From positions 62,001 through 126,000 of the forward strand of contig CAKZXA010000054.1 of NCBI GenBank assembly GCA_937922045.1: a stretch of DNA of 64,000 bases, in the 5' to 3' direction. The DNA is from an uncultured Acidimicrobiales bacterium (GTDB taxonomy: Bacteria; Actinomycetota; Acidimicrobiia; Acidimicrobiales; SZUA-35). Shown here in pieces: positions 1-64,000 of this stretch. The notes under the pieces are model-generated. The model was given only the letters and a program-made list of their open reading frames with translations, was not told where the DNA came from and made no database searches. Numbering within the stretch: the stretch's first letter is position 1; every line of letters starts with the position of its first letter. A program made the translations under genes and the position numbers.

Positions 1-45
1 TGGAGGGTTCCGACTCGAGACAGTTATCCCGTTTGGAGGTGGATG

Positions 46-393
46 ATGGTTTCGCGACTTGAAGTTCCCGACAACGATGTGCTGGACATGTTGCCGGTTG
101 AAGTCATCAGGCACGAGGAACCTTGGGTGGCCACTGTTCGAGCTATCGCTGATGATGGTCTCATCGCTGAGATGACATGGGACGAGGTCGCAGCATCTGT
201 TGCGGTCAGAGTTCTTCAGGACGATGCGGTGATGGTGCGGCTGGAGCGGGAGTCGATGAGAAGCGTTCGAGTTCTCAGCAGTGACCTTGGCCTGCACTTC
301 GAAGCAGCATTGTTTGCAGTAGAGCTTGGCGGGGTCCTCACCATCGACATCGGCTCAACTGTCATAGTCCGAGATGCCCTGCTGCGCCAATAG
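46..393 (+). CDS. Small hypothetical protein
   Basis: This encodes about 115 residues of unknown function. Two consecutive ATG codons occur at 43 and 46; a strong GGAGG ribosome site at 35-39 is better spaced for the second, so 46 was chosen. The protein is acidic, mixed alpha/beta in appearance, with no signal peptide, membrane segment or cysteine motif that I recognise. Its codon use is like the neighbouring real genes and the start is well supported, so it is probably expressed. No partner can be assigned because the upstream side is cut off by the window edge. I do not recognise a family. Confidence 0.5.
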   Translation: MVSRLEVPDNDVLDMLPVEVIRHEEPWVATVRAIADDGLIAEMTWDEVAASVAVRVLQDDAVMVRLERESMRSVRVLSSDLGLHFEAALFAVELGGVLTIDIGSTVIVRDALLRQ

Positions 394-918
394 ATCGTTT
401 GGTCGAGGCTGCATCGCGAGAGCTGAGCGTTGTGGCGATGAACAACAATCCGGTATCGGGCGCTGTTGAGAAGTGGGGGACTCGACTTCCGGTTGAGATG
501 CCGATGACTGGCCCAAGCGGAGCTGGGGTTGTACGTGAGCGGTCTACCAGAGCATCGAGTGCCCGCCGAGCGCTGGCGGTCGTCCTGAAGTCCATTCGGA
601 TCCGTACGCGGCCGACGAGGTTGATGTCGTCGACAACTCGGCCAAAGGGCCTTTTTCGGTGCTGGCGATCTGTGCATTGGGAGGTCGTGGATTAGGCGAG
701 CTCACCAGCGATCGGAGACACAGTATGAATGAACCCTGTTGTGCCGGTGATGATGTCAGCGAGTTGCCTGACACTGGCGATCAAGATGTGGATCTGGTTG
801 ACGAAGAGCGTGATTGGCGTCGTGCTGCAGGAGCTCGTCGGGGTCGCCTTTCTGATCTTCACACTGCTCCTTTCGGGCGCTGGTCCGGCTTCTCGGCAGG
901 CAATTAGGTGGTCTCATA
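394..918. other. Region without a convincing gene
   Basis: Several short open frames cross these 525 bases but none has family resemblance, a good ribosome site and steady codon use together. One frame around 610-700 reads like coding sequence and another at 729-870 is hydrophobic, so this may be decayed coding DNA. I see no repeat, RNA gene or clear regulatory site. Confidence 0.4.
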
Positions 919-1140
919 GTGATACCATCGCTGGCTATGGCAATGACCTTGCGTCTGACCGACGAAGAACATGCAGCCCTGCGAGAGCGAGCTGAGGTTG
1001 AGGGGATCTCGATGCAGGAGGCGGCGCGGCAGGCGGTGCGTGAGTTTGTGGCCAGGTCGGCTCATCGTGACCGGATCGCCGAAGCCGCCACACTAATTAG
1101 TGACCGTCATGCCGACGCCTTGCGTCGTCTCGGCGAGTGA
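919..1140 (+). CDS. RHH-type antitoxin of a Doc toxin pair
   Basis: A 73-residue protein resembling ribbon-helix-helix (CopG/Arc-like) antitoxins. The segment MTLRLTDEEH followed by a helix rich in Glu and Arg (about residues 9-45) is typical of such DNA-binding antitoxins. The GTG start at 919 was preferred because AGGTGG lies eight bases upstream; ATG codons at 937 and 943 are alternatives that begin right at the conserved part. Its stop overlaps the start of the following Doc-like toxin by four bases (GTGA), as expected when antitoxin and toxin are translated together. It is inferred to neutralise the toxin with its C-terminal tail and to repress the operon. Confidence 0.75.
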   Translation: MIPSLAMAMTLRLTDEEHAALRERAEVEGISMQEAARQAVREFVARSAHRDRIAEAATLISDRHADALRRLGE

Positions 1141-1526
1141 GCAAACAATTCGATTACCTCGACCTCGACGATCTGCTTGGTCTGGCGGAACGGTTACTCG
1201 GATCGAATCCGCCCATACGCGACCTTGGCCTTCTTGGCTCCGCTGTTGCTCGGCCGCGCACAACTGCCTTTGGTGCCGATGCCTACCCCGACATCTGGAC
1301 CAAGGCAGCGTCGCTTCTGCAGTCGATCGTGAAGAACCACGCTTTGGTCGATGGCAACAAGCGGCTCGGTTGGTTGGCGACAGCCGTCTTTCTGGAAATC
1401 AACGACGCAAGCGCCAGCAGTGTTGGCAACGACGATGTCTACGAGCTTGTGATGAGCGTGGCGTCAGGCGATCTGTCGGTCGATCGGATCGCCGTATCGC
1501 TCCGCCGACTACGCGAGGGCGATTAG
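1137..1526 (+). CDS. doc: Doc/Fic-family toxin
   Basis: A 129-residue death-on-curing family protein. The diagnostic loop HALVDGNKRLGW (about residues 67-78) matches the Doc variant H-x-x-x-D-G-N-K-R rather than the AMPylating Fic form HPFxxGNGR; family members of the Doc type phosphorylate EF-Tu and block translation. The second motif position is Leu instead of the usual Phe. The GTG start overlaps the antitoxin stop by four bases, giving the antitoxin-toxin order typical of type II modules. Length is normal for the family and no key residue is missing, so the toxin looks intact. Its target is inferred from the family only. Confidence 0.85.
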   Translation: MSKQFDYLDLDDLLGLAERLLGSNPPIRDLGLLGSAVARPRTTAFGADAYPDIWTKAASLLQSIVKNHALVDGNKRLGWLATAVFLEINDASASSVGNDDVYELVMSVASGDLSVDRIAVSLRRLREGD

Positions 1527-1575
1527 GCCGCCAGGTAAGAGTCGGACTAGATCGACGCCACCGCTCAGCGCTCGG

Positions 1576-2382
1576 TCATGCGAACATGCCTGAGCGGTCA
1601 CGCACGACGCGTCCACCCACGACGGCCCCATCGGCCACCCGGACGATGCCGGCGCTGCGGAGCATGGCCGGGCTACCGACTCGATCGGGCTTACCTGCGC
1701 CGCCGAGATACTCGCCTGTCTGGGTCACATGAAAGGCCACCCGATCGCCAGCTGAGAAGAGATCGTCAATCGTCGTGGCGGTCACCTCGACCAGTGGCCC
1801 GCAGGCATGGCCGTCCCACTCGTCGTCGAAATCGACACCGCCGGTGCCGTGAATCGAACCAGCGCTCAGCCAGGCTCCGACCACGCCCTCGGCCGCCTCG
1901 TCCGCTGCCACCGGCTGCTCATCCCAGGGCGCCACCGCTGGTGGCTCCAACCGATTGATCGTTCCGTCGGCCAGCTGACGGCGGCGGGCGTAATAGTCTT
2001 CGAGCGCCCAGTTGCTCGTCAGCTGCGACCCGTTCCAGTAGTAGAGCCCGATCCCGGCCCAGGCGGCTTGAGCGCCGTCGTGGCGGATCGACGCCCCATG
2101 TTGGCTGAACCTCAACGCCAGACGGTCACCGTTGCACATCACCTCGTTCGCCGTCATGCCGAGCCCAGGGAACTGCTTCATCTGGGCCGCCACCGCAGGC
2201 ACGTAGACCTCATCGCGCGGGCCCAAATCGTGGCCGCCGATGTGCAGCACGTAGTTGGGGTGCATGATCTCGGCGCAAACCTCAGGGTTGCCGCACGCCA
2301 AATAGTCGAGCACGTAGCGCCGGATCAGCCCGACAAACGGATGCGACCCAGCTGGCTGCGACGAATCATCGCGCCCGGTCAT
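1576..2382 (-). CDS. NTF2-like (SnoaL-type) protein, tandem domains
   Basis: A 268-residue soluble protein made of two NTF2/SnoaL-like cone-shaped domains (about residues 15-135 and 155-262). Such folds serve as polyketide cyclases, isomerases or ester-handling accessory proteins; the substrate cannot be read from sequence. The start overlaps the stop of the acyl-CoA synthetase gene by four bases (ATGA), so it is the last gene of a four-gene minus-strand operon for acyl-CoA metabolism. A role in processing a cyclic or steroid-like acyl-CoA is possible but inferred only from this position. Confidence 0.65.
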   Translation of the reverse strand: MTGRDDSSQPAGSHPFVGLIRRYVLDYLACGNPEVCAEIMHPNYVLHIGGHDLGPRDEVYVPAVAAQMKQFPGLGMTANEVMCNGDRLALRFSQHGASIRHDGAQAAWAGIGLYYWNGSQLTSNWALEDYYARRRQLADGTINRLEPPAVAPWDEQPVAADEAAEGVVGAWLSAGSIHGTGGVDFDDEWDGHACGPLVEVTATTIDDLFSAGDRVAFHVTQTGEYLGGAGKPDRVGSPAMLRSAGIVRVADGAVVGGRVVRDRSGMFA

Positions 2383-3989
2383 GAGATCTTTCGATCACGG
2401 TCTTGCCAATAGGGGGCTCGAAGCTGAGTCTTGAGAACCTTGCCTGAAGCGTTGCGCGGCAGCGCCTCGACGACGTCCATCGAGGTCGGCGCCTTGTATC
2501 GAGCCAGACGGTTCCGGCACAGCTCGACCAGCTCTTCGAACTCGACCACAACCCCCGGCTTCGGAACAACGATCGCCTTCACCGTCTCACCCCAGCGCTC
2601 GTCCGGCACCCCGATCACCGCCACCTCCGCAATACCAGGATGGTCGTACAACACGTTTTCGACCTCAGCCGGATACACATTCTCTGCCCCAGAGACGATC
2701 ATGTCTTTGAACCGATCGAAGAGGAACAGATAGCCCTCGGCATCGGCATACGCGGCGTCGCCAGTTCTGAGCCAACCGTCTTCAGTGATCGCCTCAGCGG
2801 TAGCCTCCGGCCGGTTGCGGTAGCCGGGCGTGTTCTGCGCCGACCGGGTCCAGATTTCACCAACCTCGCCAACGCCAGCATCCACCGGCTGACCGCTGTT
2901 GATGCTGGCCGGGTCGACCACCCGAAGCTCCACCCACGGCAGCGGACGACCACACGAACGAAGCAACCCGGCCCGAGGACCATCGGGATCGTGAGCATCG
3001 GGTGCGAGGGTCACGATCGACCCTGCGGTTTCGGTCATCCCGTATGCCTGTATGAACCCACAACCCAGCACGTCGATGGCTCGGCGCAGAACCGACTCGC
3101 CGATCGGGGCCGCGCCGTAAACCAGGAGCTCGAGACGGGCTAAGTCGGCATCGTCGATGCCGGGCACGTCGAGCAGCATCTGAATGACCGCAGGAACGAA
3201 GAACGTATGCGTAACACGATGGGTGGCCAGGTTGTCGACGATGGCAGCCGGATCAGCATCGCGCCGCAAGATGGTGTGCCCGCCGTGGCAGAACGCCGAC
3301 AGGCCATACCCCATGCCGCCGACATGAAACAAAGGCATCGCAACCAGGTTGACGCTGGCCTCAGTGAACCCGTAGCCCACGCCCGCAATCCACGTGCTGT
3401 GGACCATGTTGCGGTTGGTGAGCTGTGCCCCCTTCGGCAGCCCGGTCGTGCCCGAGGTGTAGAGAATAAAGACGATCTCTTCGGGGTCGACGTCGACTGC
3501 CGGGAGTTGAGCTACAGCTGCGTCCACCCGTCGCTCCCACTCACCGGTGGAGTAGACAACCAGGCCTTCAGTCGCTCTGACCTGGTCGGTCACCAGATGG
3601 TCGAGATCAGGATCGACCACGAGTACCGCGGGCTCTGCGTCGGCCAAGATGGCCTCGATCTCTGGTGGAGCGAGCCGCCAGTTGAGGCCGACAAGAGCGG
3701 CCCCGATCTTGCTGGCCGCGAACCCGAGCTCGAAGAACACCGGGCCGTTTGGCGCCAGAATGGCCACACGCTGGCCCCGTCCCACGCCAGTATCAAGGAG
3801 GACGTTCGCCGTCTGGGAACTTCGCCGATCGAGTTCGGCATAGGACTGGGTGGTGGCCTGATCCCCATCCACAAAGGTGAGCGCCGGAGCATCCGGACGT
3901 TCGAGAGCAAACCGCTGCACGATGTGGGCCAGCGTGGCCGGAAGCGGGAGATCAGACGGTGTCGTGGACAGATCGATTGAGTCGACCAT
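2379..3989 (-). CDS. Acyl-CoA synthetase (FadD-like AMP-binding enzyme)
   Basis: A 536-residue member of the ANL adenylating family that activates a carboxylic acid to its CoA thioester through an acyl-AMP. The nucleotide loop YTSGTTGLPKG lies at about 177-187, the adenine motif QAYGMTETAG near 320, the hinge region TGDAAYADAEGYLFLFDR near 425-445, and the catalytic Lys in NASGKVLK near 516, all as expected. The ATG at 3989 overlaps the stop of the acyl-CoA dehydrogenase gene by one base (TGATG) and its own stop overlaps the NTF2-like gene. It is therefore cotranscribed with two beta-oxidation enzymes. Substrate chain length or ring type is not deducible. Confidence 0.9.
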   Translation of the reverse strand: MVDSIDLSTTPSDLPLPATLAHIVQRFALERPDAPALTFVDGDQATTQSYAELDRRSSQTANVLLDTGVGRGQRVAILAPNGPVFFELGFAASKIGAALVGLNWRLAPPEIEAILADAEPAVLVVDPDLDHLVTDQVRATEGLVVYSTGEWERRVDAAVAQLPAVDVDPEEIVFILYTSGTTGLPKGAQLTNRNMVHSTWIAGVGYGFTEASVNLVAMPLFHVGGMGYGLSAFCHGGHTILRRDADPAAIVDNLATHRVTHTFFVPAVIQMLLDVPGIDDADLARLELLVYGAAPIGESVLRRAIDVLGCGFIQAYGMTETAGSIVTLAPDAHDPDGPRAGLLRSCGRPLPWVELRVVDPASINSGQPVDAGVGEVGEIWTRSAQNTPGYRNRPEATAEAITEDGWLRTGDAAYADAEGYLFLFDRFKDMIVSGAENVYPAEVENVLYDHPGIAEVAVIGVPDERWGETVKAIVVPKPGVVVEFEELVELCRNRLARYKAPTSMDVVEALPRNASGKVLKTQLRAPYWQDRDRKIS

Positions 3990-5167
3990 CAGTAGCTCTT
4001 CGGCAGCCCGAGGCTGTGCTGGGCCACGAAGTTCAGGATCATCTCCCGGCTCACCGGCGCCGTTTTATGGAGCCTGGCCACGAACCACAGATCGGCCAGG
4101 CCGTACTCCAACGCCAGCCCATTGCCGCCAAGGGTCTGGATCGACTGGTCGAGGGCCACAAGCGACGAGTCTGCGGCCGCAAACTTCGCCATATTCGCAG
4201 CCTCGCCCGCACCGGGTGAGCCCTCGTCGAAGAGCGCAGCAGCCCGAGCCGTCATCAGCCTGGCTTGCTGCACCGCAATATAGGCCGACGCTAGTGGATG
4301 GGCCACACCCTGATGAGCCCCGATCGGGGTGTTCCACACCTCCCGATCCTTGGCATAGGCCGCGGCGGTCTCGAGTCCGAACCGGGCGATGCCGTTGTTG
4401 ATGGCGGCCGCAGAAACCCGTTCCGGGTTCAATCCAGCGAACACTTGACGCAACCCATTGCCCTCGGTCCCGATCAGGGCATCAGGGCCGAGCTCCACAT
4501 CATCAAAGAACACCGTGAACTGCTTCTCGGCGGCCTGAACCGCACACGGGATGTCTTGGGTGGTGATGCCCGGAGCGTCGGCTGCAACAACGAAAAGGGA
4601 CAAGCGGTGGCGACCACTCGGGTCGGGGTCGCCGCTGCGGGCCACGACCAGGATCGAATCAGCTTCGTCGACCCCCGAGGTGTAGTACTTGGTGCCGCTA
4701 AGCAGCCAGCCATCGCCGTTGGCCATTGCCGTCGTTGTGATGCGGTGAGTGTTCGTGCCAGCATCGGGTTCGGTGATGGCGAACGACATGCGAAGAGTGC
4801 CGTTCGCAATGCCGGGCAGCCATCGCTTCTTCATGTCGTCGGAGCCGTGTTGGGTGATGATGGGGGCCGTGATCGAACCGATCACGAGCGACAAGACCGG
4901 GCAACCCAGCGCCGCAGTTTCCTCGATCACGATGTTGTAGTCGGCCAAACCGCCGCCACCGCCACCATCGGCCGCGGGGATATGCACGCCGAGAAAGCCG
5001 GACTCAGCGAGAGCGGCCCATAGTTCGGTCGGCTTCGCGTCTCGCTCGACCACATCCTGGAAATACTTCCGACCGAACTTGCCGACCACCCCAGCCACCG
5101 AGGCTCGAAGCTCCGGGTGGTGATCCTGGGTATCAACCAGGTCTGAACCAAACATCGTTGCTGCCAT
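3989..5167 (-). CDS. Acyl-CoA dehydrogenase
   Basis: A 392-residue FAD-dependent acyl-CoA dehydrogenase, full length for the family, catalysing alpha,beta-desaturation of an acyl-CoA. The signature FAITEPDAGTNTHR (about residues 130-145) and the C-terminal helical part with QSIQTLGGNGLALEYGL are clear. The ATG at 5167 overlaps the stop of the 3-hydroxyacyl-CoA dehydrogenase gene (TGATG), so translation is coupled. With the synthetase downstream and the hydroxyacyl-CoA dehydrogenase upstream it supplies the first oxidation step of a beta-oxidation-like route. No enoyl-CoA hydratase or thiolase is encoded in the same operon. Confidence 0.93.
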   Translation of the reverse strand: MAATMFGSDLVDTQDHHPELRASVAGVVGKFGRKYFQDVVERDAKPTELWAALAESGFLGVHIPAADGGGGGGLADYNIVIEETAALGCPVLSLVIGSITAPIITQHGSDDMKKRWLPGIANGTLRMSFAITEPDAGTNTHRITTTAMANGDGWLLSGTKYYTSGVDEADSILVVARSGDPDPSGRHRLSLFVVAADAPGITTQDIPCAVQAAEKQFTVFFDDVELGPDALIGTEGNGLRQVFAGLNPERVSAAAINNGIARFGLETAAAYAKDREVWNTPIGAHQGVAHPLASAYIAVQQARLMTARAAALFDEGSPGAGEAANMAKFAAADSSLVALDQSIQTLGGNGLALEYGLADLWFVARLHKTAPVSREMILNFVAQHSLGLPKSY

Positions 5168-6054
5168 CAGGTCTCCTGTTGCTCTACTGGTGGTGTGGCC
5201 GATTGTTCCTTTGGCCAGTGGTGGAAGCCCTGCCCACTCTTCTGTCCTAGCTCACCGGCTGTGACCTTGTCGATGAGGATCTGGGGTGGGGCGAATCGAG
5301 AGCCATAGCTTTGTTCGAGCGTGCGGGCAATGTCGAGCCGGACGTCGAGGCCGACGATGTCGCTCAGCCGCAGGGGGCCAACCGGGTGACGGTAGGCCAG
5401 CGTGGCAGCTCGGTCGATATCGATAGCGCTGGCCACACCGTCTTGGAGCATCCGCATCGCTTCGAGCGCTGCCCCCATGTCGAGCCGTGAGGTAGCGAAC
5501 CCTGGCACATCGGTAACAATGATGCTCTCCTTACCCAAGGACTCGACGAAGGTCATAGCCCGGGCAATGGTGTCTTCGCCCGTTGCTGCACCACGGATCA
5601 GTTCAACCAAGGGCAGTGACCAGACAGGGTTGAAGAAGTGCATGCCGATGAACCGGCTGGAGTCGGCGAGAGATCGTGCCAGCAGATCGATAGACAGGGC
5701 GCTGGTGTTGGTGGCGATCAACGTCGGGTTGGTGACCTCTATTGCTTGCAGCACCTGTTGTTTGAGATCGAGCTGCTCCGGAACGGTTTCGATGACCAGA
5801 TCCGAGGCCGACGTGAGCTTGTCGATCGAATCGACGACGGTGAGCCGATCTCGGACCGGCGTTGCTTTGGCGTGGGACAGCTTGCCTCGTTTGACGGCTC
5901 CGGCCAGGGCCTCATCGACGACAGCGGCCAGCCTGGCCTGCTGCGATGGGGCCGGTTCAACCACGGTGACCGCCGCTCCCGCCACAGCGAAAACATAGGC
6001 GATTCCGGCACCCATCGTGCCGCCACCAACTACACCGACGAGTCGATCCGTCAC
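5167..6054 (-). CDS. fadB2: 3-hydroxybutyryl-CoA / 3-hydroxyacyl-CoA dehydrogenase
   Basis: A 295-residue NAD-dependent dehydrogenase with an N-terminal Rossmann fold (GVVGGGTMGAGIAYVF at residues 7-22), the middle motif GMHFFNPVWSLPLVE, and the C-terminal helical domain ending with a GQKSGQGFHHW motif. This matches stand-alone PaaH/FadB2-type enzymes that oxidise 3-hydroxyacyl-CoA to 3-ketoacyl-CoA. It is the first gene of a minus-strand operon with acyl-CoA dehydrogenase, acyl-CoA synthetase and an NTF2-like gene, each overlapping the next. The gene symbol is by family resemblance; the natural chain length is unknown. Confidence 0.9.
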   Translation of the reverse strand: MTDRLVGVVGGGTMGAGIAYVFAVAGAAVTVVEPAPSQQARLAAVVDEALAGAVKRGKLSHAKATPVRDRLTVVDSIDKLTSASDLVIETVPEQLDLKQQVLQAIEVTNPTLIATNTSALSIDLLARSLADSSRFIGMHFFNPVWSLPLVELIRGAATGEDTIARAMTFVESLGKESIIVTDVPGFATSRLDMGAALEAMRMLQDGVASAIDIDRAATLAYRHPVGPLRLSDIVGLDVRLDIARTLEQSYGSRFAPPQILIDKVTAGELGQKSGQGFHHWPKEQSATPPVEQQET

Positions 6055-6102
6055 GGCGATTGCCTCATGTCTCTGCGTGCAGCCGTAGAGCGAAAATGCT
6101 GG

Positions 6103-6636
6103 CTAGTAGCCGCCGTTGTCATAGTGGACGGAGGCAGGCTCTTCGGCCGAGATGATCGCGGCTGTCGTTGAGACGACGACGGTTCGACGTGATCGCTCGC
6201 CCATGCGTTTCTGGATCTTCCGGAGCAGGAGTTCGATCTCGGACTTGGTTTCGCTCGCTGCTACCCGGCGAACCTTCCCGTTTGACAGCTCGATCTTCAG
6301 GTAATGAGTCTCGGTGATCTTCTTGGTTCGTTGCGCACCGATACGAATGTCGGTCATGCTGGCCAAAACCGCCACCGGCAGAACCACAACAGTTGCCAAC
6401 AGGAAGAGCAGGCCCAGAACAATGCCATCGGTCATCGTCAGCTCGATGATGGCGCCAAGAGCCAAGAAACCATAGACCGTGGCCCAGGCTTTTGGATCCA
6501 TTCGACGTTCCCGGCGTTCCTGCTCGACCCAGATCGCTTCGCTGTGGGAATCCGAAAACACCCGAACAATGTGGTCGACGCGGTACTGCTGGCTGCCGAG
6601 TCGAAGCGTCTCCTGCGATATCCGGACCTCCTCCAT
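6103..6636 (-). CDS. DUF6232-like membrane protein
   Basis: A 177-residue protein with an N-terminal soluble strand-rich part (residues 1-45, including SQQYRVDHIVRV), two adjacent hydrophobic segments (about 54-70 and 73-92) forming a hairpin in the membrane, and a basic C-terminal cytosolic part rich in Lys, Arg and Glu. This architecture resembles DUF6232 proteins of actinobacteria, whose function is unknown. It sits alone, in the same direction as the lipid operon but 48 bases upstream of it, so cotranscription is possible. Assignment to the domain family is by architecture, not by a decisive motif. Confidence 0.6.
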   Translation of the reverse strand: MEEVRISQETLRLGSQQYRVDHIVRVFSDSHSEAIWVEQERRERRMDPKAWATVYGFLALGAIIELTMTDGIVLGLLFLLATVVVLPVAVLASMTDIRIGAQRTKKITETHYLKIELSNGKVRRVAASETKSEIELLLRKIQKRMGERSRRTVVVSTTAAIISAEEPASVHYDNGGY

Positions 6637-6745
6637 GCATCATTCTTAGCAGCTCTCCTCCCGCAACTTGCAGCAGCTGCGAGATGAACGTCGCGGCAAG
6701 GCCGAGGCGAGAGGTTAGCCCTCCCGCCTCGGCGCCGCTCAGGTC

Positions 6746-7903
6746 TTAGGAACCCTTTGCTTCCTCGTAGCGATTTGTTGCCTCTTCGACCGCAACCATC
6801 TGCTTGTCGGCCAGCTCGGGGCGTGCAGCTCTCGCACGCTCGGCTGCGCCGACGGTCGATTCGGCTTGACCCTGGAAATGGGGCATCACATGGCGGGCAA
6901 ACAGCTCGTAGCTCTTCTTCGTCGCCTGATTGTTGGCCCAGTTATGAGCCAAAGTCAGGTAGGCACCAAAGCCACCGTTGGACTGGTCGACCAGTTCTTT
7001 GATCTGGGCGACCGCCATCTCTGGTGTGCCAACCACGCCGAGACCTCCGTTGACGAAGTCGATCATCTCATCGATGTTGCCGCCGTCAACCGCCATCTGC
7101 GGGAACGCTGCCACGTTCTGGAAGTAGCGGAACCACTGCTCGATGCCGTACTCGACATCCTTTCGAGCCTCTTCCTCGGTCTCGGCGAGATGCATCAGGC
7201 CGACGAGACGCCAGCTATCGCGATCCGCCACCTTGCCGTAGGTAGCGGCGACCTCTTCCTGGATGGTCCAGTGATGGGCGAGCACATCCATGCCGATGGC
7301 AACCGTTGCACCGAGCGACAAGACACCGGCGCCATGCTTGCCAGCGAGGCGTGCTCCCGAAGGTGACGCCACCGCAGCTACCGCAACATCGAAGAGCGGG
7401 TCGCTGTAGGGGCGAAGATGGAGTCGGGCTTCATTGAGCGTGAGTCTGTCGCTCTGATAGTTGACCGGCTTGTCGGTCGTCAGCAGCTGCATCACGATGT
7501 CCATATATTCCTCGAGTAGAGGCCGCATCTGCGACGGCTCCAGCCCGAGCATGGCGGCATCGGTGGGCAGGGCGCCCGGACCCACACCGAACATCACCCG
7601 TCCGCGGGTCAGATGATCGAGCAACACCATACGCTCGGCTACCCACAGCGGATTATGATACGGCAAGGAGACAACACCGGTACCAAGTTTGATGTTTCTC
7701 GTGCGGGCCGCAGCGGCTGCGATGAAGATCTCGGGCGAGGCAACGATCTCGCTACCAGCCGAATGATGTTCGCCGATCCAAGCCTCGTCGAAGCCAAGCC
7801 GGTCCATGTGTTCAACCAGCTCTAGGTCCCATTCGAGCGACAACGTTGGATTGTGGTCCGGTGGGTGGAAAGGAGCGATAAAGCTTCCGAATCGCATACG
7901 CAT
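6746..7903 (-). CDS. Luciferase-like flavin-dependent monooxygenase
   Basis: A 385-residue TIM-barrel enzyme of the bacterial luciferase-like (LLM) family. The N-terminus RMRFGSFIAPFHPPDHNPT, the segment GFDEAWIGEHH (about 36-46) and the stretch LGTGVVSLPYHNPLWVAERM fit the limonene monooxygenase (LimB)-like branch that uses reduced flavin and oxygen. The ATG at 7903 is preceded by an AGGGGG ribosome site about ten bases away and was chosen over the ATG two codons later. It is divergent from the damaged MFS transporter gene. Substrate and whether FMNH2 or F420 is the cofactor are not certain. Confidence 0.85.
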   Translation of the reverse strand: MRMRFGSFIAPFHPPDHNPTLSLEWDLELVEHMDRLGFDEAWIGEHHSAGSEIVASPEIFIAAAAARTRNIKLGTGVVSLPYHNPLWVAERMVLLDHLTRGRVMFGVGPGALPTDAAMLGLEPSQMRPLLEEYMDIVMQLLTTDKPVNYQSDRLTLNEARLHLRPYSDPLFDVAVAAVASPSGARLAGKHGAGVLSLGATVAIGMDVLAHHWTIQEEVAATYGKVADRDSWRLVGLMHLAETEEEARKDVEYGIEQWFRYFQNVAAFPQMAVDGGNIDEMIDFVNGGLGVVGTPEMAVAQIKELVDQSNGGFGAYLTLAHNWANNQATKKSYELFARHVMPHFQGQAESTVGAAERARAARPELADKQMVAVEEATNRYEEAKGS

Positions 7904-8079
7904 AAGTGATGAACCCCCTGGGATTACGCGCTCACGGATTGTGGCCGGTGCCAGATTGTTTGAACTGAACGCCGGATAACTTGCGCGAAATCTAATCCTT
8001 ACTCACCAAACCCTGCCGGGCAAATTGCATCCATTGCCTTGAGCAGACACCATTGCCTCATGCGAGATGCTGGCACCGA

Positions 8080-9166
8080 ATGAGAGGCCGAAACCGCTCG
8101 CTCGTCGCCTGCGTCCTCCTCAGTGGAGCCCTCGGATCGATACACGCATACAGCCTCTTTATTGAACCCTTCGAGACCAAACTAGACGCCAGTCGAGGAG
8201 CGGTAAGCGCGGTCTACTCGGTCGCCCTCCTCATGCTCACCGCCTCCGTCCTGTTGGCCCATCCACTGTTTCGTCGATGTTCGGCTCGGGTGATCGTGCT
8301 CGGTGTGTCTCTAGGAGTGGCCAGTGGTTTGAGCATTGCTGCGGTGGCAACATCGCTGCCGGTGCTGATACTCGGCTACGGGGTTCTCTTCGGTGGTTTC
8401 AATGGCGTTGGTTATGCGCTCGCACTGCAGGCATCGGCTGAAACGAATCCTGGCCGCCGGGGTTTCTCCATGGGAACGGTCACTGCCGCCTACGCGCTTG
8501 GGGCAGCAGCGGGGGCGGCTCTACTGGATCGCACGATCAGCCTCTTTGGGGCGTCCGGAGCATTGTGGTGGCTTGCCGCCGTGATCTTTACCGCCGGCGT
8601 TGTCGCCGCGATGCTGTTACCGGCCGGCGTTTTGATGCCACCCTCTGCACCGACCGCGTCGAACCACATGATCGAACGGGTACTCGTCGTGCTGATGTGG
8701 GCTGCCTATGGGCTCGTCGTCGTGGCTGGCCTGATGGCGCTAGGCCACGCCGCGGCCGTCGTCGATGCTGCCGACCCTTCAACCCGTCTCGCTCCGATCG
8801 CCGTCGTGGCCGCCGGACTGGCCAACGCCCTAGGAGGTGTCGCCGTGGCCTTGACCGCCGATCGCGGCGGGATACGCCGATGGCTCGTATCGCTCCCCAT
8901 CGCATCCGCCGCCGGTCTCGCGGCACTTGCTGCGGCCCAATCAGCCGTCATCGCCACCGGCGCCCTCGTCGTTGTTGCCCTCACCTATGGCGCCGTTATC
9001 GCTGCCTATCCGGTGGCAGTTGGCGAGATATTAGGAGATCACAACTACCCCAGGGTGTACGGGCTCGTGTTCACGGCCTGGGGCCTCGCTGGCCTGGTCG
9101 GGCCGTTTGGCGCCGGGTACATTTTCGACACGACAGGTCGCTATACCCTCGCCTTGATCCTGGCTG
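8080..9166 (+). pseudogene. MFS transporter, C-terminally truncated
   Basis: This encodes a major facilitator superfamily permease resembling the oxalate/formate-antiporter-like branch, with a typical first segment (GALGSIHAYSLFIEPFETKL) and about eleven and a half hydrophobic helices. At about 9160, in the middle of what should be helix 12 (after the residues YTLALILAA), membrane-like sequence stops abruptly. The open frame runs on to a stop at 9399 but with no hydrophobicity and an Arg/Ser/Thr-rich composition typical of out-of-frame reading. From 9168 a different frame encodes the tail of a VOC protein. The start is taken as ATG 8080; a TTG at 8053 is the alternative. Activity is doubtful. 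Confidence 0.7.
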
Positions 9167-9167
9167 C

Positions 9168-9362
9168 TACGCGCCCGACCTCAACATCGAGGACAACAGC
9201 GCCGCTGGCTATCTGCACGTGCAGGACGCTGCGGCGTGGCCCGCGGCCTGGCTCAGCGCCGGGGTCGGACCTAGCGACATCGTGGATCAGCACTGGCAGA
9301 TGCGCGAGTTCTCGCTTCGCGACCCCAGCGGCAATCTGCTCCGTATCGGCCAGAACTCGTAG
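9168..9362 (+). pseudogene. C-terminal remnant of a VOC (glyoxalase/bleomycin-resistance) protein
   Basis: About 64 residues beginning YAPDLNIEDN and including AAGYLHVQDAAAWPAAW and MREFSLRDPSGNLLRIG. The last motif, with Phe, Asp-Pro and Gly-Asn preceding Leu-Leu-Arg-Ile, is the hallmark of the C-terminal half of bleomycin-resistance-type VOC proteins. There is no start codon or N-terminal half: the frame enters directly from the truncated MFS gene, shifted relative to it. This looks like a deletion joining two neighbouring genes. The remaining piece cannot form the paired beta-alpha-beta modules needed for metal binding. Confidence 0.7.
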
Positions 9363-9378
9363 GCACCGTCAAGCGTCG

Positions 9379-10512
9379 TCAGGTCACCCGAAGATCTAGC
9401 CAGACAAGTCGGTGGTCGGAGGTCGGGTAGCCGATCCCATCCTGGAGAAACTGGCCGAAGTCGAACGTGCCGGTGAGGCGAGAAAGGTCGTTGTCGCTCG
9501 CCGGCCAGAACACGCCTGAATCGGCGACGTTGAGTCGCTTCGACGGAAGCACATAGTCGACCCTCAGGTTGCCCGGGGCTCCATCGGCGAAATCGGCGGT
9601 GTCGAGTGCAGGGTCCCCTCGGTGATCGTCATTTGCCTGACCCTGGACAGCCGAAGCCTCGACCCCTCCCTGGCTCGCTGGCTGGGGATCGGCGATCTTC
9701 GGATGCACCAGCAGCTGATCGATCGCTTCCATGGTGGAATCGCCGTCGACCGGGTCGGCATTCTGGTCGCCTGCGATCACGAAGCGGGCCGAGGCGTGTA
9801 GACCACCGTAGGTGCCGTCGTCGTCGTAGATGTAGGAACTGCGGGCCGGGTGGACATAGTCGGCCCAGAAGCGAATCTCATCGTGATTGCGTCGGCCGTT
9901 CCGATCCTCGGGGCCATCGAACACAGGAGGCGTCGGATGACTGGTGAGGAAATGAATGGTGCGCCGTCCGACGGTGATCGGCAGATCCCAATGCGATTTC
10001 GACGAGAGCCGCAATGCCTCGACAGCTTCGGAAGAGTAGTAGTCGGTGGGGATCAGATTGTCGGGCATGTCGGTCCAGCGGAAGGTTTGAAAGGTGCGTA
10101 CGGCGTCGATGTCGATCGGATACATCGAGAGCACGACCATGCCGAACTGGCCTGGAAAGAAACCAAAGCCGTAGGCATCGTTGGGTCCGCCCACGGTTCC
10201 CGAGCTATCGAGATCAACCCCGGACGGCACGCCGGTGTTTGACGGTGCTGAAAAGGTGTACGGGTAGTCGATTGGGTCGGCGCCGTTCTGGCCGACCATC
10301 AAGTAGTTGTCGAGAAAGCCATCGACAGCAGAGCCAGCCTCGTCGTAGTCGAACTCGTTCAACAAGACGACGTCGGGTCGAACCCGCTGGAGTACCTCGG
10401 CCACGTTTGCCGCCTGCCAACGACGCCTCGCTTCGAGGGAAACGGCAGGATCTGAGCCGTCATAGGCTTCGCTCAAGTTCTCGACGAGCTCACCAGCTGC
10501 TGTTCTATTCAA
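9379..10512 (-). CDS. Endonuclease/exonuclease/phosphatase family protein, start region damaged
   Basis: A 377-residue protein of the DNase I-like metal-dependent hydrolase fold. The acidic motif VVLLNEFDYD (about 50), the VIAGDQNADP motif (about 242) and the terminal PTSDHRLVWLDL motif are present, so the metal site is mostly intact. The only usable start in frame is TTG at 10512, yet the conserved family beginning (RFATFNVSLNR) is encoded just upstream of it, between 10545 and 10504, with no start codon before an in-frame stop at 10606-10608. An ATG at 10627 in another frame begins a signal-peptide-like MLRLARLVLF. A one-base shift that split the gene is therefore likely. Confidence 0.7.
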   Translation of the reverse strand: MNRTAAGELVENLSEAYDGSDPAVSLEARRRWQAANVAEVLQRVRPDVVLLNEFDYDEAGSAVDGFLDNYLMVGQNGADPIDYPYTFSAPSNTGVPSGVDLDSSGTVGGPNDAYGFGFFPGQFGMVVLSMYPIDIDAVRTFQTFRWTDMPDNLIPTDYYSSEAVEALRLSSKSHWDLPITVGRRTIHFLTSHPTPPVFDGPEDRNGRRNHDEIRFWADYVHPARSSYIYDDDGTYGGLHASARFVIAGDQNADPVDGDSTMEAIDQLLVHPKIADPQPASQGGVEASAVQGQANDDHRGDPALDTADFADGAPGNLRVDYVLPSKRLNVADSGVFWPASDNDLSRLTGTFDFGQFLQDGIGYPTSDHRLVWLDLRVT

Positions 10513-10671
10513 CGAGACATTGAAGGTAGCAAACCGGACGGTGCGAGGCGAAGCCGCCGACGCGCTGTCGAGGAACTGGATGGGGCAGACGCTGATGGAA
10601 CAAGACTAGACGAGCGAGCCGAAGCATGGCTCGTGACGCGGAGGATCCTCGGGGATGGCAAACTAGCGATC

Positions 10672-11430
10672 ATGGAGTTCCAGACGGAGACCAAACCGCA
10701 CCTTCTGTACTGGTCGACAAGCGACGAGTTCGCTGACCTCGTCAGCTCCGTCACGCCACGTCAGCTCGCCACCGAGGTCCCGTTGTGTCCAGGCTGGAGC
10801 GTTAAGGATGTCGCCGCTCATGTTTGCGGTGTGGCCGCGGATTTTCTCGCCGACCGACTCGAGGGGGTCGGCAGCGATGACTGGACGGCTCGACAGGTCC
10901 AGGAGCGGGCGGAGGCAACGGTGGCCGACGTGTGCGAGGAGTGGATGTCGTACAGAACGAGACTCGAAGACGCCTTCATCGCGGATTCGTTCGTTGCGGT
11001 TCGACTGTTGGGCGACCTCGTCGTCCACCTTCACGACGTACAGCATGCGCTCGAGGTCGTTCCCGATCGCAGCGATGAACCAACCCGACTGTCGGCCTAC
11101 CGTCAGACCGTGCTCCTCCAAGAGCGAGCGCTCGAACGATGCGATGTTGACGTCTCGATCGAGTTTCCCGACGACAGCTTCTGGCGAGCAGGTGAAGCAA
11201 GCGCCTCATCCACTCGGGCTCATGTAACCCTCAGCGCCTCCCCGTTCGATTTCCTACGCACTGTGACGGGGCGCCGAGGACTCGACGAAGCTCGCTCCTT
11301 AAACTGGCGTTGCGACGTCGGTCAGTCCACAGAGGGGGGCGGATGTGAGCCCGGTTCGATCATCGAGACTGTCATCGAGACTGCGTTGGTCACCTATGGG
11401 TCGCTGCGAGCGACCGACGTTGGCTTCTAG
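10672..11430 (+). CDS. Maleylpyruvate isomerase-family mycothiol-dependent enzyme
   Basis: A protein of about 252 residues with the MDMPI N-terminal DinB-like helical bundle: the start LLYWSTSDEFADLV and the motif VPLCPGWSVKDVAAHV carry the conserved Trp-Ser-x-x-Asp-x-x-x-His signature. The metal-binding His residues of the family appear at this position and near DLVVHLHDVQHAL (about 118-130). Such proteins use mycothiol or act as thiol-dependent transferases or isomerases in actinobacteria. The ATG at 10672 was chosen because the fold begins soon after; a GTG at 10633 adds 13 residues. It is divergent from the endonuclease-family gene. Confidence 0.8.
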   Translation: MEFQTETKPHLLYWSTSDEFADLVSSVTPRQLATEVPLCPGWSVKDVAAHVCGVAADFLADRLEGVGSDDWTARQVQERAEATVADVCEEWMSYRTRLEDAFIADSFVAVRLLGDLVVHLHDVQHALEVVPDRSDEPTRLSAYRQTVLLQERALERCDVDVSIEFPDDSFWRAGEASASSTRAHVTLSASPFDFLRTVTGRRGLDEARSLNWRCDVGQSTEGGGCEPGSIIETVIETALVTYGSLRATDVGF

Positions 11431-11439
11431 GGAGCCGAG

Positions 11440-12918
11440 CTAGAACGGGCCGTCGTCCTTGGGGTCACCCTTGTTGCCGCGGCCCCGGCCCTTGCCGTTC
11501 CCATTGTTTCCGCTCGAACTGTCGGAAGTGGCTGTCGTCGCTGAGGCGGTGGTGGTCGTCGATTCGATTGTTGAGGTGGTCGTCGGATCGGTTGCAACCG
11601 TCGAGGTGGCCTGACTGGTCGAAGACGATGATGAAGATGTCGTCGTCGTCACCGTCGTTGTCGTCACCAACGACGTCGTGGGAGCTGCTGTCGTCGTCGA
11701 CGAGCTTGTCGTCAACGTCGTCGACGTGCTTGTCGCGGTCGTTGGGATTGTGGTTGATGCAGCGGTTGTCGAGGTCGTTGGGCTTGTTGTCGGTGCTGCC
11801 GTTGTCGCTGGAAAGATGGTGATGGGGAAAGAGGTGGTCGTCGACGACGTGGCGGCCGTCGTACTGGGCTGACTCGTGGTCGAACCCGACGTCGTCGCGG
11901 TCGACGAGGTCTGGCCCGCCGTGCTCTGGGTTGAGCTTGATGCTGTCGTCGTCGATGTGGTGGTCTCAGGGTCAACCCGATCTGCACCAACGGTCTGTTC
12001 GCAGGCGATGCCATCGTTGTCGGCATCAAGGCCGCTGCGATAGCCAGGATCCGACACGCTCATTGGGGCCGCACCAGCGGCCGAGGCGAGACTGCAGTTG
12101 AGGTAGAACACCTTGGCTGGTGATTCGTCGTCATCGCCGAGCGTCGTAGGGTTCGTCCGATTAGATTCTGGGGATCTTCTCGCGGTGGTCGTCTGCTCGC
12201 TCAGCACGATGGGATCGTCTTGGTCGGGTTGGGTCGTATCGACAGCAACGATCGACTTGAGCCCTGGAGTGCCGCGACGCTTTGCCTGCTGGCCTGTCAA
12301 GTCGCCATCGGCTGGTGAGCCAAGGTCTTCGGAAGTGTTGTCGTCAGACGGCGAGCTGGAGGAGGCTCTCATAGCGTCCGACGGGCGTCCATCAGCTTGC
12401 GAGACCCCTTGTGCTTGGCCGCTCGATCGTGTCGAACCAGAGGCTTCGCCGAGTGAGCGAACCTCGCCCCTATCGTCGATGGGCATACGAAACATAAACA
12501 GGAAGAGGGCGACGAGAAGGAGACTCGTCGGGATCAGGAAACGCTTCCAGATCAGCAGCGGTCGTGTGCGGTCAAACCAGTCGCCCATGTGGTCGAGGAC
12601 GTTAGGTTGTACGGCCGCCCCGTACTGTGGCTGGATCACGGGAGGTTGCGCCGTAGCCGGAGCCGACGAGATGGGCTCATTGCTGGAGGGCGCAGGCCGA
12701 GGAGAGGCCGCGGCCGTGCGTTTCGAAGCCCGAGCTTCACTGCCGAAGAGAAGCTTGGTCTGGTCCGTCGTGATGTCGATGACGGGCTCGGACGGCATCG
12801 CCGGCTGAGCAGCACCACTCCTGAACCCGGCGTCGTCGGGGGAGTGGGTCGGGGCCTGGAGGGTAGGAACAAACTCGACGGTGTCGACCAGACCAGGTAG
12901 CGGCGGAACCTTGGACAT
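11440..12918 (-). CDS. Membrane-anchored protein with Excalibur domain and Thr-rich tail
   Basis: A 492-residue single-pass membrane protein. Residues 1-120 are polar and probably cytosolic, 127-143 form one membrane segment after LLIWKRF, and 145-265 are a Ser-rich linker. Residues about 269-306 form an Excalibur calcium-binding domain: VFYLNCSLASAAG and the loop DADNDGIACE with two Cys are its hallmarks. The last 180 residues are almost only Thr, Ser and Ala, ending in a Gly/Asn/Lys/Arg tail, as in extended wall-associated stalks. The start at ATG 12918 was chosen because the preceding 72 in-frame codons look non-coding. It is divergent from a secreted phosphodiester glycosidase gene. Function is unknown. 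Confidence 0.7.
   Translation of the reverse strand: MSKVPPLPGLVDTVEFVPTLQAPTHSPDDAGFRSGAAQPAMPSEPVIDITTDQTKLLFGSEARASKRTAAASPRPAPSSNEPISSAPATAQPPVIQPQYGAAVQPNVLDHMGDWFDRTRPLLIWKRFLIPTSLLLVALFLFMFRMPIDDRGEVRSLGEASGSTRSSGQAQGVSQADGRPSDAMRASSSSPSDDNTSEDLGSPADGDLTGQQAKRRGTPGLKSIVAVDTTQPDQDDPIVLSEQTTTARRSPESNRTNPTTLGDDDESPAKVFYLNCSLASAAGAAPMSVSDPGYRSGLDADNDGIACEQTVGADRVDPETTTSTTTASSSTQSTAGQTSSTATTSGSTTSQPSTTAATSSTTTSFPITIFPATTAAPTTSPTTSTTAASTTIPTTATSTSTTLTTSSSTTTAAPTTSLVTTTTVTTTTSSSSSSTSQATSTVATDPTTTSTIESTTTTASATTATSDSSSGNNGNGKGRGRGNKGDPKDDGPF
11530..11990. repeat. Low-complexity Thr/Ser codon repeat tract
   Basis: This tract consists largely of short irregular repeats of GTC/GTT-type triplets (Thr, Ser and Ala codons read on the minus strand). 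It lies wholly within the Excalibur-domain gene and codes for its stalk. Units are imperfect, so it is not a tandem satellite, but replication slippage or assembly errors are more likely here than elsewhere. Confidence 0.7.
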
Positions 12919-13168
12919 TGCGACGACTTTCGCACAGCTCGAACCGGTGGTGGCGCATGGTCGCCAGCTCGAGTCTTCGCTGTTGGGAGAACGACCTGGA
13001 AGCGTTATCTCAGCGAAATCTAGATGTCGTCCAGACTTTTGAGCTCTCGGGCTCAGCACAGGGCGACGGTTGGCGAGCTGATCCATCCGAACTAGATCGG
13101 TGAGCAGGTCAGCGGTATTCCGACGCGCAACCAACTGATTCCATGGAGGATCTAGTGGATGTTGGGAA

Positions 13169-14551
13169 ATGATTCGACACGCGTCACAGATTCGACATAG
13201 ATCGGTACAGGGCTCGCTACGGGGCTTTTACGGTCTGGCGATGGTCTCACTTCTGGTGGCGACGACGCTGACAATGGTGGCTGGCCTTCCGACACCAGCA
13301 GCGGCCAGCACGAAACCCGAAGCCCGTTCGGCCTTCCTCAACCGATGCGATCTCGGTGCTGACCGGGCCGATCGCTCAGCCTTCACCGTCGAGGTGGTTT
13401 ACTGCACCGTGCTCGACCGGCGCCCCGGAGCGAGTAGCCGCTGGTATTGGCATCGGCGACTCGACGCCGGTTTCGGCGTGGTGTCGATGGTCGAGGCACT
13501 GACCGGCTCAACCGAATATCAACAGCGGGCGACCCCGTCGCCGTGGGAAGCACTCTCGCTCTTTGGTACCGATCGCGATGCCCCCAACCTGGCGGTGCCG
13601 AAGACGACGCAACCGGTCGCAGCTCAGCCAACCTCAACGTCCAAACCACCACCAACACAGCGATCGACGACGCCTAAGACGACGACCACCAAAACCGCTG
13701 TCGTTGAGACCAAGCCCAAGCCGAAAACGATGGCCACGAAGAAGACCTCAACGCAAGAGCCAGGCCCGGCATCAAACGGGTTCCGAAAGCGCCAAGCCAT
13801 CGTGGCGAAGTCTTTCGCCGCCTTTGTTGACAAAAACGGTGGCAGTAACGGGGGAGCCGTAGGGCCCGGAGGTAACGGTGTCGTGGTGCCCGGTGTTGTG
13901 TACCGGCGAATCGATGTTCCCGGCCAGCAGATTCACGTGACGTTCGTGCATCTCTCACGTGCGACGATGAGAGTCAGCCCAGGAGGCCGTGGTCCTGCTG
14001 TGGTCGGCGATTTCGCCGAAGGCGTCGGCGGCGTTGTGGCCCTCAACGGAAACTGGTTTTCGCCATGGGATGGGCCGGCGGTAGCTGGTGGTGAGGCATA
14101 CGCTGCTGACGACCACGGCTACACGGCTCTGTTCGGGATGACGGCTGACCAGTCGAGCGTTATCGAACATCATGCCGAGGTCAACAGCACAGTAGATCAG
14201 CGCATCCGGGAGGCCGTCGGGGGCCACCCGACGTTGGTGCACCGAGGAACCGTGACGGCAGACTTCGGGAACGATCCCACCTTCACCAACCGGCATCCCC
14301 GCAGTGCGATTGCGCTCGACTCGACCGGTGACGTGCTCATCCTGGTGGCTGTCGACGGTCGTTCAAAACATGCAGCCGGGATGACCGGCAGCGAGACGGC
14401 GAAACTTTTGAACCGTCTAGGCGCTCACGATGCCGTGATGCTCGACGGGGGAGGGTCGACGACGATGTGGCTGGGAGGCAAGGGGATTGTCAACACGCCA
14501 TCCGGCCAGCCTCGCGCCGTCGGTAATCAGATTGCAATAGTTCCGCGCTGA
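13169..14551 (+). CDS. Secreted phosphodiester glycosidase-family protein with DUF4214-like repeat
   Basis: A 460-residue exported protein. Residues 1-46 form a signal peptide (basic start, hydrophobic core around MVSLLVATTLTMVAG, then PAAAS). Residues about 66-112 (VYCTVLDRRPG to GSTEYQQR) resemble a DUF4214 module common in surface proteins. A Thr/Lys/Pro-rich linker covers 130-200. The C-terminal part (about 240-460) is an NAGPA-type phosphodiester glycosidase domain, with VVALNGNWFSPWDG, the Asp/Gly motif VMLDGGGSTTMW and the ending RAVGNQIAIVP. The domain cleaves GlcNAc phosphodiesters in animals and is linked with envelope polysaccharide in bacteria. It probably acts outside the cell; substrate unknown. 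Confidence 0.85.
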   Translation: MIRHASQIRHRSVQGSLRGFYGLAMVSLLVATTLTMVAGLPTPAAASTKPEARSAFLNRCDLGADRADRSAFTVEVVYCTVLDRRPGASSRWYWHRRLDAGFGVVSMVEALTGSTEYQQRATPSPWEALSLFGTDRDAPNLAVPKTTQPVAAQPTSTSKPPPTQRSTTPKTTTTKTAVVETKPKPKTMATKKTSTQEPGPASNGFRKRQAIVAKSFAAFVDKNGGSNGGAVGPGGNGVVVPGVVYRRIDVPGQQIHVTFVHLSRATMRVSPGGRGPAVVGDFAEGVGGVVALNGNWFSPWDGPAVAGGEAYAADDHGYTALFGMTADQSSVIEHHAEVNSTVDQRIREAVGGHPTLVHRGTVTADFGNDPTFTNRHPRSAIALDSTGDVLILVAVDGRSKHAAGMTGSETAKLLNRLGAHDAVMLDGGGSTTMWLGGKGIVNTPSGQPRAVGNQIAIVPR

Positions 14552-14674
14552 ACACTCAGCGTGTTGAATGAGCGCCAACTCGTAGGGATTTAGGGAGCCA
14601 TTGTGGTGAAGGCGTCACTCTACGTGGACTTACCGGTGCGTAACTCTTTGGTCACCTCTAGTGTCTAACAGATT

Positions 14675-16330
14675 ATGGACACGATCGTTGAGCGTATCGA
14701 GCACGCCTCCAAAGGTCAGGGAACCATCACCTTTGTCACCGGCGAGGAGCCTCAGACAAAGACGTGGGGTGAGTTTCACGAGGATGCGAAGGCCATGGCG
14801 GCCCGCCTTCAAGCCCGAGGTATTTCCCACGGTGACCACGTCGCTGTCCTAGGGCCGACCTCGGTCGATCTCGTTACTTCATTCCAGGCTGTGTGGCTCT
14901 GCGGCGCAACCCTGGTCGTGCTGCCGCTGCCCATGCGGCTGGCCTCAATCGAAGACTTCACCTCTGCCACCAAGCAGCGGATTCGATCCGCCGACTGCAG
15001 CGCCGTGTTGATCGACCCTGACCTCGCCCCCTTCGTCGAGGTGACTCCCGAGGATCCCCCGCTCTACTCCCTTGCCGAGCTCAGCGGCGACAATCTCGCC
15101 GCCAGCGACTTCGTCCGCCCCGACTACAACGCCGACGACTTGTTTGTTCTCCAGTTCACCAGTGGATCGACGTCAGAACCCAAGGGCGTCATGTTGCCGA
15201 ACCACATGGTTGCGGCAAACATCGACGCTATTACCGAGGCTGGTCGGGTGAAGGTAGGGGAAGACGTGCTGGTCTCATGGCTACCCCTCTATCACGACAT
15301 GGGTCTCGTCGGCTTCTGCATTCTTCCGATGTCGACCGGCCTCGACCTGGTCCTTGCCGCTCCGCAGGACTTTCTCGCCTCACCCGGCCGCTGGATGGAG
15401 TGGCTCTCCACCTACAAGGGCACCGCCACCGCAGGCCCTAACTTCAGCTACGTCCTGGCCACTCGAGCCCTACGCCGAATGAAGGAGCCGCTCGACTTAT
15501 CGGCCCTCCGCATCGCTCTCAACGGAGCCGAGCCGGTCGATCCGGCCAGCGTGCGCGATTTCGTCGAGGTCGGTGCCGAGCACGGCATGCGGCCTGGCGC
15601 CGTCTTCCCCGCCTTCGGCATGGCCGAGGTGGCCATCGCTGGATCCTTTCCAATCCCGATGTCTGGTCTCGTCACCGATGTGGTCGATGGACAGCACCTG
15701 GAGAATGTCCACGTGGCCGAGCCCGTTGCTCCCGACCATCAGCACGCCCGGGAAATCGTACTGCTCGGTAGCCCGGTGCCGGGCCTCGAGTTTCGAGTCG
15801 TCAACGCCGACGGAGCGCCTGCGGCCGAACGTCACGTCGGAGAGCTACAGATCAGAGGGACCTCGGTCACCCCTGGCTACTACCGCAGCGATGAGGCAAA
15901 CGCCGAACTCTTCGACGGCGACTGGTTGAAGACTGGTGACCTGGCCTACATGGTCGACGGCCAGATGGCGATGTGCGGACGAATCAAGGATCTCATCATT
16001 GTTGGTGGCCGCAATGTCTACCCCCAGGACATCGAACGAGCGGTCGGACAGGTCGAGGCGATCCGAACAGGCAACGTAATCGCCTTCGGATCAGCGGGCC
16101 GCAAAGGCAAAGAGCAGGTCGTTGTCGTGGCTGAAACACGAGCCGACGCCGACAGCTTCGACGCTATCCGAACCGCCATTAGTGAGAAGTCGGTGGAGGC
16201 GGTCGGTGTTCCGGCACGCGATATTGTTCTCGTGCGCCCATCGAGCCTGCCAAAAACGAGTTCAGGCAAGCTGCAGCGGGCGCTCTGTCGCCAGCAGTAC
16301 CACAACGGCCAACTCGACCTCGCTGGCTAG
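14675..16330 (+). CDS. Fatty acyl-AMP ligase (FAAL-like)
   Basis: A 551-residue ANL-family enzyme. The loop FTSGSTSEPKGVMLPN (about 163-178) and the downstream SWLPLYHDMGLVGF (about 201-214) are typical of the FAAL branch, which forms acyl-adenylates and usually hands them to acyl carrier proteins of polyketide or peptide synthases rather than to CoA. The hinge TGDLAYMVDG and the C-terminal Lys in KTSSGKLQRALC are present. No carrier protein or synthase gene lies nearby, so its acceptor must be encoded elsewhere. Its stop codon shares the palindrome CTAG with the stop of the converging permease gene. FAAL versus CoA ligase assignment rests on motif likeness. Confidence 0.82.
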   Translation: MDTIVERIEHASKGQGTITFVTGEEPQTKTWGEFHEDAKAMAARLQARGISHGDHVAVLGPTSVDLVTSFQAVWLCGATLVVLPLPMRLASIEDFTSATKQRIRSADCSAVLIDPDLAPFVEVTPEDPPLYSLAELSGDNLAASDFVRPDYNADDLFVLQFTSGSTSEPKGVMLPNHMVAANIDAITEAGRVKVGEDVLVSWLPLYHDMGLVGFCILPMSTGLDLVLAAPQDFLASPGRWMEWLSTYKGTATAGPNFSYVLATRALRRMKEPLDLSALRIALNGAEPVDPASVRDFVEVGAEHGMRPGAVFPAFGMAEVAIAGSFPIPMSGLVTDVVDGQHLENVHVAEPVAPDHQHAREIVLLGSPVPGLEFRVVNADGAPAAERHVGELQIRGTSVTPGYYRSDEANAELFDGDWLKTGDLAYMVDGQMAMCGRIKDLIIVGGRNVYPQDIERAVGQVEAIRTGNVIAFGSAGRKGKEQVVVVAETRADADSFDAIRTAISEKSVEAVGVPARDIVLVRPSSLPKTSSGKLQRALCRQQYHNGQLDLAG

Positions 16331-17502
16331 ACCGGAGGCGCAGCTCCGCCATCAACGCCATCGGACGTCTCGTCGATTTCGTCGACCTGGCTCAGCTCGG
16401 CGGCCACGAGGTCTTGGTTGGCAAGCCCTGGGTAAGGCCCGGTCAACGAGATAAGAGGCCTCGACCACTGCAACAGTGGATCGATGTCGATGAAGAGCGC
16501 CTTGGCCAGCAGCGTCATCGGGACAGCGAGGATGGCGCCGAGTGGACCGAGAACCCAGCTCCAGAAGATCAGGGAGAGAAAGGTGAGCGTTGCCGACAGG
16601 CCAACCGCGTCGCCAACGAAACGCGGCTGGATTAAGGACTGAACGACTACGTTGATAATGAGGTAGGAGCCGATGATCCAAAGCGAGAGCTGCCAGCCTC
16701 CCTCGAAGAAGGCAAGGATTGCAGGCGGCACGAGACCGAGAGCGAACCCGATGTTGGGGATGTAGTTGGTGATCAACGACAGGATGCCCCACACCAACGC
16801 CAGCGGAATGTTGAACCAGAGCAGCACCATCATGTCGAGGCCGGCCACGATGAGACCGAAGATGGTCGACACGATGAAGTAACTGCGGGTTCGCTGAGCG
16901 AATCCCTGGAGTCCCTCGACAACTTCGGGTCGGTCGTCGCTCGCTCGCTGCAGAGCGCCGGTGAACTTTCCGGCATCGAGTGTCATGAACAGCATCGTGA
17001 ACAGCAAGAGGCTGGCCGCGCTGGCGATGCCCAGAAGCCCCGACAGAGCTGAGGACACCTGTCCGGCTACCGCACCAATATCGAGCCCACGCACGATCTC
17101 CTCGACGTCGGCTCCTTCGACACCGAGATCTTCTAGCCAGTCAACAGCGTCGGTTTGAGCTGATCGAAGTTGCTCGGTGTAGCCATCGCTGGTTACGAGA
17201 TCGATCATTTCGAAAGCGGCCCATGCGACCGAGGCGACGATGACGGCCAGGGTTCCGAAGGCGGCGACGATGAAGGCTGTGAAGCCCGCCCAGCTCGGTG
17301 CTCCAAGATCTACCAGTCGGTCCTGGATCGGGCTGACAACGACAACGATGACCAGGGCCAGAAAGATCGGACCAATCGAGGCCGCGAATGATTTGATGCC
17401 AGCCACGACGATCATGGTGGCGGCGATAGTCAGGAGCAGGCCTGCGCCACGCGACGCACCGATGCCGCTAAATCCGCTGACCGTCTTGTCTGGTTCCGCC
17501 AT
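16327..17502 (-). CDS. AI-2E family transporter (permease)
   Basis: A 391-residue polytopic membrane protein of the AI-2E/UPF0118 family. Paired N-terminal helices (residues about 20-65), a soluble helical domain (about 100-165, ending in AGQVSSALSG), and five or six C-terminal helices with LVWGILSLITNYIPNIG and the motif PRFVGDAVGLSATLTFLSL are characteristic. Members export or exchange varied solutes (autoinducer-2 or Na+/H+), so the substrate is open. ATG 17502 was chosen because the preceding 96 in-frame codons are Arg/Ser-rich and non-coding in appearance. The 3-prime end overlaps the acyl-AMP ligase stop by four bases in convergent orientation. Confidence 0.88.
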   Translation of the reverse strand: MAEPDKTVSGFSGIGASRGAGLLLTIAATMIVVAGIKSFAASIGPIFLALVIVVVVSPIQDRLVDLGAPSWAGFTAFIVAAFGTLAVIVASVAWAAFEMIDLVTSDGYTEQLRSAQTDAVDWLEDLGVEGADVEEIVRGLDIGAVAGQVSSALSGLLGIASAASLLLFTMLFMTLDAGKFTGALQRASDDRPEVVEGLQGFAQRTRSYFIVSTIFGLIVAGLDMMVLLWFNIPLALVWGILSLITNYIPNIGFALGLVPPAILAFFEGGWQLSLWIIGSYLIINVVVQSLIQPRFVGDAVGLSATLTFLSLIFWSWVLGPLGAILAVPMTLLAKALFIDIDPLLQWSRPLISLTGPYPGLANQDLVAAELSQVDEIDETSDGVDGGAAPPV

Positions 17503-17506
17503 CGTG

Positions 17507-18520
17507 TCAGTCTGCCTGTAGCGCCTCAAACACACTCTTCCACCGGCTCGGATCGCTCTCATAGGGCGCGTAGAAGCTGATCCGTTGGATGACATCGCCG
17601 TAGCGACGCAGGAGTTCGGGAGCGATGCTCTCCGGCTCGCCGACGACGGCGAACGTGCTGAGGACCTCGTCATCGATGAGTTCGGCCATCTGCACCCACT
17701 CTCCCTGCTTGGAGAGCTTGTTGAGGTCTTCCTGGAGACCGCCCCACCCATGAGCATCGAGGACCGGGCGGTAAGCCGGCGTTGAACCATAGAACGCTAT
17801 TTGCTGGCGGGTAGCGCCAGCCGCCTTCTTTAGCTCGTCATCGTCGTTGCCGGTGACGACGAACGAAGGACCGACGATCTCGAAGTCGTCCATCGTCTTG
17901 CCCGCCTTAGCTCGGCCTCGTTCGAGAGCGGGCAAGGTCACCTCGCGGAGAAACTTCTCGGTGGTAAAACCATGGCAAATGAAACCATCGGCTACCTCGC
18001 CGGCCACCTCGGTCATCAGCGGCCCGACACCAGCGAGAAAGATCTTTGGAAGCCCGTGGGCATTGGGACCCGGGTTGAAGAAGGGAGTCATCAAGGTGTG
18101 GGTGTAGAAGTCGCCGTTGAAGTCGAGCTTCGTCCCTTCGTGCCAGCATGACCAGATCGAACGGATGGCCAGAATCATCTCACGCATACGAGCCGCTGGC
18201 TTTGACCATTCCATCGAGAAGCGCTTCGTGATGTGCGGCTTGATCTGAGAGCCGAGGCCGAGGATGAACCGGCCCGAATAGGACTGAAGGTCATAGGCGG
18301 TCTGGGCCAGCGTCATCGGGTTGCGAGCAAAGGCCACCGCTATCGACGTGCCGAGCTCGATCGTCTCTGTGTGTTCGGCGGCCAGGAGCAACGGCAGGAA
18401 CGGATCGTGCTGTGTCTCAGCTGTCCAGAAGCCGTTGTAGCCAGCGTCTTCTTGACGTTTTGCCTCGGCGCCAGCCTTCGCCAGGTCACCACCGAGCCCA
18501 AATCCTCCATCTACCTTCAT
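17507..18520 (-). CDS. F420-type luciferase-like oxidoreductase (TIGR03617-like)
   Basis: A 337-residue LLM-family TIM-barrel protein. The start KVDGGFGLGGDLAKAG, the segment GYNGFWTAETQHDPFLPL and the loop LGLGSQIKPHITKRF match a group assigned to F420-dependent oxidoreductases in actinobacteria. ATG 18520 was selected: it has a GGGAGAG ribosome site seven bases upstream, and the longer frame lacks conservation. The stop is only four bases upstream of the AI-2E gene start, so the two are cotranscribed. The substrate is unknown; use of F420 is family inference. Confidence 0.87.
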   Translation of the reverse strand: MKVDGGFGLGGDLAKAGAEAKRQEDAGYNGFWTAETQHDPFLPLLLAAEHTETIELGTSIAVAFARNPMTLAQTAYDLQSYSGRFILGLGSQIKPHITKRFSMEWSKPAARMREMILAIRSIWSCWHEGTKLDFNGDFYTHTLMTPFFNPGPNAHGLPKIFLAGVGPLMTEVAGEVADGFICHGFTTEKFLREVTLPALERGRAKAGKTMDDFEIVGPSFVVTGNDDDELKKAAGATRQQIAFYGSTPAYRPVLDAHGWGGLQEDLNKLSKQGEWVQMAELIDDEVLSTFAVVGEPESIAPELLRRYGDVIQRISFYAPYESDPSRWKSVFEALQAD

Positions 18521-18640
18521 CTCTGCACTCTCCCTGTTGTGGTCGGCTTCTACAGTAGGCAGTGGCTGCCGCGGCCGCCACCCCGGCAATCCAGAGGGTC
18601 GCGCATCGTGTAGGTGCCCATCGACGGTAGCGTTTGATTC

Positions 18641-19357
18641 ATGATTCTCGATGTCACCGACGCCACCTTTGAAGTTGAAGTTCTGCAGCGCTCGATGACG
18701 ACTCCGGTCGTGGTCGATCTGTGGGCGCCGTGGTGTGGTCCGTGCAAGACCCTCGGACCGATCTTGGAAAAGGTGATCGGTGAGACGGGCGGACGGGTCA
18801 TCTTGGCTAAGGTCAACGTCGATGAGAACCCGTCGGCGTCGGCGATGTTCCGGGTTCAGTCCATCCCCGCCGTGTATGCACTATCTGGTGGACAGGTGGT
18901 AGACGGCTTCACGGGTGCTCAGCCCGAGCCACAGATTCGTGAGTTTGTGACCAAGCTGCTGGGTAGCGAATCAGTGGGTGAGATCGAAGCTCTCCTCGCT
19001 CAGGGCGACGAGGCATCACTTCGGCGTGCTCGTGAACTGGACCCGACCAGCATCGAAGCGGCTGGCATGTTGGGCGCCCTCCTGCTGCAGGCAGGCAACG
19101 TCACCGAAGCACTGGAAGTTCTGGAGAGCGTCGACGGCGGCGAACAATTGGAGCCCTTGTTGCAAGCGGCCCGAGAGGCAGCCCTGCCTGTCGGTGAACA
19201 GAACCGCATCGCTGATCGGCTCCAGGAGCTGCTGGCCACGGTGAAGAGTGACGACGACGCCCGCGCCGAGTTCGTCTCCTTGCTCGACGATCTATCGGTC
19301 GGCGACCCTGTTGCCGCGTCGGGTTGGCGAAGGAAACTCTCAACCGCTCTCTTCTAG
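18641..19357 (+). CDS. cnoX: Thioredoxin-TPR protein (CnoX/YbbN-like)
   Basis: A 238-residue protein with an N-terminal thioredoxin domain (residues 1-108, active site WAPWCGPCKTLGP, both Cys present) and a C-terminal helical TPR-like domain (115-238). This is the layout of CnoX (YbbN), a chaperone-linked redox protein that protects clients from oxidation and works with GroEL or DnaK. The intact CGPC suggests real disulphide activity, unlike E. coli CnoX, which has a SxxC site. It has its own short upstream region and faces away from the F420-type oxidoreductase gene. The symbol is by architecture. Confidence 0.82.
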   Translation: MILDVTDATFEVEVLQRSMTTPVVVDLWAPWCGPCKTLGPILEKVIGETGGRVILAKVNVDENPSASAMFRVQSIPAVYALSGGQVVDGFTGAQPEPQIREFVTKLLGSESVGEIEALLAQGDEASLRRARELDPTSIEAAGMLGALLLQAGNVTEALEVLESVDGGEQLEPLLQAAREAALPVGEQNRIADRLQELLATVKSDDDARAEFVSLLDDLSVGDPVAASGWRRKLSTALF

Positions 19358-19480
19358 GGAGCACCGTGTTGGTCTGCCCAAGCTTTCGTGGCAAGACCAG
19401 GGCAACCTGCTAGGTTCAAACCACTTCCCCCTAACGCTTACTCCGCCCATTCTCGGGTGTCTTGAAGTTGGGGATACATC

Positions 19481-20341
19481 GTGTCAGGTCACGAGAAGTC
19501 CGGATCGGTCGATGCAGCTGATGCTGCGGCCACGGATGGCAAAGACGGCCCAAACGATCCGCTGCCACGGCGAAACCTCGCCGACCTGGTCGACGATCTG
19601 CTAATCACGTACGAGAACTGGCGGGGCCGTCCAATGATGTCGGTGCTCCTAATAGCGGTTGCGGGTGCGCTCGCCGGTGCAGGATGGTGGAGCAGCCATC
19701 GCGTTCCCAGCACTGATTCGGTGGAGGCCGCCATTCCCTACGCTTCCGAGTCGCCCTCGCGGCCCGCACCAACGACCGCCCCAGGAGCAGCTGCAACAGA
19801 GTCGCCACCCAGTGCTCCGCCGCTTGGCTCGGCCAGCGACCCCGGGATGGTGACCATGCCCTCCATTGCTGGCGAGGCTGTTCCCATGATGCCGTCCATC
19901 GTTGTCCACGTCAGTGGAGAGGTGCTGCGTCCAGGTCTTGTCAACCTGCCGGGTGAAAGCCGAATCGCGGAGGCCATCGAGGCGGCCGGGGGACCGACGC
20001 CGTCGGGCGATGTTCATCGGCTAAACCTGGCCGCCCTCGTCGTCGATGGCACCCAGATCGTCGTGCCCTCGACCGATGAGGTCGTCGACGGCCCACTCGT
20101 GCGAACGTCGGGAAGCTGGTCCGCCTCCGACGAGCCGTCAACCGAACCTGGACTCGTCAATCTGAACTCAGCCAGCCGAGTCCAACTGGAATCGCTGCCA
20201 GGGGTGGGCCCCGCCACGGCAACAGCTATCGAGACATGGCGTGAACAGCACGGAGGTTTTCGCTCCGTCGAGGAGCTGCTCGACGTGCCCGGGATTGGAC
20301 CGGCCAAGTTGGACGCGCTGGTCGATCTGGTCGAGGTGTAG
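19481..20341 (+). CDS. comEA: ComEA-like DNA-binding competence protein
   Basis: A 286-residue membrane-anchored protein. One membrane helix lies at about 50-66 (SVLLIAVAGALAGAGWW), followed by a Pro/Ser/Thr-rich linker, an SLBB domain (about 145-205, VVHVSGEVLRPGLVNL) and a C-terminal double helix-hairpin-helix domain (about 222-286, including NLNSASRVQLESLPGVGP and LLDVPGIGPAKLDAL). ComEA binds double-stranded DNA outside the membrane and pulls it in for uptake. It begins with GTG and its stop abuts the GTG start of comEC with no gap. The gene pair implies natural transformation potential. Confidence 0.93.
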   Translation: MSGHEKSGSVDAADAAATDGKDGPNDPLPRRNLADLVDDLLITYENWRGRPMMSVLLIAVAGALAGAGWWSSHRVPSTDSVEAAIPYASESPSRPAPTTAPGAAATESPPSAPPLGSASDPGMVTMPSIAGEAVPMMPSIVVHVSGEVLRPGLVNLPGESRIAEAIEAAGGPTPSGDVHRLNLAALVVDGTQIVVPSTDEVVDGPLVRTSGSWSASDEPSTEPGLVNLNSASRVQLESLPGVGPATATAIETWREQHGGFRSVEELLDVPGIGPAKLDALVDLVEV

Positions 20342-22231
20342 GTGGCCGGCACCTCAGCCAGCGGTCACACGAAGCGCCCTGTCGCCGAGCTTCTAACCGA
20401 ACCGGCGTTGACCGAAGAATTGTTGGCGGCAGCGATTGCCTTGATGGCGTGGGCTGGGGTAGCGGTGGGAGCGTGGGCCGCCGGTCGAGGCATCGTTCCG
20501 GCATGGCCGGCTCTTTCAGGCGTATTGCTGACACTGCTCGCTTCAGCTGTGTTTCTCGGGTTCGCTCGACGAACGCGCTGGCTGCTTCCCGCAGTTGGGT
20601 TGCTCTACTGCCTACTCGGGATCCACGCCGAGCGTGAGTACACGGCCCGAGCCGTCAAGGAACCGGAGCTGGTTGAGTTGCGAGCATTGGCCGTGGCAGA
20701 CCCTGAGCCGCTCACCGCCGGTTGGAGCCTGCAAGTGCGGGCGGAAGGTGGGCTTCGGTACGAACTCGTTGGTTTCGGGTCGCAAGGGTTTGCGCTGGCC
20801 CAGGTTGGCTTCGGTCAACGTTTGAGTGTGGAGGGCCGCGCTCGGTCTATCGGCGACCGGAGATGGCTTCGGTCCCGACATCTCAGCGGAACGATCTCGG
20901 TGGCCGAGGTCAAGGTAGTCGGGGCTACGAGTCGCTGGTTCGCTCTTCCGCAGCTGATGCGTGAGGCCATCGTCGACGGAGGTGAGGCCCTACCTCGATC
21001 CGCCCAGGCGCTCTATCACGGCCTCGTCGTTGGTGACGACAGATTTCAGACGCTCGGGCAGAAAACCACTTTTCGGGTCGCCGGGCTTACCCATCTGTTG
21101 GCGGTCTCGGGGCAGAACGTGGCCTTTGTGCTGGCGGTGGCTGAACCGGTGCTGCGTCGCACCCGACTGCGGTGGCGGCTCCCGCTATCGCTCACCGTCC
21201 TCCTCTGTTTCGCCATCGTGACCAGGGCGGAGCCTTCGGTGCTGCGAGCAACGATGACCACCGCTATTGCTGTCTGGGCTTCATGCTCGGGACGCCGAAG
21301 CTCTGGCGTGCAAGCCATGGCTCTGGCCATCCTGGCTCTGCTCGCGATCGATCCCTTCCTCGCTGGTGTCGTCGGGTTTCAACTTTCGGTGGCCGCCTCG
21401 GCTGGAATCCTCGTGCTCGCCCCTCCGCTTGCCCGACGTCTCCCTCTCCCGCAATGGCTGGCCCAGCCTTTGGCGGTGACAGCGGCCGCTCAGGTGGCGG
21501 TCAGTCCGTTGCTGATCACGTACTTTGGCCCGATCTCGCTCGCCAGTTTGCCTGCCAATCTGTTGGCGGGCTGGGCCGCCGGCTTGGTGATGACACTAGG
21601 ACTTACCGTCGGTGTCGTCGCCGGTCTTGGGCCCGTATCGGTGGCCGGTGTGTTGCAGTTTCCAACATCGCTCTTGCTGTGGTGGATCGATCTGGTCGCC
21701 CGCCTCGCGGTTGCGGTGCCCCTGCCGCTGCTGGATCTGTCGGGACTGATGGCTGCGGTATTGCTGTTGTTCGTGGCCCGTCGCTGCGATGCTCGGTGGC
21801 AGCGTTGGGTGATCCGTGTCGCTTTTTGCTGTCTAGTCGTGGCGTACATGCCGAGAGCCCCTTCCGAACCGGCGGCCGTTGCCGATGGAGCCTCCTACTG
21901 GCCAGGAGGGGCCGGTCGGCCATCGGTCTTGCTGGTCGAGTCGCATGCGTCGTCGGTTGTGCCCGAGAGCGTGCTGGCCGCCGGCATACGTCACGTCGAC
22001 ATCGTTGTGTTCGAGGCTGGCGGGCGACGACAGGGGAATCTCGCCATGGCCCTTGATGAGGTGCTTTCGATCGGGGCTCTACGGGCCCCGCCCGACCATC
22101 GAATCCAGCCTGCTATCCGAGTAACGGAGCAAACATCGTGGTCGGTTGTCGGCGGTGTAATGACGGTGGCGCCATCGAGAGATGGCAGCCGGCTCGACAT
22201 CACCCTCGCCGCGGATGAAACCGATCCCTAG
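20342..22231 (+). CDS. comEC: ComEC/Rec2 family competence channel protein
   Basis: A 629-residue integral membrane protein with many hydrophobic helices (from residue 20 to about 480). The competence-domain motif THLLAVSGQNVAFV and the later PSVLRATMTTAIAVWA are diagnostic of ComEC, the inner-membrane channel for single-stranded DNA. The N-terminal DUF4131/OB-like part lies at about 95-195. The C-terminal 130 residues look like a shortened domain without the HxHxDH zinc motif of the beta-lactamase-like nuclease of longer ComEC proteins, so strand degradation would need another enzyme. GTG start directly follows the comEA stop. Confidence 0.92.
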   Translation: MAGTSASGHTKRPVAELLTEPALTEELLAAAIALMAWAGVAVGAWAAGRGIVPAWPALSGVLLTLLASAVFLGFARRTRWLLPAVGLLYCLLGIHAEREYTARAVKEPELVELRALAVADPEPLTAGWSLQVRAEGGLRYELVGFGSQGFALAQVGFGQRLSVEGRARSIGDRRWLRSRHLSGTISVAEVKVVGATSRWFALPQLMREAIVDGGEALPRSAQALYHGLVVGDDRFQTLGQKTTFRVAGLTHLLAVSGQNVAFVLAVAEPVLRRTRLRWRLPLSLTVLLCFAIVTRAEPSVLRATMTTAIAVWASCSGRRSSGVQAMALAILALLAIDPFLAGVVGFQLSVAASAGILVLAPPLARRLPLPQWLAQPLAVTAAAQVAVSPLLITYFGPISLASLPANLLAGWAAGLVMTLGLTVGVVAGLGPVSVAGVLQFPTSLLLWWIDLVARLAVAVPLPLLDLSGLMAAVLLLFVARRCDARWQRWVIRVAFCCLVVAYMPRAPSEPAAVADGASYWPGGAGRPSVLLVESHASSVVPESVLAAGIRHVDIVVFEAGGRRQGNLAMALDEVLSIGALRAPPDHRIQPAIRVTEQTSWSVVGGVMTVAPSRDGSRLDITLAADETDP

Positions 22232-22245
22232 CTAGCGGGTCGAGT

Positions 22246-22896
22246 TCAAGGTCTGCCGTATTCACTGGCGTAACTCGGGGTTGGAACCGACATGCGCATG
22301 TTGGGGTCGGTGATGGGTTCACCATAGGTAGTAGACATCGGTACGACCCCGGCCCACAGTTCGAGGTCGTAGTCCTCCGCGTCGTCGTTTGGACCGCCGG
22401 TGCGAATCTTCGCCGAGGCTTCATCAAGCGGTAGAGATAAAAGGCTTGTGGCTCGGAGCTCTTTCTCATTATTGGGACGAAGATCAGCCATCCGGCCAGG
22501 TATAAGTCGTTCGACCAACTGGTCGAGCACGGTGTCTTTCTCCTTGAGGTCAGTGATCTCTCTGGGCGTACCCATGATCACTACAGATCGATAGTTGACC
22601 GAGTGATGGAAGGCCGTTCGCGCCAGCACGAGGCCATCGATCAGGCTTACGGTGACACAGATACGTTGATCGCGTGCGGTGCGCAGGAGACGGCTTGCGG
22701 CCGAACCGTGCAACAGGAGCTGATCGCCGATGCGGGCATGCAAGGTGGGGATGACGATCGGGCCGTCGTCGGTGGTGAGACCAACATGGCAGACCAGTGC
22801 CTCGTCCAGAATCTCGGCGATGGTGGCCGCGTCGTAGTGGCCACGCTCGGGGAGGCGCTTGACGGCGACCGTGTCGCTTGCTGGGGTTTGATCCAT
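22246..22896 (-). CDS. Pyridoxamine 5'-phosphate oxidase-family flavoprotein
   Basis: A 216-residue split-barrel flavin-binding protein. HVGLTTDDGPIVIPTLHARIGDQLLLHGSA spans two strands (quoted start HVGLTTDDGPIVIP, about 37-50), and the later FHHSVNYRSVVIMGTPREI is typical of PPOX-family members that bind FMN or related flavins. It lies 52 bases downstream of the rhodanese gene in the same direction and both are divergent from a MocR regulator gene, which suggests a small regulated unit. Whether it acts on vitamin B6 compounds, haem or another substrate is not determined. Confidence 0.82.
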   Translation of the reverse strand: MDQTPASDTVAVKRLPERGHYDAATIAEILDEALVCHVGLTTDDGPIVIPTLHARIGDQLLLHGSAASRLLRTARDQRICVTVSLIDGLVLARTAFHHSVNYRSVVIMGTPREITDLKEKDTVLDQLVERLIPGRMADLRPNNEKELRATSLLSLPLDEASAKIRTGGPNDDAEDYDLELWAGVVPMSTTYGEPITDPNMRMSVPTPSYASEYGRP

Positions 22897-22948
22897 GATT
22901 GCTCCTTCTCGGCTTATGGTTGTTGCGGCAGTGCTTGGGCCGGGACCT

Positions 22949-23371
22949 CTAGGGGGCCGCTCGGTCTTCGGTGTCGGTGGTCAGGCTGAACCCTTCGTCG
23001 AGCCACCCTGTCACGCCGCCGATCATCTTTTTCACCGGACGATCGAGCTTGGCCAACCGAAGGGCGGCCTTGTCGGCTCCATTGCAGTGAGGGCCAGCGC
23101 AATACACGACGAACAAGGTGTCTGCCGCGTAATCGGCCAGGTTTCGTTCGACAATTCGGCCGTGAGGGAGGTTGGTGGCCGTTGGTAGGTGCCCGGCGGC
23201 GAAGAGTTCGGGGGAGCGAACGTCGAGGAGGACAAAGTCCTTGGTGTTCTCGATGATGGCCTGATGGGTGTCCCAACAGTCTGCTTCGAAGGCGAGCAGG
23301 GAGGCGAAGTGGGCTTGTGCCAGCTCGGACCCGGCGGCCTGAACCTCGCTTACTGGCGAAGACCTTCTCAT
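22949..23371 (-). CDS. Rhodanese-like domain protein
   Basis: A 140-residue single-domain rhodanese. The segment LLDVRSPELFAAGHLPTATN (about 47-66) and the active loop YCAGPHCNGADKAA (about 89-102) contain the catalytic Cys, and the ending GGVTGWLDEGF is typical. Such proteins carry persulphide sulphur to acceptors. It is the first gene after the divergent promoter region shared with mocR and is probably cotranscribed with the flavoprotein gene. Regulation by the divergent MocR-type protein is likely from arrangement. Confidence 0.85.
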   Translation of the reverse strand: MRRSSPVSEVQAAGSELAQAHFASLLAFEADCWDTHQAIIENTKDFVLLDVRSPELFAAGHLPTATNLPHGRIVERNLADYAADTLFVVYCAGPHCNGADKAALRLAKLDRPVKKMIGGVTGWLDEGFSLTTDTEDRAAP

Positions 23372-23432
23372 CGTTTTCTTCTCATCGTTTTCGTCTCACT
23401 TGTACTCTCACTGCTCTTTTCTCATGGTCACG

Positions 23433-23457
23433 TGTATTGGTCAAATGTATTGATACA
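23433..23457. promoter_or_regulatory. Candidate MocR operator, direct and inverted repeats
   Basis: In the AT-richer divergent intergenic region the heptamer TGTATTG occurs at 23433-23439 and again at 23446-23452, thirteen bases apart, and the second copy is part of an interrupted palindrome TGTAT-TG-ATACA (23446-23457). MocR-family proteins typically bind direct repeats in the gap to their divergent target genes, so this is a plausible operator. It is inferred from pattern only. Confidence 0.45.
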
Positions 23458-23526
23458 AAACAATCTTTGTACTACGGTTTACTTGCGTAGCTTATCGTAG
23501 CCACGAAACCGAGGCCAGTAGATTCC

Positions 23527-24915
23527 ATGAACAACTCGATCACAGCAGCGAGCCTCGTCGGTAAGGCCGAGGGGCTGGCAGAAGAGATCGAGCGTCGTAT
23601 CGTCAGCGGCGAGCTGCAAGCTGGCGACCGATTGCCTGCCGTTCGTCACGCTGCCGAACAGCGGGGCCTCGCTGCGAACACCGTGGCAGCCGCCTATCAG
23701 GTTCTGGCCCGACGGGGCTTGGTGGAAGGCCGCGGTCGTAAGGGCACGGTTGTCACCGCCAGTTCGCTACCCAGCCGAAGCTATGACATCCGCCCGTCCG
23801 AGTCGCTCCTCAACATGAGCGACGGCAACCCAGATCTCAACCTGCTACCCGATCTACGACGACATATGGCGTCGCTCGCGGCTGGTGACGCGACGCTCCA
23901 GCTGGGCTACGGAGCGCCCCAGGTCGACGATGGGTTGCGATCTCTTGTGGCCAAGAACTTCGCTGCCGACGAGATCGGTACGGAGAACATAGCTGTGGTC
24001 GGAGGGGCACTAGACGGTATCGAGCGGGCGCTGTCGGCCAACCTCCGGTCAGGCGACGGGGTGGCGGTCGAAGATCCTGGTTATCGCCCGGTGCGATCCT
24101 TGCTGTCGGCGCTCGGACTCAGGGCGGTTGCCGTTGAACTCGATGAGCAGGGGCCTAAGCCTTCATCGCTTTCCGAGGCCCTCGATCGCGGGGTCAAAGC
24201 AGTGGTGATCACACCCCGGGCTCAGAATCCAACGGGCATAGCCGTGAGTCTTGAGCGAGCTCAGGAGCTGGGTCGCCTCATGAGAGATCACCCTGGCGTC
24301 CTGCTCATCGAGGATGATCACGCCAACGCTGTGGCTGGCGCTCCGTTTCACAGCGTCAGTCGGGAGGTAAGCCAGAGGTCGAACCGGCGGGTTGAGGGGA
24401 GTGCAGACTCCAACCGGTGGGTCGTCGTGCGATCGATGGCCAAGTCGTATGGGCCTGACCTGAGGGTTGCCGCGGTCGTTGGTGACCGCGTGACGATCGG
24501 TCGGATAGGTAACCGTCTAGCCCTGGGTATGGGGTGGGTGCCCCATATCATTCAGCGTTTGGTTGCCTCCATGCTTAGCGACACGGCGACAAATCGCTTG
24601 CTGGAAGAGGCGGCGGACGCCTATCGGGAACGTCGCAACGCCTTCTACGACGAGTTCGTCGGTGCCGGTCTAGCCGATCGAGTCATACGACCGTCGTCCG
24701 GATTCAACGTGTGGGTGCTCGTCGATGATGAGACCGTAGCGGTCGCCGCCATGGCCGACGCTGGCTATGCGGTGGCTGAGGGTGCTCGGTTCCGCCTCGC
24801 CTCACCCCCCGGTGTTCGCGTGTCGGTGGCGGCCCACGATGAGGGCGTTGTGCGTGAGGCCGCTCGACATCTCATCGAACGGGTGGACACCGGATTCGGT
24901 GTCCGTCTCGGCTGA
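23527..24915 (+). CDS. MocR-type transcription regulator (GntR HTH plus aminotransferase domain)
   Basis: A 462-residue regulator. Residues 5-80 form a GntR winged helix (AEEIERRIVSGELQAGDRLP then AAYQVLARRGLVEGRG), and 95-455 form a fold-type I PLP-dependent aminotransferase-like domain. The probable PLP-binding Lys is in RSMAKSYGPDLR (about 305), with the nearby VVGDRVT and the earlier ITPRAQNPTG motif both preserved, so cofactor binding should be intact. MocR proteins sense PLP or an amine and control a divergent gene. Here the divergent genes encode a rhodanese and a PPOX flavoprotein, a natural target pair. Confidence 0.9.
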   Translation: MNNSITAASLVGKAEGLAEEIERRIVSGELQAGDRLPAVRHAAEQRGLAANTVAAAYQVLARRGLVEGRGRKGTVVTASSLPSRSYDIRPSESLLNMSDGNPDLNLLPDLRRHMASLAAGDATLQLGYGAPQVDDGLRSLVAKNFAADEIGTENIAVVGGALDGIERALSANLRSGDGVAVEDPGYRPVRSLLSALGLRAVAVELDEQGPKPSSLSEALDRGVKAVVITPRAQNPTGIAVSLERAQELGRLMRDHPGVLLIEDDHANAVAGAPFHSVSREVSQRSNRRVEGSADSNRWVVVRSMAKSYGPDLRVAAVVGDRVTIGRIGNRLALGMGWVPHIIQRLVASMLSDTATNRLLEEAADAYRERRNAFYDEFVGAGLADRVIRPSSGFNVWVLVDDETVAVAAMADAGYAVAEGARFRLASPPGVRVSVAAHDEGVVREAARHLIERVDTGFGVRLG

Positions 24916-25001
24916 CAACTGATTTCGTCGCTCATATGACAGCTCACCCGAAATCCTGAGCCAGCCTCAGCGATCCGCCCGCGAGCCGGTAACGTCTAAG
25001 C

Positions 25002-25844
25002 GTGCTTCTTGAGCTCGGCGACCAGCGGTTTGACATCACCTACCGCGCCCTGGTGATGGGGATCTTGAACCGGACACCCGATTCGTTCTACGACGCCGGT
25101 CAATACTGGGCATTTGATGATTTCCTGGCCAAGGCCGAACAGCTCGTCGATGACGGGGCTGACTTCCTCGATGTTGGCGGCGTAAAGGCCGGTCCGGGTG
25201 AAGAGGTTTCTGCGCAGCAGGAGCTGGAGCGGGTTGTTCCAGCGGTGGAAGCGTTGGCTAAACGGTTCGACGTGCCGATCTCGATCGATACCTGGCGGGC
25301 TTCGGTTCTCAAGGAATGCCTGGCCGTTGGCGCCAGTGTCGGCAACGACATCAGCGGCTTCGCCGACCCGGACTACCTGAAGGTGGCCGCCGACGGTGGC
25401 GCAAGTGTGGTGGCCACCCACATTCGTTTGGCGCCCAGGGTGCCCGATCCAGAGCCGGTTTATGACGACCTGATAGGCGACGTCGTCTCCTTTCTCGTCG
25501 ATCGTGCTCAACGAGCGCTCGATCATGGCATTCCCCACAATCGCGTCATCATCGATGCCGGCCAAGACCTGGGGAAAACACCCGCTATGTCATTGGATCT
25601 GCTTCATCACACCACCGCTCTTACCGAACTCGGTTTCCCCGTGTTGCTCTCGGTCTCGCACAAGCGGTTTCTCTTCGAGCTGCTCGATACCGACCGCTAT
25701 GACATTTCGTCGGGAACCGATGCCGCTCATGTCGTCGGCATTGTTCAGGGCGCTCGAGTGATTCGAGCTCACGATGTGCAGTCGACCCGCCGCGTCGCCG
25801 ACCTGCTCGCTGATATCTTGTCATCACGGGCACGTTCGAACTGA
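25002..25844 (+). CDS. FolP2-type dihydropteroate synthase homologue
   Basis: A 280-residue TIM-barrel protein of the dihydropteroate synthase family. NRTPDSFYDAG (about 25-35), SIDTWRASVLKE, NDISGF and the DAGQDLGKTPAM stretch give the family order. However the pterin/pABA loop reads DVGGVKAGPGEEV in place of the usual GGESTRPGA, and the late loop reads SHKRFLFELL rather than a SRKSFIG-type motif. These are features of the actinobacterial FolP2 group, whose mycobacterial members have been reported to lack synthase activity. GTG start. It sits just upstream of holA, 13 bases before the chosen holA start. Confidence 0.85.
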   Translation: MLLELGDQRFDITYRALVMGILNRTPDSFYDAGQYWAFDDFLAKAEQLVDDGADFLDVGGVKAGPGEEVSAQQELERVVPAVEALAKRFDVPISIDTWRASVLKECLAVGASVGNDISGFADPDYLKVAADGGASVVATHIRLAPRVPDPEPVYDDLIGDVVSFLVDRAQRALDHGIPHNRVIIDAGQDLGKTPAMSLDLLHHTTALTELGFPVLLSVSHKRFLFELLDTDRYDISSGTDAAHVVGIVQGARVIRAHDVQSTRRVADLLADILSSRARSN

Positions 25845-25857
25845 GACGGACCGATCT

Positions 25858-26862
25858 GTGACAGTCGTATTCATCAAAGGCGACGACGAGACACTGGTGG
25901 CCCAGGCGGTCAAGTCTGCGGTCGATGGGCTTCTCGGCGATGGTGACCGGGGCCTGATGGTCGATGAGGTCGCTGAGGCCAACTACACCGCATCGGAAGA
26001 GCTCACCGTGGCTCCACTGATCACGTCGGCTCAGACGATGCCGTTCCTCACCGACCGTCGCATCGTTGTAGGGCGCAATCTCGCCCTCTTCTCCAAGGCG
26101 GCGACAGTGCTGCCTTTGGTCGAGCTACTGGCTCTAGCCCCGGAAACCACTGATCTCGTCTTGGTGTGGGAAAAGGGGGCGGCTACTGGTCGCATGCCTT
26201 CGGTCCCGAAGTCATTGAATGAGGCGCTCAAGACCGCTGGCGCCGAGTTTGTCGATGCCGCCCCATCCGGTCGCGGCCGCAAGTCGATGTTGGATGAACG
26301 GCTAGCCACCGCTCCGGTCAGGCTCAACGCTCAGGCTCGCCGTGTTATCGCCGACCACACCGGCGACGACATCGGCCGCTTAGCCTCATTGTTCGAGATT
26401 CTGGTGTCGACCTTCGGCGAGGACGCGTCGGTGTCGATCGACGACGTCGTACCCTTCCTCGGTCAGGCTGCCGACGTACCCCCGTGGGAACTCACCGACG
26501 CCATCGACTCCGGTGATATTGGGGTGGCGTTAGAGAAGCTCAACCGCATGGTCATCGGCGGCGGGCGCCACCCGTTGCAAACGCTGGCAACACTGCATGC
26601 GCACTACCAGCGGGCGTTAAAGCTCGATGGAGCGCCGGTGTTCGACGAAAAAAGCGCAGCCGCTCATCTGAAGATGAGCGGCTCAACGTTTCCGGCCAAG
26701 AAGGCCCTCACGCTTTCCCGACGCCTCGGATCGGCTCGGTTGCGATCAGCCGTCGGACTTCTCGCCGACGCCGACGTCGCTCTGCGAGGTTCGAGCGGAC
26801 TGTCGGCCGATTCGATCGTGACGGTGCTCGTAGCGCGGCTAGCCCGGCTTAGTCGGGCCTGA
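25858..26862 (+). CDS. holA: DNA polymerase III delta subunit
   Basis: A 334-residue clamp-loader delta subunit. The N-terminal AAA-like domain (VTVVFIKGDDETLVAQAV, about 1-140), a lid domain, and the C-terminal collar (about 215-330, with DAIDSGDIGVALEKLNRM and LRSAVGLLADADVALRGSSG) are recognisable. It opens the sliding clamp during loading. GTG 25858 was preferred because the N-terminal strand begins directly after it; the preceding 28 in-frame codons are not conserved in style. It follows the dihydropteroate synthase gene and converges on rpsT. Confidence 0.92.
   Translation: MTVVFIKGDDETLVAQAVKSAVDGLLGDGDRGLMVDEVAEANYTASEELTVAPLITSAQTMPFLTDRRIVVGRNLALFSKAATVLPLVELLALAPETTDLVLVWEKGAATGRMPSVPKSLNEALKTAGAEFVDAAPSGRGRKSMLDERLATAPVRLNAQARRVIADHTGDDIGRLASLFEILVSTFGEDASVSIDDVVPFLGQAADVPPWELTDAIDSGDIGVALEKLNRMVIGGGRHPLQTLATLHAHYQRALKLDGAPVFDEKSAAAHLKMSGSTFPAKKALTLSRRLGSARLRSAVGLLADADVALRGSSGLSADSIVTVLVARLARLSRA
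26842..26858 (+). terminator. Possible hairpin at holA end
   Basis: GCCCG and CGGGC (26842-26846, 26854-26858) can pair across a seven-base loop spanning the last holA codons. There is no T-run after it, so a termination role is only suggested. Confidence 0.25.
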
Positions 26863-26879
26863 AACCTCTGGCGATGACT

Positions 26880-26910
26880 CGCCGGAGATCGGCGCGATTA
26901 CTCGCCGGAG
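26880..26910. repeat. Hairpin and 11-bp direct repeat between holA and rpsT
   Basis: CGCCG (26880-26884) and CGGCG (26890-26894) form an inverted repeat in the 35-base gap between the converging genes. The sequence ACTCGCCGGAG occurs twice, at 26877-26887 and 26900-26910, the second copy within the rpsT 3-prime coding end. This may be a bidirectional terminator or a local duplication. Confidence 0.35.
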
Positions 26911-27170
26911 GCTTGGGCTGACAACGACCTGATGTGAGCCGTCAAGCGGCTCTTCTTGCGGGCCGCTGCCTTCTTGTGGATGATGCCTTTGGCTGCGGCC
27001 TTGTCGATGCGCTTGATTGTCTGGCGCAGCGCTTCGGCTTCGGTCTCGGTGCCGGCAGCTTCGACTGCGGCCTTCTGTCGAGTGCTGAGTTCGGATCGAA
27101 CCGCACGGTTGCGGAGTCGACGCTTCTCATTCTGTCGGTTGCGCTTAATCTGGCTCTTAATGTTGGCCAC
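26898..27170 (-). CDS. rpsT: 30S ribosomal protein S20
   Basis: A 90-residue basic all-helical protein of the normal S20 size. The start ANIKSQIKRNRQNEKRRLRN and the later KGIIHKKAAARKKSRL are the family signature. S20 binds 16S rRNA early in small-subunit assembly. It is transcribed alone, divergently from lepA, with a recognisable sigma-70-like promoter between the two. Confidence 0.98.
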   Translation of the reverse strand: MANIKSQIKRNRQNEKRRLRNRAVRSELSTRQKAAVEAAGTETEAEALRQTIKRIDKAAAKGIIHKKAAARKKSRLTAHIRSLSAQASGE

Positions 27171-27199
27171 GGAACACCTCGTCTTGATGGAACTAGTAA

Positions 27200-27227
27200 A
27201 TGATAGCGGCCCAATGGTTCACGCCAA
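27200..27227 (-). promoter_or_regulatory. Predicted promoter of rpsT
   Basis: Read on the minus strand, TTGGCG (27227-27222) and TATCAT (27205-27200) are separated by 16 bases, a good match to a housekeeping -35/-10 pair. Transcription would start near 27193, about 23 bases before the rpsT ATG. Confidence 0.5.
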
Positions 27228-27256
27228 CCTGATCGGCCGCTAGCGTTCAAAGGGAA

Positions 27257-29062
27257 ATGAAGCTCAACACTGAAGTCGTAGACCCGACCAAGATCCGCAA
27301 TATAGCGATCATCGCCCACATCGACCACGGTAAGTCCACGCTGGCCGACCGCCTGCTGGAACTCTGCGGCGCGGTCGAGCAACGCCAGATGCGCGAGCAG
27401 TATCTCGATTCCATGGACCTGGAGCGTGAACGCGGCATCACCATCAAGCTGCAAAGCGTGCGTCTGGAGTGGAAGGGTCATGTCATCAACCTGATCGACA
27501 CCCCGGGCCACGTCGACTTCGGGTACGAGGTTTCGCGCTCGTTGGTGGCGTGCGAAGGGGTGATCCTTGTTGTCGATGCGGCCCAAGGTATCGAAGCCCA
27601 AACCCTGGCCAATACCTACCTCGCTCTCGAGAACGACCTAGAGATCGTGGCTGTATTGAACAAGCTTGATCTGCCAGCGGCTGATCCCGACCTTCACGCC
27701 GGGGAGATGGAGCAAGTGCTGGGTATGCCAGCCGAAGAGGTGCTGGGGATATCGGCCAAGACAGGAATGGGCGTCGAGGATCTGCTCGATGCCGTTATCG
27801 AGAGGGTTCCCCCGCCGGTCGGCAACGAATCAGACCCGCTTCAGGCCCTCATCTTCGACAGCCACTTCGACACCTATCGCGGTGTCGTATCGAGCGTCCG
27901 GGTCGTCAACGGTCGCCTCAAGCAGGGTCAGAAGCTTCTGTTCATTCAGGCTGGTGCCGTGCATGAGGCCGATGAGGTTGGGGTGCGATCTCCAGACAAC
28001 TCACCGGTCGACAGTCTCGGGCCGGGCGAGGTCGGCTACCTGATCGCAGGCATCAAGGACGTGCGTGACGCTCGCTCTGGTGAGACGATAACCGACAACA
28101 ACCGGCCGGCCGACGGCGCTCTACCCGGCTATCGAGAACCCCAGCCGATGGTGTTCTGCGGCCTCTACCCGGTCGACGGCGACGACTATGAAGATTTCCG
28201 AGATGCGCTCGACAAGCTCCGACTCGATGATGGCAGTTTCACCTTTGAGCCGGAGACGTCAACCGCTCTCGGATTCGGCTTTCGTTGCGGCTTCCTCGGG
28301 CTGTTGCACATGGAGATCGTTCGTGAGCGACTCGAGCGTGAGTTTGATCTCAACCTGATCGCTACCTCGCCATCGGTGAAGTATCAGATCGTGATGAACG
28401 ATGGCACCGAGTTGGTTGTCGACAATCCCTCGACGCTGCCCCAGTCCGGCGATTGGCGCGAAATCTCGGAGCCCTATCTTAAGGCGTCGATGATTACCCC
28501 GTCGGCCTACACCGGCACGCTCATGGAGCTGTGCCAGGCTCGCCGAGGGCGTATGGAGAAGATGGAGTATCTGTCGCCTGAACGCCTAGAGATCGTCTAC
28601 ACGCTTCCCCTGGCTGAGGTGGTGGTCGACTTCTTCGACCAGCTCAAGAGCCGTAGCCAGGGCTACGCCAGCCTCGACTATGAGCCGGCTGGCTACGAGC
28701 CTGGCGACCTTGTGCGGGTCGACATCCTGTTCAACAGTGAGCAGGTCGACGCCTTCTCTACCATCGTGCATCGGGACAACTCCTATGAGTATGGCCGACG
28801 AACAGCGGAGAAGCTCAAGTCGATTATTCCTCGACAGCAGTTCGAGGTGCCGATTCAGGCCGCGATCGGTGGCCGAATTATCGCCCGCGAAACGGTCAAG
28901 GCTTTCCGCAAGGACGTGACGGAGAAGCTCTACGGCGGTGACGTGACCCGAAAGAACAAGCTGCTCAAGAAGCAGAAGGAAGGTAAGCGGCGAATGAAGT
29001 CGATCGGGCGGGTCGAGATACCACCCGATACGTTCATTCGGGCGCTTCGACTCGACGATTGA
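27257..29062 (+). CDS. lepA: Elongation factor 4 (LepA back-translocase)
   Basis: A 601-residue translational GTPase, full length. The P-loop [14 protein letters not shown] (about 21-34), switch [23 protein letters not shown] and NKLDLP are present, followed by domains II, III and V and the LepA-specific C-terminal domain ending [18 protein letters not shown]. It acts on stalled or mistranslocated ribosomes. The ATG at 27257 has a GGGA ribosome site just upstream. It is divergent from rpsT. Confidence 0.98.
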
Positions 29063-29110
29063 GCCCCAGGCGTGAGCATTTGTGATCGTGGTCGACTCGG
29101 AGCCTTCGTT

Positions 29111-29125
29111 GTCTAGTCGGTAGAC
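29111..29125. promoter_or_regulatory. Inverted repeat upstream of hrcA
   Basis: GTCTA (29111-29115) and TAGAC (29121-29125) form a perfect interrupted palindrome with a five-base spacer, 12 bases before the hrcA ATG. It contains a TAGACT box that could act as -10. It is not a CIRCE element, whose consensus is a longer TTAGCACTC inverted repeat, and none was found here. Confidence 0.3.
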
Positions 29126-29136
29126 TGGTCGGCAGA

Positions 29137-30144
29137 ATGATCGACGACCGTAAGGCCGCCATCCTCAAGGCGGTAATCGAGGAGTACACGCGTACGGCGC
29201 AGCCGGTCGGTTCGTCGGCCGCGGCCAAGAAAGCCAACGTCAGCGTTTCGTCGGCCACGGTGCGTAACGACATGGCGGCCCTGGAGAACGAGGGTTATCT
29301 CGACCAGCCTCACACCAGTGCAGGTCGCGTGCCCACCGAGAAGGGGTACCGATTCTTTGTCGACAACCTCATCGCCGACTCGCGAGCCGCGGCCGATGCG
29401 CGGTTGACCGGAGGGATCGACGTCTCAACATTCTTTGGACAGATGCGCGGTGAGATCGAAGAGGTCATGTCCGACACCGCCAATCTGCTCACGAATCTGA
29501 CCGACTACGCAGCCGTCGTCGTCGACGAAACCGATGAAGCGGCCAGCGTGCGGTCGGTGCACTTGGTCGGTTTGAGCGACCAGACGATCATGGCCGTGGT
29601 GGTTCTAGCCAACGGGCAGATCAACAAATACACATTCGAGTTTGAACGACCTGTTGATGAGGAGACGCTGAGCCAGGCCAGTCAGCGGCTGTCCCAGGCT
29701 CTACAGGATCGTCCCCTAGCCGACCCATCCGAACTCTTGCCATCGACAGATCTGTCGGCCGATGCCATCGCAAGGCAGTTCTTTCAAGCCATAACGACCA
29801 GCGATGAACAAGACCGCGTCTACGTCGAGGGAACGGCCAAGGTTGCTGCCGCCTTTGAGGCGGTGGAGTCGGTGAGCCAAGTGCTCACTATCCTGGAGCA
29901 GCAACTTGTCGTCGTCAGCCTGTTGGCCAATGTGGTCGAGCGAGGTATGACGGTGGCCATCGGTAGCGAAACCGGAGTCGAACCCTTGTCAGAATGCAGT
30001 CTGGTCGTGTCCCCCTATCAAGTCGACGGCGAGCGAGCTGGAGCGATTGCGGTTCTGGGTCCGACCCGTATGAACTATCCTCAAGCCATGTCAGCGGTGG
30101 CCGTCGTGTCCAACCAGCTTGGCAAGCTGCTGAGCGAGGGCTAG
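29137..30144 (+). CDS. hrcA: Heat-inducible transcription repressor HrcA
   Basis: A 335-residue repressor of chaperone genes. The N-terminal winged helix (about 1-75, DDRKAAILKAVIEEYTRTA and SSATVRNDMAALENEGYL) is followed by the typical dimerisation and GAF-like domain with RVPTEKGYRFFVDNL and the later GSETGVEPLSECSLV. It is three bases upstream of dnaJ, the usual hrcA-dnaJ order. GroEL is the classic partner that keeps HrcA active. The canonical CIRCE operator is not visible just upstream. Confidence 0.96.
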   Translation: MIDDRKAAILKAVIEEYTRTAQPVGSSAAAKKANVSVSSATVRNDMAALENEGYLDQPHTSAGRVPTEKGYRFFVDNLIADSRAAADARLTGGIDVSTFFGQMRGEIEEVMSDTANLLTNLTDYAAVVVDETDEAASVRSVHLVGLSDQTIMAVVVLANGQINKYTFEFERPVDEETLSQASQRLSQALQDRPLADPSELLPSTDLSADAIARQFFQAITTSDEQDRVYVEGTAKVAAAFEAVESVSQVLTILEQQLVVVSLLANVVERGMTVAIGSETGVEPLSECSLVVSPYQVDGERAGAIAVLGPTRMNYPQAMSAVAVVSNQLGKLLSEG

Positions 30145-30147
30145 ACG

Positions 30148-31245
30148 ATGGACTACTACGAGATACTCGGCGTTGGACGCTCCGCCACACAAAATGAGAT
30201 CAAGCGGGCCTACCGTTCCCTAGCCCGCAAGTTCCATCCCGACGCCAACCCTGGCGACAGTGAAGCTGAGGCGAAGTTCAAGCAGATCGCCGAAGCCTAC
30301 GAAGCGTTAGGCGACCCCGAGCGCCGAGCTCATTACGATCGGTTTGGTTCCTCTGGAATGGGCGGCGGTGGCGGCGGCGACCCCTTTGCCGCCTCCGGTC
30401 TCGGTGACCTTTTTGACGCCTTCTTCAATGCTGGTGGACGAGCCGAAGCTGGTCCGCAGCGTGGCGCCGATCTCGAAGCGGTAGCCCTGCTCGACCTTGA
30501 GGATGTTGTCAACGGTGTCGCCAAAGAGATCAAGGTGCGCACCGCCTTGCCCTGCGACACTTGCGAAGCGACCGGCGCTGGTGCCGGCTCGGCCGTCAGC
30601 CGCTGTGATCAATGTGGAGGCACCGGCCAGGTTCGCCAGGTGCGTCAATCGATCTTGGGTCAGATGGTTACGACCACGACATGTGCTCGATGCTCAGGTG
30701 AGGGAGTCACCATCGAGTCGCCCTGCGAAGACTGCTCGGGCGAGGGCCGACGAATACAAGACGAGACCTACGTCGTCGACGTGCCTGCAGGCGTTGGCAA
30801 TGGCTCGACGTTGCGGCTCACCGGACGAGGCGCCGTTGGGCGAAGGGGCGGCGGGGCCGGCGACCTCTACGTTCAAATCAAGATTGAAGACCATCCGGTC
30901 TTCAGCCGAGATGGCGATGATCTGTACGCCGAACTCCATGTTCCCGTCACCCAGGCGGCACTTGGTGCCCGAGTAGATTTTGCTGCCATCGATGGGGAGG
31001 TTGCGGTCAACATCCCCTCCGGCTCGCAGACCGGCAAGTTGTTCCGGTTCAAAGAGCGTGGTGTGCCCCGGTTGCGTGGCCGTCAGCGCGGTGAACTTGT
31101 GTTAACCCTGGTGGTCGATACGCCGGCAGACCTCACGACACAGCAAGAAGAGCTGCTCCGGCAACTCGCGAAGGAGCGGGGCGAAGAGGTCAAGGCACCG
31201 GGTGAGGATTCGGTGCTGGGACGCATCAAGTCTAAGTTCTCCTAG
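30148..31245 (+). CDS. dnaJ: Chaperone DnaJ
   Basis: A 365-residue DnaJ (Hsp40) with all domains: J-domain (1-70, HPD replaced by the sequence FHPDANPGD containing HPD), Gly-rich linker (about 70-85), zinc region with four CxxCxGxG-type repeats (CDTCEATG, CDQCGGTG, CARCSGEG, CEDCSGEG; about 132-200), and the C-terminal client-binding domains. It delivers substrates to DnaK and stimulates its ATPase. It directly follows hrcA and precedes rsmE by 17 bases, so a three-gene operon is likely. Confidence 0.97.
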   Translation: MDYYEILGVGRSATQNEIKRAYRSLARKFHPDANPGDSEAEAKFKQIAEAYEALGDPERRAHYDRFGSSGMGGGGGGDPFAASGLGDLFDAFFNAGGRAEAGPQRGADLEAVALLDLEDVVNGVAKEIKVRTALPCDTCEATGAGAGSAVSRCDQCGGTGQVRQVRQSILGQMVTTTTCARCSGEGVTIESPCEDCSGEGRRIQDETYVVDVPAGVGNGSTLRLTGRGAVGRRGGGAGDLYVQIKIEDHPVFSRDGDDLYAELHVPVTQAALGARVDFAAIDGEVAVNIPSGSQTGKLFRFKERGVPRLRGRQRGELVLTLVVDTPADLTTQQEELLRQLAKERGEEVKAPGEDSVLGRIKSKFS

Positions 31246-31262
31246 CGGACGCTGGAAGGCCT

Positions 31263-31988
31263 GTGGAGGTTCCGCATCCAATGGCGGCGATCGTCGATAC
31301 CTTGCGACGTCGACCTCTTGTCTACGTCGGCGACGTGGAGCGTCCGATTCTTGACGCCGATGATTTTCATCACCTGGCCCGCTCGCTTCGGGTCGCCACC
31401 GGCGATCCAATCGCCGTGTCGGACGGAGCGGGTCGATGGCGACTGGCTCGCTTCGGTGAACGGGCCGAACCGGATGGCCCAATCATGGAAGCCACGCCCC
31501 CGTCCCATCAACTCACCGTGGGCTTTGTTCCGGTGAAGGGGGCTCGGAGCGAGCAGGTCGTGCAGAAGCTGACCGAGCTTGGCATCGACCGGATCGTGCC
31601 ACTGTTCTCGTCTCGGTCGGTAGTGCGCTGGGACACGGCGCGTGCAGCCAAGAACCATGAGCGGCACCTCAAGGTTGCCCGAGAGGCTGGGATGCAGTCT
31701 CGTCGGGTCCGGTTGCCCGAGATCCTGCCGCCGTGCTCGCTCAACGACTTCGTCGCAGCCGAGGGCAACGTTGGGATGTGCGAACCTGGCGGGGAGCCGA
31801 TCATGGGTTCGCGGCTTCAGTCGGTTGTCGTCGGTCCTGAGGGCGGCTTTGAGCCGTCGGAGGTCGCTCCCGGTACGCCGCTCGGGTTGCCGGGCGGCGT
31901 GCTGCGGGCAGAGACCGCGGCCTATGTGGCTGCGGCCCTGCTGGCGGCAGCCAGAGAAGCCAAAGAAGCGGAGAACAACGAATTCTGA
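31263..31988 (+). CDS. rsmE: 16S rRNA m3U1498 methyltransferase
   Basis: A 241-residue SPOUT-family methyltransferase that modifies U1498 of 16S rRNA. An N-terminal PUA-like domain (about 15-85, DDFHHLARSLRVATGDPI) is followed by the knotted domain with VVGPEGGFEPSEV and the C-terminal LRAETAAYVAAALLAA, both diagnostic. Start could be GTG 31263, with GGAAGG upstream, or ATG 31281; the former was kept. It is the third gene of the hrcA-dnaJ-rsmE cluster, a common bacterial arrangement. Confidence 0.93.
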   Translation: MEVPHPMAAIVDTLRRRPLVYVGDVERPILDADDFHHLARSLRVATGDPIAVSDGAGRWRLARFGERAEPDGPIMEATPPSHQLTVGFVPVKGARSEQVVQKLTELGIDRIVPLFSSRSVVRWDTARAAKNHERHLKVAREAGMQSRRVRLPEILPPCSLNDFVAAEGNVGMCEPGGEPIMGSRLQSVVVGPEGGFEPSEVAPGTPLGLPGGVLRAETAAYVAAALLAAAREAKEAENNEF

Positions 31989-32110
31989 GGCCGTGTGGCC
32001 GAAGATTGGTGTTGGTCTCTCCGGTTTCAGACCGGTGAGGCAGTTGGTTACCGAGCGTGGGTTGATGTTGCACAGAGTGACGACTAGCGTGAAGGCAAGG
32101 ACAGGGGAGA

Positions 32111-32653
32111 ATGCCGGAGATCATGGGCGTAGACGACGATGACGTAGAACACGACGATGAGTACGGTCGTCGTGTCGGTGAACGACTGCGCGCCATTCGG
32201 CGCCAGAAGAGGCTGTCGCTTCAAGACGTCGAGGCCCAGTCTGACCAGGAGTTCAAAGCATCGGTCTTGGGCGCCTACGAGCGTGGTGAGCGGGCCATTT
32301 CGGTCGCCCGACTCGAGCGCTTGGCCCGCTATTACAGCGTTCCTGTCGACCAGCTCTTGCCCCGCTCGACCGGTATGCCTACAGACATCGTCGATCTGAC
32401 CGAACGAGCGGGCAAGACCAAGGGTGTCACGCTGCATCTGTCGCAGCTCGACACCGTTCCTCGGCCAGAAGGCGAGATGCTCGGCCGTTACCTGGTGATG
32501 ATCCAGGTTCAGCGCCAAGACTTCAACGGCCGCGTGCTCACGATCCGTCAGGACGACCTGCGGGCCGTGGCCTGCATCCTCGGCGTGGAAATCCACGAAG
32601 CGATCGACCGGCTCACCGATCTCGGCTTGGTTCGAACCGCAGCTGGCGTTTGA
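32111..32653 (+). CDS. BldD-like transcription regulator with c-di-GMP motif
   Basis: A 180-residue regulator. Residues about 20-80 form an XRE-type helix-turn-helix (VGERLRAIRRQKRLSLQDVE and SVLGAYERGERAISVARLERL), closely like BldD. The C-terminal domain contains RQD followed by eight residues and RQDD (about 137-151), the R-x-D-x8-R-x-x-D arrangement that binds tetrameric cyclic-di-GMP in Streptomyces BldD. So a cyclic-di-GMP-controlled repressor is predicted. It has an AAGGA site eight bases before the ATG at 32111; the ATG at 32123 is possible. Its 3-prime end overlaps the converging kinase-like gene by 41 bases. Targets are unknown. Confidence 0.85.
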   Translation: MPEIMGVDDDDVEHDDEYGRRVGERLRAIRRQKRLSLQDVEAQSDQEFKASVLGAYERGERAISVARLERLARYYSVPVDQLLPRSTGMPTDIVDLTERAGKTKGVTLHLSQLDTVPRPEGEMLGRYLVMIQVQRQDFNGRVLTIRQDDLRAVACILGVEIHEAIDRLTDLGLVRTAAGV

Positions 32654-33254
32654 GGCCACGCCAAGGTTGACGCCTCGGCTCATCGAGATGCGCCAGTTCG
32701 AGCAGCTGTTCCGCGGCGCGAGCAGCGCTTAGGGTTTGGTCTTTCTCGAATCGAGCGGCGAGAGCGGCCCATGCCGTGCTCAACGTTGGGTGTGGCTCGG
32801 GCCAAAGCGAGCTGAGCTGGCGCATGAGGCGGCTGAGGCCGACCACATCGTGGGCGGTCTGGTTGCATGGCTTTGGACTACAGAACTTCACCGACCAGCC
32901 GGTTGGCGATCCGCCAGACCTTTGGCAAAGCAGGTGGTCGAGGTGCAGGTTGCCGTGGCAGATAGCGCGTCTGTGGAGTCGGGTCACCATGCGGGCGGTT
33001 TCGGCCAGAAGTAGCGCTCCGTGCCGGGGACCTGGTGCTAGCGAGGCCGCGGTTGCGCCGCTGAGAAAACGGATAACCAAGTGGTGATCGGTCTCGTCGT
33101 CGCCGATGGCCAGAATCTCACCCGCATGGTCGGCTCCGACTGCGGTCAGCCAGCGTGCTTCGAAGTGTCGGAGATCGAGCTGGTCGGGTCGGTAGCTTTT
33201 TTGGACGGCCGGCGTGTCGTGGTGGAGAACCAGGCACGTCATTGACTCTTTCAC
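32613..33254 (-). CDS. Small kinase-like protein, probably inactive
   Basis: A 213-residue protein with a shrunken protein-kinase/aminoglycoside phosphotransferase-like fold. A Lys in VQKSYRPDQ (about 19) and a Glu in HFEARWL are in the positions of the ATP-holding pair, and HGNLHLDHLLC (about 99-109) is in place of the catalytic HGDLHxxNxL loop, with Asn instead of the catalytic Asp. The metal-binding DFG is replaced by KFCSPK. It is therefore probably a pseudokinase. GTG 33254 has GGAAAGAG seven bases upstream; ATG 33242 is an alternative. It lies between the bldD-like gene and phoH. Confidence 0.55.
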   Translation of the reverse strand: MKESMTCLVLHHDTPAVQKSYRPDQLDLRHFEARWLTAVGADHAGEILAIGDDETDHHLVIRFLSGATAASLAPGPRHGALLLAETARMVTRLHRRAICHGNLHLDHLLCQRSGGSPTGWSVKFCSPKPCNQTAHDVVGLSRLMRQLSSLWPEPHPTLSTAWAALAARFEKDQTLSAARAAEQLLELAHLDEPRRQPWRGLKRQLRFEPSRDR

Positions 33255-33406
33255 ATCGGACTCTTTCCTTGGCGGGGCGGCAACGATTGTCGAGGGCCAG
33301 GTGGTCCGAGAGTGTGAGGTTTGGGCTGTGCCAGCGGGGTGACAAAGGAATTCGGCGACTGCCCGACCTTGCGAAGATAGGCTACAGAGGTTCTTGACTA
33401 TCGCGT

Positions 33407-34366
33407 GTGCAACCAGAATCGATACCGCATCTAGTGAAAATTGAAGTCCCAGAGACCGAGAATATGGCGGGCCTGCTCGGGCAACGCGACGAATATCTGC
33501 GTGTCATCGAGGATCACTTCGATGCCGAGATCCATGTGCGAGGCACCGATGTGGTCATCAGCGGACCGCAGGCCACCGAGGCGGGTGGCGTCATCAATGA
33601 ACTCGTCGCCGTGCTCCGACAAGGCGGCTCGCTCAGCCAGGATGTCGTTCGCCGATCGATCGACATGATCGATCAGGATCAGCGACCTTCCGAGGTGCTG
33701 ACCGATCGTGTGGTAACAACGAGTCGGGGCAAACCAGTTCGTCCCAAAACCGCAGGCCAGAAACGGTATCTCGATGCCGTGCGTCGCAATATTGTCACCT
33801 TCGGGGTTGGCCCCGCCGGCACGGGCAAGAGCTGGTTGGCCGTTGCCTGCGCGGTTCGGGCGCTCCAAAACAAAGAGGTCGAACGCATCCTGCTCACCCG
33901 GCCAGCGGTCGAAGCAGGGGAGCGACTGGGCTATCTTCCCGGGGATCTGATGTCGAAGGTCGACCCCTATCTGCGGCCGCTCTACGACGCTCTCCACGAC
34001 ATGGTCGGTGCCGACGGTATGGCCAAGCTGTTCGCCAGCAATGTGGTCGAAGTCGCTCCGCTGGCCTTCATGCGAGGTCGAACCTTGAACGACAGCTTCA
34101 TCATCCTCGATGAGGCCCAGAACACGACGCCCGAGCAGATGATGATGTTCCTGACTCGAATCGGGTTCAATTCGAGGGCCGTGATCACCGGTGACACCAC
34201 GCAGGTCGATGTAGCCAGCGGCCGCAGCGGGCTCGGCAATCTCGAAAAGATCCTTGGCGGTATCGATGGTCTGGACTTCGTCCATCTGACGTCGAAAGAT
34301 GTCGTGCGGCACCGAATCGTGCAAGACATCGTCGATGCGTACTCGCGGCATCAGGCCAAACAATGA
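33407..34366 (+). CDS. phoH: PhoH-family ATPase
   Basis: A 319-residue PhoH protein. An N-terminal KH-like part (about 10-90, VPETENMAGLLGQRDEYLRV) precedes the ATPase domain, with Walker A GPAGTGKSWLAVA (about 137-149) and Walker B SFIILDEAQNTTPEQMM (about 228-244). PhoH2-type ATPases are linked with RNA metabolism. The start is GTG at 33407; the stop overlaps the ATG of ybeY by four bases. The phoH-ybeY-era order is widely conserved and links this ATPase with ribosome maturation. Confidence 0.95.
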   Translation: MQPESIPHLVKIEVPETENMAGLLGQRDEYLRVIEDHFDAEIHVRGTDVVISGPQATEAGGVINELVAVLRQGGSLSQDVVRRSIDMIDQDQRPSEVLTDRVVTTSRGKPVRPKTAGQKRYLDAVRRNIVTFGVGPAGTGKSWLAVACAVRALQNKEVERILLTRPAVEAGERLGYLPGDLMSKVDPYLRPLYDALHDMVGADGMAKLFASNVVEVAPLAFMRGRTLNDSFIILDEAQNTTPEQMMMFLTRIGFNSRAVITGDTTQVDVASGRSGLGNLEKILGGIDGLDFVHLTSKDVVRHRIVQDIVDAYSRHQAKQ

Positions 34367-34836
34367 CGGTCACGGTCCAGACTCAAGCCAGTTGTGTCCA
34401 TGAGATCGATCTCGCCTGGCTCTCCCTGCTGGTTGAGACAACGCTCGGCGATGAGAAGGTCGAGCACGGGCACGTGGATGTCTTTCTGGTCGATGAGACC
34501 GAGATGGCGGCGCTCAACCTCGAACACATGGGCAAGCAGGGGCCGACCGATGTCCTGGCCTTTCCTCTCGACGAAGCATCGGGGCACGGACAGCCGGAGG
34601 GCGACTTGCCGATACACCTAGGCGATCTTGTCATCTGTCCGACTGTGGCCGAACGCCAGGCACCCGATCATGCCGGTAGCATCGAGGCCGAAATGACCTT
34701 GCTCGCGGTGCATGGTGTCCTGCACATCCTCGGACACGATCACGCCGAACCAACGGAGACCGCACGCATGCAGGAGCGCGAGAGGTTCCACCTCGCCAAG
34801 CTTGGATTCTCCCACCCGGTGGCGGTCACCCAATGA
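34363..34836 (+). CDS. ybeY: Endoribonuclease YbeY
   Basis: A 157-residue zinc-dependent RNase for 16S rRNA 3-prime maturation and ribosome quality control. The metal motif HGVLHILGHDH (about 117-127) has all three His residues, and the upstream MGKQGPTDVLAFPLDEA is the family signature. It overlaps phoH and era by four bases on each side, so all three are translated together. No hemolysin/CBS-domain gene lies between ybeY and era, unlike many genomes. Confidence 0.96.
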   Translation: MTVTVQTQASCVHEIDLAWLSLLVETTLGDEKVEHGHVDVFLVDETEMAALNLEHMGKQGPTDVLAFPLDEASGHGQPEGDLPIHLGDLVICPTVAERQAPDHAGSIEAEMTLLAVHGVLHILGHDHAEPTETARMQERERFHLAKLGFSHPVAVTQ

Positions 34837-35705
34837 GCGATACACCAGTGAACGAAGACGATGGCTTCCGGTCCGGTTTCGTCGCCGTAATCGGACGTCC
34901 GAATGTGGGCAAGTCGACCTTGGTCAACAAGATCATCGATGAAAAAGTCACGATCGTCTCCAACAAGGCTCAGACGACCCGTCATCAGATCCGCGGGGTC
35001 TACAACCGTGAGGGCGTTCAACTCGTCTTCGTCGACACGCCAGGCATTTCCAAACCGCGAACCGCGCTCGGAACCCGTCTGAACGACACGGCGAGCGCGG
35101 CCAAGTTGGGTGTCGACGTGGTCTGTTTCGTCATCGATGGTCACTCAGGGTTTGGTAAGGGCGACCGCTTCCTCGCCGAATCGCTCGATCCAGCCAACAC
35201 GATCTGTGTCATCAACAAGATTGATGGTCTGAGCCGCGAACATGTCATGGGTCAGCTGGCCGCGGTGGCCGACTACGGCTACATGGAGTACTTCCCCGTG
35301 TCGGCCTGGACCGGGCGAGGTGTCGATGCCCTAACCGACCATCTGGTTGGCTTGATGCCCGCCGGGCCGCGCTGGTACCCCGAGGGCATGGTCACCGACA
35401 TGCCCGACGATTTCACGGTGGCCGAACTGGTTCGCGAGCAGCTCCTTCGAATCACCCGCGAGGAGGTACCCCATTCGATCGCCACGCGCGTCGTCGAATG
35501 GGAGTGGCCCCGCATACGAGTCGAGATTCTCGTCGAACGCGAATCGCAGAAGGGAATCGTGATCGGCAAGAAGGGTGCCATCCTCAAAGAGATTGGCACC
35601 CGCGTCCGCCATCAGCTTCCCAAAGGCGCCTTTCTTGAACTCATCGTGAACGTTGACAAGAACTGGCAAGACGATCCGTCAGCGATCGAACGCCTCGGCT
35701 ACTAG
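34833..35705 (+). CDS. era: Ribosome biogenesis GTPase Era
   Basis: A 290-residue GTPase: G1 GRPNVGKSTLVNK (about 17-29), G3 FVDTPGISKP, G4 INKIDGLS and a C-terminal KH domain with GIVIGKKGAILKEIG (about 238-252). Era binds the 3-prime end of 16S rRNA and helps small-subunit assembly. It overlaps ybeY by four bases and shares the palindromic stop CTAG (35702-35705) with the converging helicase gene. Confidence 0.98.
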   Translation: MSDTPVNEDDGFRSGFVAVIGRPNVGKSTLVNKIIDEKVTIVSNKAQTTRHQIRGVYNREGVQLVFVDTPGISKPRTALGTRLNDTASAAKLGVDVVCFVIDGHSGFGKGDRFLAESLDPANTICVINKIDGLSREHVMGQLAAVADYGYMEYFPVSAWTGRGVDALTDHLVGLMPAGPRWYPEGMVTDMPDDFTVAELVREQLLRITREEVPHSIATRVVEWEWPRIRVEILVERESQKGIVIGKKGAILKEIGTRVRHQLPKGAFLELIVNVDKNWQDDPSAIERLGY

Positions 35706-37615
35706 TCGGCTTGCCCCTCAGCGGTGAGCTCATGTAGGAATTGCTGAACCTCGGTGCGGTCCTTGGTTCGCTTCATTGGCGGCAGTGCGTTGATCAAGTC
35801 CCAGCGATAGGCCTTTGACGTGGCCAGGCGTGGGTCGAGCACGGCGACCACGCCACGGTCGGTGGCCCTTCTGATCAACCGCCCAGCCGCTTGGGCCAGC
35901 AAGGTCTGTGCCCGCGGAAGATCGACGTCGCGAAAGGCGGTGGCGCCAGCGCGATCACGCCGAGCCTTCATCACCGGTTCATTCGGTCGGGGGAACGGGA
36001 GCCGATCGATGCTGACGACTACCAGGCTCTCGCCCGGAACGTCGATGCCCTGCCAAAATGACATGGTCGCGGCCAGCACCGAATGTGGGTCTTCCTTGAA
36101 CTGTTCGATCAGCTTGTGTTTGGCTGCATCGCCCTGCATCAGGACGGGCATGTCGAGCTCGTCGCGAAGACGTTCACATGCTTCTTCCATGGCTGAGTAG
36201 CTCGTGAAGAGGCAGAGCATCCGCCCCCCGGCAGAGCGGGCTAATCCGATCATCTCGTCGTGGGTCGCCTTGCGATGCGCGGGATTGTTTGGGTTCGGCA
36301 GGTCGGTGGGGCAGTAGAGGATGCCGAGCTCCTCGTAGGGAAAGGGCGAGCCGACGCGTTCGATCGAACCGGACGGCGCCTTCCCGCTCGTAGCGCCGCT
36401 CCGGCCGAGTCCAAGCTGGACGGCCACGCCGTCGGAAAGGGTGGCGCTGGTGAGGATTACCGCCTTCTCGGGCCAGAGATGCTCGTCGAGAAGCTCGCCG
36501 AGCTCGAGCGGTGTTCGCCGCAAAACGGGGGCTGCGGTGGTGCCGTCAACCCAGACCACGTCGCTCGGTGCTGCGCCGATCAGTTCGTCACAATCATCGA
36601 TCATCCGAGTCGTTATCTTCATCACCCGCTCAACTCTGGCCGCAACCGTCGAGCCGTCGGGAGGATTGACTTTGCGGAGAGCGGCGATGACTTGTTCGGC
36701 CTGTTGACGGGCGTTGAGTAGGACCTCAAGGAGGTCAGTCTTTATGTCTAGCGAATCGCCGACCGAGTTGCGGAGGAGTTCGTCCAAGTCGGCCGCCGAT
36801 CGATCTAGTGCCACCGCCGGCTTGTCGTCGGTGAGAATCGACCGGGCTCGTCTGGCCATCGCTCGGAGGCGGCCGCCGCCCATCTCCGTGCCACACGTTG
36901 CGCCCAGAATCTCTGGAAGCTGGTGGGCCTCATCGAAGACGACCACATCGTGCTCGGGGAGCAGGGCACCTCCGGAGGCGATGTTGAGTCCGTAGTAGTG
37001 ATGGTTCGTCACGATGATGTCGGCCTCGGCCGCCTTGAGCCGGGCATGTTCGGCGAAGCACTCGCCTCCGGAAGGGCAGCGGGCTGCGCCTGGGCATTCG
37101 TCGGCGCCGACGGACACGGCATTCCAGATCTCGAACGAGGGTGCAGGGTCGAGTTCTTCGCGGTCGCCTGTTGTCGTCTGCTCAGACCAGGTCAGCAGGT
37201 CGGCGAAATCATTGTCGGGATTGCGGCCGCCGAGAAGTTCGAGCTGTTCAGAGCGGCTGGCGGCACGGAGTTCGAGTACCTGCTGGCGGCAGAGATAGTT
37301 CCGTCGACCCTTCAGCAGTGCGACCGCAACCTCGCGGCCAGCACTTTCGGCGACGCGAGGAATATCGATGTTTACCAGCTGGCCCTGTAAGGCGATCGTG
37401 GCGGTTGCCACGATACAGACCTTCTCAGCAGCCACGCTCGGGGCCAGATAGGCGAAGGACTTGCCGGTGCCGGTGCCAGCTTCGACCAGCAGGGTCGACT
37501 CTTGCTCGATGGCCTCGGCCACGAGCTCGGCCATGCGGAGCTGACCCGGCCGCAGCTCGCCACCACCGGGCAGCGCCTCGGTGATCCTTGTAATCAATTC
37601 TTGGACGCACGTCAT
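35702..37615 (-). CDS. dinG: DinG-like superfamily 2 DNA helicase
   Basis: A 637-residue XPD/DinG-type helicase. Walker A EAGTGTGKSFAYLAP (about 45-59), DEAH box VVFDEAHQLPE (about 223-233), an iron-sulphur region with Cys residues in DECPGAARCPSGGECFAEH (about 173-191) plus NHHYYGLN, and helicase motif VI in QAAGRLIRR are seen. This predicts a 5-prime to 3-prime helicase with a 4Fe-4S cluster that resolves DNA or R-loop structures. It is monocistronic, convergent with era and divergent from the disordered membrane protein gene. It is E. coli YoaA/DinG-like; the symbol is by family. Confidence 0.9.
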   Translation of the reverse strand: MTCVQELITRITEALPGGGELRPGQLRMAELVAEAIEQESTLLVEAGTGTGKSFAYLAPSVAAEKVCIVATATIALQGQLVNIDIPRVAESAGREVAVALLKGRRNYLCRQQVLELRAASRSEQLELLGGRNPDNDFADLLTWSEQTTTGDREELDPAPSFEIWNAVSVGADECPGAARCPSGGECFAEHARLKAAEADIIVTNHHYYGLNIASGGALLPEHDVVVFDEAHQLPEILGATCGTEMGGGRLRAMARRARSILTDDKPAVALDRSAADLDELLRNSVGDSLDIKTDLLEVLLNARQQAEQVIAALRKVNPPDGSTVAARVERVMKITTRMIDDCDELIGAAPSDVVWVDGTTAAPVLRRTPLELGELLDEHLWPEKAVILTSATLSDGVAVQLGLGRSGATSGKAPSGSIERVGSPFPYEELGILYCPTDLPNPNNPAHRKATHDEMIGLARSAGGRMLCLFTSYSAMEEACERLRDELDMPVLMQGDAAKHKLIEQFKEDPHSVLAATMSFWQGIDVPGESLVVVSIDRLPFPRPNEPVMKARRDRAGATAFRDVDLPRAQTLLAQAAGRLIRRATDRGVVAVLDPRLATSKAYRWDLINALPPMKRTKDRTEVQQFLHELTAEGQAD

Positions 37616-37687
37616 GATTGTGTCCCTTTGGACTAGGATGCCTTTCGGGCGCCTGGGCGGGCGAATACTCCTACTAGCAGGATCCCT

Positions 37688-39637
37688 ATGTCACGAGAAC
37701 CTTCTCGGGGGCCGGATCGTGTCAAGCCGTTCGAGCCGATTCTCGATGATGAATCGGCTGGCTCCCTTGCCGCTTTCCTGCTCGACTCTCCTGCAGCGCC
37801 GCATAGTAGGTCGATACCCAACGGTCCGACCGACAACCCGCCGCCGCATGATGCCAGTCAACCCCTAACGCCCGAATCCACCCCCAATCAGAGCGATGAG
37901 GACTCGTCGTCCAGGTCGCCTTGTGATGGGGCCCAGCCCCGCTCTGTCGATCAGACTGCGTCTGTCTTCGGTGTTCCATTGGAGTCGAACTATAGCGACT
38001 CGGCGTTGCAGGAAACGGGCGCCGGCGCTGATGGGAGGTGTGAGGATGGCGGCACGGTCATCGACCTCACCACCGATGCCGGGTTGGATCCCTCCGACCC
38101 CGATGGGGAAGGTCGGGCGGTCGGCCCAGCACCTGCTGGTGCGGTCCCCGTACAGGCGGTGACAACCACGGTCGTGCCCGAGCCACCTGGGCCTTCTCTG
38201 TTCGAGGGGGCGCAAGCGTCAGTTGAGGTTCCCGCAAAACCCGAAGGTCTTCTGGCCTATCGACCTTCGGCGGGTGCCGTACCCACCAACCTCAAGCCCT
38301 ACGACACTCTCAACGGAGCATTCACGAGTTCCTCGCGGCCGCTGCCTTTCATTGGAAACGTGGTTGGCGCTAGCGCAGGACGAATCGTTCCGCCGGTTAC
38401 GCCATCACAGATTCCACCCCTCCGGCAGGGGTTTGTCGTTCCGCCTCCAGATGAGCAGCCAACGATGGTCGACCTTCTGGATGAGACCGACGTTGATGAC
38501 CTCCAGGTGGACATCGTCGATATAGCCGGAGCTCCGTGGCGTATCAGGGACACGGGAAATGTGCCGAGAACGGTCTTTCCCCACGCTGACCTGGGCTCAC
38601 CGGTTCTCGATGCCAGGACGAGCCGTGAGCTCGTAGGCGAGTTGGCACCCCAATCGAACCCGCCGAGCGCCGGCGCCGACACCGTCGATCGTGTCGATGA
38701 AACAACGCCTGAAGGTTCGCCGTCGATACTGGCGGGGGCGGGCCCTGGTGGGGCCGGACGATCAGCGTCGGGCGAAAAGAAGACCGCGACCGCCAATGGG
38801 GCGTGGACAACCCCCGCGATTGCCGCCCTCGTCATGACAGTTCTGCTCCTTTACCTGTTAAGCCGGGGGCCGTCGTCGGCGAGCGACGAGCCCACGTCGC
38901 TTCGTACCGATGCCTCCATTGCTGCCTCGATCACGGCACCCTCAGCTGCAGCTAGGCGAGGGGATGCAGGAGCAGGAGGCCCCCAGTATTGGTCTGAAGC
39001 CGACGGCGACGCTGGCGCCTCGGCCGACGTGAAGACACCGGTTCGGCACGCCCGGAAGGCTCTGGCCGCTGCGCCGACCGCGGTACTACCAGATTCCGCA
39101 TCGGCGACACCGGCCGACATAGCAACTCCGAATACGGAGACCAGCGTTCCAAACCGAGGCCTGCATGAGGCGGCGGCCAGCGAGGTTCGGGATGAATCGA
39201 ATGAGCCGACGGCGACCTCGGCCGCCGCCCAGGCTGAAAAGGCGGTCTCACCGTCAACGGCCACGACTCAACGCCTGGCCAGCAAGACCGAGACGCTTGT
39301 CAGTTATCAAACCACCGACCCCGTGACGGACTCCTCGGCCACGACCGAAGCTTCGACAACGACCAGCCCCGTTTCGGCCGGTCTGGCATCAACGACATCG
39401 TCTTCGCTCCAGCGCGGCTCGGTGTCGATCAGGCCCGAGACCACGACAACGTCTACCGTCGCCGAGACGTCAGTTCCGCTCGATTCGACGATTCCTGTGA
39501 CCTCAAGCCCCCGTCCGACGACGACAACGCCCCAGGTCACACTGGTGCCGTCGACCCTGGTTCCCACGACCTGGAAGCGGCCTGGCCGACCCGGGATCTG
39601 GATCCCTCGGGTGCTTCACCGGGCCGGTCGTCAGTAG
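37688..39637 (+). CDS. Large disordered single-pass membrane protein
   Basis: A 649-residue protein of unknown function. Residues 1-370 are acidic, rich in Pro, Ser and Asp and apparently unstructured; residues about 376-394 (TPAIAALVMTVLLLYLLS) form the only membrane helix; residues 397-649 are Ser/Thr/Ala-rich, ending with a Pro/Arg stretch. The KK before the helix suggests the N-terminus is inside and the Thr-rich part outside. No enzymatic domain is visible. AGGA lies six bases before the ATG. It sits between dinG and uppS. Confidence 0.65.
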   Translation: MSREPSRGPDRVKPFEPILDDESAGSLAAFLLDSPAAPHSRSIPNGPTDNPPPHDASQPLTPESTPNQSDEDSSSRSPCDGAQPRSVDQTASVFGVPLESNYSDSALQETGAGADGRCEDGGTVIDLTTDAGLDPSDPDGEGRAVGPAPAGAVPVQAVTTTVVPEPPGPSLFEGAQASVEVPAKPEGLLAYRPSAGAVPTNLKPYDTLNGAFTSSSRPLPFIGNVVGASAGRIVPPVTPSQIPPLRQGFVVPPPDEQPTMVDLLDETDVDDLQVDIVDIAGAPWRIRDTGNVPRTVFPHADLGSPVLDARTSRELVGELAPQSNPPSAGADTVDRVDETTPEGSPSILAGAGPGGAGRSASGEKKTATANGAWTTPAIAALVMTVLLLYLLSRGPSSASDEPTSLRTDASIAASITAPSAAARRGDAGAGGPQYWSEADGDAGASADVKTPVRHARKALAAAPTAVLPDSASATPADIATPNTETSVPNRGLHEAAASEVRDESNEPTATSAAAQAEKAVSPSTATTQRLASKTETLVSYQTTDPVTDSSATTEASTTTSPVSAGLASTTSSSLQRGSVSIRPETTTTSTVAETSVPLDSTIPVTSSPRPTTTTPQVTLVPSTLVPTTWKRPGRPGIWIPRVLHRAGRQ

Positions 39638-39717
39638 AGACACTGTTCTCTGGCGCTGCTTGTCAGAATTTTGTGCAGCAGTCTGGGACGTCTTCGTCGA
39701 GCGAGTACGGTCGAACC

Positions 39718-40443
39718 ATGAGTTTGCATGGTCTCGACCTCGATCGGCTGCCGAGTCACGTCGCCTGTGTAATGGACGGCAACGGTCGATGGGCACAGCA
39801 GCGTGACCTCAAGAGAACCGATGGACACTCGGCTGGTGAAGAAGCCCTCCTCGACATCGTCAGGGGAGCGGTTGACCTCGGCGTTGGCTGGTTGACGGTC
39901 TATGCGTTTTCTACGGAGAACTGGCGCCGTCCTAGCGACGAGGTCAGGTTCCTCATGAAGTTCAACGAGAACCTGTTGCTCCGTCGTCGCGATGAGCTCG
40001 ACGAGATGGGTGTTCGGATCCGTTTCGTGGGCCGGCGCGATTGGAAGGTCCCAAAACGGCTGCTTCGTCGGATGGACGAATCCGCGGCCCAGACCGCGAG
40101 AAATCGGAAGCTGACGCTCACGATTGCCTTCAACTACGGCGGTCAGGCTGAGATCGTTGATGCGGTCCGCCAGATCGTGGCATCCGGGGTGGCGCCCTCC
40201 AGCATCACGGAAGCGACCATCGCCAAGCATCTCTACGACCCTGAGATGCCCGATGTCGACCTATGGATTCGAACCTCGGGTGAACATCGCACATCAAACT
40301 TTTTGATGTGGCAGTCGGCCTACGCCGAGCTGGTTTTCGTGGAGACATTCTGGCCCGACTTTCGCCGCACACATCTCTTCGAAGCGATTGGCGAGTATCA
40401 GCGGCGTGATCGTCGCTTCGGCGGTCTGAACCAGAATGACTAG
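39718..40443 (+). CDS. uppS: Isoprenyl transferase (undecaprenyl diphosphate synthase)
   Basis: A 241-residue cis-prenyltransferase. CVMDGNGRWAQQR (about 18-30) with the catalytic Asp, GHSAGEEAL, YAFSTENWRRP and the late DLWIRTSGEHRTSNFLMWQ are diagnostic. It makes the polyprenyl carrier lipid for peptidoglycan and envelope glycans. ATG 39718 was chosen because the conserved beginning follows directly; an in-frame ATG lies 45 bases upstream but is not needed. recO follows by nine bases. Confidence 0.96.
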   Translation: MSLHGLDLDRLPSHVACVMDGNGRWAQQRDLKRTDGHSAGEEALLDIVRGAVDLGVGWLTVYAFSTENWRRPSDEVRFLMKFNENLLLRRRDELDEMGVRIRFVGRRDWKVPKRLLRRMDESAAQTARNRKLTLTIAFNYGGQAEIVDAVRQIVASGVAPSSITEATIAKHLYDPEMPDVDLWIRTSGEHRTSNFLMWQSAYAELVFVETFWPDFRRTHLFEAIGEYQRRDRRFGGLNQND

Positions 40444-40452
40444 GTAGAGCAC

Positions 40453-41175
40453 ATGGCTCTGTACCGGGACGAGGGGGTCGTACTTCGCACCTACAAGTTG
40501 GGTGAGGCCGATCGGATCGTGGTGCTCTACTCGCGTGGTCGAGGAAAGATTCGCGCCGTGGCCAAAGGCGTTCGGCGCACGCGGAGCAAGTTCGGCTCCC
40601 GGCTTGAACCCGGCTCGATTGTACAGCTGCAGCTGTATGAGGGTAAGAATCTCGACATCGTGACCCAGGCTGAGCGCGTTGTCTCGTTGGAGGCGATGCG
40701 GTCGGATCTGGATCGGTATGGCCGAGCAGCAATCATTCTTGAGGTGCTCGACGCGTCGGCCGTTGAGGCCGAATCCAATCCGGCGATGTACAAGTTGTTG
40801 ACCGGCGCCCTACGAGAACTCGATCGAGACGGAAACCGGCTCGTCGTTCCGGCCTTTGTGGCCAAGTACCTCATCCTGGAGGGCGTCCAGCCCAGGGTTG
40901 ACGCCTGCGTGCGCTGCGACGAGTCGACGAATCTAACCACCATTCAGATCAGCGAAGGTGGTGTGCTCTGCAGAAGTTGCCCTGGGGGTGAGCCTCTAAC
41001 CGACGGGGCGCGTCGGGCTCTCGAGCAGCTCCTTCAGGGCCGTGTACGCCATGTGCTCGATACGACGCCCGAGGTCGTCGCCATCGAGCTGGAGACACTC
41101 GTGGCCAAACTGGTCGAGCAACATGTTGAACGGAAGCTACGTTCATCGAGCGTGCTCTACGAACAGCTCCAGTAG
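40453..41175 (+). CDS. recO: DNA repair protein RecO
   Basis: A 240-residue recombination mediator. The OB-fold beginning YRDEGVVLRTYKLGEADRIV (residues 4-23) and the central helical part are typical, and a zinc site is visible as CVRC (about 154-157) and CRSC (about 176-179). RecO with RecR loads RecA on SSB-coated gaps. It follows uppS by nine bases, a frequent pairing. Confidence 0.95.
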   Translation: MALYRDEGVVLRTYKLGEADRIVVLYSRGRGKIRAVAKGVRRTRSKFGSRLEPGSIVQLQLYEGKNLDIVTQAERVVSLEAMRSDLDRYGRAAIILEVLDASAVEAESNPAMYKLLTGALRELDRDGNRLVVPAFVAKYLILEGVQPRVDACVRCDESTNLTTIQISEGGVLCRSCPGGEPLTDGARRALEQLLQGRVRHVLDTTPEVVAIELETLVAKLVEQHVERKLRSSSVLYEQLQ

Positions 41176-41197
41176 CGCCTGCTCGGGTTGCGGCTGG

Positions 41198-42673
41198 TTA
41201 GCCGCCGGTCTTAGCGACCGGAACCCACGAAGCGCTCTCGTCGTCGTGGCGGAGCCACCTTCTCGAAGACTGGTCGAAATACATCCAGGCTCCCCACTCG
41301 GTGCTCCACACCGGGGCCTCGCCGCTCCGCTCCACGTGAGCCTGATCGGTTGCATCGCTCGCCGCGTCCGGTACCTGGGAGGCTAGCGAGGCTCGTGAGA
41401 CCACACTGTCGTCGACGGCCAGCGATGACTCGGGCAGGGTGAGTGAGTCGAAGTGAGACTGTTGTCGTGACGACTCGGAATCCTGGCCGGTTTCGCTGTC
41501 GGCTCTTGCCGGGCGAGGGTTCGTTGGCTTGCTTGTCGACGTGGTCTTCGGATCGCGCAGGGCGCGGGGGAGGGGCGGTGGCGGTTTGGTTGGATCGAAG
41601 CCGAGATCTGGCATCAGGCCGAAGCCAGCGCTGGGCCGTGTTGGCATCTTGTCTGCCGTGGCACGCTCGACCGGGGGCGCCACTTCGTTCGATGGCTCGG
41701 CGGCTGCCGGTGCCGGGGTATCCCGGCGGGCATCAGCCTCAGTAGGAAGGTCGGGCTCCAGCGACCAGTTTTGGAAGACGGGCTGTTCGGGCTGGCTCGG
41801 CCTTGCGATGCGTTGGCTACCGGTTTGGGGATCAGCCTGCTTCTCAAAGGCGCCTGCTTGATGGAAACGGCCCGGTCGAGGGGCACGTTGTCGCGCCGCC
41901 TTGGCCAGGTCGCCTGGCCGCCGCAAAATCCCGGTGGCTTGATCGGGGACCAAAGGTGGGGGCGAGGGTGCGTCCGCCACTTCGTCTCGTTCTGGTTCAC
42001 CCGCCTTGTCATGATCTGTTGGCCGAGGCGAGTGGTTAGGCGGTTGCGCCGGTGTTGCTTGAAGGTCTGGAATGGCTTCGGAAAAATCCATCATTGGCTT
42101 GGGTCCCGGACTTGGCATGCTGGCTTGATCGGCTGAATGGGCTAGTGATGTCGAGATCTTTTTCGATGCCTGGTTGGATGATTGGTGTGGCTGAGTGTCG
42201 GCTTCGGCCAAGCTGGAGGGCTGGAGTAGGCCGACGATTTTCTTGCCCGGGGTCAGCGACTGAAGAACCATCGGGGCTACGACGAAGATGAGAACGATGA
42301 GTCCGAGGAAGGTGCCAACAACAAGCCAGAGCGCTAACCCGCTCAGCGTAAAGAGGGTTCCACCCAGTTCTTGTGCTCGGCTTGTCGTGGTACTGATGTC
42401 GTCGATGCGTAGCTGATCGGTTGGGCTGAACACCGGTCGTTCGGCCTGGTCTCGGGTGAAGGCGAACCGTTCTGCGGCCAGCAAGGTAGTGATGAGCGTG
42501 GGAACGAGGACGAGGCACAGGTCGAGCACCCCGGCCGCGACCCTATGAGCGAAACCGGCCATGGGCGTGTGGCCGGCCAGAACCTCGGCTGGCGTTGGGA
42601 GATCTAGTGTGTTTGCCGACACACCCCATGTATCGGCAGGAAACAGGCGACCCATAGCAAATTTGCTAGACAC
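41198..42673 (-). CDS. RDD-family membrane protein with long Pro-rich tail
   Basis: A 491-residue protein. Residues about 38-160 form an RDD domain: GFAHRVAAGVLDLCLVLVPT carries the Arg and first Asp, a second helix lies at about 105-130, and QSLTPGKKIVGL matches the terminal RDD motif. The following 280 residues are Pro/Ser/Gln-rich and apparently disordered, and the last 35 (WGAWMYFDQSSRRWLRHDD) look like a small Trp-rich folded module. RDD proteins are probably ion or solute permeases, but function is not established. It is divergent from glyS and its N-terminal coding part overlaps the open frame of glyS upstream DNA. Confidence 0.72.
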   Translation of the reverse strand: MSSKFAMGRLFPADTWGVSANTLDLPTPAEVLAGHTPMAGFAHRVAAGVLDLCLVLVPTLITTLLAAERFAFTRDQAERPVFSPTDQLRIDDISTTTSRAQELGGTLFTLSGLALWLVVGTFLGLIVLIFVVAPMVLQSLTPGKKIVGLLQPSSLAEADTQPHQSSNQASKKISTSLAHSADQASMPSPGPKPMMDFSEAIPDLQATPAQPPNHSPRPTDHDKAGEPERDEVADAPSPPPLVPDQATGILRRPGDLAKAARQRAPRPGRFHQAGAFEKQADPQTGSQRIARPSQPEQPVFQNWSLEPDLPTEADARRDTPAPAAAEPSNEVAPPVERATADKMPTRPSAGFGLMPDLGFDPTKPPPPLPRALRDPKTTSTSKPTNPRPARADSETGQDSESSRQQSHFDSLTLPESSLAVDDSVVSRASLASQVPDAASDATDQAHVERSGEAPVWSTEWGAWMYFDQSSRRWLRHDDESASWVPVAKTGG

Positions 42674-42710
42674 CGAAATCGGCGTTCGAGGCTCGGGCGA
42701 TTACGTTACG

Positions 42711-44036
42711 ATGCCTGGCATGGCAGAACCCATCGAGGACCTATTCGACAAGATCGTGAATCTCTCGAAGCGTCGAGGTATTGTCTTTCCCTCGGCCGAA
42801 ATCTACGGCGGCTTTCGGTCAACCTACGACTATGGTCCCGTCGGCGTTCTCATGTTACGCAACGTGAAGGATGCTTGGTGGCGTTCGATGGTTCAACTGC
42901 GATCCGATGTTGTCGGCCTCGACGCCTCGATTTTGTCGCCGCCAGCCATTTGGGAAGCGTCAGGGCACCTCACGAATTTCACGGATCCCCTGGTCGATTG
43001 CCGCAAGTGCGGTGTCCGTCACCGTCAAGACAAGCTTGACGACCCCACGACCTGTCCATCGTGTGGAACCACCGGCCAGCTAACCGAGCCTCGGCAGTTC
43101 AACCTCATGTTCAAGACCCAGGCCGGTCCGGTTCAAGACGAAGGCGCCGTCGCCTATCTCCGGCCTGAAACGGCCCAGGGCATGTTCATTAACTTCGCCA
43201 ATGTGGTCAACACGTCGAGGAAACGTCCTCCGTTTGGCATCGCCCAAATCGGCAAGAGCTTCCGAAACGAAATCACGCCAGGGAACTTCGTGTTTCGAAC
43301 CCGCGAGTTCGAGCAGATGGAGATGGAGTTCTTCGTGCCACCTGAAGAAGCCGACCAATGGTATGAGTACTGGTGCAACGAACGCCTGAGCTGGTACGTC
43401 GAGCACGGAATGGACCCCGACAATGTTCGTCTACGACCCCACGGCGACGATGAGTTGAGTCACTACTCATCGGGTACCAGCGATGTCGAATTCCAGTTCC
43501 CGTGGGGCTGGGACGAGCTGGAAGGCATCGCCAATCGAGGCGACTACGACCTCACCCAACACATCGAGCATTCGGGTCAGAAGCTTGAATACTTCGACCA
43601 GGCCAACGATCGTCGCTACATTCCTCACGTGATCGAGCCTGCTGCAGGCGCAACTCGGACGATGATGGCTTTCCTTATGGCGGCCTATCACGAGGAAGTA
43701 GTGAATGACGAGAAGCGCACCGTTCTCCGTCTCCACCACCGCATTGCTCCCTACAAGGCAGCCGTGCTTCCCCTGTCGAAGAAGCCGGAACTGACCGGAC
43801 CAGCGCGTGAACTTCTGGCCATGCTGCAACCCCACTGGCTCGTCGACTACGACGAGACACAGGCCATCGGCCGCCGGTACCGTCGCCAGGACGAGATCGG
43901 CACACCCTACTGCATCACCTTTGACTTCGATTCGTTGGAGGACAAGGCGGTGACGGTTCGCGAACGCGACAGTATGGAGCAGGTTCGGATCCCGATCGCA
44001 GATGTTCCGACCTGGTTGAGCGAACACCTGGTGTAG
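42711..44036 (+). CDS. glyS: Glycyl-tRNA synthetase (single-chain type)
   Basis: A class II synthetase of about 441 residues charging tRNA-Gly. RRGIVFPSAEIYGGFRSTYDYG (motif start RRGIVFPSAEIYGG, about 22-35), a zinc site with CRKCGVRH and CPSCG, motif 2 QIGKSFRNEITPGNF and the motif 3 region RTMMAFLMAAY are all present. This is the homodimeric type, not the glyQ/glyS heterotetramer. Start is ATG 42711 or 42720; both are close together in front of the conserved part. It is divergent from the RDD gene and has no visible T-box leader. Confidence 0.96.
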   Translation: MPGMAEPIEDLFDKIVNLSKRRGIVFPSAEIYGGFRSTYDYGPVGVLMLRNVKDAWWRSMVQLRSDVVGLDASILSPPAIWEASGHLTNFTDPLVDCRKCGVRHRQDKLDDPTTCPSCGTTGQLTEPRQFNLMFKTQAGPVQDEGAVAYLRPETAQGMFINFANVVNTSRKRPPFGIAQIGKSFRNEITPGNFVFRTREFEQMEMEFFVPPEEADQWYEYWCNERLSWYVEHGMDPDNVRLRPHGDDELSHYSSGTSDVEFQFPWGWDELEGIANRGDYDLTQHIEHSGQKLEYFDQANDRRYIPHVIEPAAGATRTMMAFLMAAYHEEVVNDEKRTVLRLHHRIAPYKAAVLPLSKKPELTGPARELLAMLQPHWLVDYDETQAIGRRYRRQDEIGTPYCITFDFDSLEDKAVTVRERDSMEQVRIPIADVPTWLSEHLV

Positions 44037-44125
44037 GTCACCATCAGGTTCCTAGGTCTTTTTTCTTCGCTAACTAGGCCTAAGGCCGTCCTTTTAGGTG
44101 AGCTCGGGAACATCTGCCTGCGCGT

Positions 44126-44142
44126 GGTAGATGTCTTCTACC
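44126..44142. repeat. Small perfect inverted repeat
   Basis: GGTAGA (44126-44131) and TCTACC (44137-44142) pair across a five-base loop in the 146-base gap between glyS and the glycosyltransferase. A run of T lies nearer glyS (44056-44064), not beside this hairpin, so it may be an operator or part of a leader. Confidence 0.25.
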
Positions 44143-44182
44143 TACACCGTCAGGTACCGTTAGTGGTGTTGCTGGTTGCTTC

Positions 44183-45574
44183 GTGCTTATGCAGAAAGCG
44201 CTGGTGGCCAAAGAGGCGATCGTGGTTGGTGGAGCGCCTGGCGTTTCATATTTGGATGTAGTTGGCAGGACTGTGGATTCAACGGGTGATACTTCTTTTA
44301 GACGCGAGGACTCGAATGTCGAGTCTGTTTTGCCTATGTGGGTTGGCGATTTCGAGCTAGTCGGCGGTCCCGAGCGTCTTGTCGTGACCGATCTCGATCC
44401 TTTCGGTCGGCCGTATCAACGGGCCCGACTGCTGATCTTGTCTAGCGGTGAGCCGATCGGCATGATGACGGTCGATGTCTCCAACGCCGAGATTGACGTG
44501 GATGCAGTTGCAGCTGAGGCTCGGGATGCCTTCGGGCCCGAGCTGGCGGCTCTGTCGGTAGCGGCTGGTAGCGGCAGGGAGCCGGTAACGCTTAGCGAAA
44601 TCTCGGCCGGATCACCCCCGGCGGTGTCGATCGTGATTGGCACCAGGAACCGGCCAGAGCATGTGGTCGCATGTCTAGGCCGGTTGTGCAAGCAGGACTA
44701 TCCGTCTGTGTTCGAGATCATCGTGGTCGAGAACGGGATTGTCAATGACGCTACGGAGAAGGCGGTCCGCCTTCACTACGGGACCGACGAACGCGTTCGG
44801 TACATGGCTGAAAGTCGGCCGGGGCTTTCTCGTGCCCGCAACATAGGCCTCGCCGCCGCCCGCTATCCGATAGCGGCGTTCCTGTCCGACGACATTTTGG
44901 TGGAGCCGAACTGGCTGTTGTCCCTAGCTCGCGGTTTCGGGCGTGATGAGAAGGTCAAGGCCGTCACCGGATTCTGCCCGCCTGCCTACCTCGACACTCC
45001 CGAGCAGCTCATGTTCGAGGGCCTCATGTCGTGGGGCACCCGTCAGGGCTTCAAACCAGAGCTCTACGGTGCAACGTCATCGAGCGACCCTCTCCATCCC
45101 TACAGGCCGGGCAAGTTCGCGAATGGCTCAAACATGGCGTTTGACACCGCTGTTTTCCGCTCAGCCGGTGGGTTCGACGAGAAGCTTGGGCCGGGAACAC
45201 GATGCCGCGGTGGCGAGGACCTCGATGCCCCAATCCGTCTCCTCATCGACGGCCACAAGATAGCTTTTGAGCCGGCTGCCGTCGGCTGGCATGCCGATCG
45301 CTACGACGATCGTCCTTTCCACCAACATATGTATACCTATGGGCTTGGCCTCACCGCATTCCTCACGAAGCATCTGATGGAAAGCCAGACTCGGTCGGTC
45401 ATGCTGCGACGGATCCCGCACGGGCTGAAAAGCCTCGCCACCGTCTCCGACGCCACCGACGATCTCTTGAACGACGCCTTCCCCATTGGAAGGAAAAACA
45501 GTCTGTGCCACCTATGGGGCAGAGTAGCCGGGCCCGGTACGTACGTTCGCGCCCGAATCACCTCATCCGATTGA
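44183..45574 (+). CDS. Family 2 glycosyltransferase
   Basis: A 463-residue enzyme. The GT-A domain starts at about 150 (VSIVIGTRNRPEHVV) and includes the acceptor side AESRPGLSRARNIGLAAARY and FLSDDILVEPNW, with the second Asp pair for metal and sugar-nucleotide binding, and GGEDLDAPIRLL near 345. The first 145 residues are a separate region that I do not recognise. It has no membrane helix. Codons in the first 55 residues are unusually AT-rich at the third position. It begins a cassette with an epimerase and a deacetylase. GTG 44183 or ATG 44189 may be the start. Confidence 0.83.
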   Translation: MLMQKALVAKEAIVVGGAPGVSYLDVVGRTVDSTGDTSFRREDSNVESVLPMWVGDFELVGGPERLVVTDLDPFGRPYQRARLLILSSGEPIGMMTVDVSNAEIDVDAVAAEARDAFGPELAALSVAAGSGREPVTLSEISAGSPPAVSIVIGTRNRPEHVVACLGRLCKQDYPSVFEIIVVENGIVNDATEKAVRLHYGTDERVRYMAESRPGLSRARNIGLAAARYPIAAFLSDDILVEPNWLLSLARGFGRDEKVKAVTGFCPPAYLDTPEQLMFEGLMSWGTRQGFKPELYGATSSSDPLHPYRPGKFANGSNMAFDTAVFRSAGGFDEKLGPGTRCRGGEDLDAPIRLLIDGHKIAFEPAAVGWHADRYDDRPFHQHMYTYGLGLTAFLTKHLMESQTRSVMLRRIPHGLKSLATVSDATDDLLNDAFPIGRKNSLCHLWGRVAGPGTYVRARITSSD

Positions 45575-45630
45575 TCAGAATGGAATCAACTTCTGGGTCG
45601 GACTCTGTGCCGATGCCGAGTAGGAGAGAA

Positions 45631-46656
45631 ATGGCAAACGCAACTTCGGAAACCTTAGATATCGAAACTCAAGGAGCGGTGATCGTCACCGGTGGCATGG
45701 GTTTCATCGGCTCCTTCGTGGCCGACGCCTATCTAGAGGCGGGCAAGAAGGTCGTCATCATCGACTCTCTGGTCAGCTCAGTCTTGTCGACTGTTCCCTA
45801 TGACGCGAACCCGAACTGCACAGTCTTGACGATGAGCGTCGAGGAGTTCTTTGCTCGAGGTGGCGGTTTCGCTGGCGCCGAGCGCGTGGTTCACGCAGCG
45901 TCTCTGGTCGGCCCTGCCGGCATCCTGAAGTTTGCTGGACGTCTCGGTCACGACATCGTCCATGCCTGCCAGCTCGTGGTCGAGGAATGTATCGCGGCCG
46001 ACGTGCCGATGGTCGATTTCTCCTCCGCCGAGGTGTACGGCCGGTCCGGTGATCTGGCTGAGGTTGATACGATCGAGGTTCCCGTCGATTACTCCGTCCG
46101 CATCGAGTATGCGATCGCAAAGTGCCTCACCGAGGCCATTGTGGCCAACTCCAAGCATCGTGGCTTGAAGGCAATCGTCATCCGCCCGTTCAACGTGACC
46201 GGTCCCCGCCAGTCGGAGATGGGTGGCTTTGTTGTGCCGACCTTCGTCCAACAGGCGCTTCAGGGCGATGACATCACCGTCTTCGCCACCGGCGAGCAGC
46301 TTCGCTCCTTCCTTTCGGTCAGCGACCTGGTTCGTTTCATAACCGAACATATGGACGATGCCATCGCCTCGGGCCAGATGATCTACAACATCGGCAACCC
46401 GGACAACGAAATCACCGTGCGTGGCCTCGCCGACATGGTGAAGACGATGGCCAAGTCAGACTCTGAAGTCATCTACGCCGACGCTAAGAAGATTCACGGT
46501 GAGCTGTACGAGGAGGCCGAGTCCTTCCAGAAGAACCCTGTGCTGGTCAATGCGCCCGCCGTTGGTTGGAAGCCACAGATCGGTCTTCGTGAGCTGATCC
46601 TGGAAACGATCGACTACTACCGTCCGATCGTGGACGCACGCAAGAACGTTGCTTGA
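45631..46656 (+). CDS. NAD-dependent nucleotide-sugar epimerase/dehydratase
   Basis: A 341-residue extended short-chain dehydrogenase. The glycine motif TGGMGFIGSFVADAY (about 19-33) and the catalytic YAIAK (about 160) are present, with an SSAEVYG motif between them. Members convert sugar nucleotides such as UDP- or dTDP-sugars. ATG 45631 was chosen because AGGAGAG lies a few bases upstream; a longer frame starts further up. Its stop overlaps the TTG start of the PIG-L-type gene. The substrate is not determined. Confidence 0.87.
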   Translation: MANATSETLDIETQGAVIVTGGMGFIGSFVADAYLEAGKKVVIIDSLVSSVLSTVPYDANPNCTVLTMSVEEFFARGGGFAGAERVVHAASLVGPAGILKFAGRLGHDIVHACQLVVEECIAADVPMVDFSSAEVYGRSGDLAEVDTIEVPVDYSVRIEYAIAKCLTEAIVANSKHRGLKAIVIRPFNVTGPRQSEMGGFVVPTFVQQALQGDDITVFATGEQLRSFLSVSDLVRFITEHMDDAIASGQMIYNIGNPDNEITVRGLADMVKTMAKSDSEVIYADAKKIHGELYEEAESFQKNPVLVNAPAVGWKPQIGLRELILETIDYYRPIVDARKNVA

Positions 46657-47347
46657 TCTTGCACCGTTGCAGCGTGCGCTGATCATTGCGCCGCACGCTG
46701 ATGACGAAGCGCTGGGGCCAGGTGGGCTAATGGCCCGCCTGGCCGAGCAGGGCACCGAAATGCGGGTGCTGTTCATGTCTGTCGATGGTTTCCATCATTA
46801 CGGGCTCGAAGGCGGCACGACCTACCAGCAGCGGCTCGATGAGATCGCCGATGTTGCCAAGATCCTGAAGTTCGAGTGGGACGTGGTCTATGGCGACATG
46901 GACATGATCGAAAAGCTCGACACCGTACCGAAGCGAGACATCGTCGACCGGTTCGAAAAGGAAATGAACGGTTTCGAGCCGCAGCTTGTCGTCATCCCGT
47001 CCGGCGCTGACTACGACCAGGATCATGTCGTCACCTTCGACACCGCCCTGGCCGCTCTCCGTCCGATTTCGCCGGTCTTTGGCAAATGGCTTGTCCCTCA
47101 TGTGTTGGTGTACGAATCACCAAAGATCATGTGGTGGAAAGAGGGCATTCCCCGTCCTGAGCTCTTTGTCGACATCAGCGATCACCTCGAACGCAAGCAG
47201 GAAGCGCTTGCCGCCTACGTGTCACAGGCCCGGCCATCTCCTCATATCCGGGCGCCCGAGTCGGTAGAAGCACTTGCCTGCTTGAGAGGCAAAGAGATCG
47301 GTGTTGAGTTCGCCGAGGCTTACAAGGTGCTGCGCACCATCCTGTAG
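46649..47347 (+). CDS. PIG-L/LmbE-type deacetylase
   Basis: A 232-residue zinc-dependent deacetylase-like protein. APHADDEALGPGG (about 14-26) matches the metal motif H-x-D-D-E of N-acetylglucosaminyl deacetylases, and DQDHVVTFDTALAA supplies the later His. Relatives remove acetyl groups from GlcNAc-linked lipids or mycothiol precursors. TTG start at 46649 overlaps the epimerase stop by eight bases, so it is translated with it. Together with the transferase and epimerase it suggests making of an amino-sugar-bearing glycoconjugate. Confidence 0.88.
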   Translation: MLDLAPLQRALIIAPHADDEALGPGGLMARLAEQGTEMRVLFMSVDGFHHYGLEGGTTYQQRLDEIADVAKILKFEWDVVYGDMDMIEKLDTVPKRDIVDRFEKEMNGFEPQLVVIPSGADYDQDHVVTFDTALAALRPISPVFGKWLVPHVLVYESPKIMWWKEGIPRPELFVDISDHLERKQEALAAYVSQARPSPHIRAPESVEALACLRGKEIGVEFAEAYKVLRTIL

Positions 47348-47383
47348 CGAGCCTTTCCGGTACCCCGCAGCTAGTTTGGCTGT

Positions 47384-49150
47384 GTGGGTATCGAGGACGA
47401 CGATATCGAGCGGGTCCGACGGGAGAGCGACATCGTCGCCGTTATCTCCCAATACACCCAGCTGCGCCGAGTCGGGCGCCGCTTTCAAGGGCTCTGCCCT
47501 TTTCACGGCGAACGTACACCCTCGTTCTCGGTCAATTCTGAGGAGGGCCTCTATTACTGCTTCGGTTGTGGGGCCAAAGGCGACGCGATCACCTTCGTAC
47601 GCGAGAAGGAGCAGCAGGACTTCGTCGGTGCCGTGGAATGGTTGGCTGGCAAGGCTGGCATCACCCTGCGCTATACGAACGCCAACGAGGGCGAAGGCCG
47701 CCGGCGTCGTTCGAAACTCCAAGAAGCCGTGGCTGAGGCCGCTGAGTGGTATCACGAGCGGCTCTTGTCGTCCGGCGATGCGAGGGCTGCACGGGGTTAC
47801 CTGCGTCAGCGGGGCTACGACGGAGAAATGGTGCGGCGATTCAAGATCGGCTGGGCTCCTGACGACTGGGATCTGCTGGCCCGTTCGCTGAAGCTGTCAA
47901 ACAAGGATCTGACCGACAGCGGTCTTGGCTTCGTCAATCGACGTAGCCGCCAGCAGGACGCTTTCCGAGCGCGGGTCATGTTCCCAGTCTTCGATGCTCA
48001 AGGAGCGGCGGTTGGGTTCGGCGGACGGGTTTTGCCCGAAGGCGACGGACCGAAGTACAAGAACTCGTCCGAATCCACGGTGTACGCCAAAAGCCGATTG
48101 TTGTATGGACTGAACTGGGCGAAGTCTGAGGTTGTCAGCGCTGATGAGGTCGTGGTCTGCGAGGGCTACACCGACGTCATCGCCTTCTTCAACGCCGGTC
48201 TACCTCGGGCCGTCGCCACCTGCGGAACCGCGCTAACCGAAGAACATGTGAAGCTGCTACGCCGGTTCGCCCGGCGGGTGGTCTTGGCCTTCGACGCCGA
48301 TGCTGCTGGCCAGAATGCGGCGGCGAGGTTCTATGAGTGGGAGCGGGATCATGATTTAGACGTAGCGGTCGCTAACTTGCCGGTCGGGGTCGATCCCGGC
48401 GATCTGGGTCAACGCGACCCGGCCGCTCTTGTCGAGTCGATCACGACCGCCCGTCCGTTCCTCGAGTTCAGGGTTGAACGAGCCCTCGATGAAGGGCACT
48501 TGGATACCAACGAGGGCAGAGCTAAAGCAGCCGAGGTAGCCTTGTCGATGGTGCGTGAGCACCCCGATCCGCTGGTACGGGATCAGTATGCGGTGGTTGT
48601 GGCCACCCGGTGTCGCCTCGCTATCGATCTCGTGCGCAACCAGCTAAATGCGAAACGTCCGACGCCGATCGAGGCCACGTCGCCGGCTCCGAGCCATCGC
48701 CCGATCCTGAGAGAAAGCCCCGAACTGGAGGCCCTCCGGTTAGCCGCCGCACGCGACAACAACATTGCCACGCTCGTTGTCCCCGAGCTGTTCAAGGACG
48801 AGCTGTCGGCCAAGGCCTACGACATGCTCACCCGCTACGACACCTTGCATGACATCATTCGGGATGGCGGTCCTGAGATCGGCGAATTGGTCCAGATGAT
48901 CTCTGTCGAAGAGTCTCGTGCCGACCCCGAAGACGTAGCTGGGCTACTGTGGATTCCTTACCTTGAAACGCTCATGGCGGAATCCAAAGAACAACTGCGT
49001 CAAGCAGTCCCGGAGGACCAGGAAAAAACCGTGCGGGAACATACCTGGCTACGACTGAAGCTTGAACAGATACGCGATTCTGCTCGACGGGCGGTGACCA
49101 TCCAAGAGTTGCTAGTTTGGATGGAGGGACGAGAAGAGGAAAATCCTTGA
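47384..49150 (+). CDS. dnaG: DNA primase
   Basis: A 588-residue primase. The zinc-binding domain [11 protein letters not shown] and CFGCGAKGD (about 38-70), the RNA polymerase core with [20 protein letters not shown], and the Toprim motif [13 protein letters not shown] (about 253-265) with FDADAAGQ are all present. It makes RNA primers for replication. GTG start; its stop overlaps the TTG start of rpoD. The dnaG-rpoD order is the classic macromolecular synthesis arrangement. It is a little shorter than the typical 600-640 residues at the C-terminal helicase-binding part. Confidence 0.97.
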
Positions 49151-50373
49151 CCGATGACGTTGCGCAACCGGACGGTGGCATGCTCGCTGAAGAGTACAAG
49201 ACCCGTCTCTTGCTGCGTGCCAAGTCAGGTCGGGCCTTGACCGTGGACGATGTCGTGGCCGTGATGCCACGCATCGAGCTGACGCCGGACGTGTTGGCAG
49301 AGATCCGCGCTTTCATGGCCGAGAACGAGGTTCCTTTCGACGAGGATCCGATCGCGGACGAGGAAGTCGAGTCTCTGCCAGGTCGCCGTCGGCGACGTCG
49401 CCAGGATCCGGCAGCAGCGGCTGCGGCCGCTATGGCTAGGGCCAGTGGCTCGTCTGATCCGGTGCGAATGTACTTGAAAGAGATCGGCAAGGTTCCCTTG
49501 CTGAGCGCGCCCGAAGAGGTCGATCTCGCCCAGCGGATCGAGGCTGGCAGCGAAGCAGCCAATGAGATCTCGCTCATGATGGCCGAGAATCGCTGGCTCA
49601 ATGCAGGGGCCGATCACCAGCGGAAGCTTCGCCGCTTGTCGGCTGATGGCGAGTTGGCAAAGCAGGAACTGACCTCGGCCAATCTTCGACTTGTCGTCTC
49701 GATCGCGAAGCGGCATGTCGGTCGGGGAGTGGCGATCTTGGATCTGATCCAAGAGGGCAACCTTGGCCTGATGCGTGCGGTTCAGAAGTTTGATCACACG
49801 AAGGGCTTCAAGTTCTCCACCTACGCAACCTGGTGGATTCGACAGGCCATCACTCGGGCCATCGCAGATCAGTCGCGCACCATTCGGGTGCCGGTTCACA
49901 TGGTGGAGTCGATCAACAAGGTGATTCGGGCTCAGCGGGCTCTCGCCACAAGGCTTGAACGTGAACCGACCGTGCCCGAGATCGCTAAAGAGGTGGATCT
50001 AGCGCCAGCGAAGGTTGACGAGATCCTACGGATCGCTTCCCAAGACCCGTTATCGCTAGACACGCCGATCGGTGATGAGGATGACACCTCCATGGCCGAT
50101 TTCATAGCCGACAAGGGAGCGGCCCCGCTCGATGTTGCGGCCAGAAAGCTGCTCCAGCAGACGGTTGAAGATGTGCTCGGCGATCTCTCCGAGCGCGAAT
50201 CAGAAGTGGTGCGCCTGCGGTTCGGGCTGGTCGACGGACGCCCTCGCACGCTGGAAGAAGTTGGCAAAGAGTTTGGCGTGACCCGAGAACGCATCCGCCA
50301 AATCGAATCAAAGACATTGGCCAAGCTTCGTCATCCGCTGCGCAGCGATCGCCTCCGCGACTATCTCGACTAG
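49147..50373 (+). CDS. rpoD: Primary RNA polymerase sigma factor
   Basis: A 408-residue group 1 sigma-70. A short acidic N-terminal region is followed by region 1.2 ([20 protein letters not shown]), region 2 ([20 protein letters not shown], with the -10 recognising helix), region 3 and region 4 ([19 protein letters not shown]). This is the housekeeping sigma. TTG 49147 was chosen because GAGGAAAA lies eight bases upstream. It overlaps the dnaG stop, so the two are cotranslated. A non-canonical basic RRRRR stretch precedes region 1.2. Confidence 0.96.
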
Positions 50374-50457
50374 GGGCGCTCAACGCCGTAGCGGTGGCAG
50401 GTCCGGTCTATCCGTTGGAATTCGTGTAGATTTCGGCTCTGGGAGCCTCAGATCCTT

Positions 50458-50465
50458 GCTATCCT
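50458..50465 (+). promoter_or_regulatory. Possible -10 of tRNA-Asn
   Basis: TGCTATCCT around 50457-50465 resembles an extended -10 box and would start transcription a few bases before the tRNA at 50478. No good -35 is seen. Confidence 0.3.
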
Positions 50466-50477
50466 GACCATTCGTTA

Positions 50478-50550
50478 TCCGGGGTAGCTCAGTTGGCAGA
50501 GCAACTGACTGTTAATCAGTGGGTCGTGAGTTCGAGCCTCACCCCCGGAG
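50478..50550 (+). tRNA. tRNA-Asn (GTT)
   Basis: A complete cloverleaf: acceptor TCCGGGG pairs with CCCCGGA, D-arm with AGTTGGCAG, anticodon stem ACTGA/TCAGT with loop CTGTTAA and anticodon GTT at 50511-50513, and a T-arm with TTCGAGC. The discriminator base is G at 50550; the following three bases are CAA, so CCA is not encoded. It is followed by a strong terminator. Confidence 0.97.
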
Positions 50551-50563
50551 CAAGAGAATTGCC

Positions 50564-50594
50564 AAAAACCCGCCTCTAGGGGTGGGTTTTTGCG
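50564..50594 (+). terminator. Intrinsic terminator after tRNA-Asn
   Basis: AAAAACCCGCC (50564-50574) pairs with GGTGGGTTTTT (50581-50591) with one G-T pair and a six-base loop; the T run follows the GC stem, as in a Rho-independent terminator. The A run on the other side makes it look bidirectional. The 170 bases after it, up to amt, hold only a GGACG-GAA-CGTCC palindrome at 50683-50695. Confidence 0.78.
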
Positions 50595-50682
50595 TTCTTG
50601 TGGGAAGGCCCGGCTCCCGCCCTCGGCACAGGCGACGGATCATCGCTAGCAGGCTTCGCGTAGGCCAACGTGACCTCTGAGG

Positions 50683-50695
50683 GGACGGAACGTCC
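50683..50695. promoter_or_regulatory. Palindrome upstream of amt
   Basis: GGACG and CGTCC flank GAA in a perfect interrupted palindrome about 76 bases before the amt ATG. It could be an operator for nitrogen control of amt, but it does not match a GlnR box that I can identify. Confidence 0.25.
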
Positions 50696-50770
50696 ACTCA
50701 GTACTAAAGGTGCGTTCGCCCCGGCCGTTGAAAGAAGGGATCGTCCACCTTCTGAGCGAGGTCAGCAGAT

Positions 50771-52186
50771 ATGTATAAAACTCGACGGAGAGCCTTCTTG
50801 ATAGCGGTCGGCGCTGTGGGAGCGTGCGTGGCTGTAGCGACGCCCGCCTCAGCCCAGGCCGATGTCATCGTTGAGGTGGGTACTAGCGCTGCAGCGGACA
50901 ATGCCTTCATTCTCATCTGCGGGGCTCTGGTCATCTTCATGCAGGCCGGTTTCGCCATGGTTGAAGCAGGGCTTACCCGGGCCAAGAACGCCGCCCACAT
51001 GATGTTGAAGAACCTTCTCGACTTTGTGGTCGGTGCCACTGGCTTTGCGGTTCTCGGCTATCACATTGCCTTCAGCGGCTCCGGTTACCTCGGCTTTGAT
51101 TGGCAGTGGGGTGGCCCGCTCGACCCGGCGAGTGTCGCTCCCAACCTCACGGTTCCCGTCCACTTCTTCTTCAACATGGGTTTTGCCGCCGCCGCGGCCA
51201 CGATCGTGTCGGGCGCTCTGGCCGAGCGAGTCAAGTTCTCGGCCTACTTCATCTACGCCGTCTGCATCTCAACGCTTGTATATCCGGTCGTGGTGAGTTG
51301 GGTGTGGGGCGGCGGCTGGTTGTCGAGCCTCGACACCCCCTTCATCGACCTCGCTGGCGGCTCGGTTGTACACGTCACCGGCGGTATCGCCGCCCTCGTC
51401 GGCGCCGCAATCCTCGGCCCTCGAATCGGACGCTATGACAGTGACGGCACTTCCCTTCCCATTCCGGGCCACAACTTGCCGTTGGCCATACTCGGTATCT
51501 TCATTCTGCTGATCGGCTGGTTTGGGTTCAACGCTGGTTCGCTGCTCGCTGCCGATCTCCGGATTGGTGCGGTCGCCGCAATCACCGCCATCGGTGCCGC
51601 TACTGGCGGCATCGGGGCCACGATTTCATCCTGGCTGACGGTGAAAACACCCGACGTAACGCTTATCGGCAACGGTGTGTTGGGCGGTCTGGTTGGCGTG
51701 ACCGCTGGTGCCGGCAATCTAAGCATCTTTGGAGCGGTCTTTATCGGCCTCGCTGCTGGTGTTATCGCAACCAACGGTGTGCTGCTTCTCGATCGGGTTC
51801 GCATCGACGATCCCGTAGGCGCGGTGCCGGTGCACCTCTTCTGCGGTGTGTGGGGCACCGTGGCCCTTGGCCTGTTCGCTGATCCCGATGCCCTACCGGG
51901 CGGCGACGGCCCCGCTGGCCTGCTCTACGGCGGCTCAGCGGCCCAACTCGGGAGCCAGATCGTCGGCATCACCGCGATCATGGCTTACGTTGGCACGGCC
52001 GTCGGCATCATGTTCATGGTTATGAAGAGTCTTGACATTCTGCGGGTGACCCCAGAGGTTGAAGCCGCTGGTCTCGACCTGGCTGAGCATGCCACGCCTG
52101 CCTACAACGAGGATGTCGTCGACTATCAGTCGGAACAGACCAAGGCCGAACTGGAAGACCTCCTAGCCGACCTGACCTCAACCTGA
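50771..52186 (+). CDS. amt: Ammonium transporter
   Basis: A 471-residue Amt/MEP channel with an N-terminal signal-like segment (AFLIAVGAVGACVAVATPASA, quoted in part as GAVGACVAVATPASA) and eleven membrane helices. The pore His residues appear in SVVHVTGGIAALVGA (about 198) and VPVHLFCGVWGTVALG (about 355), and FNMGFAAAAATIVSGALAER is the family signature. It conducts ammonium or ammonia. No glnK/glnB lies beside it. It precedes the signalling operon in the same direction by 78 bases. Confidence 0.96.
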   Translation: MYKTRRRAFLIAVGAVGACVAVATPASAQADVIVEVGTSAAADNAFILICGALVIFMQAGFAMVEAGLTRAKNAAHMMLKNLLDFVVGATGFAVLGYHIAFSGSGYLGFDWQWGGPLDPASVAPNLTVPVHFFFNMGFAAAAATIVSGALAERVKFSAYFIYAVCISTLVYPVVVSWVWGGGWLSSLDTPFIDLAGGSVVHVTGGIAALVGAAILGPRIGRYDSDGTSLPIPGHNLPLAILGIFILLIGWFGFNAGSLLAADLRIGAVAAITAIGAATGGIGATISSWLTVKTPDVTLIGNGVLGGLVGVTAGAGNLSIFGAVFIGLAAGVIATNGVLLLDRVRIDDPVGAVPVHLFCGVWGTVALGLFADPDALPGGDGPAGLLYGGSAAQLGSQIVGITAIMAYVGTAVGIMFMVMKSLDILRVTPEVEAAGLDLAEHATPAYNEDVVDYQSEQTKAELEDLLADLTST

Positions 52187-52264
52187 TGGCGATGATCGCG
52201 ATGTCACAGAGACTTGAACAGAGGAAGCACAGGCCCGCCATCTCCATTTCTGGAGTGAGTTGAA

Positions 52265-52672
52265 ATGACCGACGAGGGCACACGAGATCTGAATCTCCTC
52301 AAGAAGTCATTCCGAGCACTGGAAGCCGAGCTGGCTGATGGGATCGAAGAGGGCCCGGCGCCGGCGACGGCAACCACCGATGAACCCGAAGCATCTTCCG
52401 ATGACGAACCGGTGGCAATGTATCGCGGGCGTCCGATCCGGCGGGGCGGCGGCTCAACGCCAGGAGCGGGGTCAACCGGGCAAGGCTCTACCCAGTTCCG
52501 TGGGTCGGGCCGATCGTCGGACCGCGGGCGCAAGACATCGGGAAAGCCGCAGCGAAGTGATGCCGACAAGATCAAGGCCGCTCTCGCTGCTCTCATCGAG
52601 CTGCGCAACGAAGGCTTGATCTCGCCAGCCGAGTTCGATCTCAAGAAGCAACAGCTTCTCGATCGGCTCTGA
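52265..52672 (+). CDS. SHOCT-domain small protein
   Basis: A 135-residue soluble protein. Residues about 4-28 form a helix (DLNLLKKSFRALEAELADG), the middle is Gly/Ser/Arg-rich and disordered, and residues about 100-135 form a SHOCT domain (AALIELRNEGLISPAEFD and KKQQLLDRL), a short module often at the ends of membrane-linked or oligomeric proteins. Ten bases separate its stop from the next start, and GGAGG lies in between. It is the first gene of the operon with the degenerate GGDEF-EAL protein and cvnABCD. Role unknown. Confidence 0.75.
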   Translation: MTDEGTRDLNLLKKSFRALEAELADGIEEGPAPATATTDEPEASSDDEPVAMYRGRPIRRGGGSTPGAGSTGQGSTQFRGSGRSSDRGRKTSGKPQRSDADKIKAALAALIELRNEGLISPAEFDLKKQQLLDRL

Positions 52673-52682
52673 GGAGGTAGTG

Positions 52683-54194
52683 GTGACCGACAACGACGTT
52701 CAGAACGATCAAGACGAAACTGAGAGCCGAGTTTTGTCCGACCGGCGGGCCACGCGCGGTGGTCTACGCCGCCTGAGATCCGGCCAGCTCGATAAGCCGC
52801 AATCAGATGCGAATCAGATCCTTTCGCGGGCGCAGTTCATCGGATTGCTGGCTGACGAAATCAACTCAGCGAAGAGGGAAGACCAATCAGTGTTGGTCGC
52901 AGCGATGCGGATACGACCACTTCCTGAAGGCTACGAAGATCAGGTTGGCCGCCAGCAGGTACCGCTGGAGGTTGTTTCACGGTTTCGATCCGTCAACCCC
53001 AGCATTCGGATTCTGGCGGCGGATCGTCAGAACCTGCTGTTGTTCTTGCCATCGCTTCGCCGTCGTCCCGATGGTGAAGCTGTGGTGAAAGAGCTCGTTC
53101 GCGCCTTCAGCAGTCCGGTAGAGATGGGAAACCTCCAGCATTACTTGGTCCCCACTATCGGCGCAGCGCTCATGGACCACGAAAGCCATTCGGCCGAAGC
53201 CTTGATCGATGGTGCCCGGCTCGCCCTCGGTGAGTGCGATTCCCTCAACCCGTCGACGATGTTCCACCCCTATCAACGGGTACGTAGAAAACGCCAGGGC
53301 GAGATGAAAGACGCCTTGCGTCAGGCGGTGTTGAATCGAGAGATTCAGGTGGCCCTCCAGCCGGCCTTCGATGTTGTAAACGACCGGCTTCAAGCAGTTG
53401 AGGCCCTCGCCCGTTGGAACCGGCCAAACGGAGGCCCGGTTCCGCCTGTCGAGTTCATACCGCTAGCCAAGGACATCGGGGTTTCGCACATGCTGGCGAA
53501 ACAGGTGTTGGATGCGGCGGTGGCCATGATTGTCGAAGCTCGGAGTCACCATCCGGCCATGACCCAACCGGTAACAGTGTGGTTGAACGTGACGCCCGAT
53601 GAGGTTTTGCATCCCGAGTTCGCCGATCTTGTTCTCGGCGCGGCCGCAGGTCGTGAGAGCATGCCGATCGGCATCGAACTTTCGCCGAGCCCCGACGCCG
53701 AGTCTCGCCAGATCCATCAGCTCTTGAAATCGTTGGCCTCACAAAATGTCCGTGTGGCGGTTGGCGACTTCGGGATCGGTCACGCCAACCTGAACATCCT
53801 TCAGCAGTTGCCCTTTGATTCAGTCAAGCTCGATCGAGCTCTCGTCCGACAGATCGCTGGCAATGACGAAGCGGCGACGATGGTCGGTCATCTCGTGAAG
53901 CTGGCGGACGCTCTCGGTCTTGAAACGACGGCGCAGGGGGTGGAGACCGAAGACCAGCTCAAGGTCGTCTCGGACCTCGGCTGCAAGCTCGCCCAGGGCT
54001 ACCACCTCGCATCTCCCACCTCGGACCCCGAAGCGGTGGAGAGGTGGTTTCGTCTCGGGCCCGACGTAACACCGGCAGACCGTGCCTTACCCGATGAGGC
54101 CCAACGACAAGGCAAGGATGCTGCTCTGCGCGCTGTCGTGGCAGATCCGAACGAACCATCGACCATATCCGATGACCGGAAAGTGAAACCGTGA
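52683..54194 (+). CDS. Degenerate GGDEF-EAL domain protein
   Basis: A 503-residue cytosolic protein. Residues about 40-190 look like a GGDEF fold but have AADRQNLLLFLP where the GGDEF loop would be. Residues about 205-455 form an EAL domain: AVEALARWNRP (the EAL), WLNVTPDEV, GIELSPSPD, KLDRALV and AQGYHLAS are seen. However the Asp pair of the DDFG motif is Gly-Asp (AVGDFGIG) and the AEGVET motif is AQGVET, so Mg and water-activating residues are missing. It is therefore likely a cyclic-di-GMP receptor or scaffold rather than a phosphodiesterase. GTG 52683 fits the GGAGG site best. It overlaps cvnA (GTGA). Confidence 0.85.
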   Translation: MTDNDVQNDQDETESRVLSDRRATRGGLRRLRSGQLDKPQSDANQILSRAQFIGLLADEINSAKREDQSVLVAAMRIRPLPEGYEDQVGRQQVPLEVVSRFRSVNPSIRILAADRQNLLLFLPSLRRRPDGEAVVKELVRAFSSPVEMGNLQHYLVPTIGAALMDHESHSAEALIDGARLALGECDSLNPSTMFHPYQRVRRKRQGEMKDALRQAVLNREIQVALQPAFDVVNDRLQAVEALARWNRPNGGPVPPVEFIPLAKDIGVSHMLAKQVLDAAVAMIVEARSHHPAMTQPVTVWLNVTPDEVLHPEFADLVLGAAAGRESMPIGIELSPSPDAESRQIHQLLKSLASQNVRVAVGDFGIGHANLNILQQLPFDSVKLDRALVRQIAGNDEAATMVGHLVKLADALGLETTAQGVETEDQLKVVSDLGCKLAQGYHLASPTSDPEAVERWFRLGPDVTPADRALPDEAQRQGKDAALRAVVADPNEPSTISDDRKVKP

Positions 54195-56647
54195 GAATCA
54201 GATCCAAACTCGTGACACTGATCGCCGTACCGCTTATTGCTCTGATGCTGATAGGTGCCGTAGGCTTCGCCCGGCAAAGCCGAACGATCGAGGTGGCCGA
54301 AGAGTCTTCTGCTGCGGCGAGGGATGCCGGGCTGGTTGAGAAGGCCCGTCTTGCTATCGGCAACGAACGCATTGTTCTAGCATCTGGCGCTGGTGGCGGC
54401 GAGATCAAGGCCGCCCGAGTCGCTACCGACGAGGCGGTCGCCGCACTCCAGGGCCAGGTCGACTCCTTGTCGCCGGAGTCCTCGGCTGAGCTGCTCGAGG
54501 TAGTAGAGCGGTCGCGTCGAGCTCCTGAGGGTGAAGCAATGGGGCTTCTCGCCGACGGTCTAGGCATCCTCCAGCAAGCGTCGACAGAGTCGACCTACGA
54601 CAACCTCGATTCGGTTGAGCGAACGGGGATTCTGATAAACGAACTCGCCGTCGACGCCTTGCATGCGCGGGAAGAAGCGTGGTTCGACTATTTCGCATTG
54701 GGTTCAAGCGCCCGTGTCACTCCTCAGGAGATGGCTGAGATAACAAACGGATTCGCCGAGGCCGCCATCAAGCGGGATCTCACCATTGATCTCGCTGAGT
54801 CGAGCGTCATTGAAGGCTTCTCAGCCGCCCTGCTCGATGCTGACGTTGCCGAGCTGAGTCGGCTAGAAGCGACGGCCACCGATGATCTGGCCGAAGGTCA
54901 GATTTCGGCTGACCGTACTGGCGTCGCTGAGGCTCTGCAGATTCACCGTCAACAGTGGACGGAAAGTGTCTCGGACCAACGACGTCTGAACGAGAGCTCG
55001 ATCGAAGGCCAGTTGTCTGGCGCCAACGACCTCCGGTCGCTGTTCACACTGCTGGCAGTACTGGGACTCGTCGTACTGGCTGGTCTTGTCTTCGTGATGT
55101 ATCGCTCGATCACCCGACCCCTCGACTCGTTGTTGGTACGAGCATCCGCGGTGGCTGATGAGGAGCTGCCGTCACTTATGGAGGCGCTCCGTCACGCCGA
55201 CCGGGCTGAGGATATGCCGACGGCACAGCGGATTCCGGTGGAGACCGACGACGAGATCGGTGAGCTCGTAGCCGCCTTCAACAATGTTCAGACGACGGCC
55301 TATGACCTCGCTACCGAGCAGGCGCTGAGCCGTCGCAACGTGGCCGACATGTTCGTCAACCTGGGCCGTCGCAACCAGCAGCTACTCCAGCGGATCCTCA
55401 AGCTGCTCACACGGCTCGAACGTAACGAGGAAGACCCCGACAAGCTGGCTGAACTCTTTCAGCTAGACAACATCGTGACCCGAATGCGTCGAAACGCTGA
55501 GAGCCTGCTCGCCTTGGCTGGGGCGCAGTCGGCCCGACAATGGTCGAAGCCGATCTCGATGGAGAACACGGTTCGAGCCGCCTTTGGCGAGGTAGACGGC
55601 TATGAACGGATCGAGGTCGTTGAACTGGTCGATGCGTCGGTGTCGGGTAGCGCGGTGGCTGATGCGACCCACCTTCTCGCCGAGCTTCTCGAGAACGCAC
55701 TCAATTTCTCTCAGCCCGAAACCCGAGTGGTGGTTAGCGGTCGGCCCACTGCGGACAACGACTATCTCATTACCGTGAGCGACCGCGGTATCGGTATGAC
55801 CTCGACCGATCTGGCCGAGAACAATGCCCGCATCACCGATCCACCTCCGCTGGATCAGGTGCCGACACGATTCTTGGGCCTGTACGTGGTCGGTCGGTTG
55901 GCTGATCGGCACGGTATTTCGGTGCGGCTGACCGAAGGCGAACACATTGGTACTGTGGCCAAAGTTCTGCTGCCCGCGGCAATCCTTGCCGGTGAATCCA
56001 ATGACCAACCGACGCTGGTCGATACGGCCCAGGGGTCGGATCTGATCATCGAAGACGGCGATCTGTCGGTGACTGATCTTGACGCTCCGGTCATCGACGA
56101 AGCTGCCGGCCTGGTCGACGAGGATCCAAAGGAATTCATCGTCGAGCCGGTCAGCAATGACCACAGCCCTCTCGACGAAGTCCACGACTATGACGCTGAG
56201 CTTGCGGCGTTGACCGGCGAAGAACCGGACGACGCAGTCGGCGAAGAAACACCCGACGCCTCGACAGAGAACGAACCGACTCCTGTCGGTGCCCTAGCGG
56301 CTGAGGCTACGACGGCTGTTGCCTCAGTTGAGGCGGTCGAAGCAGCGGTGGTGCCTGAACCTGGCATCGTCGACACTGCGCCGGCGAGCCCGGCCGCCGA
56401 GGCGCCAGCAACCCCGACCGCGGCCGATGTGGCCGAACCTGCCGTCAGCGATCTTGGCTTGCCCGTTCGCCGCCGCGGCCAGACGCTGAGCGAAGCTCAA
56501 AAAGTGACGCCTACCAGGGAGCGCGAGAAGACAGAAGAGGCCGATCCAGACTCGGCTCAAGGGTTCTCATCCATGCTCTCAGCATTCAGCGCCGGTGTAA
56601 ATCAGGCAGCTGAAAGCCGAGATTCTGAGAAAGGCAACAACGAATGA
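54191..56647 (+). CDS. cvnA: CvnA-like NIT-HAMP-ATPase membrane protein
   Basis: An 818-residue protein with the conservon CvnA layout: membrane helix 1 at about 8-22, an extracellular all-helical NIT-like sensor (about 30-275), helix 2 at about 282-302, HAMP (about 303-375), a helical part (about 380-450) and an ATPase domain with LLENALNFS, DRGIGMTS and FLGLYVVGRLADRHG. The long acidic tail (620-818) is disordered. In the helical core, the LDHLATRMRR-type segment reads LDNIVTRMRRNAE, so the expected His is Asn. GTG start overlaps the EAL gene; its end overlaps cvnB by four bases. Confidence 0.88.
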   Translation: MRIRSKLVTLIAVPLIALMLIGAVGFARQSRTIEVAEESSAAARDAGLVEKARLAIGNERIVLASGAGGGEIKAARVATDEAVAALQGQVDSLSPESSAELLEVVERSRRAPEGEAMGLLADGLGILQQASTESTYDNLDSVERTGILINELAVDALHAREEAWFDYFALGSSARVTPQEMAEITNGFAEAAIKRDLTIDLAESSVIEGFSAALLDADVAELSRLEATATDDLAEGQISADRTGVAEALQIHRQQWTESVSDQRRLNESSIEGQLSGANDLRSLFTLLAVLGLVVLAGLVFVMYRSITRPLDSLLVRASAVADEELPSLMEALRHADRAEDMPTAQRIPVETDDEIGELVAAFNNVQTTAYDLATEQALSRRNVADMFVNLGRRNQQLLQRILKLLTRLERNEEDPDKLAELFQLDNIVTRMRRNAESLLALAGAQSARQWSKPISMENTVRAAFGEVDGYERIEVVELVDASVSGSAVADATHLLAELLENALNFSQPETRVVVSGRPTADNDYLITVSDRGIGMTSTDLAENNARITDPPPLDQVPTRFLGLYVVGRLADRHGISVRLTEGEHIGTVAKVLLPAAILAGESNDQPTLVDTAQGSDLIIEDGDLSVTDLDAPVIDEAAGLVDEDPKEFIVEPVSNDHSPLDEVHDYDAELAALTGEEPDDAVGEETPDASTENEPTPVGALAAEATTAVASVEAVEAAVVPEPGIVDTAPASPAAEAPATPTAADVAEPAVSDLGLPVRRRGQTLSEAQKVTPTREREKTEEADPDSAQGFSSMLSAFSAGVNQAAESRDSEKGNNE

Positions 56648-57060
56648 CAACGACAACTAGTCAGGAGTTTTCATTCCTGCTCGACAACTTTGTGGCAAGC
56701 AACTCGGGTGTCGACGACGCCTTGGCGGTTTCCGCCGACGGTATTCGGTTGGCAACCTCCGAGGGACTCCCGGAGGCGGTCGCCGACCAGTTCGGCGCCA
56801 TCACCTCTGGATTGGCGAGCCTCACCCTGGGAGCAGCTCGATGTTTCGCTGAAGACAATGTCCACCGAGTCGTGATCGAGATGGACAGGAGCTACTTGCT
56901 CATTGTCAACATCACGCATGGTGCGGTACTCGGTGTCGTTGCTCGCAAGGATGCCGACATCGGCCAGATCGCGTACGAGATGACCCTCCTCGCTGAACGG
57001 GTAGGTCAAACGTTGACGCCGGCGATCATCGCCGAGATGAAGAACACCCTTTCGGTCTGA
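56644..57060 (+). CDS. cvnB: Roadblock/LC7 protein (CvnB)
   Basis: A 138-residue roadblock/LC7-fold protein. EFSFLLDNFVASNSGVDDAL begins the domain and TLGAARCFAEDNVHRVVIEM plus LIVNITHGAVLGVVARKDAD match MglB/CvnB relatives, which act as GTPase-activating or regulatory partners of Ras-like GTPases. It overlaps the upstream cvnA stop (ATGA) and is followed 13 bases later by the DUF742 gene. The predicted partner is the GTPase CvnD at the end of the operon. Confidence 0.92.
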   Translation: MTTTTSQEFSFLLDNFVASNSGVDDALAVSADGIRLATSEGLPEAVADQFGAITSGLASLTLGAARCFAEDNVHRVVIEMDRSYLLIVNITHGAVLGVVARKDADIGQIAYEMTLLAERVGQTLTPAIIAEMKNTLSV

Positions 57061-57073
57061 CGATGGAGCGGCT

Positions 57074-57430
57074 ATGACTGATTTCGATTTCCCAGATGAT
57101 GAAGATGAGGCTGACTTCGTCCGTCCGTTCCTCGTCACGCCAGGGCGTACCCACGCCTCAGTCGAAGGACTTCGGTTTGAGACACTGGTGCAGGCGACCA
57201 GCCTGTCGGGGGCCGAGCTTCGGTTCGAACCGGCACGGGTCTGGGAGCTTTGTCACGATGCGCTTGCATTGGCAGAGATCTCGGCCCAGCTTGGTATGCC
57301 CATCGGCACGGTCAAGGTGGTCGCTAGCGACCTGATCGAGAGCGGACACTTAGCCGTCCACGACACGGTAGACGCCCAGCACGACGTTGCATTGATATCT
57401 CGCCTGATAGAAGGCGTGAGGAGGCTTTAG
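57074..57430 (+). CDS. cvnC: DUF742 protein (CvnC)
   Basis: A 118-residue DUF742 protein. VRPFLVTPGRTHA (about 16-28) is the family signature, and the C-terminal part (LCHDALALAEISAQLGMPI, then VKVVASDLIESGHL) is a winged-helix-like fold. DUF742 proteins are found between cvnB and cvnD in conservons and their exact role is unknown. The gap to cvnD is two bases. Confidence 0.9.
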   Translation: MTDFDFPDDEDEADFVRPFLVTPGRTHASVEGLRFETLVQATSLSGAELRFEPARVWELCHDALALAEISAQLGMPIGTVKVVASDLIESGHLAVHDTVDAQHDVALISRLIEGVRRL

Positions 57431-57432
57431 AT

Positions 57433-58023
57433 ATGAGCAGGGAACGGAAAGTCTCCGCCAAGTTCGTTGTAGCTGGTGGCTTTGGGGTAGGGAAGACTAC
57501 CTTCGTCGGGTCGGTGTCTGAGATAGACCCGCTCCGAACCGAGGCAGCCATGACATCGGCAAGTACGGGGATCGACGACACGACACATGTGGGTCAGAAG
57601 ACCACGACCACGGTGGCGATGGATTTCGGGCGCATCACGATCGACAATGATCTGGTTCTCTACATCTTCGGAACGCCCGGTCAGGAGCGGTTCGGCTTCA
57701 TGTGGGATGACCTCGTGGCTGGAGCGCTTGGCGCCATTGTGATGGTTGACTCTCGCCGTCTCGGTGATTGCTTCTTCGCTGTCGACTACTTCGAGCAGCG
57801 CGGCATCCCCTTCGTCGTGGCTGTTAACACGTTCGATGGCCAGGAATCGCACGATCTGACCGCAATTGCAGAAGCGCTTCAGCTCAGCGACAACGTCAAG
57901 ATCGGCTATTGCGATGCCCGTGATCGCACCTCGGTGAAGGACGTGCTGCTCTTGCTGTTCGAGGTCATTCTGCAGGGAATTCCGAACCAGGCCATTAGCG
58001 GGTCGGCGGCCCCGGCGACCTAG
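57433..58023 (+). CDS. cvnD: Conservon GTPase (CvnD)
   Basis: A 196-residue Ras-like GTPase. The P-loop VAGGFGVGKTTFVGS (about 10-24), switch II region FGTPGQERFGFMW (about 74-86) with Pro and Gln, and the Asn-Thr-Phe-Asp in VAVNTFDGQ in place of NKxD are as in actinobacterial CvnD. It is the signalling output of the operon. It follows cvnC by two bases and ends before a hairpin at 58033-58050. Confidence 0.93.
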   Translation: MSRERKVSAKFVVAGGFGVGKTTFVGSVSEIDPLRTEAAMTSASTGIDDTTHVGQKTTTTVAMDFGRITIDNDLVLYIFGTPGQERFGFMWDDLVAGALGAIVMVDSRRLGDCFFAVDYFEQRGIPFVVAVNTFDGQESHDLTAIAEALQLSDNVKIGYCDARDRTSVKDVLLLLFEVILQGIPNQAISGSAAPAT

Positions 58024-58032
58024 CCCCCCATA

Positions 58033-58050
58033 GCTCAGACCTCTCTGAGC
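58033..58050. terminator. Hairpin between converging genes
   Basis: GCTCAGA (58033-58039) and TCTGAGC (58044-58050) form a perfect seven-base stem with a four-base loop, in the 30-base gap between cvnD and the CoA-transferase stop. No T-run follows, so it is a candidate bidirectional terminator. Confidence 0.45.
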
Positions 58051-58053
58051 AGG

Positions 58054-59253
58054 TTACTCGATGAGGTTTTGAGCCAGGAGTGTCTGGATCGTCTCGTCGT
58101 CGTATCCCAACGATTCAAACACGGCCTGAGAGTGCTCACCTAGCAAGGCTGCTGGCTGGTAGACGCCGGGCGAGCCGGAACGAAACATTACGGGATCCTT
58201 CACGACCTTGTAGGCCCCCTCGGTGGGGTGGTCGGCATCACTGATGAGTCCGACGGCTTTGAAGTGTGGATCCTCGTCCAGCTTGTCGAGTTCGACGACG
58301 GGAACCGCGGGAATCGACACCTCGTCACACAGTGCCAACCATTCGGCCGTGCTCTTGGTCCTTACCGCTCCGTCCAGAATGGCGTAGAGCGGATCGACGT
58401 TGGTGATCCGGTCGTTGACGGAAGCGAACCGAGGATCACCGATGTGCTCGTCGAGCCCGGCGAGCCGGAAAAAGTCGACCCAGTTGCGGTCGCTGTAGGG
58501 GAGTATGCATACCCAGCCGTCGGCCGACTGACGCGGCTTGCGATGCTTGGTACGCAGACGTAGGTAGCTGAATTCGCCGACGGGAGGATCAAAGGTGTGA
58601 CCGCTCAGATGTTCCACCAGATTGAATGAGGCCAAGGTCTCGGCCATGGGCACCTCGATGAAGTCACCTTCGCCTGAGACGGCTCGCTTGTAGAGCGCCC
58701 CGAGTACGGCGTAGGTGATGTGTAGCGATGCGACCTTGTCGGCGATGATGCTCGGCACATAGGCCGGTTCATCACCCAGCCAGGAGAACATGGAGGCGAA
58801 TCCGGAAGCGGCCTGAATGACATCGTCGTAGGCGGCCTTGGCCGCGTAGGGGCCATCGCTGCCGAAACCTGTGGCTGAGCAGTACACGAGATCGGGCCGG
58901 TACGGGCGAACATCGTCGTCGGTAATGCGCAGGGATGCGAGAGCTCGGGGGCGGACATTGGTCACGAACGCATCGGCAGTGGCGATCAGGTCGAGGAAGG
59001 CTTGGTGTCCGAGGTCGGTCTTGAGGTCGAGCACAACCGACTGCTTGTTGCGGTTGACGTTCATGGAGAACGCCCCCATCTTCGGGTTGCGTTTCGGCTC
59101 GAAGTCGCGCATGAAGTCGCCACCTGGCGCTTCAACGCGGACTACCTCGGCTCCCATGTCGGCCAGAGCTCGGGTCGCCAGAGGTGCCATCACGACCGTG
59201 GCCAGTTCGACCACTCGAACTCCTGCCAGCGGGCCACCGTGTTGTTTCGTCAT
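58054..59253 (-). CDS. CaiB/BaiF family CoA-transferase
   Basis: A 399-residue family III CoA-transferase. GVRVVELATVVMAPLATRAL (about 10-29) begins the fold; ATGFGSDGPYAAKAAYDDVI (about 132-151) contains the catalytic Asp; and VEVPMAETLASFNLV-like sequence (DFIEVPMAETLASF) matches. These enzymes move CoA between carboxylic acids, often in aromatic, steroid or carnitine metabolism. It is monocistronic, reading toward the conservon. The acid substrate is not deducible. Confidence 0.93.
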   Translation of the reverse strand: MTKQHGGPLAGVRVVELATVVMAPLATRALADMGAEVVRVEAPGGDFMRDFEPKRNPKMGAFSMNVNRNKQSVVLDLKTDLGHQAFLDLIATADAFVTNVRPRALASLRITDDDVRPYRPDLVYCSATGFGSDGPYAAKAAYDDVIQAASGFASMFSWLGDEPAYVPSIIADKVASLHITYAVLGALYKRAVSGEGDFIEVPMAETLASFNLVEHLSGHTFDPPVGEFSYLRLRTKHRKPRQSADGWVCILPYSDRNWVDFFRLAGLDEHIGDPRFASVNDRITNVDPLYAILDGAVRTKSTAEWLALCDEVSIPAVPVVELDKLDEDPHFKAVGLISDADHPTEGAYKVVKDPVMFRSGSPGVYQPAALLGEHSQAVFESLGYDDETIQTLLAQNLIE

Positions 59254-59338
59254 ACATTCCTATCGTCGCTCAGCCGCTGGAGGTGTGCCAACTCGACAGG
59301 AAATGCCGTCACCGTCGTCGTCGGCAGATCGACTGGCC

Positions 59339-59344
59339 TAGAAT
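59339..59344 (+). promoter_or_regulatory. Possible -10 of the CAT tRNA
   Basis: TAGAAT at 59339-59344 is a good -10 box 21 bases before the tRNA start. A convincing -35 is not seen. Confidence 0.35.
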
Positions 59345-59364
59345 CATGCGACAACGTCAGTTTG

Positions 59365-59441
59365 GGGCCTGTAGCTCAGTTGGTTAGAGCAAGCGACTCA
59401 TAATCGCTCGGTCGCGGGTTCGAGCCCCGCCGGGCCCACCA
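59365..59441 (+). tRNA. tRNA with CAT anticodon (Ile2 or elongator Met)
   Basis: A full cloverleaf with encoded CCA: acceptor GGGCCTG pairs with CGGGCCC, D-arm GCTC/GAGC, anticodon stem AGCGA/TCGCT, loop CTCATAA with anticodon CAT at 59399-59401, T-arm GCGGG/CCCGC and discriminator A. Three types carry CAT: initiator Met, elongator Met and Ile2 (C34 changed to lysidine). It is not initiator-like, as it has a paired first acceptor base pair G-C. The AGCGA-CTCATAA-TCGCT arm and following GGTCGC resemble tRNA-Ile2 of E. coli. Confidence 0.9.
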
Positions 59442-59459
59442 CCCAGACCAGAGCGCGCT

Positions 59460-60056
59460 CTATCGTATCGACCGTGTGCTCTGGCTAGCTGCACGTCGGG
59501 CGATGAGCCAGACAACCCGTTCCTCGGTACCCGAGTCAATCGGTTCGAGAGCGGCGAAGTCGGCGAGCAGGCGCTCGACCGTGGTTCGGTAACGACCGGG
59601 GCCAGCGGGTGACGAACCCGGGTTCAGGCCTAAAGAAGCGATGGCCAGCAGTCCGCCGGGGCAGAGCCGCTCGATGATGGCGTCGTCGAGCGCTGGTTCG
59701 CGAAAGAGATGACAGAGCACGACGTCGGCTGGCGGTCCGTCGGGCAACCCGTCGTCGAGGTCGGCGACTTCGAACCTACACCGGTCGCCCAACCCGGCGC
59801 GCTCGGCGCGCTCGGCTGCTTGGGCGATAGCAACCGCTGACACGTCGTATCCGGTGACTGACAGGCCGAGCGAGGCGAGCCAGATAGAACCGAACCCTTT
59901 GCCACAGGCGAGATCGACTGCGGTTCCGCGACGCGGGAATAGCTCATCGAAGCGGGCGAAGACGTTGGGAGGCAGCGGCTGTTCGTCCTGATCCATCTCG
60001 GCTGAACGAGACGCGCTATAGCGGGCGTCCCAGCGGGCTCTGTCATCTTCGCTCAT
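59460..60056 (-). CDS. Class I SAM-dependent methyltransferase
   Basis: A 198-residue methyltransferase. Motif I VDLACGKGFGSIWLASLG (about 44-61), the acidic end VTGYDVSAVAIAQAAERA (about 64-81) and VLCHLFREPAL further on fit the class I Rossmann fold. ATG 60056 was selected since the domain SEDDRARWDARYSASRSAEM starts there; the upstream in-frame part is antisense to valS and reads as non-coding. The substrate is unknown. It is divergent from valS. Confidence 0.85.
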   Translation of the reverse strand: MSEDDRARWDARYSASRSAEMDQDEQPLPPNVFARFDELFPRRGTAVDLACGKGFGSIWLASLGLSVTGYDVSAVAIAQAAERAERAGLGDRCRFEVADLDDGLPDGPPADVVLCHLFREPALDDAIIERLCPGGLLAIASLGLNPGSSPAGPGRYRTTVERLLADFAALEPIDSGTEERVVWLIARRAASQSTRSIR

Positions 60057-60200
60057 CGGTTGTTCAACCAGATCATCACTCTCCACCTCAGCGCACAACA
60101 CTAGTGGTGTAAGCCAGTGCTCCAAGCTCGGGATAGAAGCACTGTGACCATCTGGAAAAGAGCGGGTCTGTGCGGCATTTGGCCAGTAGCCTCGATTGGC

Positions 60201-63200
60201 GTGAGCAGCAACGAACCGGCCACCGAGATCCCAAAGGCATATGATCCCCACGGGGTAGAGCCCGAGGTGACGCGGCGTTGGCTTGAGGCCAAGATCGGTG
60301 CCGCCACGCCGCTGGCCAACGGGGAGACGGGCGACACCTATTCGATCGTCATTCCGCCGCCCAATATCACCGGCGCGTTGCATCTGGGTCACGCCCTCAA
60401 CAACACGCTGCAGGACGTCCTGATTCGGTATCACCGCATGAAGGGCGATCGCACGCTATGGATGCCAGGCACCGATCATGCCGGGATCGCCACTCAGACG
60501 GTGGTCGAGAAGCGTCTGCTGGCCGAAGGCACCCGTCGGCTCGATATGGGTCGTGAGGCGTTCGTTGAACGAACCCAGCAGTGGAAGTCCGACTATGAAG
60601 CCATCATCACCGGTCAGCTACGCGAGCTTGGAGCGTCCTGCGACTGGGACCGCACCAGGTTCACCCTCGATGAAATGTGCGCCACTGCGGTGCGTCACGC
60701 CTTCTATCACCTGTTCAAAGACAACCTCGTCTATCGCGGGAAGCGTCTCGTCAACTGGGACCCGGTGACACAGACGGCCCTGGCCGATGATGAGGTCGAG
60801 ATGGAGAACGTCGACGGTCACATGTGGTACCTGCGGTACCCCCTGGCCGACGGATCTGGCCATGTCACGGTTGCCACAACCAGGCCTGAAACGATGCTGG
60901 GCGACACGGCGGTAGCCGTCAACCCAACCGATCCCCGCGCTGCGGCCTTGCGAGGTAGGCACGTCAGGCTGCCAATCGTCGATCGCCTCATCCCCATCGT
61001 TGAAGACGACTACGTCGTCATGGCGGACCCCGACAGCAGTGATGCCAAGGCCCAGTTCGCCAGTGGTTTCCTCAAGGTCACGCCAGCCCATGATCCAAAC
61101 GACTGGGACATCGGGGTGCGCCACGACCTCGCCGTTATCAACGTCATGGCCGCCGACGCGTCGATCAGCGATCAACATGGCTGGGAAGACATCTCCGATG
61201 AGGCCCGCCAGTTCGTTGGCATGAGCCGCGAGGAAGCTCGAGAGGCCATCGTCGCCTGGTTCGAAGCCAACGACCTTCTGGAAGAGGTGAGGGACTACTC
61301 CCACTCGGTTGGCCATTCATACCGGTCGCACGTGCCGATCGAGCCCTGGCAATCCGATCAATGGTTTGTGGCCGTCACCGATGATCGTCTCCGCGGCAAC
61401 GCTTTGCGAGCCCAGGATGCGTCCCAGGTGCCCGAGCTGCCCGAGGGCGTTAACGCTCGCGGTGACCAGCAGGGCGACGGGGAGATGGTGTTTCACCCCG
61501 AGCGTTACGCTCGCACCTACCACGCCTGGCACGCCAATATCCGAGACTGGTGCATCTCTCGTCAGCTCTGGTGGGGTCATCAGATCCCTGTGTGGAGCCG
61601 TCGCCTCCACCCCGACATCCTCGACGCGGTGGCGCTGGCCGCCCTCGATGGGGTTGGGCTCGACGAGGCTCGCCAGATCGAAGGTGTGTGGTCGGCAGCG
61701 GGCGCGGTGCACACCGTTCGCCGCATCACCGACGATGAAATTGAGGAAGCGGTCTGCGTTCCTCCCGACGCGACCCTGCGCCGACTCGATCGCGTCGACG
61801 CCTCCTTTGACGAACCAGGCCTCGTCAAGGCGTTGGAGGCTGCTGGTTTCGAACGCGACCCCGATGTGCTCGACACCTGGTTCTCCTCAGGCCTCTGGCC
61901 CTTGTCGACGATGGGTTGGCCCTACCCCGAAGATTTCCCTGATTCGATCGGCCTGCTCGAAAGCTTCAACCCAACCTCTGTACTGATCACCGGACGCGAC
62001 ATCATCACGCTCTGGGTGAGCCGGATGACGATGTTCAACCGGTATTTCATGGATGGCCAGCTCGCATTCGAAGACGTGTTCATCAACACGCTGATCCAGG
62101 ACGGGCACGGCCAGCGGATGTCGAAAAGCCTCGGCAATGGGCTCGATCCGCGCGACGTGATCCACACCCACGGTGCAGACGCGCTGCGTTTCACCCTGGT
62201 TCAGATGTCGACCGACACCCAAGACGTTCGCATGCCGGTGGAGCTGATCTGCCCTCACACCGGTGAGGTCTTTGCCCCCGAGTGGATTACAACCCCGGCC
62301 GGCCATCTGGTCGCCGCTCCAATCCAGCATTCACCGTCGGATCCGTCGAAGACGATGCTCAGCCCCTATGGCGTGGCCATCGGCGCGGCCGAGCCAACCG
62401 ACGATGTTCCGCTGGCCCGGCTAACATCGCCCAAGTTCGACCTCGGTCGCAACTTCGCTAACAAGGTCTGGAACGCTACCCGGTTCGCTCTCGGTCGGGT
62501 TGAAGTTGGCCAGCTTCCCGAGGTTGTCGACGAGACCGTCCACTTGTTTCCTGATCGTTGGATCTTGGCTCGGTTGCATGAAACGTTGGCTCGTGTCGAA
62601 GATGCCATCGAGAACTACCACTACAACGTCTACGCCGACGCACTCTATGATTTCATCTGGCGAGATGTTTGCGATCGCTATCTCGAAGCCATCAAGCCAA
62701 CCGTCGACGGGAACGCAGCCCAACAGGCTGTGCTCGCCGCTGTGCTGGACGCTGTGCTTCGAATCCTTCACCCGGTCGCGCCATTTGTGACCGAAGCTCT
62801 CTGGACAAATGTGTCAGCGGTTCGACGTGGCGAGGTTGAAGGCCTCGAACTGCCATCGTCTGATCTCCTAGCCCTCGCCGCCTGGCCCGTCGTGAACGAT
62901 AGTCTGGCCGACCCTGGCGTCGTCGAGGCTTTCGAGCGGGTCGACCAGCTCGTTGGCTCCATACGGGCTGTGCGCTCTGAGCGAAACGTGAAGCCCAAGC
63001 AGCAGGTCATCTTGCATGCCCCGATCACTGTTCGCGAACTAATCGCAACCGCGAGCGGCACGGTTGAGACGCTCGCCGGAGTGGGTGAGGTGCTCGAGAT
63101 GGAAGGCGCCGAGCGGCCGGCCGCTGCGAGCTCGCTGACCTTCGAAGGGTCTGAGCTTTGGCTCTCAGGCCTGGCCGAGGAAATCGATCTCGATGCCGAA

Positions 63201-63389
63201 CGATCGCGCCTGCAGAAGATCATCGACGCCAAGTCGAAGCAGGTCAGCGGATTCGAAGGCAAACTCGGTAACCCCGGCTATGTCAACAACGCAAAGCCGG
63301 AGCTGGTGGAAGAGACGCGTCGACTGCTGGCCGCCACGAAGGAAGACCTCACCGCGGCCGAGACCGCAATGGCGGCCCTAGCTCCCTAG
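60201..63389 (+). CDS. valS: Valyl-tRNA synthetase
   Basis: A class I synthetase of 1062 residues. PPNITGALHLGHALNNTLQD (HIGH-type signature), TLWMPGTDHAGIATQTVVEK, editing-domain sequence VATTRPETMLGDTAVAVNP and MSKS-type GQRMSKSLGNGLDP are all present, with a C-terminal coiled coil. It charges tRNA-Val. It is longer than the usual 880-950 residues because of an insert of about 100 residues between the WWGHQIPVW and the DVLDTWFSSG motifs and another of about 70 after DALRFTL. GTG 60201 was chosen as the start. Confidence 0.95.
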   Translation: MSSNEPATEIPKAYDPHGVEPEVTRRWLEAKIGAATPLANGETGDTYSIVIPPPNITGALHLGHALNNTLQDVLIRYHRMKGDRTLWMPGTDHAGIATQTVVEKRLLAEGTRRLDMGREAFVERTQQWKSDYEAIITGQLRELGASCDWDRTRFTLDEMCATAVRHAFYHLFKDNLVYRGKRLVNWDPVTQTALADDEVEMENVDGHMWYLRYPLADGSGHVTVATTRPETMLGDTAVAVNPTDPRAAALRGRHVRLPIVDRLIPIVEDDYVVMADPDSSDAKAQFASGFLKVTPAHDPNDWDIGVRHDLAVINVMAADASISDQHGWEDISDEARQFVGMSREEAREAIVAWFEANDLLEEVRDYSHSVGHSYRSHVPIEPWQSDQWFVAVTDDRLRGNALRAQDASQVPELPEGVNARGDQQGDGEMVFHPERYARTYHAWHANIRDWCISRQLWWGHQIPVWSRRLHPDILDAVALAALDGVGLDEARQIEGVWSAAGAVHTVRRITDDEIEEAVCVPPDATLRRLDRVDASFDEPGLVKALEAAGFERDPDVLDTWFSSGLWPLSTMGWPYPEDFPDSIGLLESFNPTSVLITGRDIITLWVSRMTMFNRYFMDGQLAFEDVFINTLIQDGHGQRMSKSLGNGLDPRDVIHTHGADALRFTLVQMSTDTQDVRMPVELICPHTGEVFAPEWITTPAGHLVAAPIQHSPSDPSKTMLSPYGVAIGAAEPTDDVPLARLTSPKFDLGRNFANKVWNATRFALGRVEVGQLPEVVDETVHLFPDRWILARLHETLARVEDAIENYHYNVYADALYDFIWRDVCDRYLEAIKPTVDGNAAQQAVLAAVLDAVLRILHPVAPFVTEALWTNVSAVRRGEVEGLELPSSDLLALAAWPVVNDSLADPGVVEAFERVDQLVGSIRAVRSERNVKPKQQVILHAPITVRELIATASGTVETLAGVGEVLEMEGAERPAAASSLTFEGSELWLSGLAEEIDLDAERSRLQKIIDAKSKQVSGFEGKLGNPGYVNNAKPELVEETRRLLAATKEDLTAAETAMAALAP

Positions 63390-63411
63390 CTGCCGTGGTC
63401 TGCGCTGTGGC

Positions 63412-64000
63412 CTAGGCCGGCGTGAATGTGGCCGGAAGGTGCTTCACGCCGTGAATGAAGCTGGACATCAGCAGGTCGGGCTCGCCCGATGCTTGTATGT
63501 CGGGGATCCGCTTGAACAGCTCGCGGAACATGACAGTGATTTCGCGTCGGGCCAGATGAGCACCTAGACAGAAGTGAGGTCCCGGTCCACCAAATCCGAT
63601 GTGCGGGTTTGGATCCCGAAGAACATCAAAGCGTTGAGGGTCGACGAACACGTCTTCGTCCCGGTTGGCGGCCAAGTAGAACATGCCGATCTTGTCGCCT
63701 GCTGAGATCGCTTGGCCCCCGAGCTCGGTGTCGACGAGGGCCGTGCGGCGCATGTAGGTGACCGGGCTGGCCAGACGCACGATCTCCTCGACCGCCGTTG
63801 GAGCCACGCCCTCAAAGTCGTTGAGCCAGATGGCGCGCTGATCGGGATTATCGGTGAGGTATTTGAGCCCCCAGCTGATGGCATTGCGGGTTGTTTCATT
63901 GCCGGCGACGACCAACAGAATGAAGAAGCTGGCTAAGTCGGCGGGGGTTAGCTCATCATCGGTCAGGTCGGCGTTGATTAAGGCCGAGGTCAGGTCGGTA
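63412..64000 (-). CDS. Cytochrome P450 (C-terminal part, cut by window edge)
   Basis: The last 196 residues of a P450; the open frame runs out of the window. The I-helix VVAGNETTRNA (oxygen activation), the K-helix E-x-x-R in VEEIVRLASP, and the haem loop FGGPGPHFCLGAHLARRE with the ligand Cys are present. The style resembles the CYP125/CYP142 actinobacterial steroid-oxidising families, but without the N-terminus the family cannot be fixed. It converges on valS with 22 bases between the stops. Its reading frame continues to the right of base 64000. Confidence 0.92.
   Translation of the reverse strand, partial: TDLTSALINADLTDDELTPADLASFFILLVVAGNETTRNAISWGLKYLTDNPDQRAIWLNDFEGVAPTAVEEIVRLASPVTYMRRTALVDTELGGQAISAGDKIGMFYLAANRDEDVFVDPQRFDVLRDPNPHIGFGGPGPHFCLGAHLARREITVMFRELFKRIPDIQASGEPDLLMSSFIHGVKHLPATFTPA

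Follow-up and report, generated by a model that had tools for sequence, protein, structure and literature searches.

The window, i.e. the whole stretch of 64,000 nucleotides that was analysed, carries a SHOCT gene, a gene for a degenerate GGDEF-EAL protein and the conservon genes cvnABCD at positions 52265-58023, all on the plus strand, and a gene for an ammonium channel (Amt) lies just upstream (Table 1). Reading frames and Pfam matches agreed with a preliminary description of this DNA with respect to the genes, their coordinates, the cvnABCD order and the overlap GTGA (54191-54194) of the EAL gene with cvnA; cvnA and cvnB likewise share ATGA at 56644-56647. The stem-loop at the upstream border is of interest by its position only, because the scan found 7 terminator-like sites where 5.8 were expected. 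The promoter scan was uninformative (1 found, 1.1 expected), and tRNA was the sole match to Rfam at gathering thresholds. All comparison genomes named below are MAGs.

Table 1. Features of the conservon locus and its upstream neighbourhood (positions in the window).
Feature	Position	Strand	Basis or remark
Intrinsic-terminator-like stem-loop after tRNA-Asn	50563..50592	+	13-pair stem, then T-rich tail; upstream border of cluster
Amt, ammonium channel, conservon-linked subfamily	50771..52186	+	PF00909 5e-110; conserved neighbourhood; signature motifs
Amt tail motif PAYNED, residues 443-448	52097..52114	+	possible docking site
MYRG-SHOCT protein	52265..52672	+	PF09851 2.3e-6; adaptor candidate
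Degenerate GGDEF-EAL protein, GTG start	52680..54194	+	PF00563 8.9e-53; probable non-catalytic accessory
EAL residue Pro336, replaces second Glu of ElTE motif	53685..53687	+	alignment
EAL residue Gly362, replaces first Asp of DDFG	53763..53765	+	alignment
EAL residue Gln419, replaces Glu of AEGVE	53934..53936	+	alignment
CvnA: NIT-like outer fold, HAMP, DHp, HATPase, long low-confidence tail with LPxR	54191..56647	+	
NIT-like extracytoplasmic domain of CvnA, model residues 19-277	54245..55021	+	VIA-align versus NasR 4akk
CvnA Asn427 at DHp His position	55469..55471	+	alignment
CvnB, roadblock/MglB type	56644..57060	+	PF03259 (Robl_LC7) 1e-16
CvnC, DUF742	57074..57430	+	PF05331 2e-23
CvnD, Ras-like GTPase with NxFD and DAR motifs	57433..58023	+	Pfam; motifs read in translation

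CvnA had been described as a NIT-HAMP-ATPase protein. Pfam identified HAMP and HATPase_c and gave no match to NIT even at E 1; the NIT part of the assignment holds by fold. With VIA-align, NasR (4akk) ranked first for the model of CvnA: residues 19-277 were superimposed with a Z-score of 22.9 (250 residues aligned, 3.8 Å); the same structure was absent among the 50 Foldseek matches listed. Hydrophobic segments are located at 7-25 and 284-302. A NIT-like fold of the predicted outer domain is supported by this model; NIT outer domains are present in many, not all, CvnA proteins. In the tail, L757, P758 and R760 of the LPxR motif are invariant in 15 CvnA sequences, and the translation of cvnD contains NTFD and DAR, the motifs of group-2 MglA-type GTPases. 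For these GTPase motifs (NxFD and DAR) and for LPxR in the C-terminal extension of CvnA we followed the definitions given in the accessible text of PMC4316618.

At position 427, CvnA possesses an asparagine. Among 55 conservons outside the Amt-linked lineage, this position is occupied by histidine in 50 and by glutamine in 5, and we do not count the DHp histidine among the defining features of conservons. It is absent from 11 of the 13 CvnA read in the f1 clade (L072 and L081 keep it) and from L151, which was read by hand outside these 13 and has asparagine. Since the CvnA of locus L161 also has asparagine, though no EAL gene is found there, the loss of the histidine does not follow the presence of EAL. 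Asn427 stands where a protein of the CvnA8 type would have the histidine needed for kinase activity, provided that the position is equivalent to H183 of CvnA8, as we infer. For the exchange H183A, the accessible part of PMC13343842 reports a drastically lower ATPase activity and no detectable autophosphorylation.

The designation of the EAL protein as degenerate was borne out by the loss of three catalytic EAL positions and of the GGDEF motif. The GGDEF_2 match (0.004) is below the Pfam cut-off, and the aligned stretch contains no GGDEF-like motif as signature of an active diguanylate cyclase. The AlphaFold model (mean pLDDT 82.6) has its best Foldseek match in the GGDEF-EAL structure 5m3c; FimX and LapD are both among the PDB matches. 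Receptors of the FimX and LapD type are themselves degenerate GGDEF-EAL proteins. The letters of the EAL motif are kept in this genome; the residues expected of an active phosphodiesterase at the first Asp of DDFG, the Glu of AEGVE and the second Glu of ElTE are absent. Among 13 close orthologues, position 362 is Gly in all 13, the AEGVE Glu is lost in 12 (L074 keeps it), and position 336 is Pro in 10 and Glu in 3 (L072, L073, L074). Of 18 comparison EAL proteins (L016-L033), 17 have Asp at the equivalent of position 362, and the exception, L016, is an EAL orthologue itself. In this set, 13 loci show the full canonical residues and L032 is without one residue; the other four (L016, L017, L018 and L021) either belong to the family of the EAL protein studied here or are distantly related to it. 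No relative of the protein was found in viral contigs. Judged by these residues, the protein is probably a non-catalytic partner or accessory.

How general is the position of the EAL gene? Close orthologues occur in 15 genomes: 12 are beside cvnA, 1 is beside cvnB-cvnD (G011, where the EAL gene precedes roadblock and GTPase genes alone), 1 is truncated at a contig edge, and 1 lies elsewhere, away from cvn (G062). The association with the conservon is above chance, and the neighbourhood noted in the preliminary description is not a peculiarity of one strain. The EAL gene is a companion in one family only, where its orientation relative to cvnA differs on at least two tree branches while open frame and place are kept; by its residues and its neighbourhood, the protein appears as "dead but kept" beside cvnA. 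In the 39 genomes of this family, of which 11 have the full-length SHOCT form, SHOCT and EAL are both present in 10, SHOCT without EAL in 1, EAL without SHOCT in 5 and neither in 23 (Fisher p 4e-5, relatedness ignored); the five genomes with EAL and without a full SHOCT match are G028, G011, G030, G061 and G062, some of them owing to contig cuts or incompleteness.

A fixed six-gene operon SHOCT-EAL-cvnABCD is not supported, because EAL and cvnA are divergent in 8 of the 12 linked genomes, the overlap was observed here only, and the related locus L161 has the order Amt-SHOCT-cvnABCD without EAL. The three remaining co-directional loci have gaps of 146, 123 and 194 bp between EAL and cvnA and no overlap. 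From the earlier proposal of a six-component module, EAL and SHOCT remain as conserved companions, and the fixed unit is lost, also in view of two families without EAL. The further claim that EAL and cvnA are coupled as strongly as cvnA and cvnB is true of this genome and fails elsewhere, where the genes are divergent or 123-194 bp apart. Translational coupling as a conserved trait was discarded for this reason.

Amt and SHOCT are distributed more widely. In family f27, all 6 SHOCT loci of the first retrieval have Amt-SHOCT-cvnA in tight order and without EAL, with gaps of 20-58 bp between Amt and SHOCT (n=6) and of 21-43 bp between SHOCT and cvnA (5 measured). Both f27 loci retrieved later and the f17 loci (2 of 2) show the same arrangement, again without EAL. 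Together with the f1 loci they form a single clade, supported at 0.975, in the second tree, which comprises 78 conservons and omits L069, whose genes are very divergent, and L212, L215, L216 and L221, whose CvnB or CvnD is off the contig; L064 and L073 are in neither tree, as their contigs end inside cvnA. For the 57 conservons that the first tree places outside this clade, tblastn of the fetched surroundings, some of them cut by contig ends, gave no Amt or SHOCT match. One clade member, L164, has neither Amt nor SHOCT nor EAL, and in L074 Amt-SHOCT lies downstream of cvnD; in most loci Amt is upstream of cvnA. Because Amt-SHOCT-cvn occurs without EAL in two other families and within one clade, it is probably, as far as gene order and phylogeny indicate, the older and wider unit, in which Amt and SHOCT are deeper partners than EAL. 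The preliminary description had mentioned Amt as a possible reporter of nitrogen just upstream, without an operon link; the comparison turns Amt and SHOCT into the wider partners. The SHOCT protein consists of a conserved N-terminal stretch, a MYRGxxxR-like centre and a C-terminal SHOCT domain; M52-Y53-R54-G55 are invariant in 10 aligned orthologues.

The linked Amt proteins keep the twin pore histidines and have an additional conserved His131. The histidines of VH and PVH, which by analogy with AmtB we take to be the twin pair, are found in each of the 17 linked Amts that were aligned. All 17 also carry the tail motif PAYN[DE]D, a possible docking site; the motif is present in L216 and L217 as well, whereas the cvn-free L218 and this genome's 3 other Amts do not have it. 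In this genome glnK adjoins another Amt, without the extra histidine and without the PAYN[DE]D tail, and not the conservon-linked one. Both PII genes of the genome are on contigs other than that of the window, and the Amt-GlnK pairing is missing here. A search of 397 genomes of the order gave 16 Amt loci of at least 680 bits, all of which (16/16) adjoin SHOCT; cvn is the neighbour in 13 of them, contig edges cut off 2, and 1 is without cvn. Note that the Amt model was built from the 17 linked Amts, which score high by construction, and that only G142, G173 and G305:C97 are independent of it. When the Amt model was applied more widely, to 396 genomes sampled from the phylum, our genome alone exceeded 510 bits. 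Similarity to the solved sensor Amts 8qj3 and 6eu6 was dropped as an argument for a sensor-type Amt, because the glnK-linked paralogue has the same top matches.

We favour, with moderate confidence, an actinobacterial G-protein system dedicated to nitrogen sensing, i.e. a conservon coupled to Amt, to which a dead EAL protein was added in one family. The comparison suggests nitrogen as input of one conservon system; the steps of signal flow are what we infer from gene order, linkage, the clade, residue losses and fold matches of models. Ammonium at Amt would change the cytoplasmic tail PAYN[DE]D, and the SHOCT protein would act as an adaptor that relays this change to CvnA, whose NIT-like outer domain may supply a second input. 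CvnA would then shift CvnB (roadblock, the putative GAP) and CvnC, whereupon the GTP state of CvnD would change. The signal of CvnA is probably relayed by conformation and not by phosphate, because an asparagine is found where most compared CvnA have histidine. In the family with EAL, the dead GGDEF-EAL protein could be a non-enzymatic receptor or scaffold on CvnA, CvnB or CvnD. A more elaborate version, which we consider improbable, assigns a ligand to each component: Amt and SHOCT would report ammonium, the NIT-like domain of the histidine-less CvnA an oxidised nitrogen ion and the dead EAL protein c-di-GMP, with conformational convergence on a single CvnB-CvnD switch and no transfer of phosphate. 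The small-GTPase pathway would then possess an ammonium transceptor of its own.

The direction of control might also be reversed. CvnD-GTP or SHOCT would then gate or localise Amt as GlnK does AmtB, with Amt as effector and the outer domain of CvnA as sensor. This would fit the lack of an adjoining glnK at the linked Amt, whereas another Amt of the genome has one, the conserved acidic Amt tail, the sensor-like outer fold that CvnA has kept, and the Mfp system, whose fifth gene product MfpA is called a GTPase effector in the accessible part of PMC9769811. That known effector gene is downstream, however, and most loci have Amt ahead of cvnA (but after cvnD in L074); we regard control of the channel as rather unlikely. 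Less likely still, and compatible with a nitrogen-sensing Amt, is a six-gene module in which the EAL protein feeds the GTPase as a c-di-GMP receptor. Linkage in 12 of 15 genomes, the degenerate state of FimX- and LapD-type receptors and the binding residues E241, N303, D363, K383 and Q439, all kept in this protein, speak for this module. So does an intact GGDEF-EAL gene that follows cvnD directly in 6 of the 15 loci of the f1 clade; the two genes stand tail to tail in L065, L067, L068, L070 and L151, and abut on the same strand in L079. Against it, EAL is missing from L161 and from the two other families of the same lineage, is oriented away from cvnA in 8 of the 12 linked genomes and belongs to a gene type that is common in these genomes (16 matches in our own). 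Moreover, the would-be ligand or metal contacts 241 and 383 vary: of the 13 close orthologues, 6 have a different residue in place of Lys383 and 4 in place of Glu241, and binding is therefore not clearly under selection.

Two further explanations concern the EAL gene itself. It might be a passenger that came to lie next to cvnA by chance and was retained there by inertia; in favour of this, it is confined to one family, absent from L161 and located elsewhere in G062. Inertia accounts poorly for an open frame and a place that were kept despite the changes of orientation, and for its position ahead of roadblock and GTPase genes in G011, which makes a mere passenger quite unlikely. The retained EAL letters in this genome could be read as the mark of a working phosphodiesterase; we reject an active enzyme on the residues, given that the DDFG Asp, the AEGVE Glu and the second ElTE Glu are lost in 13, 12 and 10 of 13 orthologues, respectively, and we assign this reading next to no probability.

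With the conservons of the actinobacterial G-protein systems (AGPS), such as Cvn8 and Cvn9 of Streptomyces coelicolor, the locus shares the order cvnA-B-C-D, a roadblock CvnB, a DUF742 CvnC, a HATPase CvnA with NIT-like outer fold and LPxR tail, and a group-2 GTPase with NxFD and DAR. It differs in the dedicated Amt and SHOCT genes that precede it, in the dead EAL protein of one family and in a CvnA without DHp histidine. Other lineage-specific genes beside conservons encode CvnF (GAF) and CvnE (P450), for which an action on CvnA has been proposed; CvnF8 of S. coelicolor stimulates CvnA8 (both in the accessible text of PMC13343842). EAL, SHOCT and Amt belong to other families (Pfam found no GAF or P450 domain in any of them), they are upstream in most loci, and CvnA keeps its outer fold here, whereas the published CvnE/CvnF accessories, according to the same partial source, overwhelmingly accompany CvnA without a sensory domain (PMC13343842). 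The sensor histidine kinase Ks-Amt5 likewise ties an Amt to a histidine-kinase-like output, there in one fused chain, as far as the available text of PMC5764959 describes it, and here in separate genes with the small GTPase as likely output. As in AmtB-GlnK, Amt has a small cytoplasmic partner encoded next door, which is SHOCT here and not PII.

In the open-access literature searched, we found no paper joining a conservon to an ammonium transporter or an EAL protein, and the accessible part of PMC13343842 calls the conservon signal path poorly understood. With an ammonium-channel subfamily of its own, this conservon lineage points to a definite candidate for the signal and to a small set of proteins. 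It would also be an example of an Amt that has a small GTPase as partner, of accessory genes next to a CvnA that retains its outer sensor fold, and of the loss, in a conservon CvnA, of the histidine on which CvnA8 depends.

With FimX and LapD, the EAL protein shares a GGDEF-EAL fold in which catalytic residues are lost; known from sequence and model, it is linked here to a small-GTPase operon. A bacterial small GTPase beside a c-di-GMP-type gene is also found for the group 1 Rup GTPases with DGC/PDE neighbours; these belong to a different GTPase family, and the neighbouring enzyme is not described as degenerate in the accessible text of PMC4316618. Outside the lineage, distant degenerate EAL genes are divergent from cvnA in L075, L076 and L140 (3 of 57 conservons), and canonical EAL genes are situated within about 6 kb of a conservon in L130, L131 and L160.

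The preliminary description had proposed a six-component module in which SHOCT, a small MYRG-SHOCT protein, and EAL, a degenerate GGDEF-EAL protein, precede the conservon cvnABCD; the genes and overlaps it gave for this locus proved to be exact. An ammonium channel gene (Amt) lies directly upstream (see the table) and is itself preceded by a tRNA-Asn gene and a terminator-like stem. A terminator scan called no terminator-like site in any intergenic gap of the seven-gene run Amt-SHOCT-EAL-cvnABCD, and the downstream neighbour of the cvn locus is a convergent CoA-transferase family gene. Elsewhere in the window (37172-37266), ARAGORN called a 95-base tRNA-Asp with the anticodon atc; both length and anticodon are unusual, and this is possibly a false call.

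EAL is unlikely to be the conservon's original partner. The labelled comparison genomes are MAGs of Acidimicrobiales, Acidimicrobiia or Actinomycetes (one weak match is labelled Sphingomonadales); where a genome is incomplete, genes may be missed. Full-length SHOCT, in which MYRG is invariant among orthologues, was found by profile search in 11 of 39 genomes of the source organism's family (f1); in a sample of 397 genomes from the order, 13 gave SHOCT matches at E-values up to 1e-15, and six of these 13 belong to another family, f27. In all six f27 loci first found, Amt, SHOCT and cvnA are co-directional with no EAL in between, separated by 20-58 bp (Amt-SHOCT, six loci) and 21-43 bp (SHOCT-cvnA, five loci measured); cvnBCD are present in L210, L211, L213 and L214, and contig ends cut L212 and L215. 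When all 19 f27 genomes were searched, eight had SHOCT, all from a single genus, and at the two newly found loci Amt and cvnA adjoin it again. Two genomes of a third family (f17), G142 and G173, which were unused in building the models, likewise contain Amt-SHOCT-cvnA; G173 also has cvnBCD, and in G142 the contig ends after cvnA.

When the 397 sampled genomes were searched with a profile built from 17 linked Amts, the subfamily encoded beside SHOCT and cvn, 16 loci reached 680 bits or more; they come from 15 genomes, G142 and G173 among them. The next matches scored 562 and 550, and the reading frame beside the former looks like PII. SHOCT adjoins all 16 high-scoring loci and cvn 13 of them; contig edges truncate two (G012, G029), and one, L218, has Amt-SHOCT alone. 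L217 carries, at 12141-13998, a further conservon recognised by cvnA and cvnC matches; it is situated downstream of the Amt-linked one and in the same orientation. Three features are common to all 17 aligned linked Amts: an additional His, in a VPVH-like context, that precedes the pore Phe stretch; the motif PVH[LF] around the second pore His; and a PAYN[DE]D tail, a candidate docking site. None of them occurs in the other three Amts of the window's genome.

A tree of 78 conservons resolves the lineage holding the Amt-linked ones as a single clade (support 0.975) that contains no other conservon and splits into an f1 group (0.968) and an f27/f17 group (0.849). Within the f1 group, the locus L164 is devoid of Amt, SHOCT and EAL, and L161 consists of Amt-SHOCT-cvnABCD; the genome of the latter carries, next to a different conservon (L075), a gene distantly related to EAL. 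At L075 and L076, a similar degenerate GGDEF-EAL pairing involves another conservon clade. In another family (L140:232-2808), a conservon that does not belong to the Amt-linked lineage has, in divergent orientation, a gene for a membrane-bound degenerate GGDEF-EAL protein.

A close EAL orthologue (E-value 5.5e-135 or better) was found by profile search in 14 of the 39 f1 genomes; with one further match, a contig-end fragment in G061, 15 EAL genomes were counted. Among the 397 sampled genomes of the order, EAL matches at E-values up to 1e-70 are confined to 10 genomes, all f1. EAL adjoins cvnA in 12 of the 15, and the EAL-conservon link is thus real. The complete SHOCT-EAL-cvnABCD order is not general among relatives, however: EAL is co-directional with cvnA in four of the 12 (the window, L064, L065, L067), divergent in eight (L066, L068, L070, L071, L072, L073, L074, L151), and missing from L161 and the f27 loci. 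On a CvnB+CvnD tree, the loci with co-directional EAL are split between two branches, indicating that the orientation of EAL changed and its adjacency was kept. In G062 the EAL gene is located apart from cvn, and in G012 its locus is cut by a contig edge. The G011 locus (L069) is a stripped three-gene form without cvnA or cvnC; its GTPase match is weak and the protein very divergent, with APPQ in place of TPGQ.

Compared with solved EAL enzymes, Gly362 replaces the first Asp of DDFG, Gln419 the Glu of AEGVE, and Pro336 the second Glu of ElTE. Among 13 close orthologues aligned, this Asp is absent from all (Gly in each), Glu at 419 from 12, and Glu at 336 from 10; the GGDEF motif is lost as well. 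The predicted model, mostly confident (mean pLDDT 82.6), matches GGDEF-EAL structures. Two further elements are conserved in the closer orthologues, a segment close to the N-terminus that resembles GGLRRLRxG and a linker that resembles HPYQR. By its residues, EAL is predicted to be catalytically dead, yet it is conserved.

In CvnA, about 258 residues are enclosed by two hydrophobic segments. The model of this outer region matches NasR, a protein with a NIT domain (Z 22.9, 250 aligned residues, 3.8 Å); NasR is absent from its best 50 Foldseek rows. Published accessory proteins overwhelmingly accompany CvnA without such an outer domain (PMC13343842), and the present locus is an exception to this. 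The DHp position is occupied by Asn in nine of 13 f1-clade CvnA proteins (Gln 1, Ser 1, His 2), by His in seven of eight from f27/f17 (Ala 1), and by His in 50 of 55 others (Gln 5). Loss of this His does not exactly track EAL, since L161 has Asn without EAL and L072 His with EAL. The window's CvnA and most of the clade keep the ATPase-domain N-box. DivL, a kinase without the His, ranked first among structure matches of the kinase core, tied within 1 Z with others. S. coelicolor CvnA8 requires a conserved His, presumably at the same DHp position, for its normal ATPase activity and for autophosphorylation to be detected (PMC13343842).

We lean slightly towards a reading in which the locus encodes an actinobacterial G-protein system whose input is a dedicated ammonium channel; SHOCT would be the adaptor between Amt and conservon, and the dead EAL a receptor or scaffold added in one family. 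That the channel is instead the target of the G-protein system seems rather doubtful; the input, target and EAL receptor or scaffold readings are compatible, not exclusive. Intact GGDEF-EAL genes (about 650 residues) directly follow cvnD in six of 15 f1-clade loci, which keeps a c-di-GMP input possible.

Coordinates of genes at the Amt-linked and EAL-linked loci
Feature	Location	Arrangement
Amt gene	window 50771-52186	same strand as SHOCT, 78 bp upstream of it
EAL, then directly roadblock gene and Ras-like GTPase gene	L069:8193-10715 (G011)	
Second Amt-SHOCT pair	L218:6621-8316 (G305:C97)	without conservon; Amt without PAYN tail motif
Intact GGDEF-EAL	L065:13276-15255	tail to tail with cvnD
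Intact GGDEF-EAL	L067:12845-14830	tail to tail with cvnD
Intact GGDEF-EAL	L070:12702-14690	tail to tail with cvnD
Intact GGDEF-EAL	L151:5195-6469	tail to tail with cvnD
Intact GGDEF-EAL	L068:3780-5711	tail to tail with cvnD
Intact GGDEF-EAL	L079:5686-7668	same strand as cvnD, abutting
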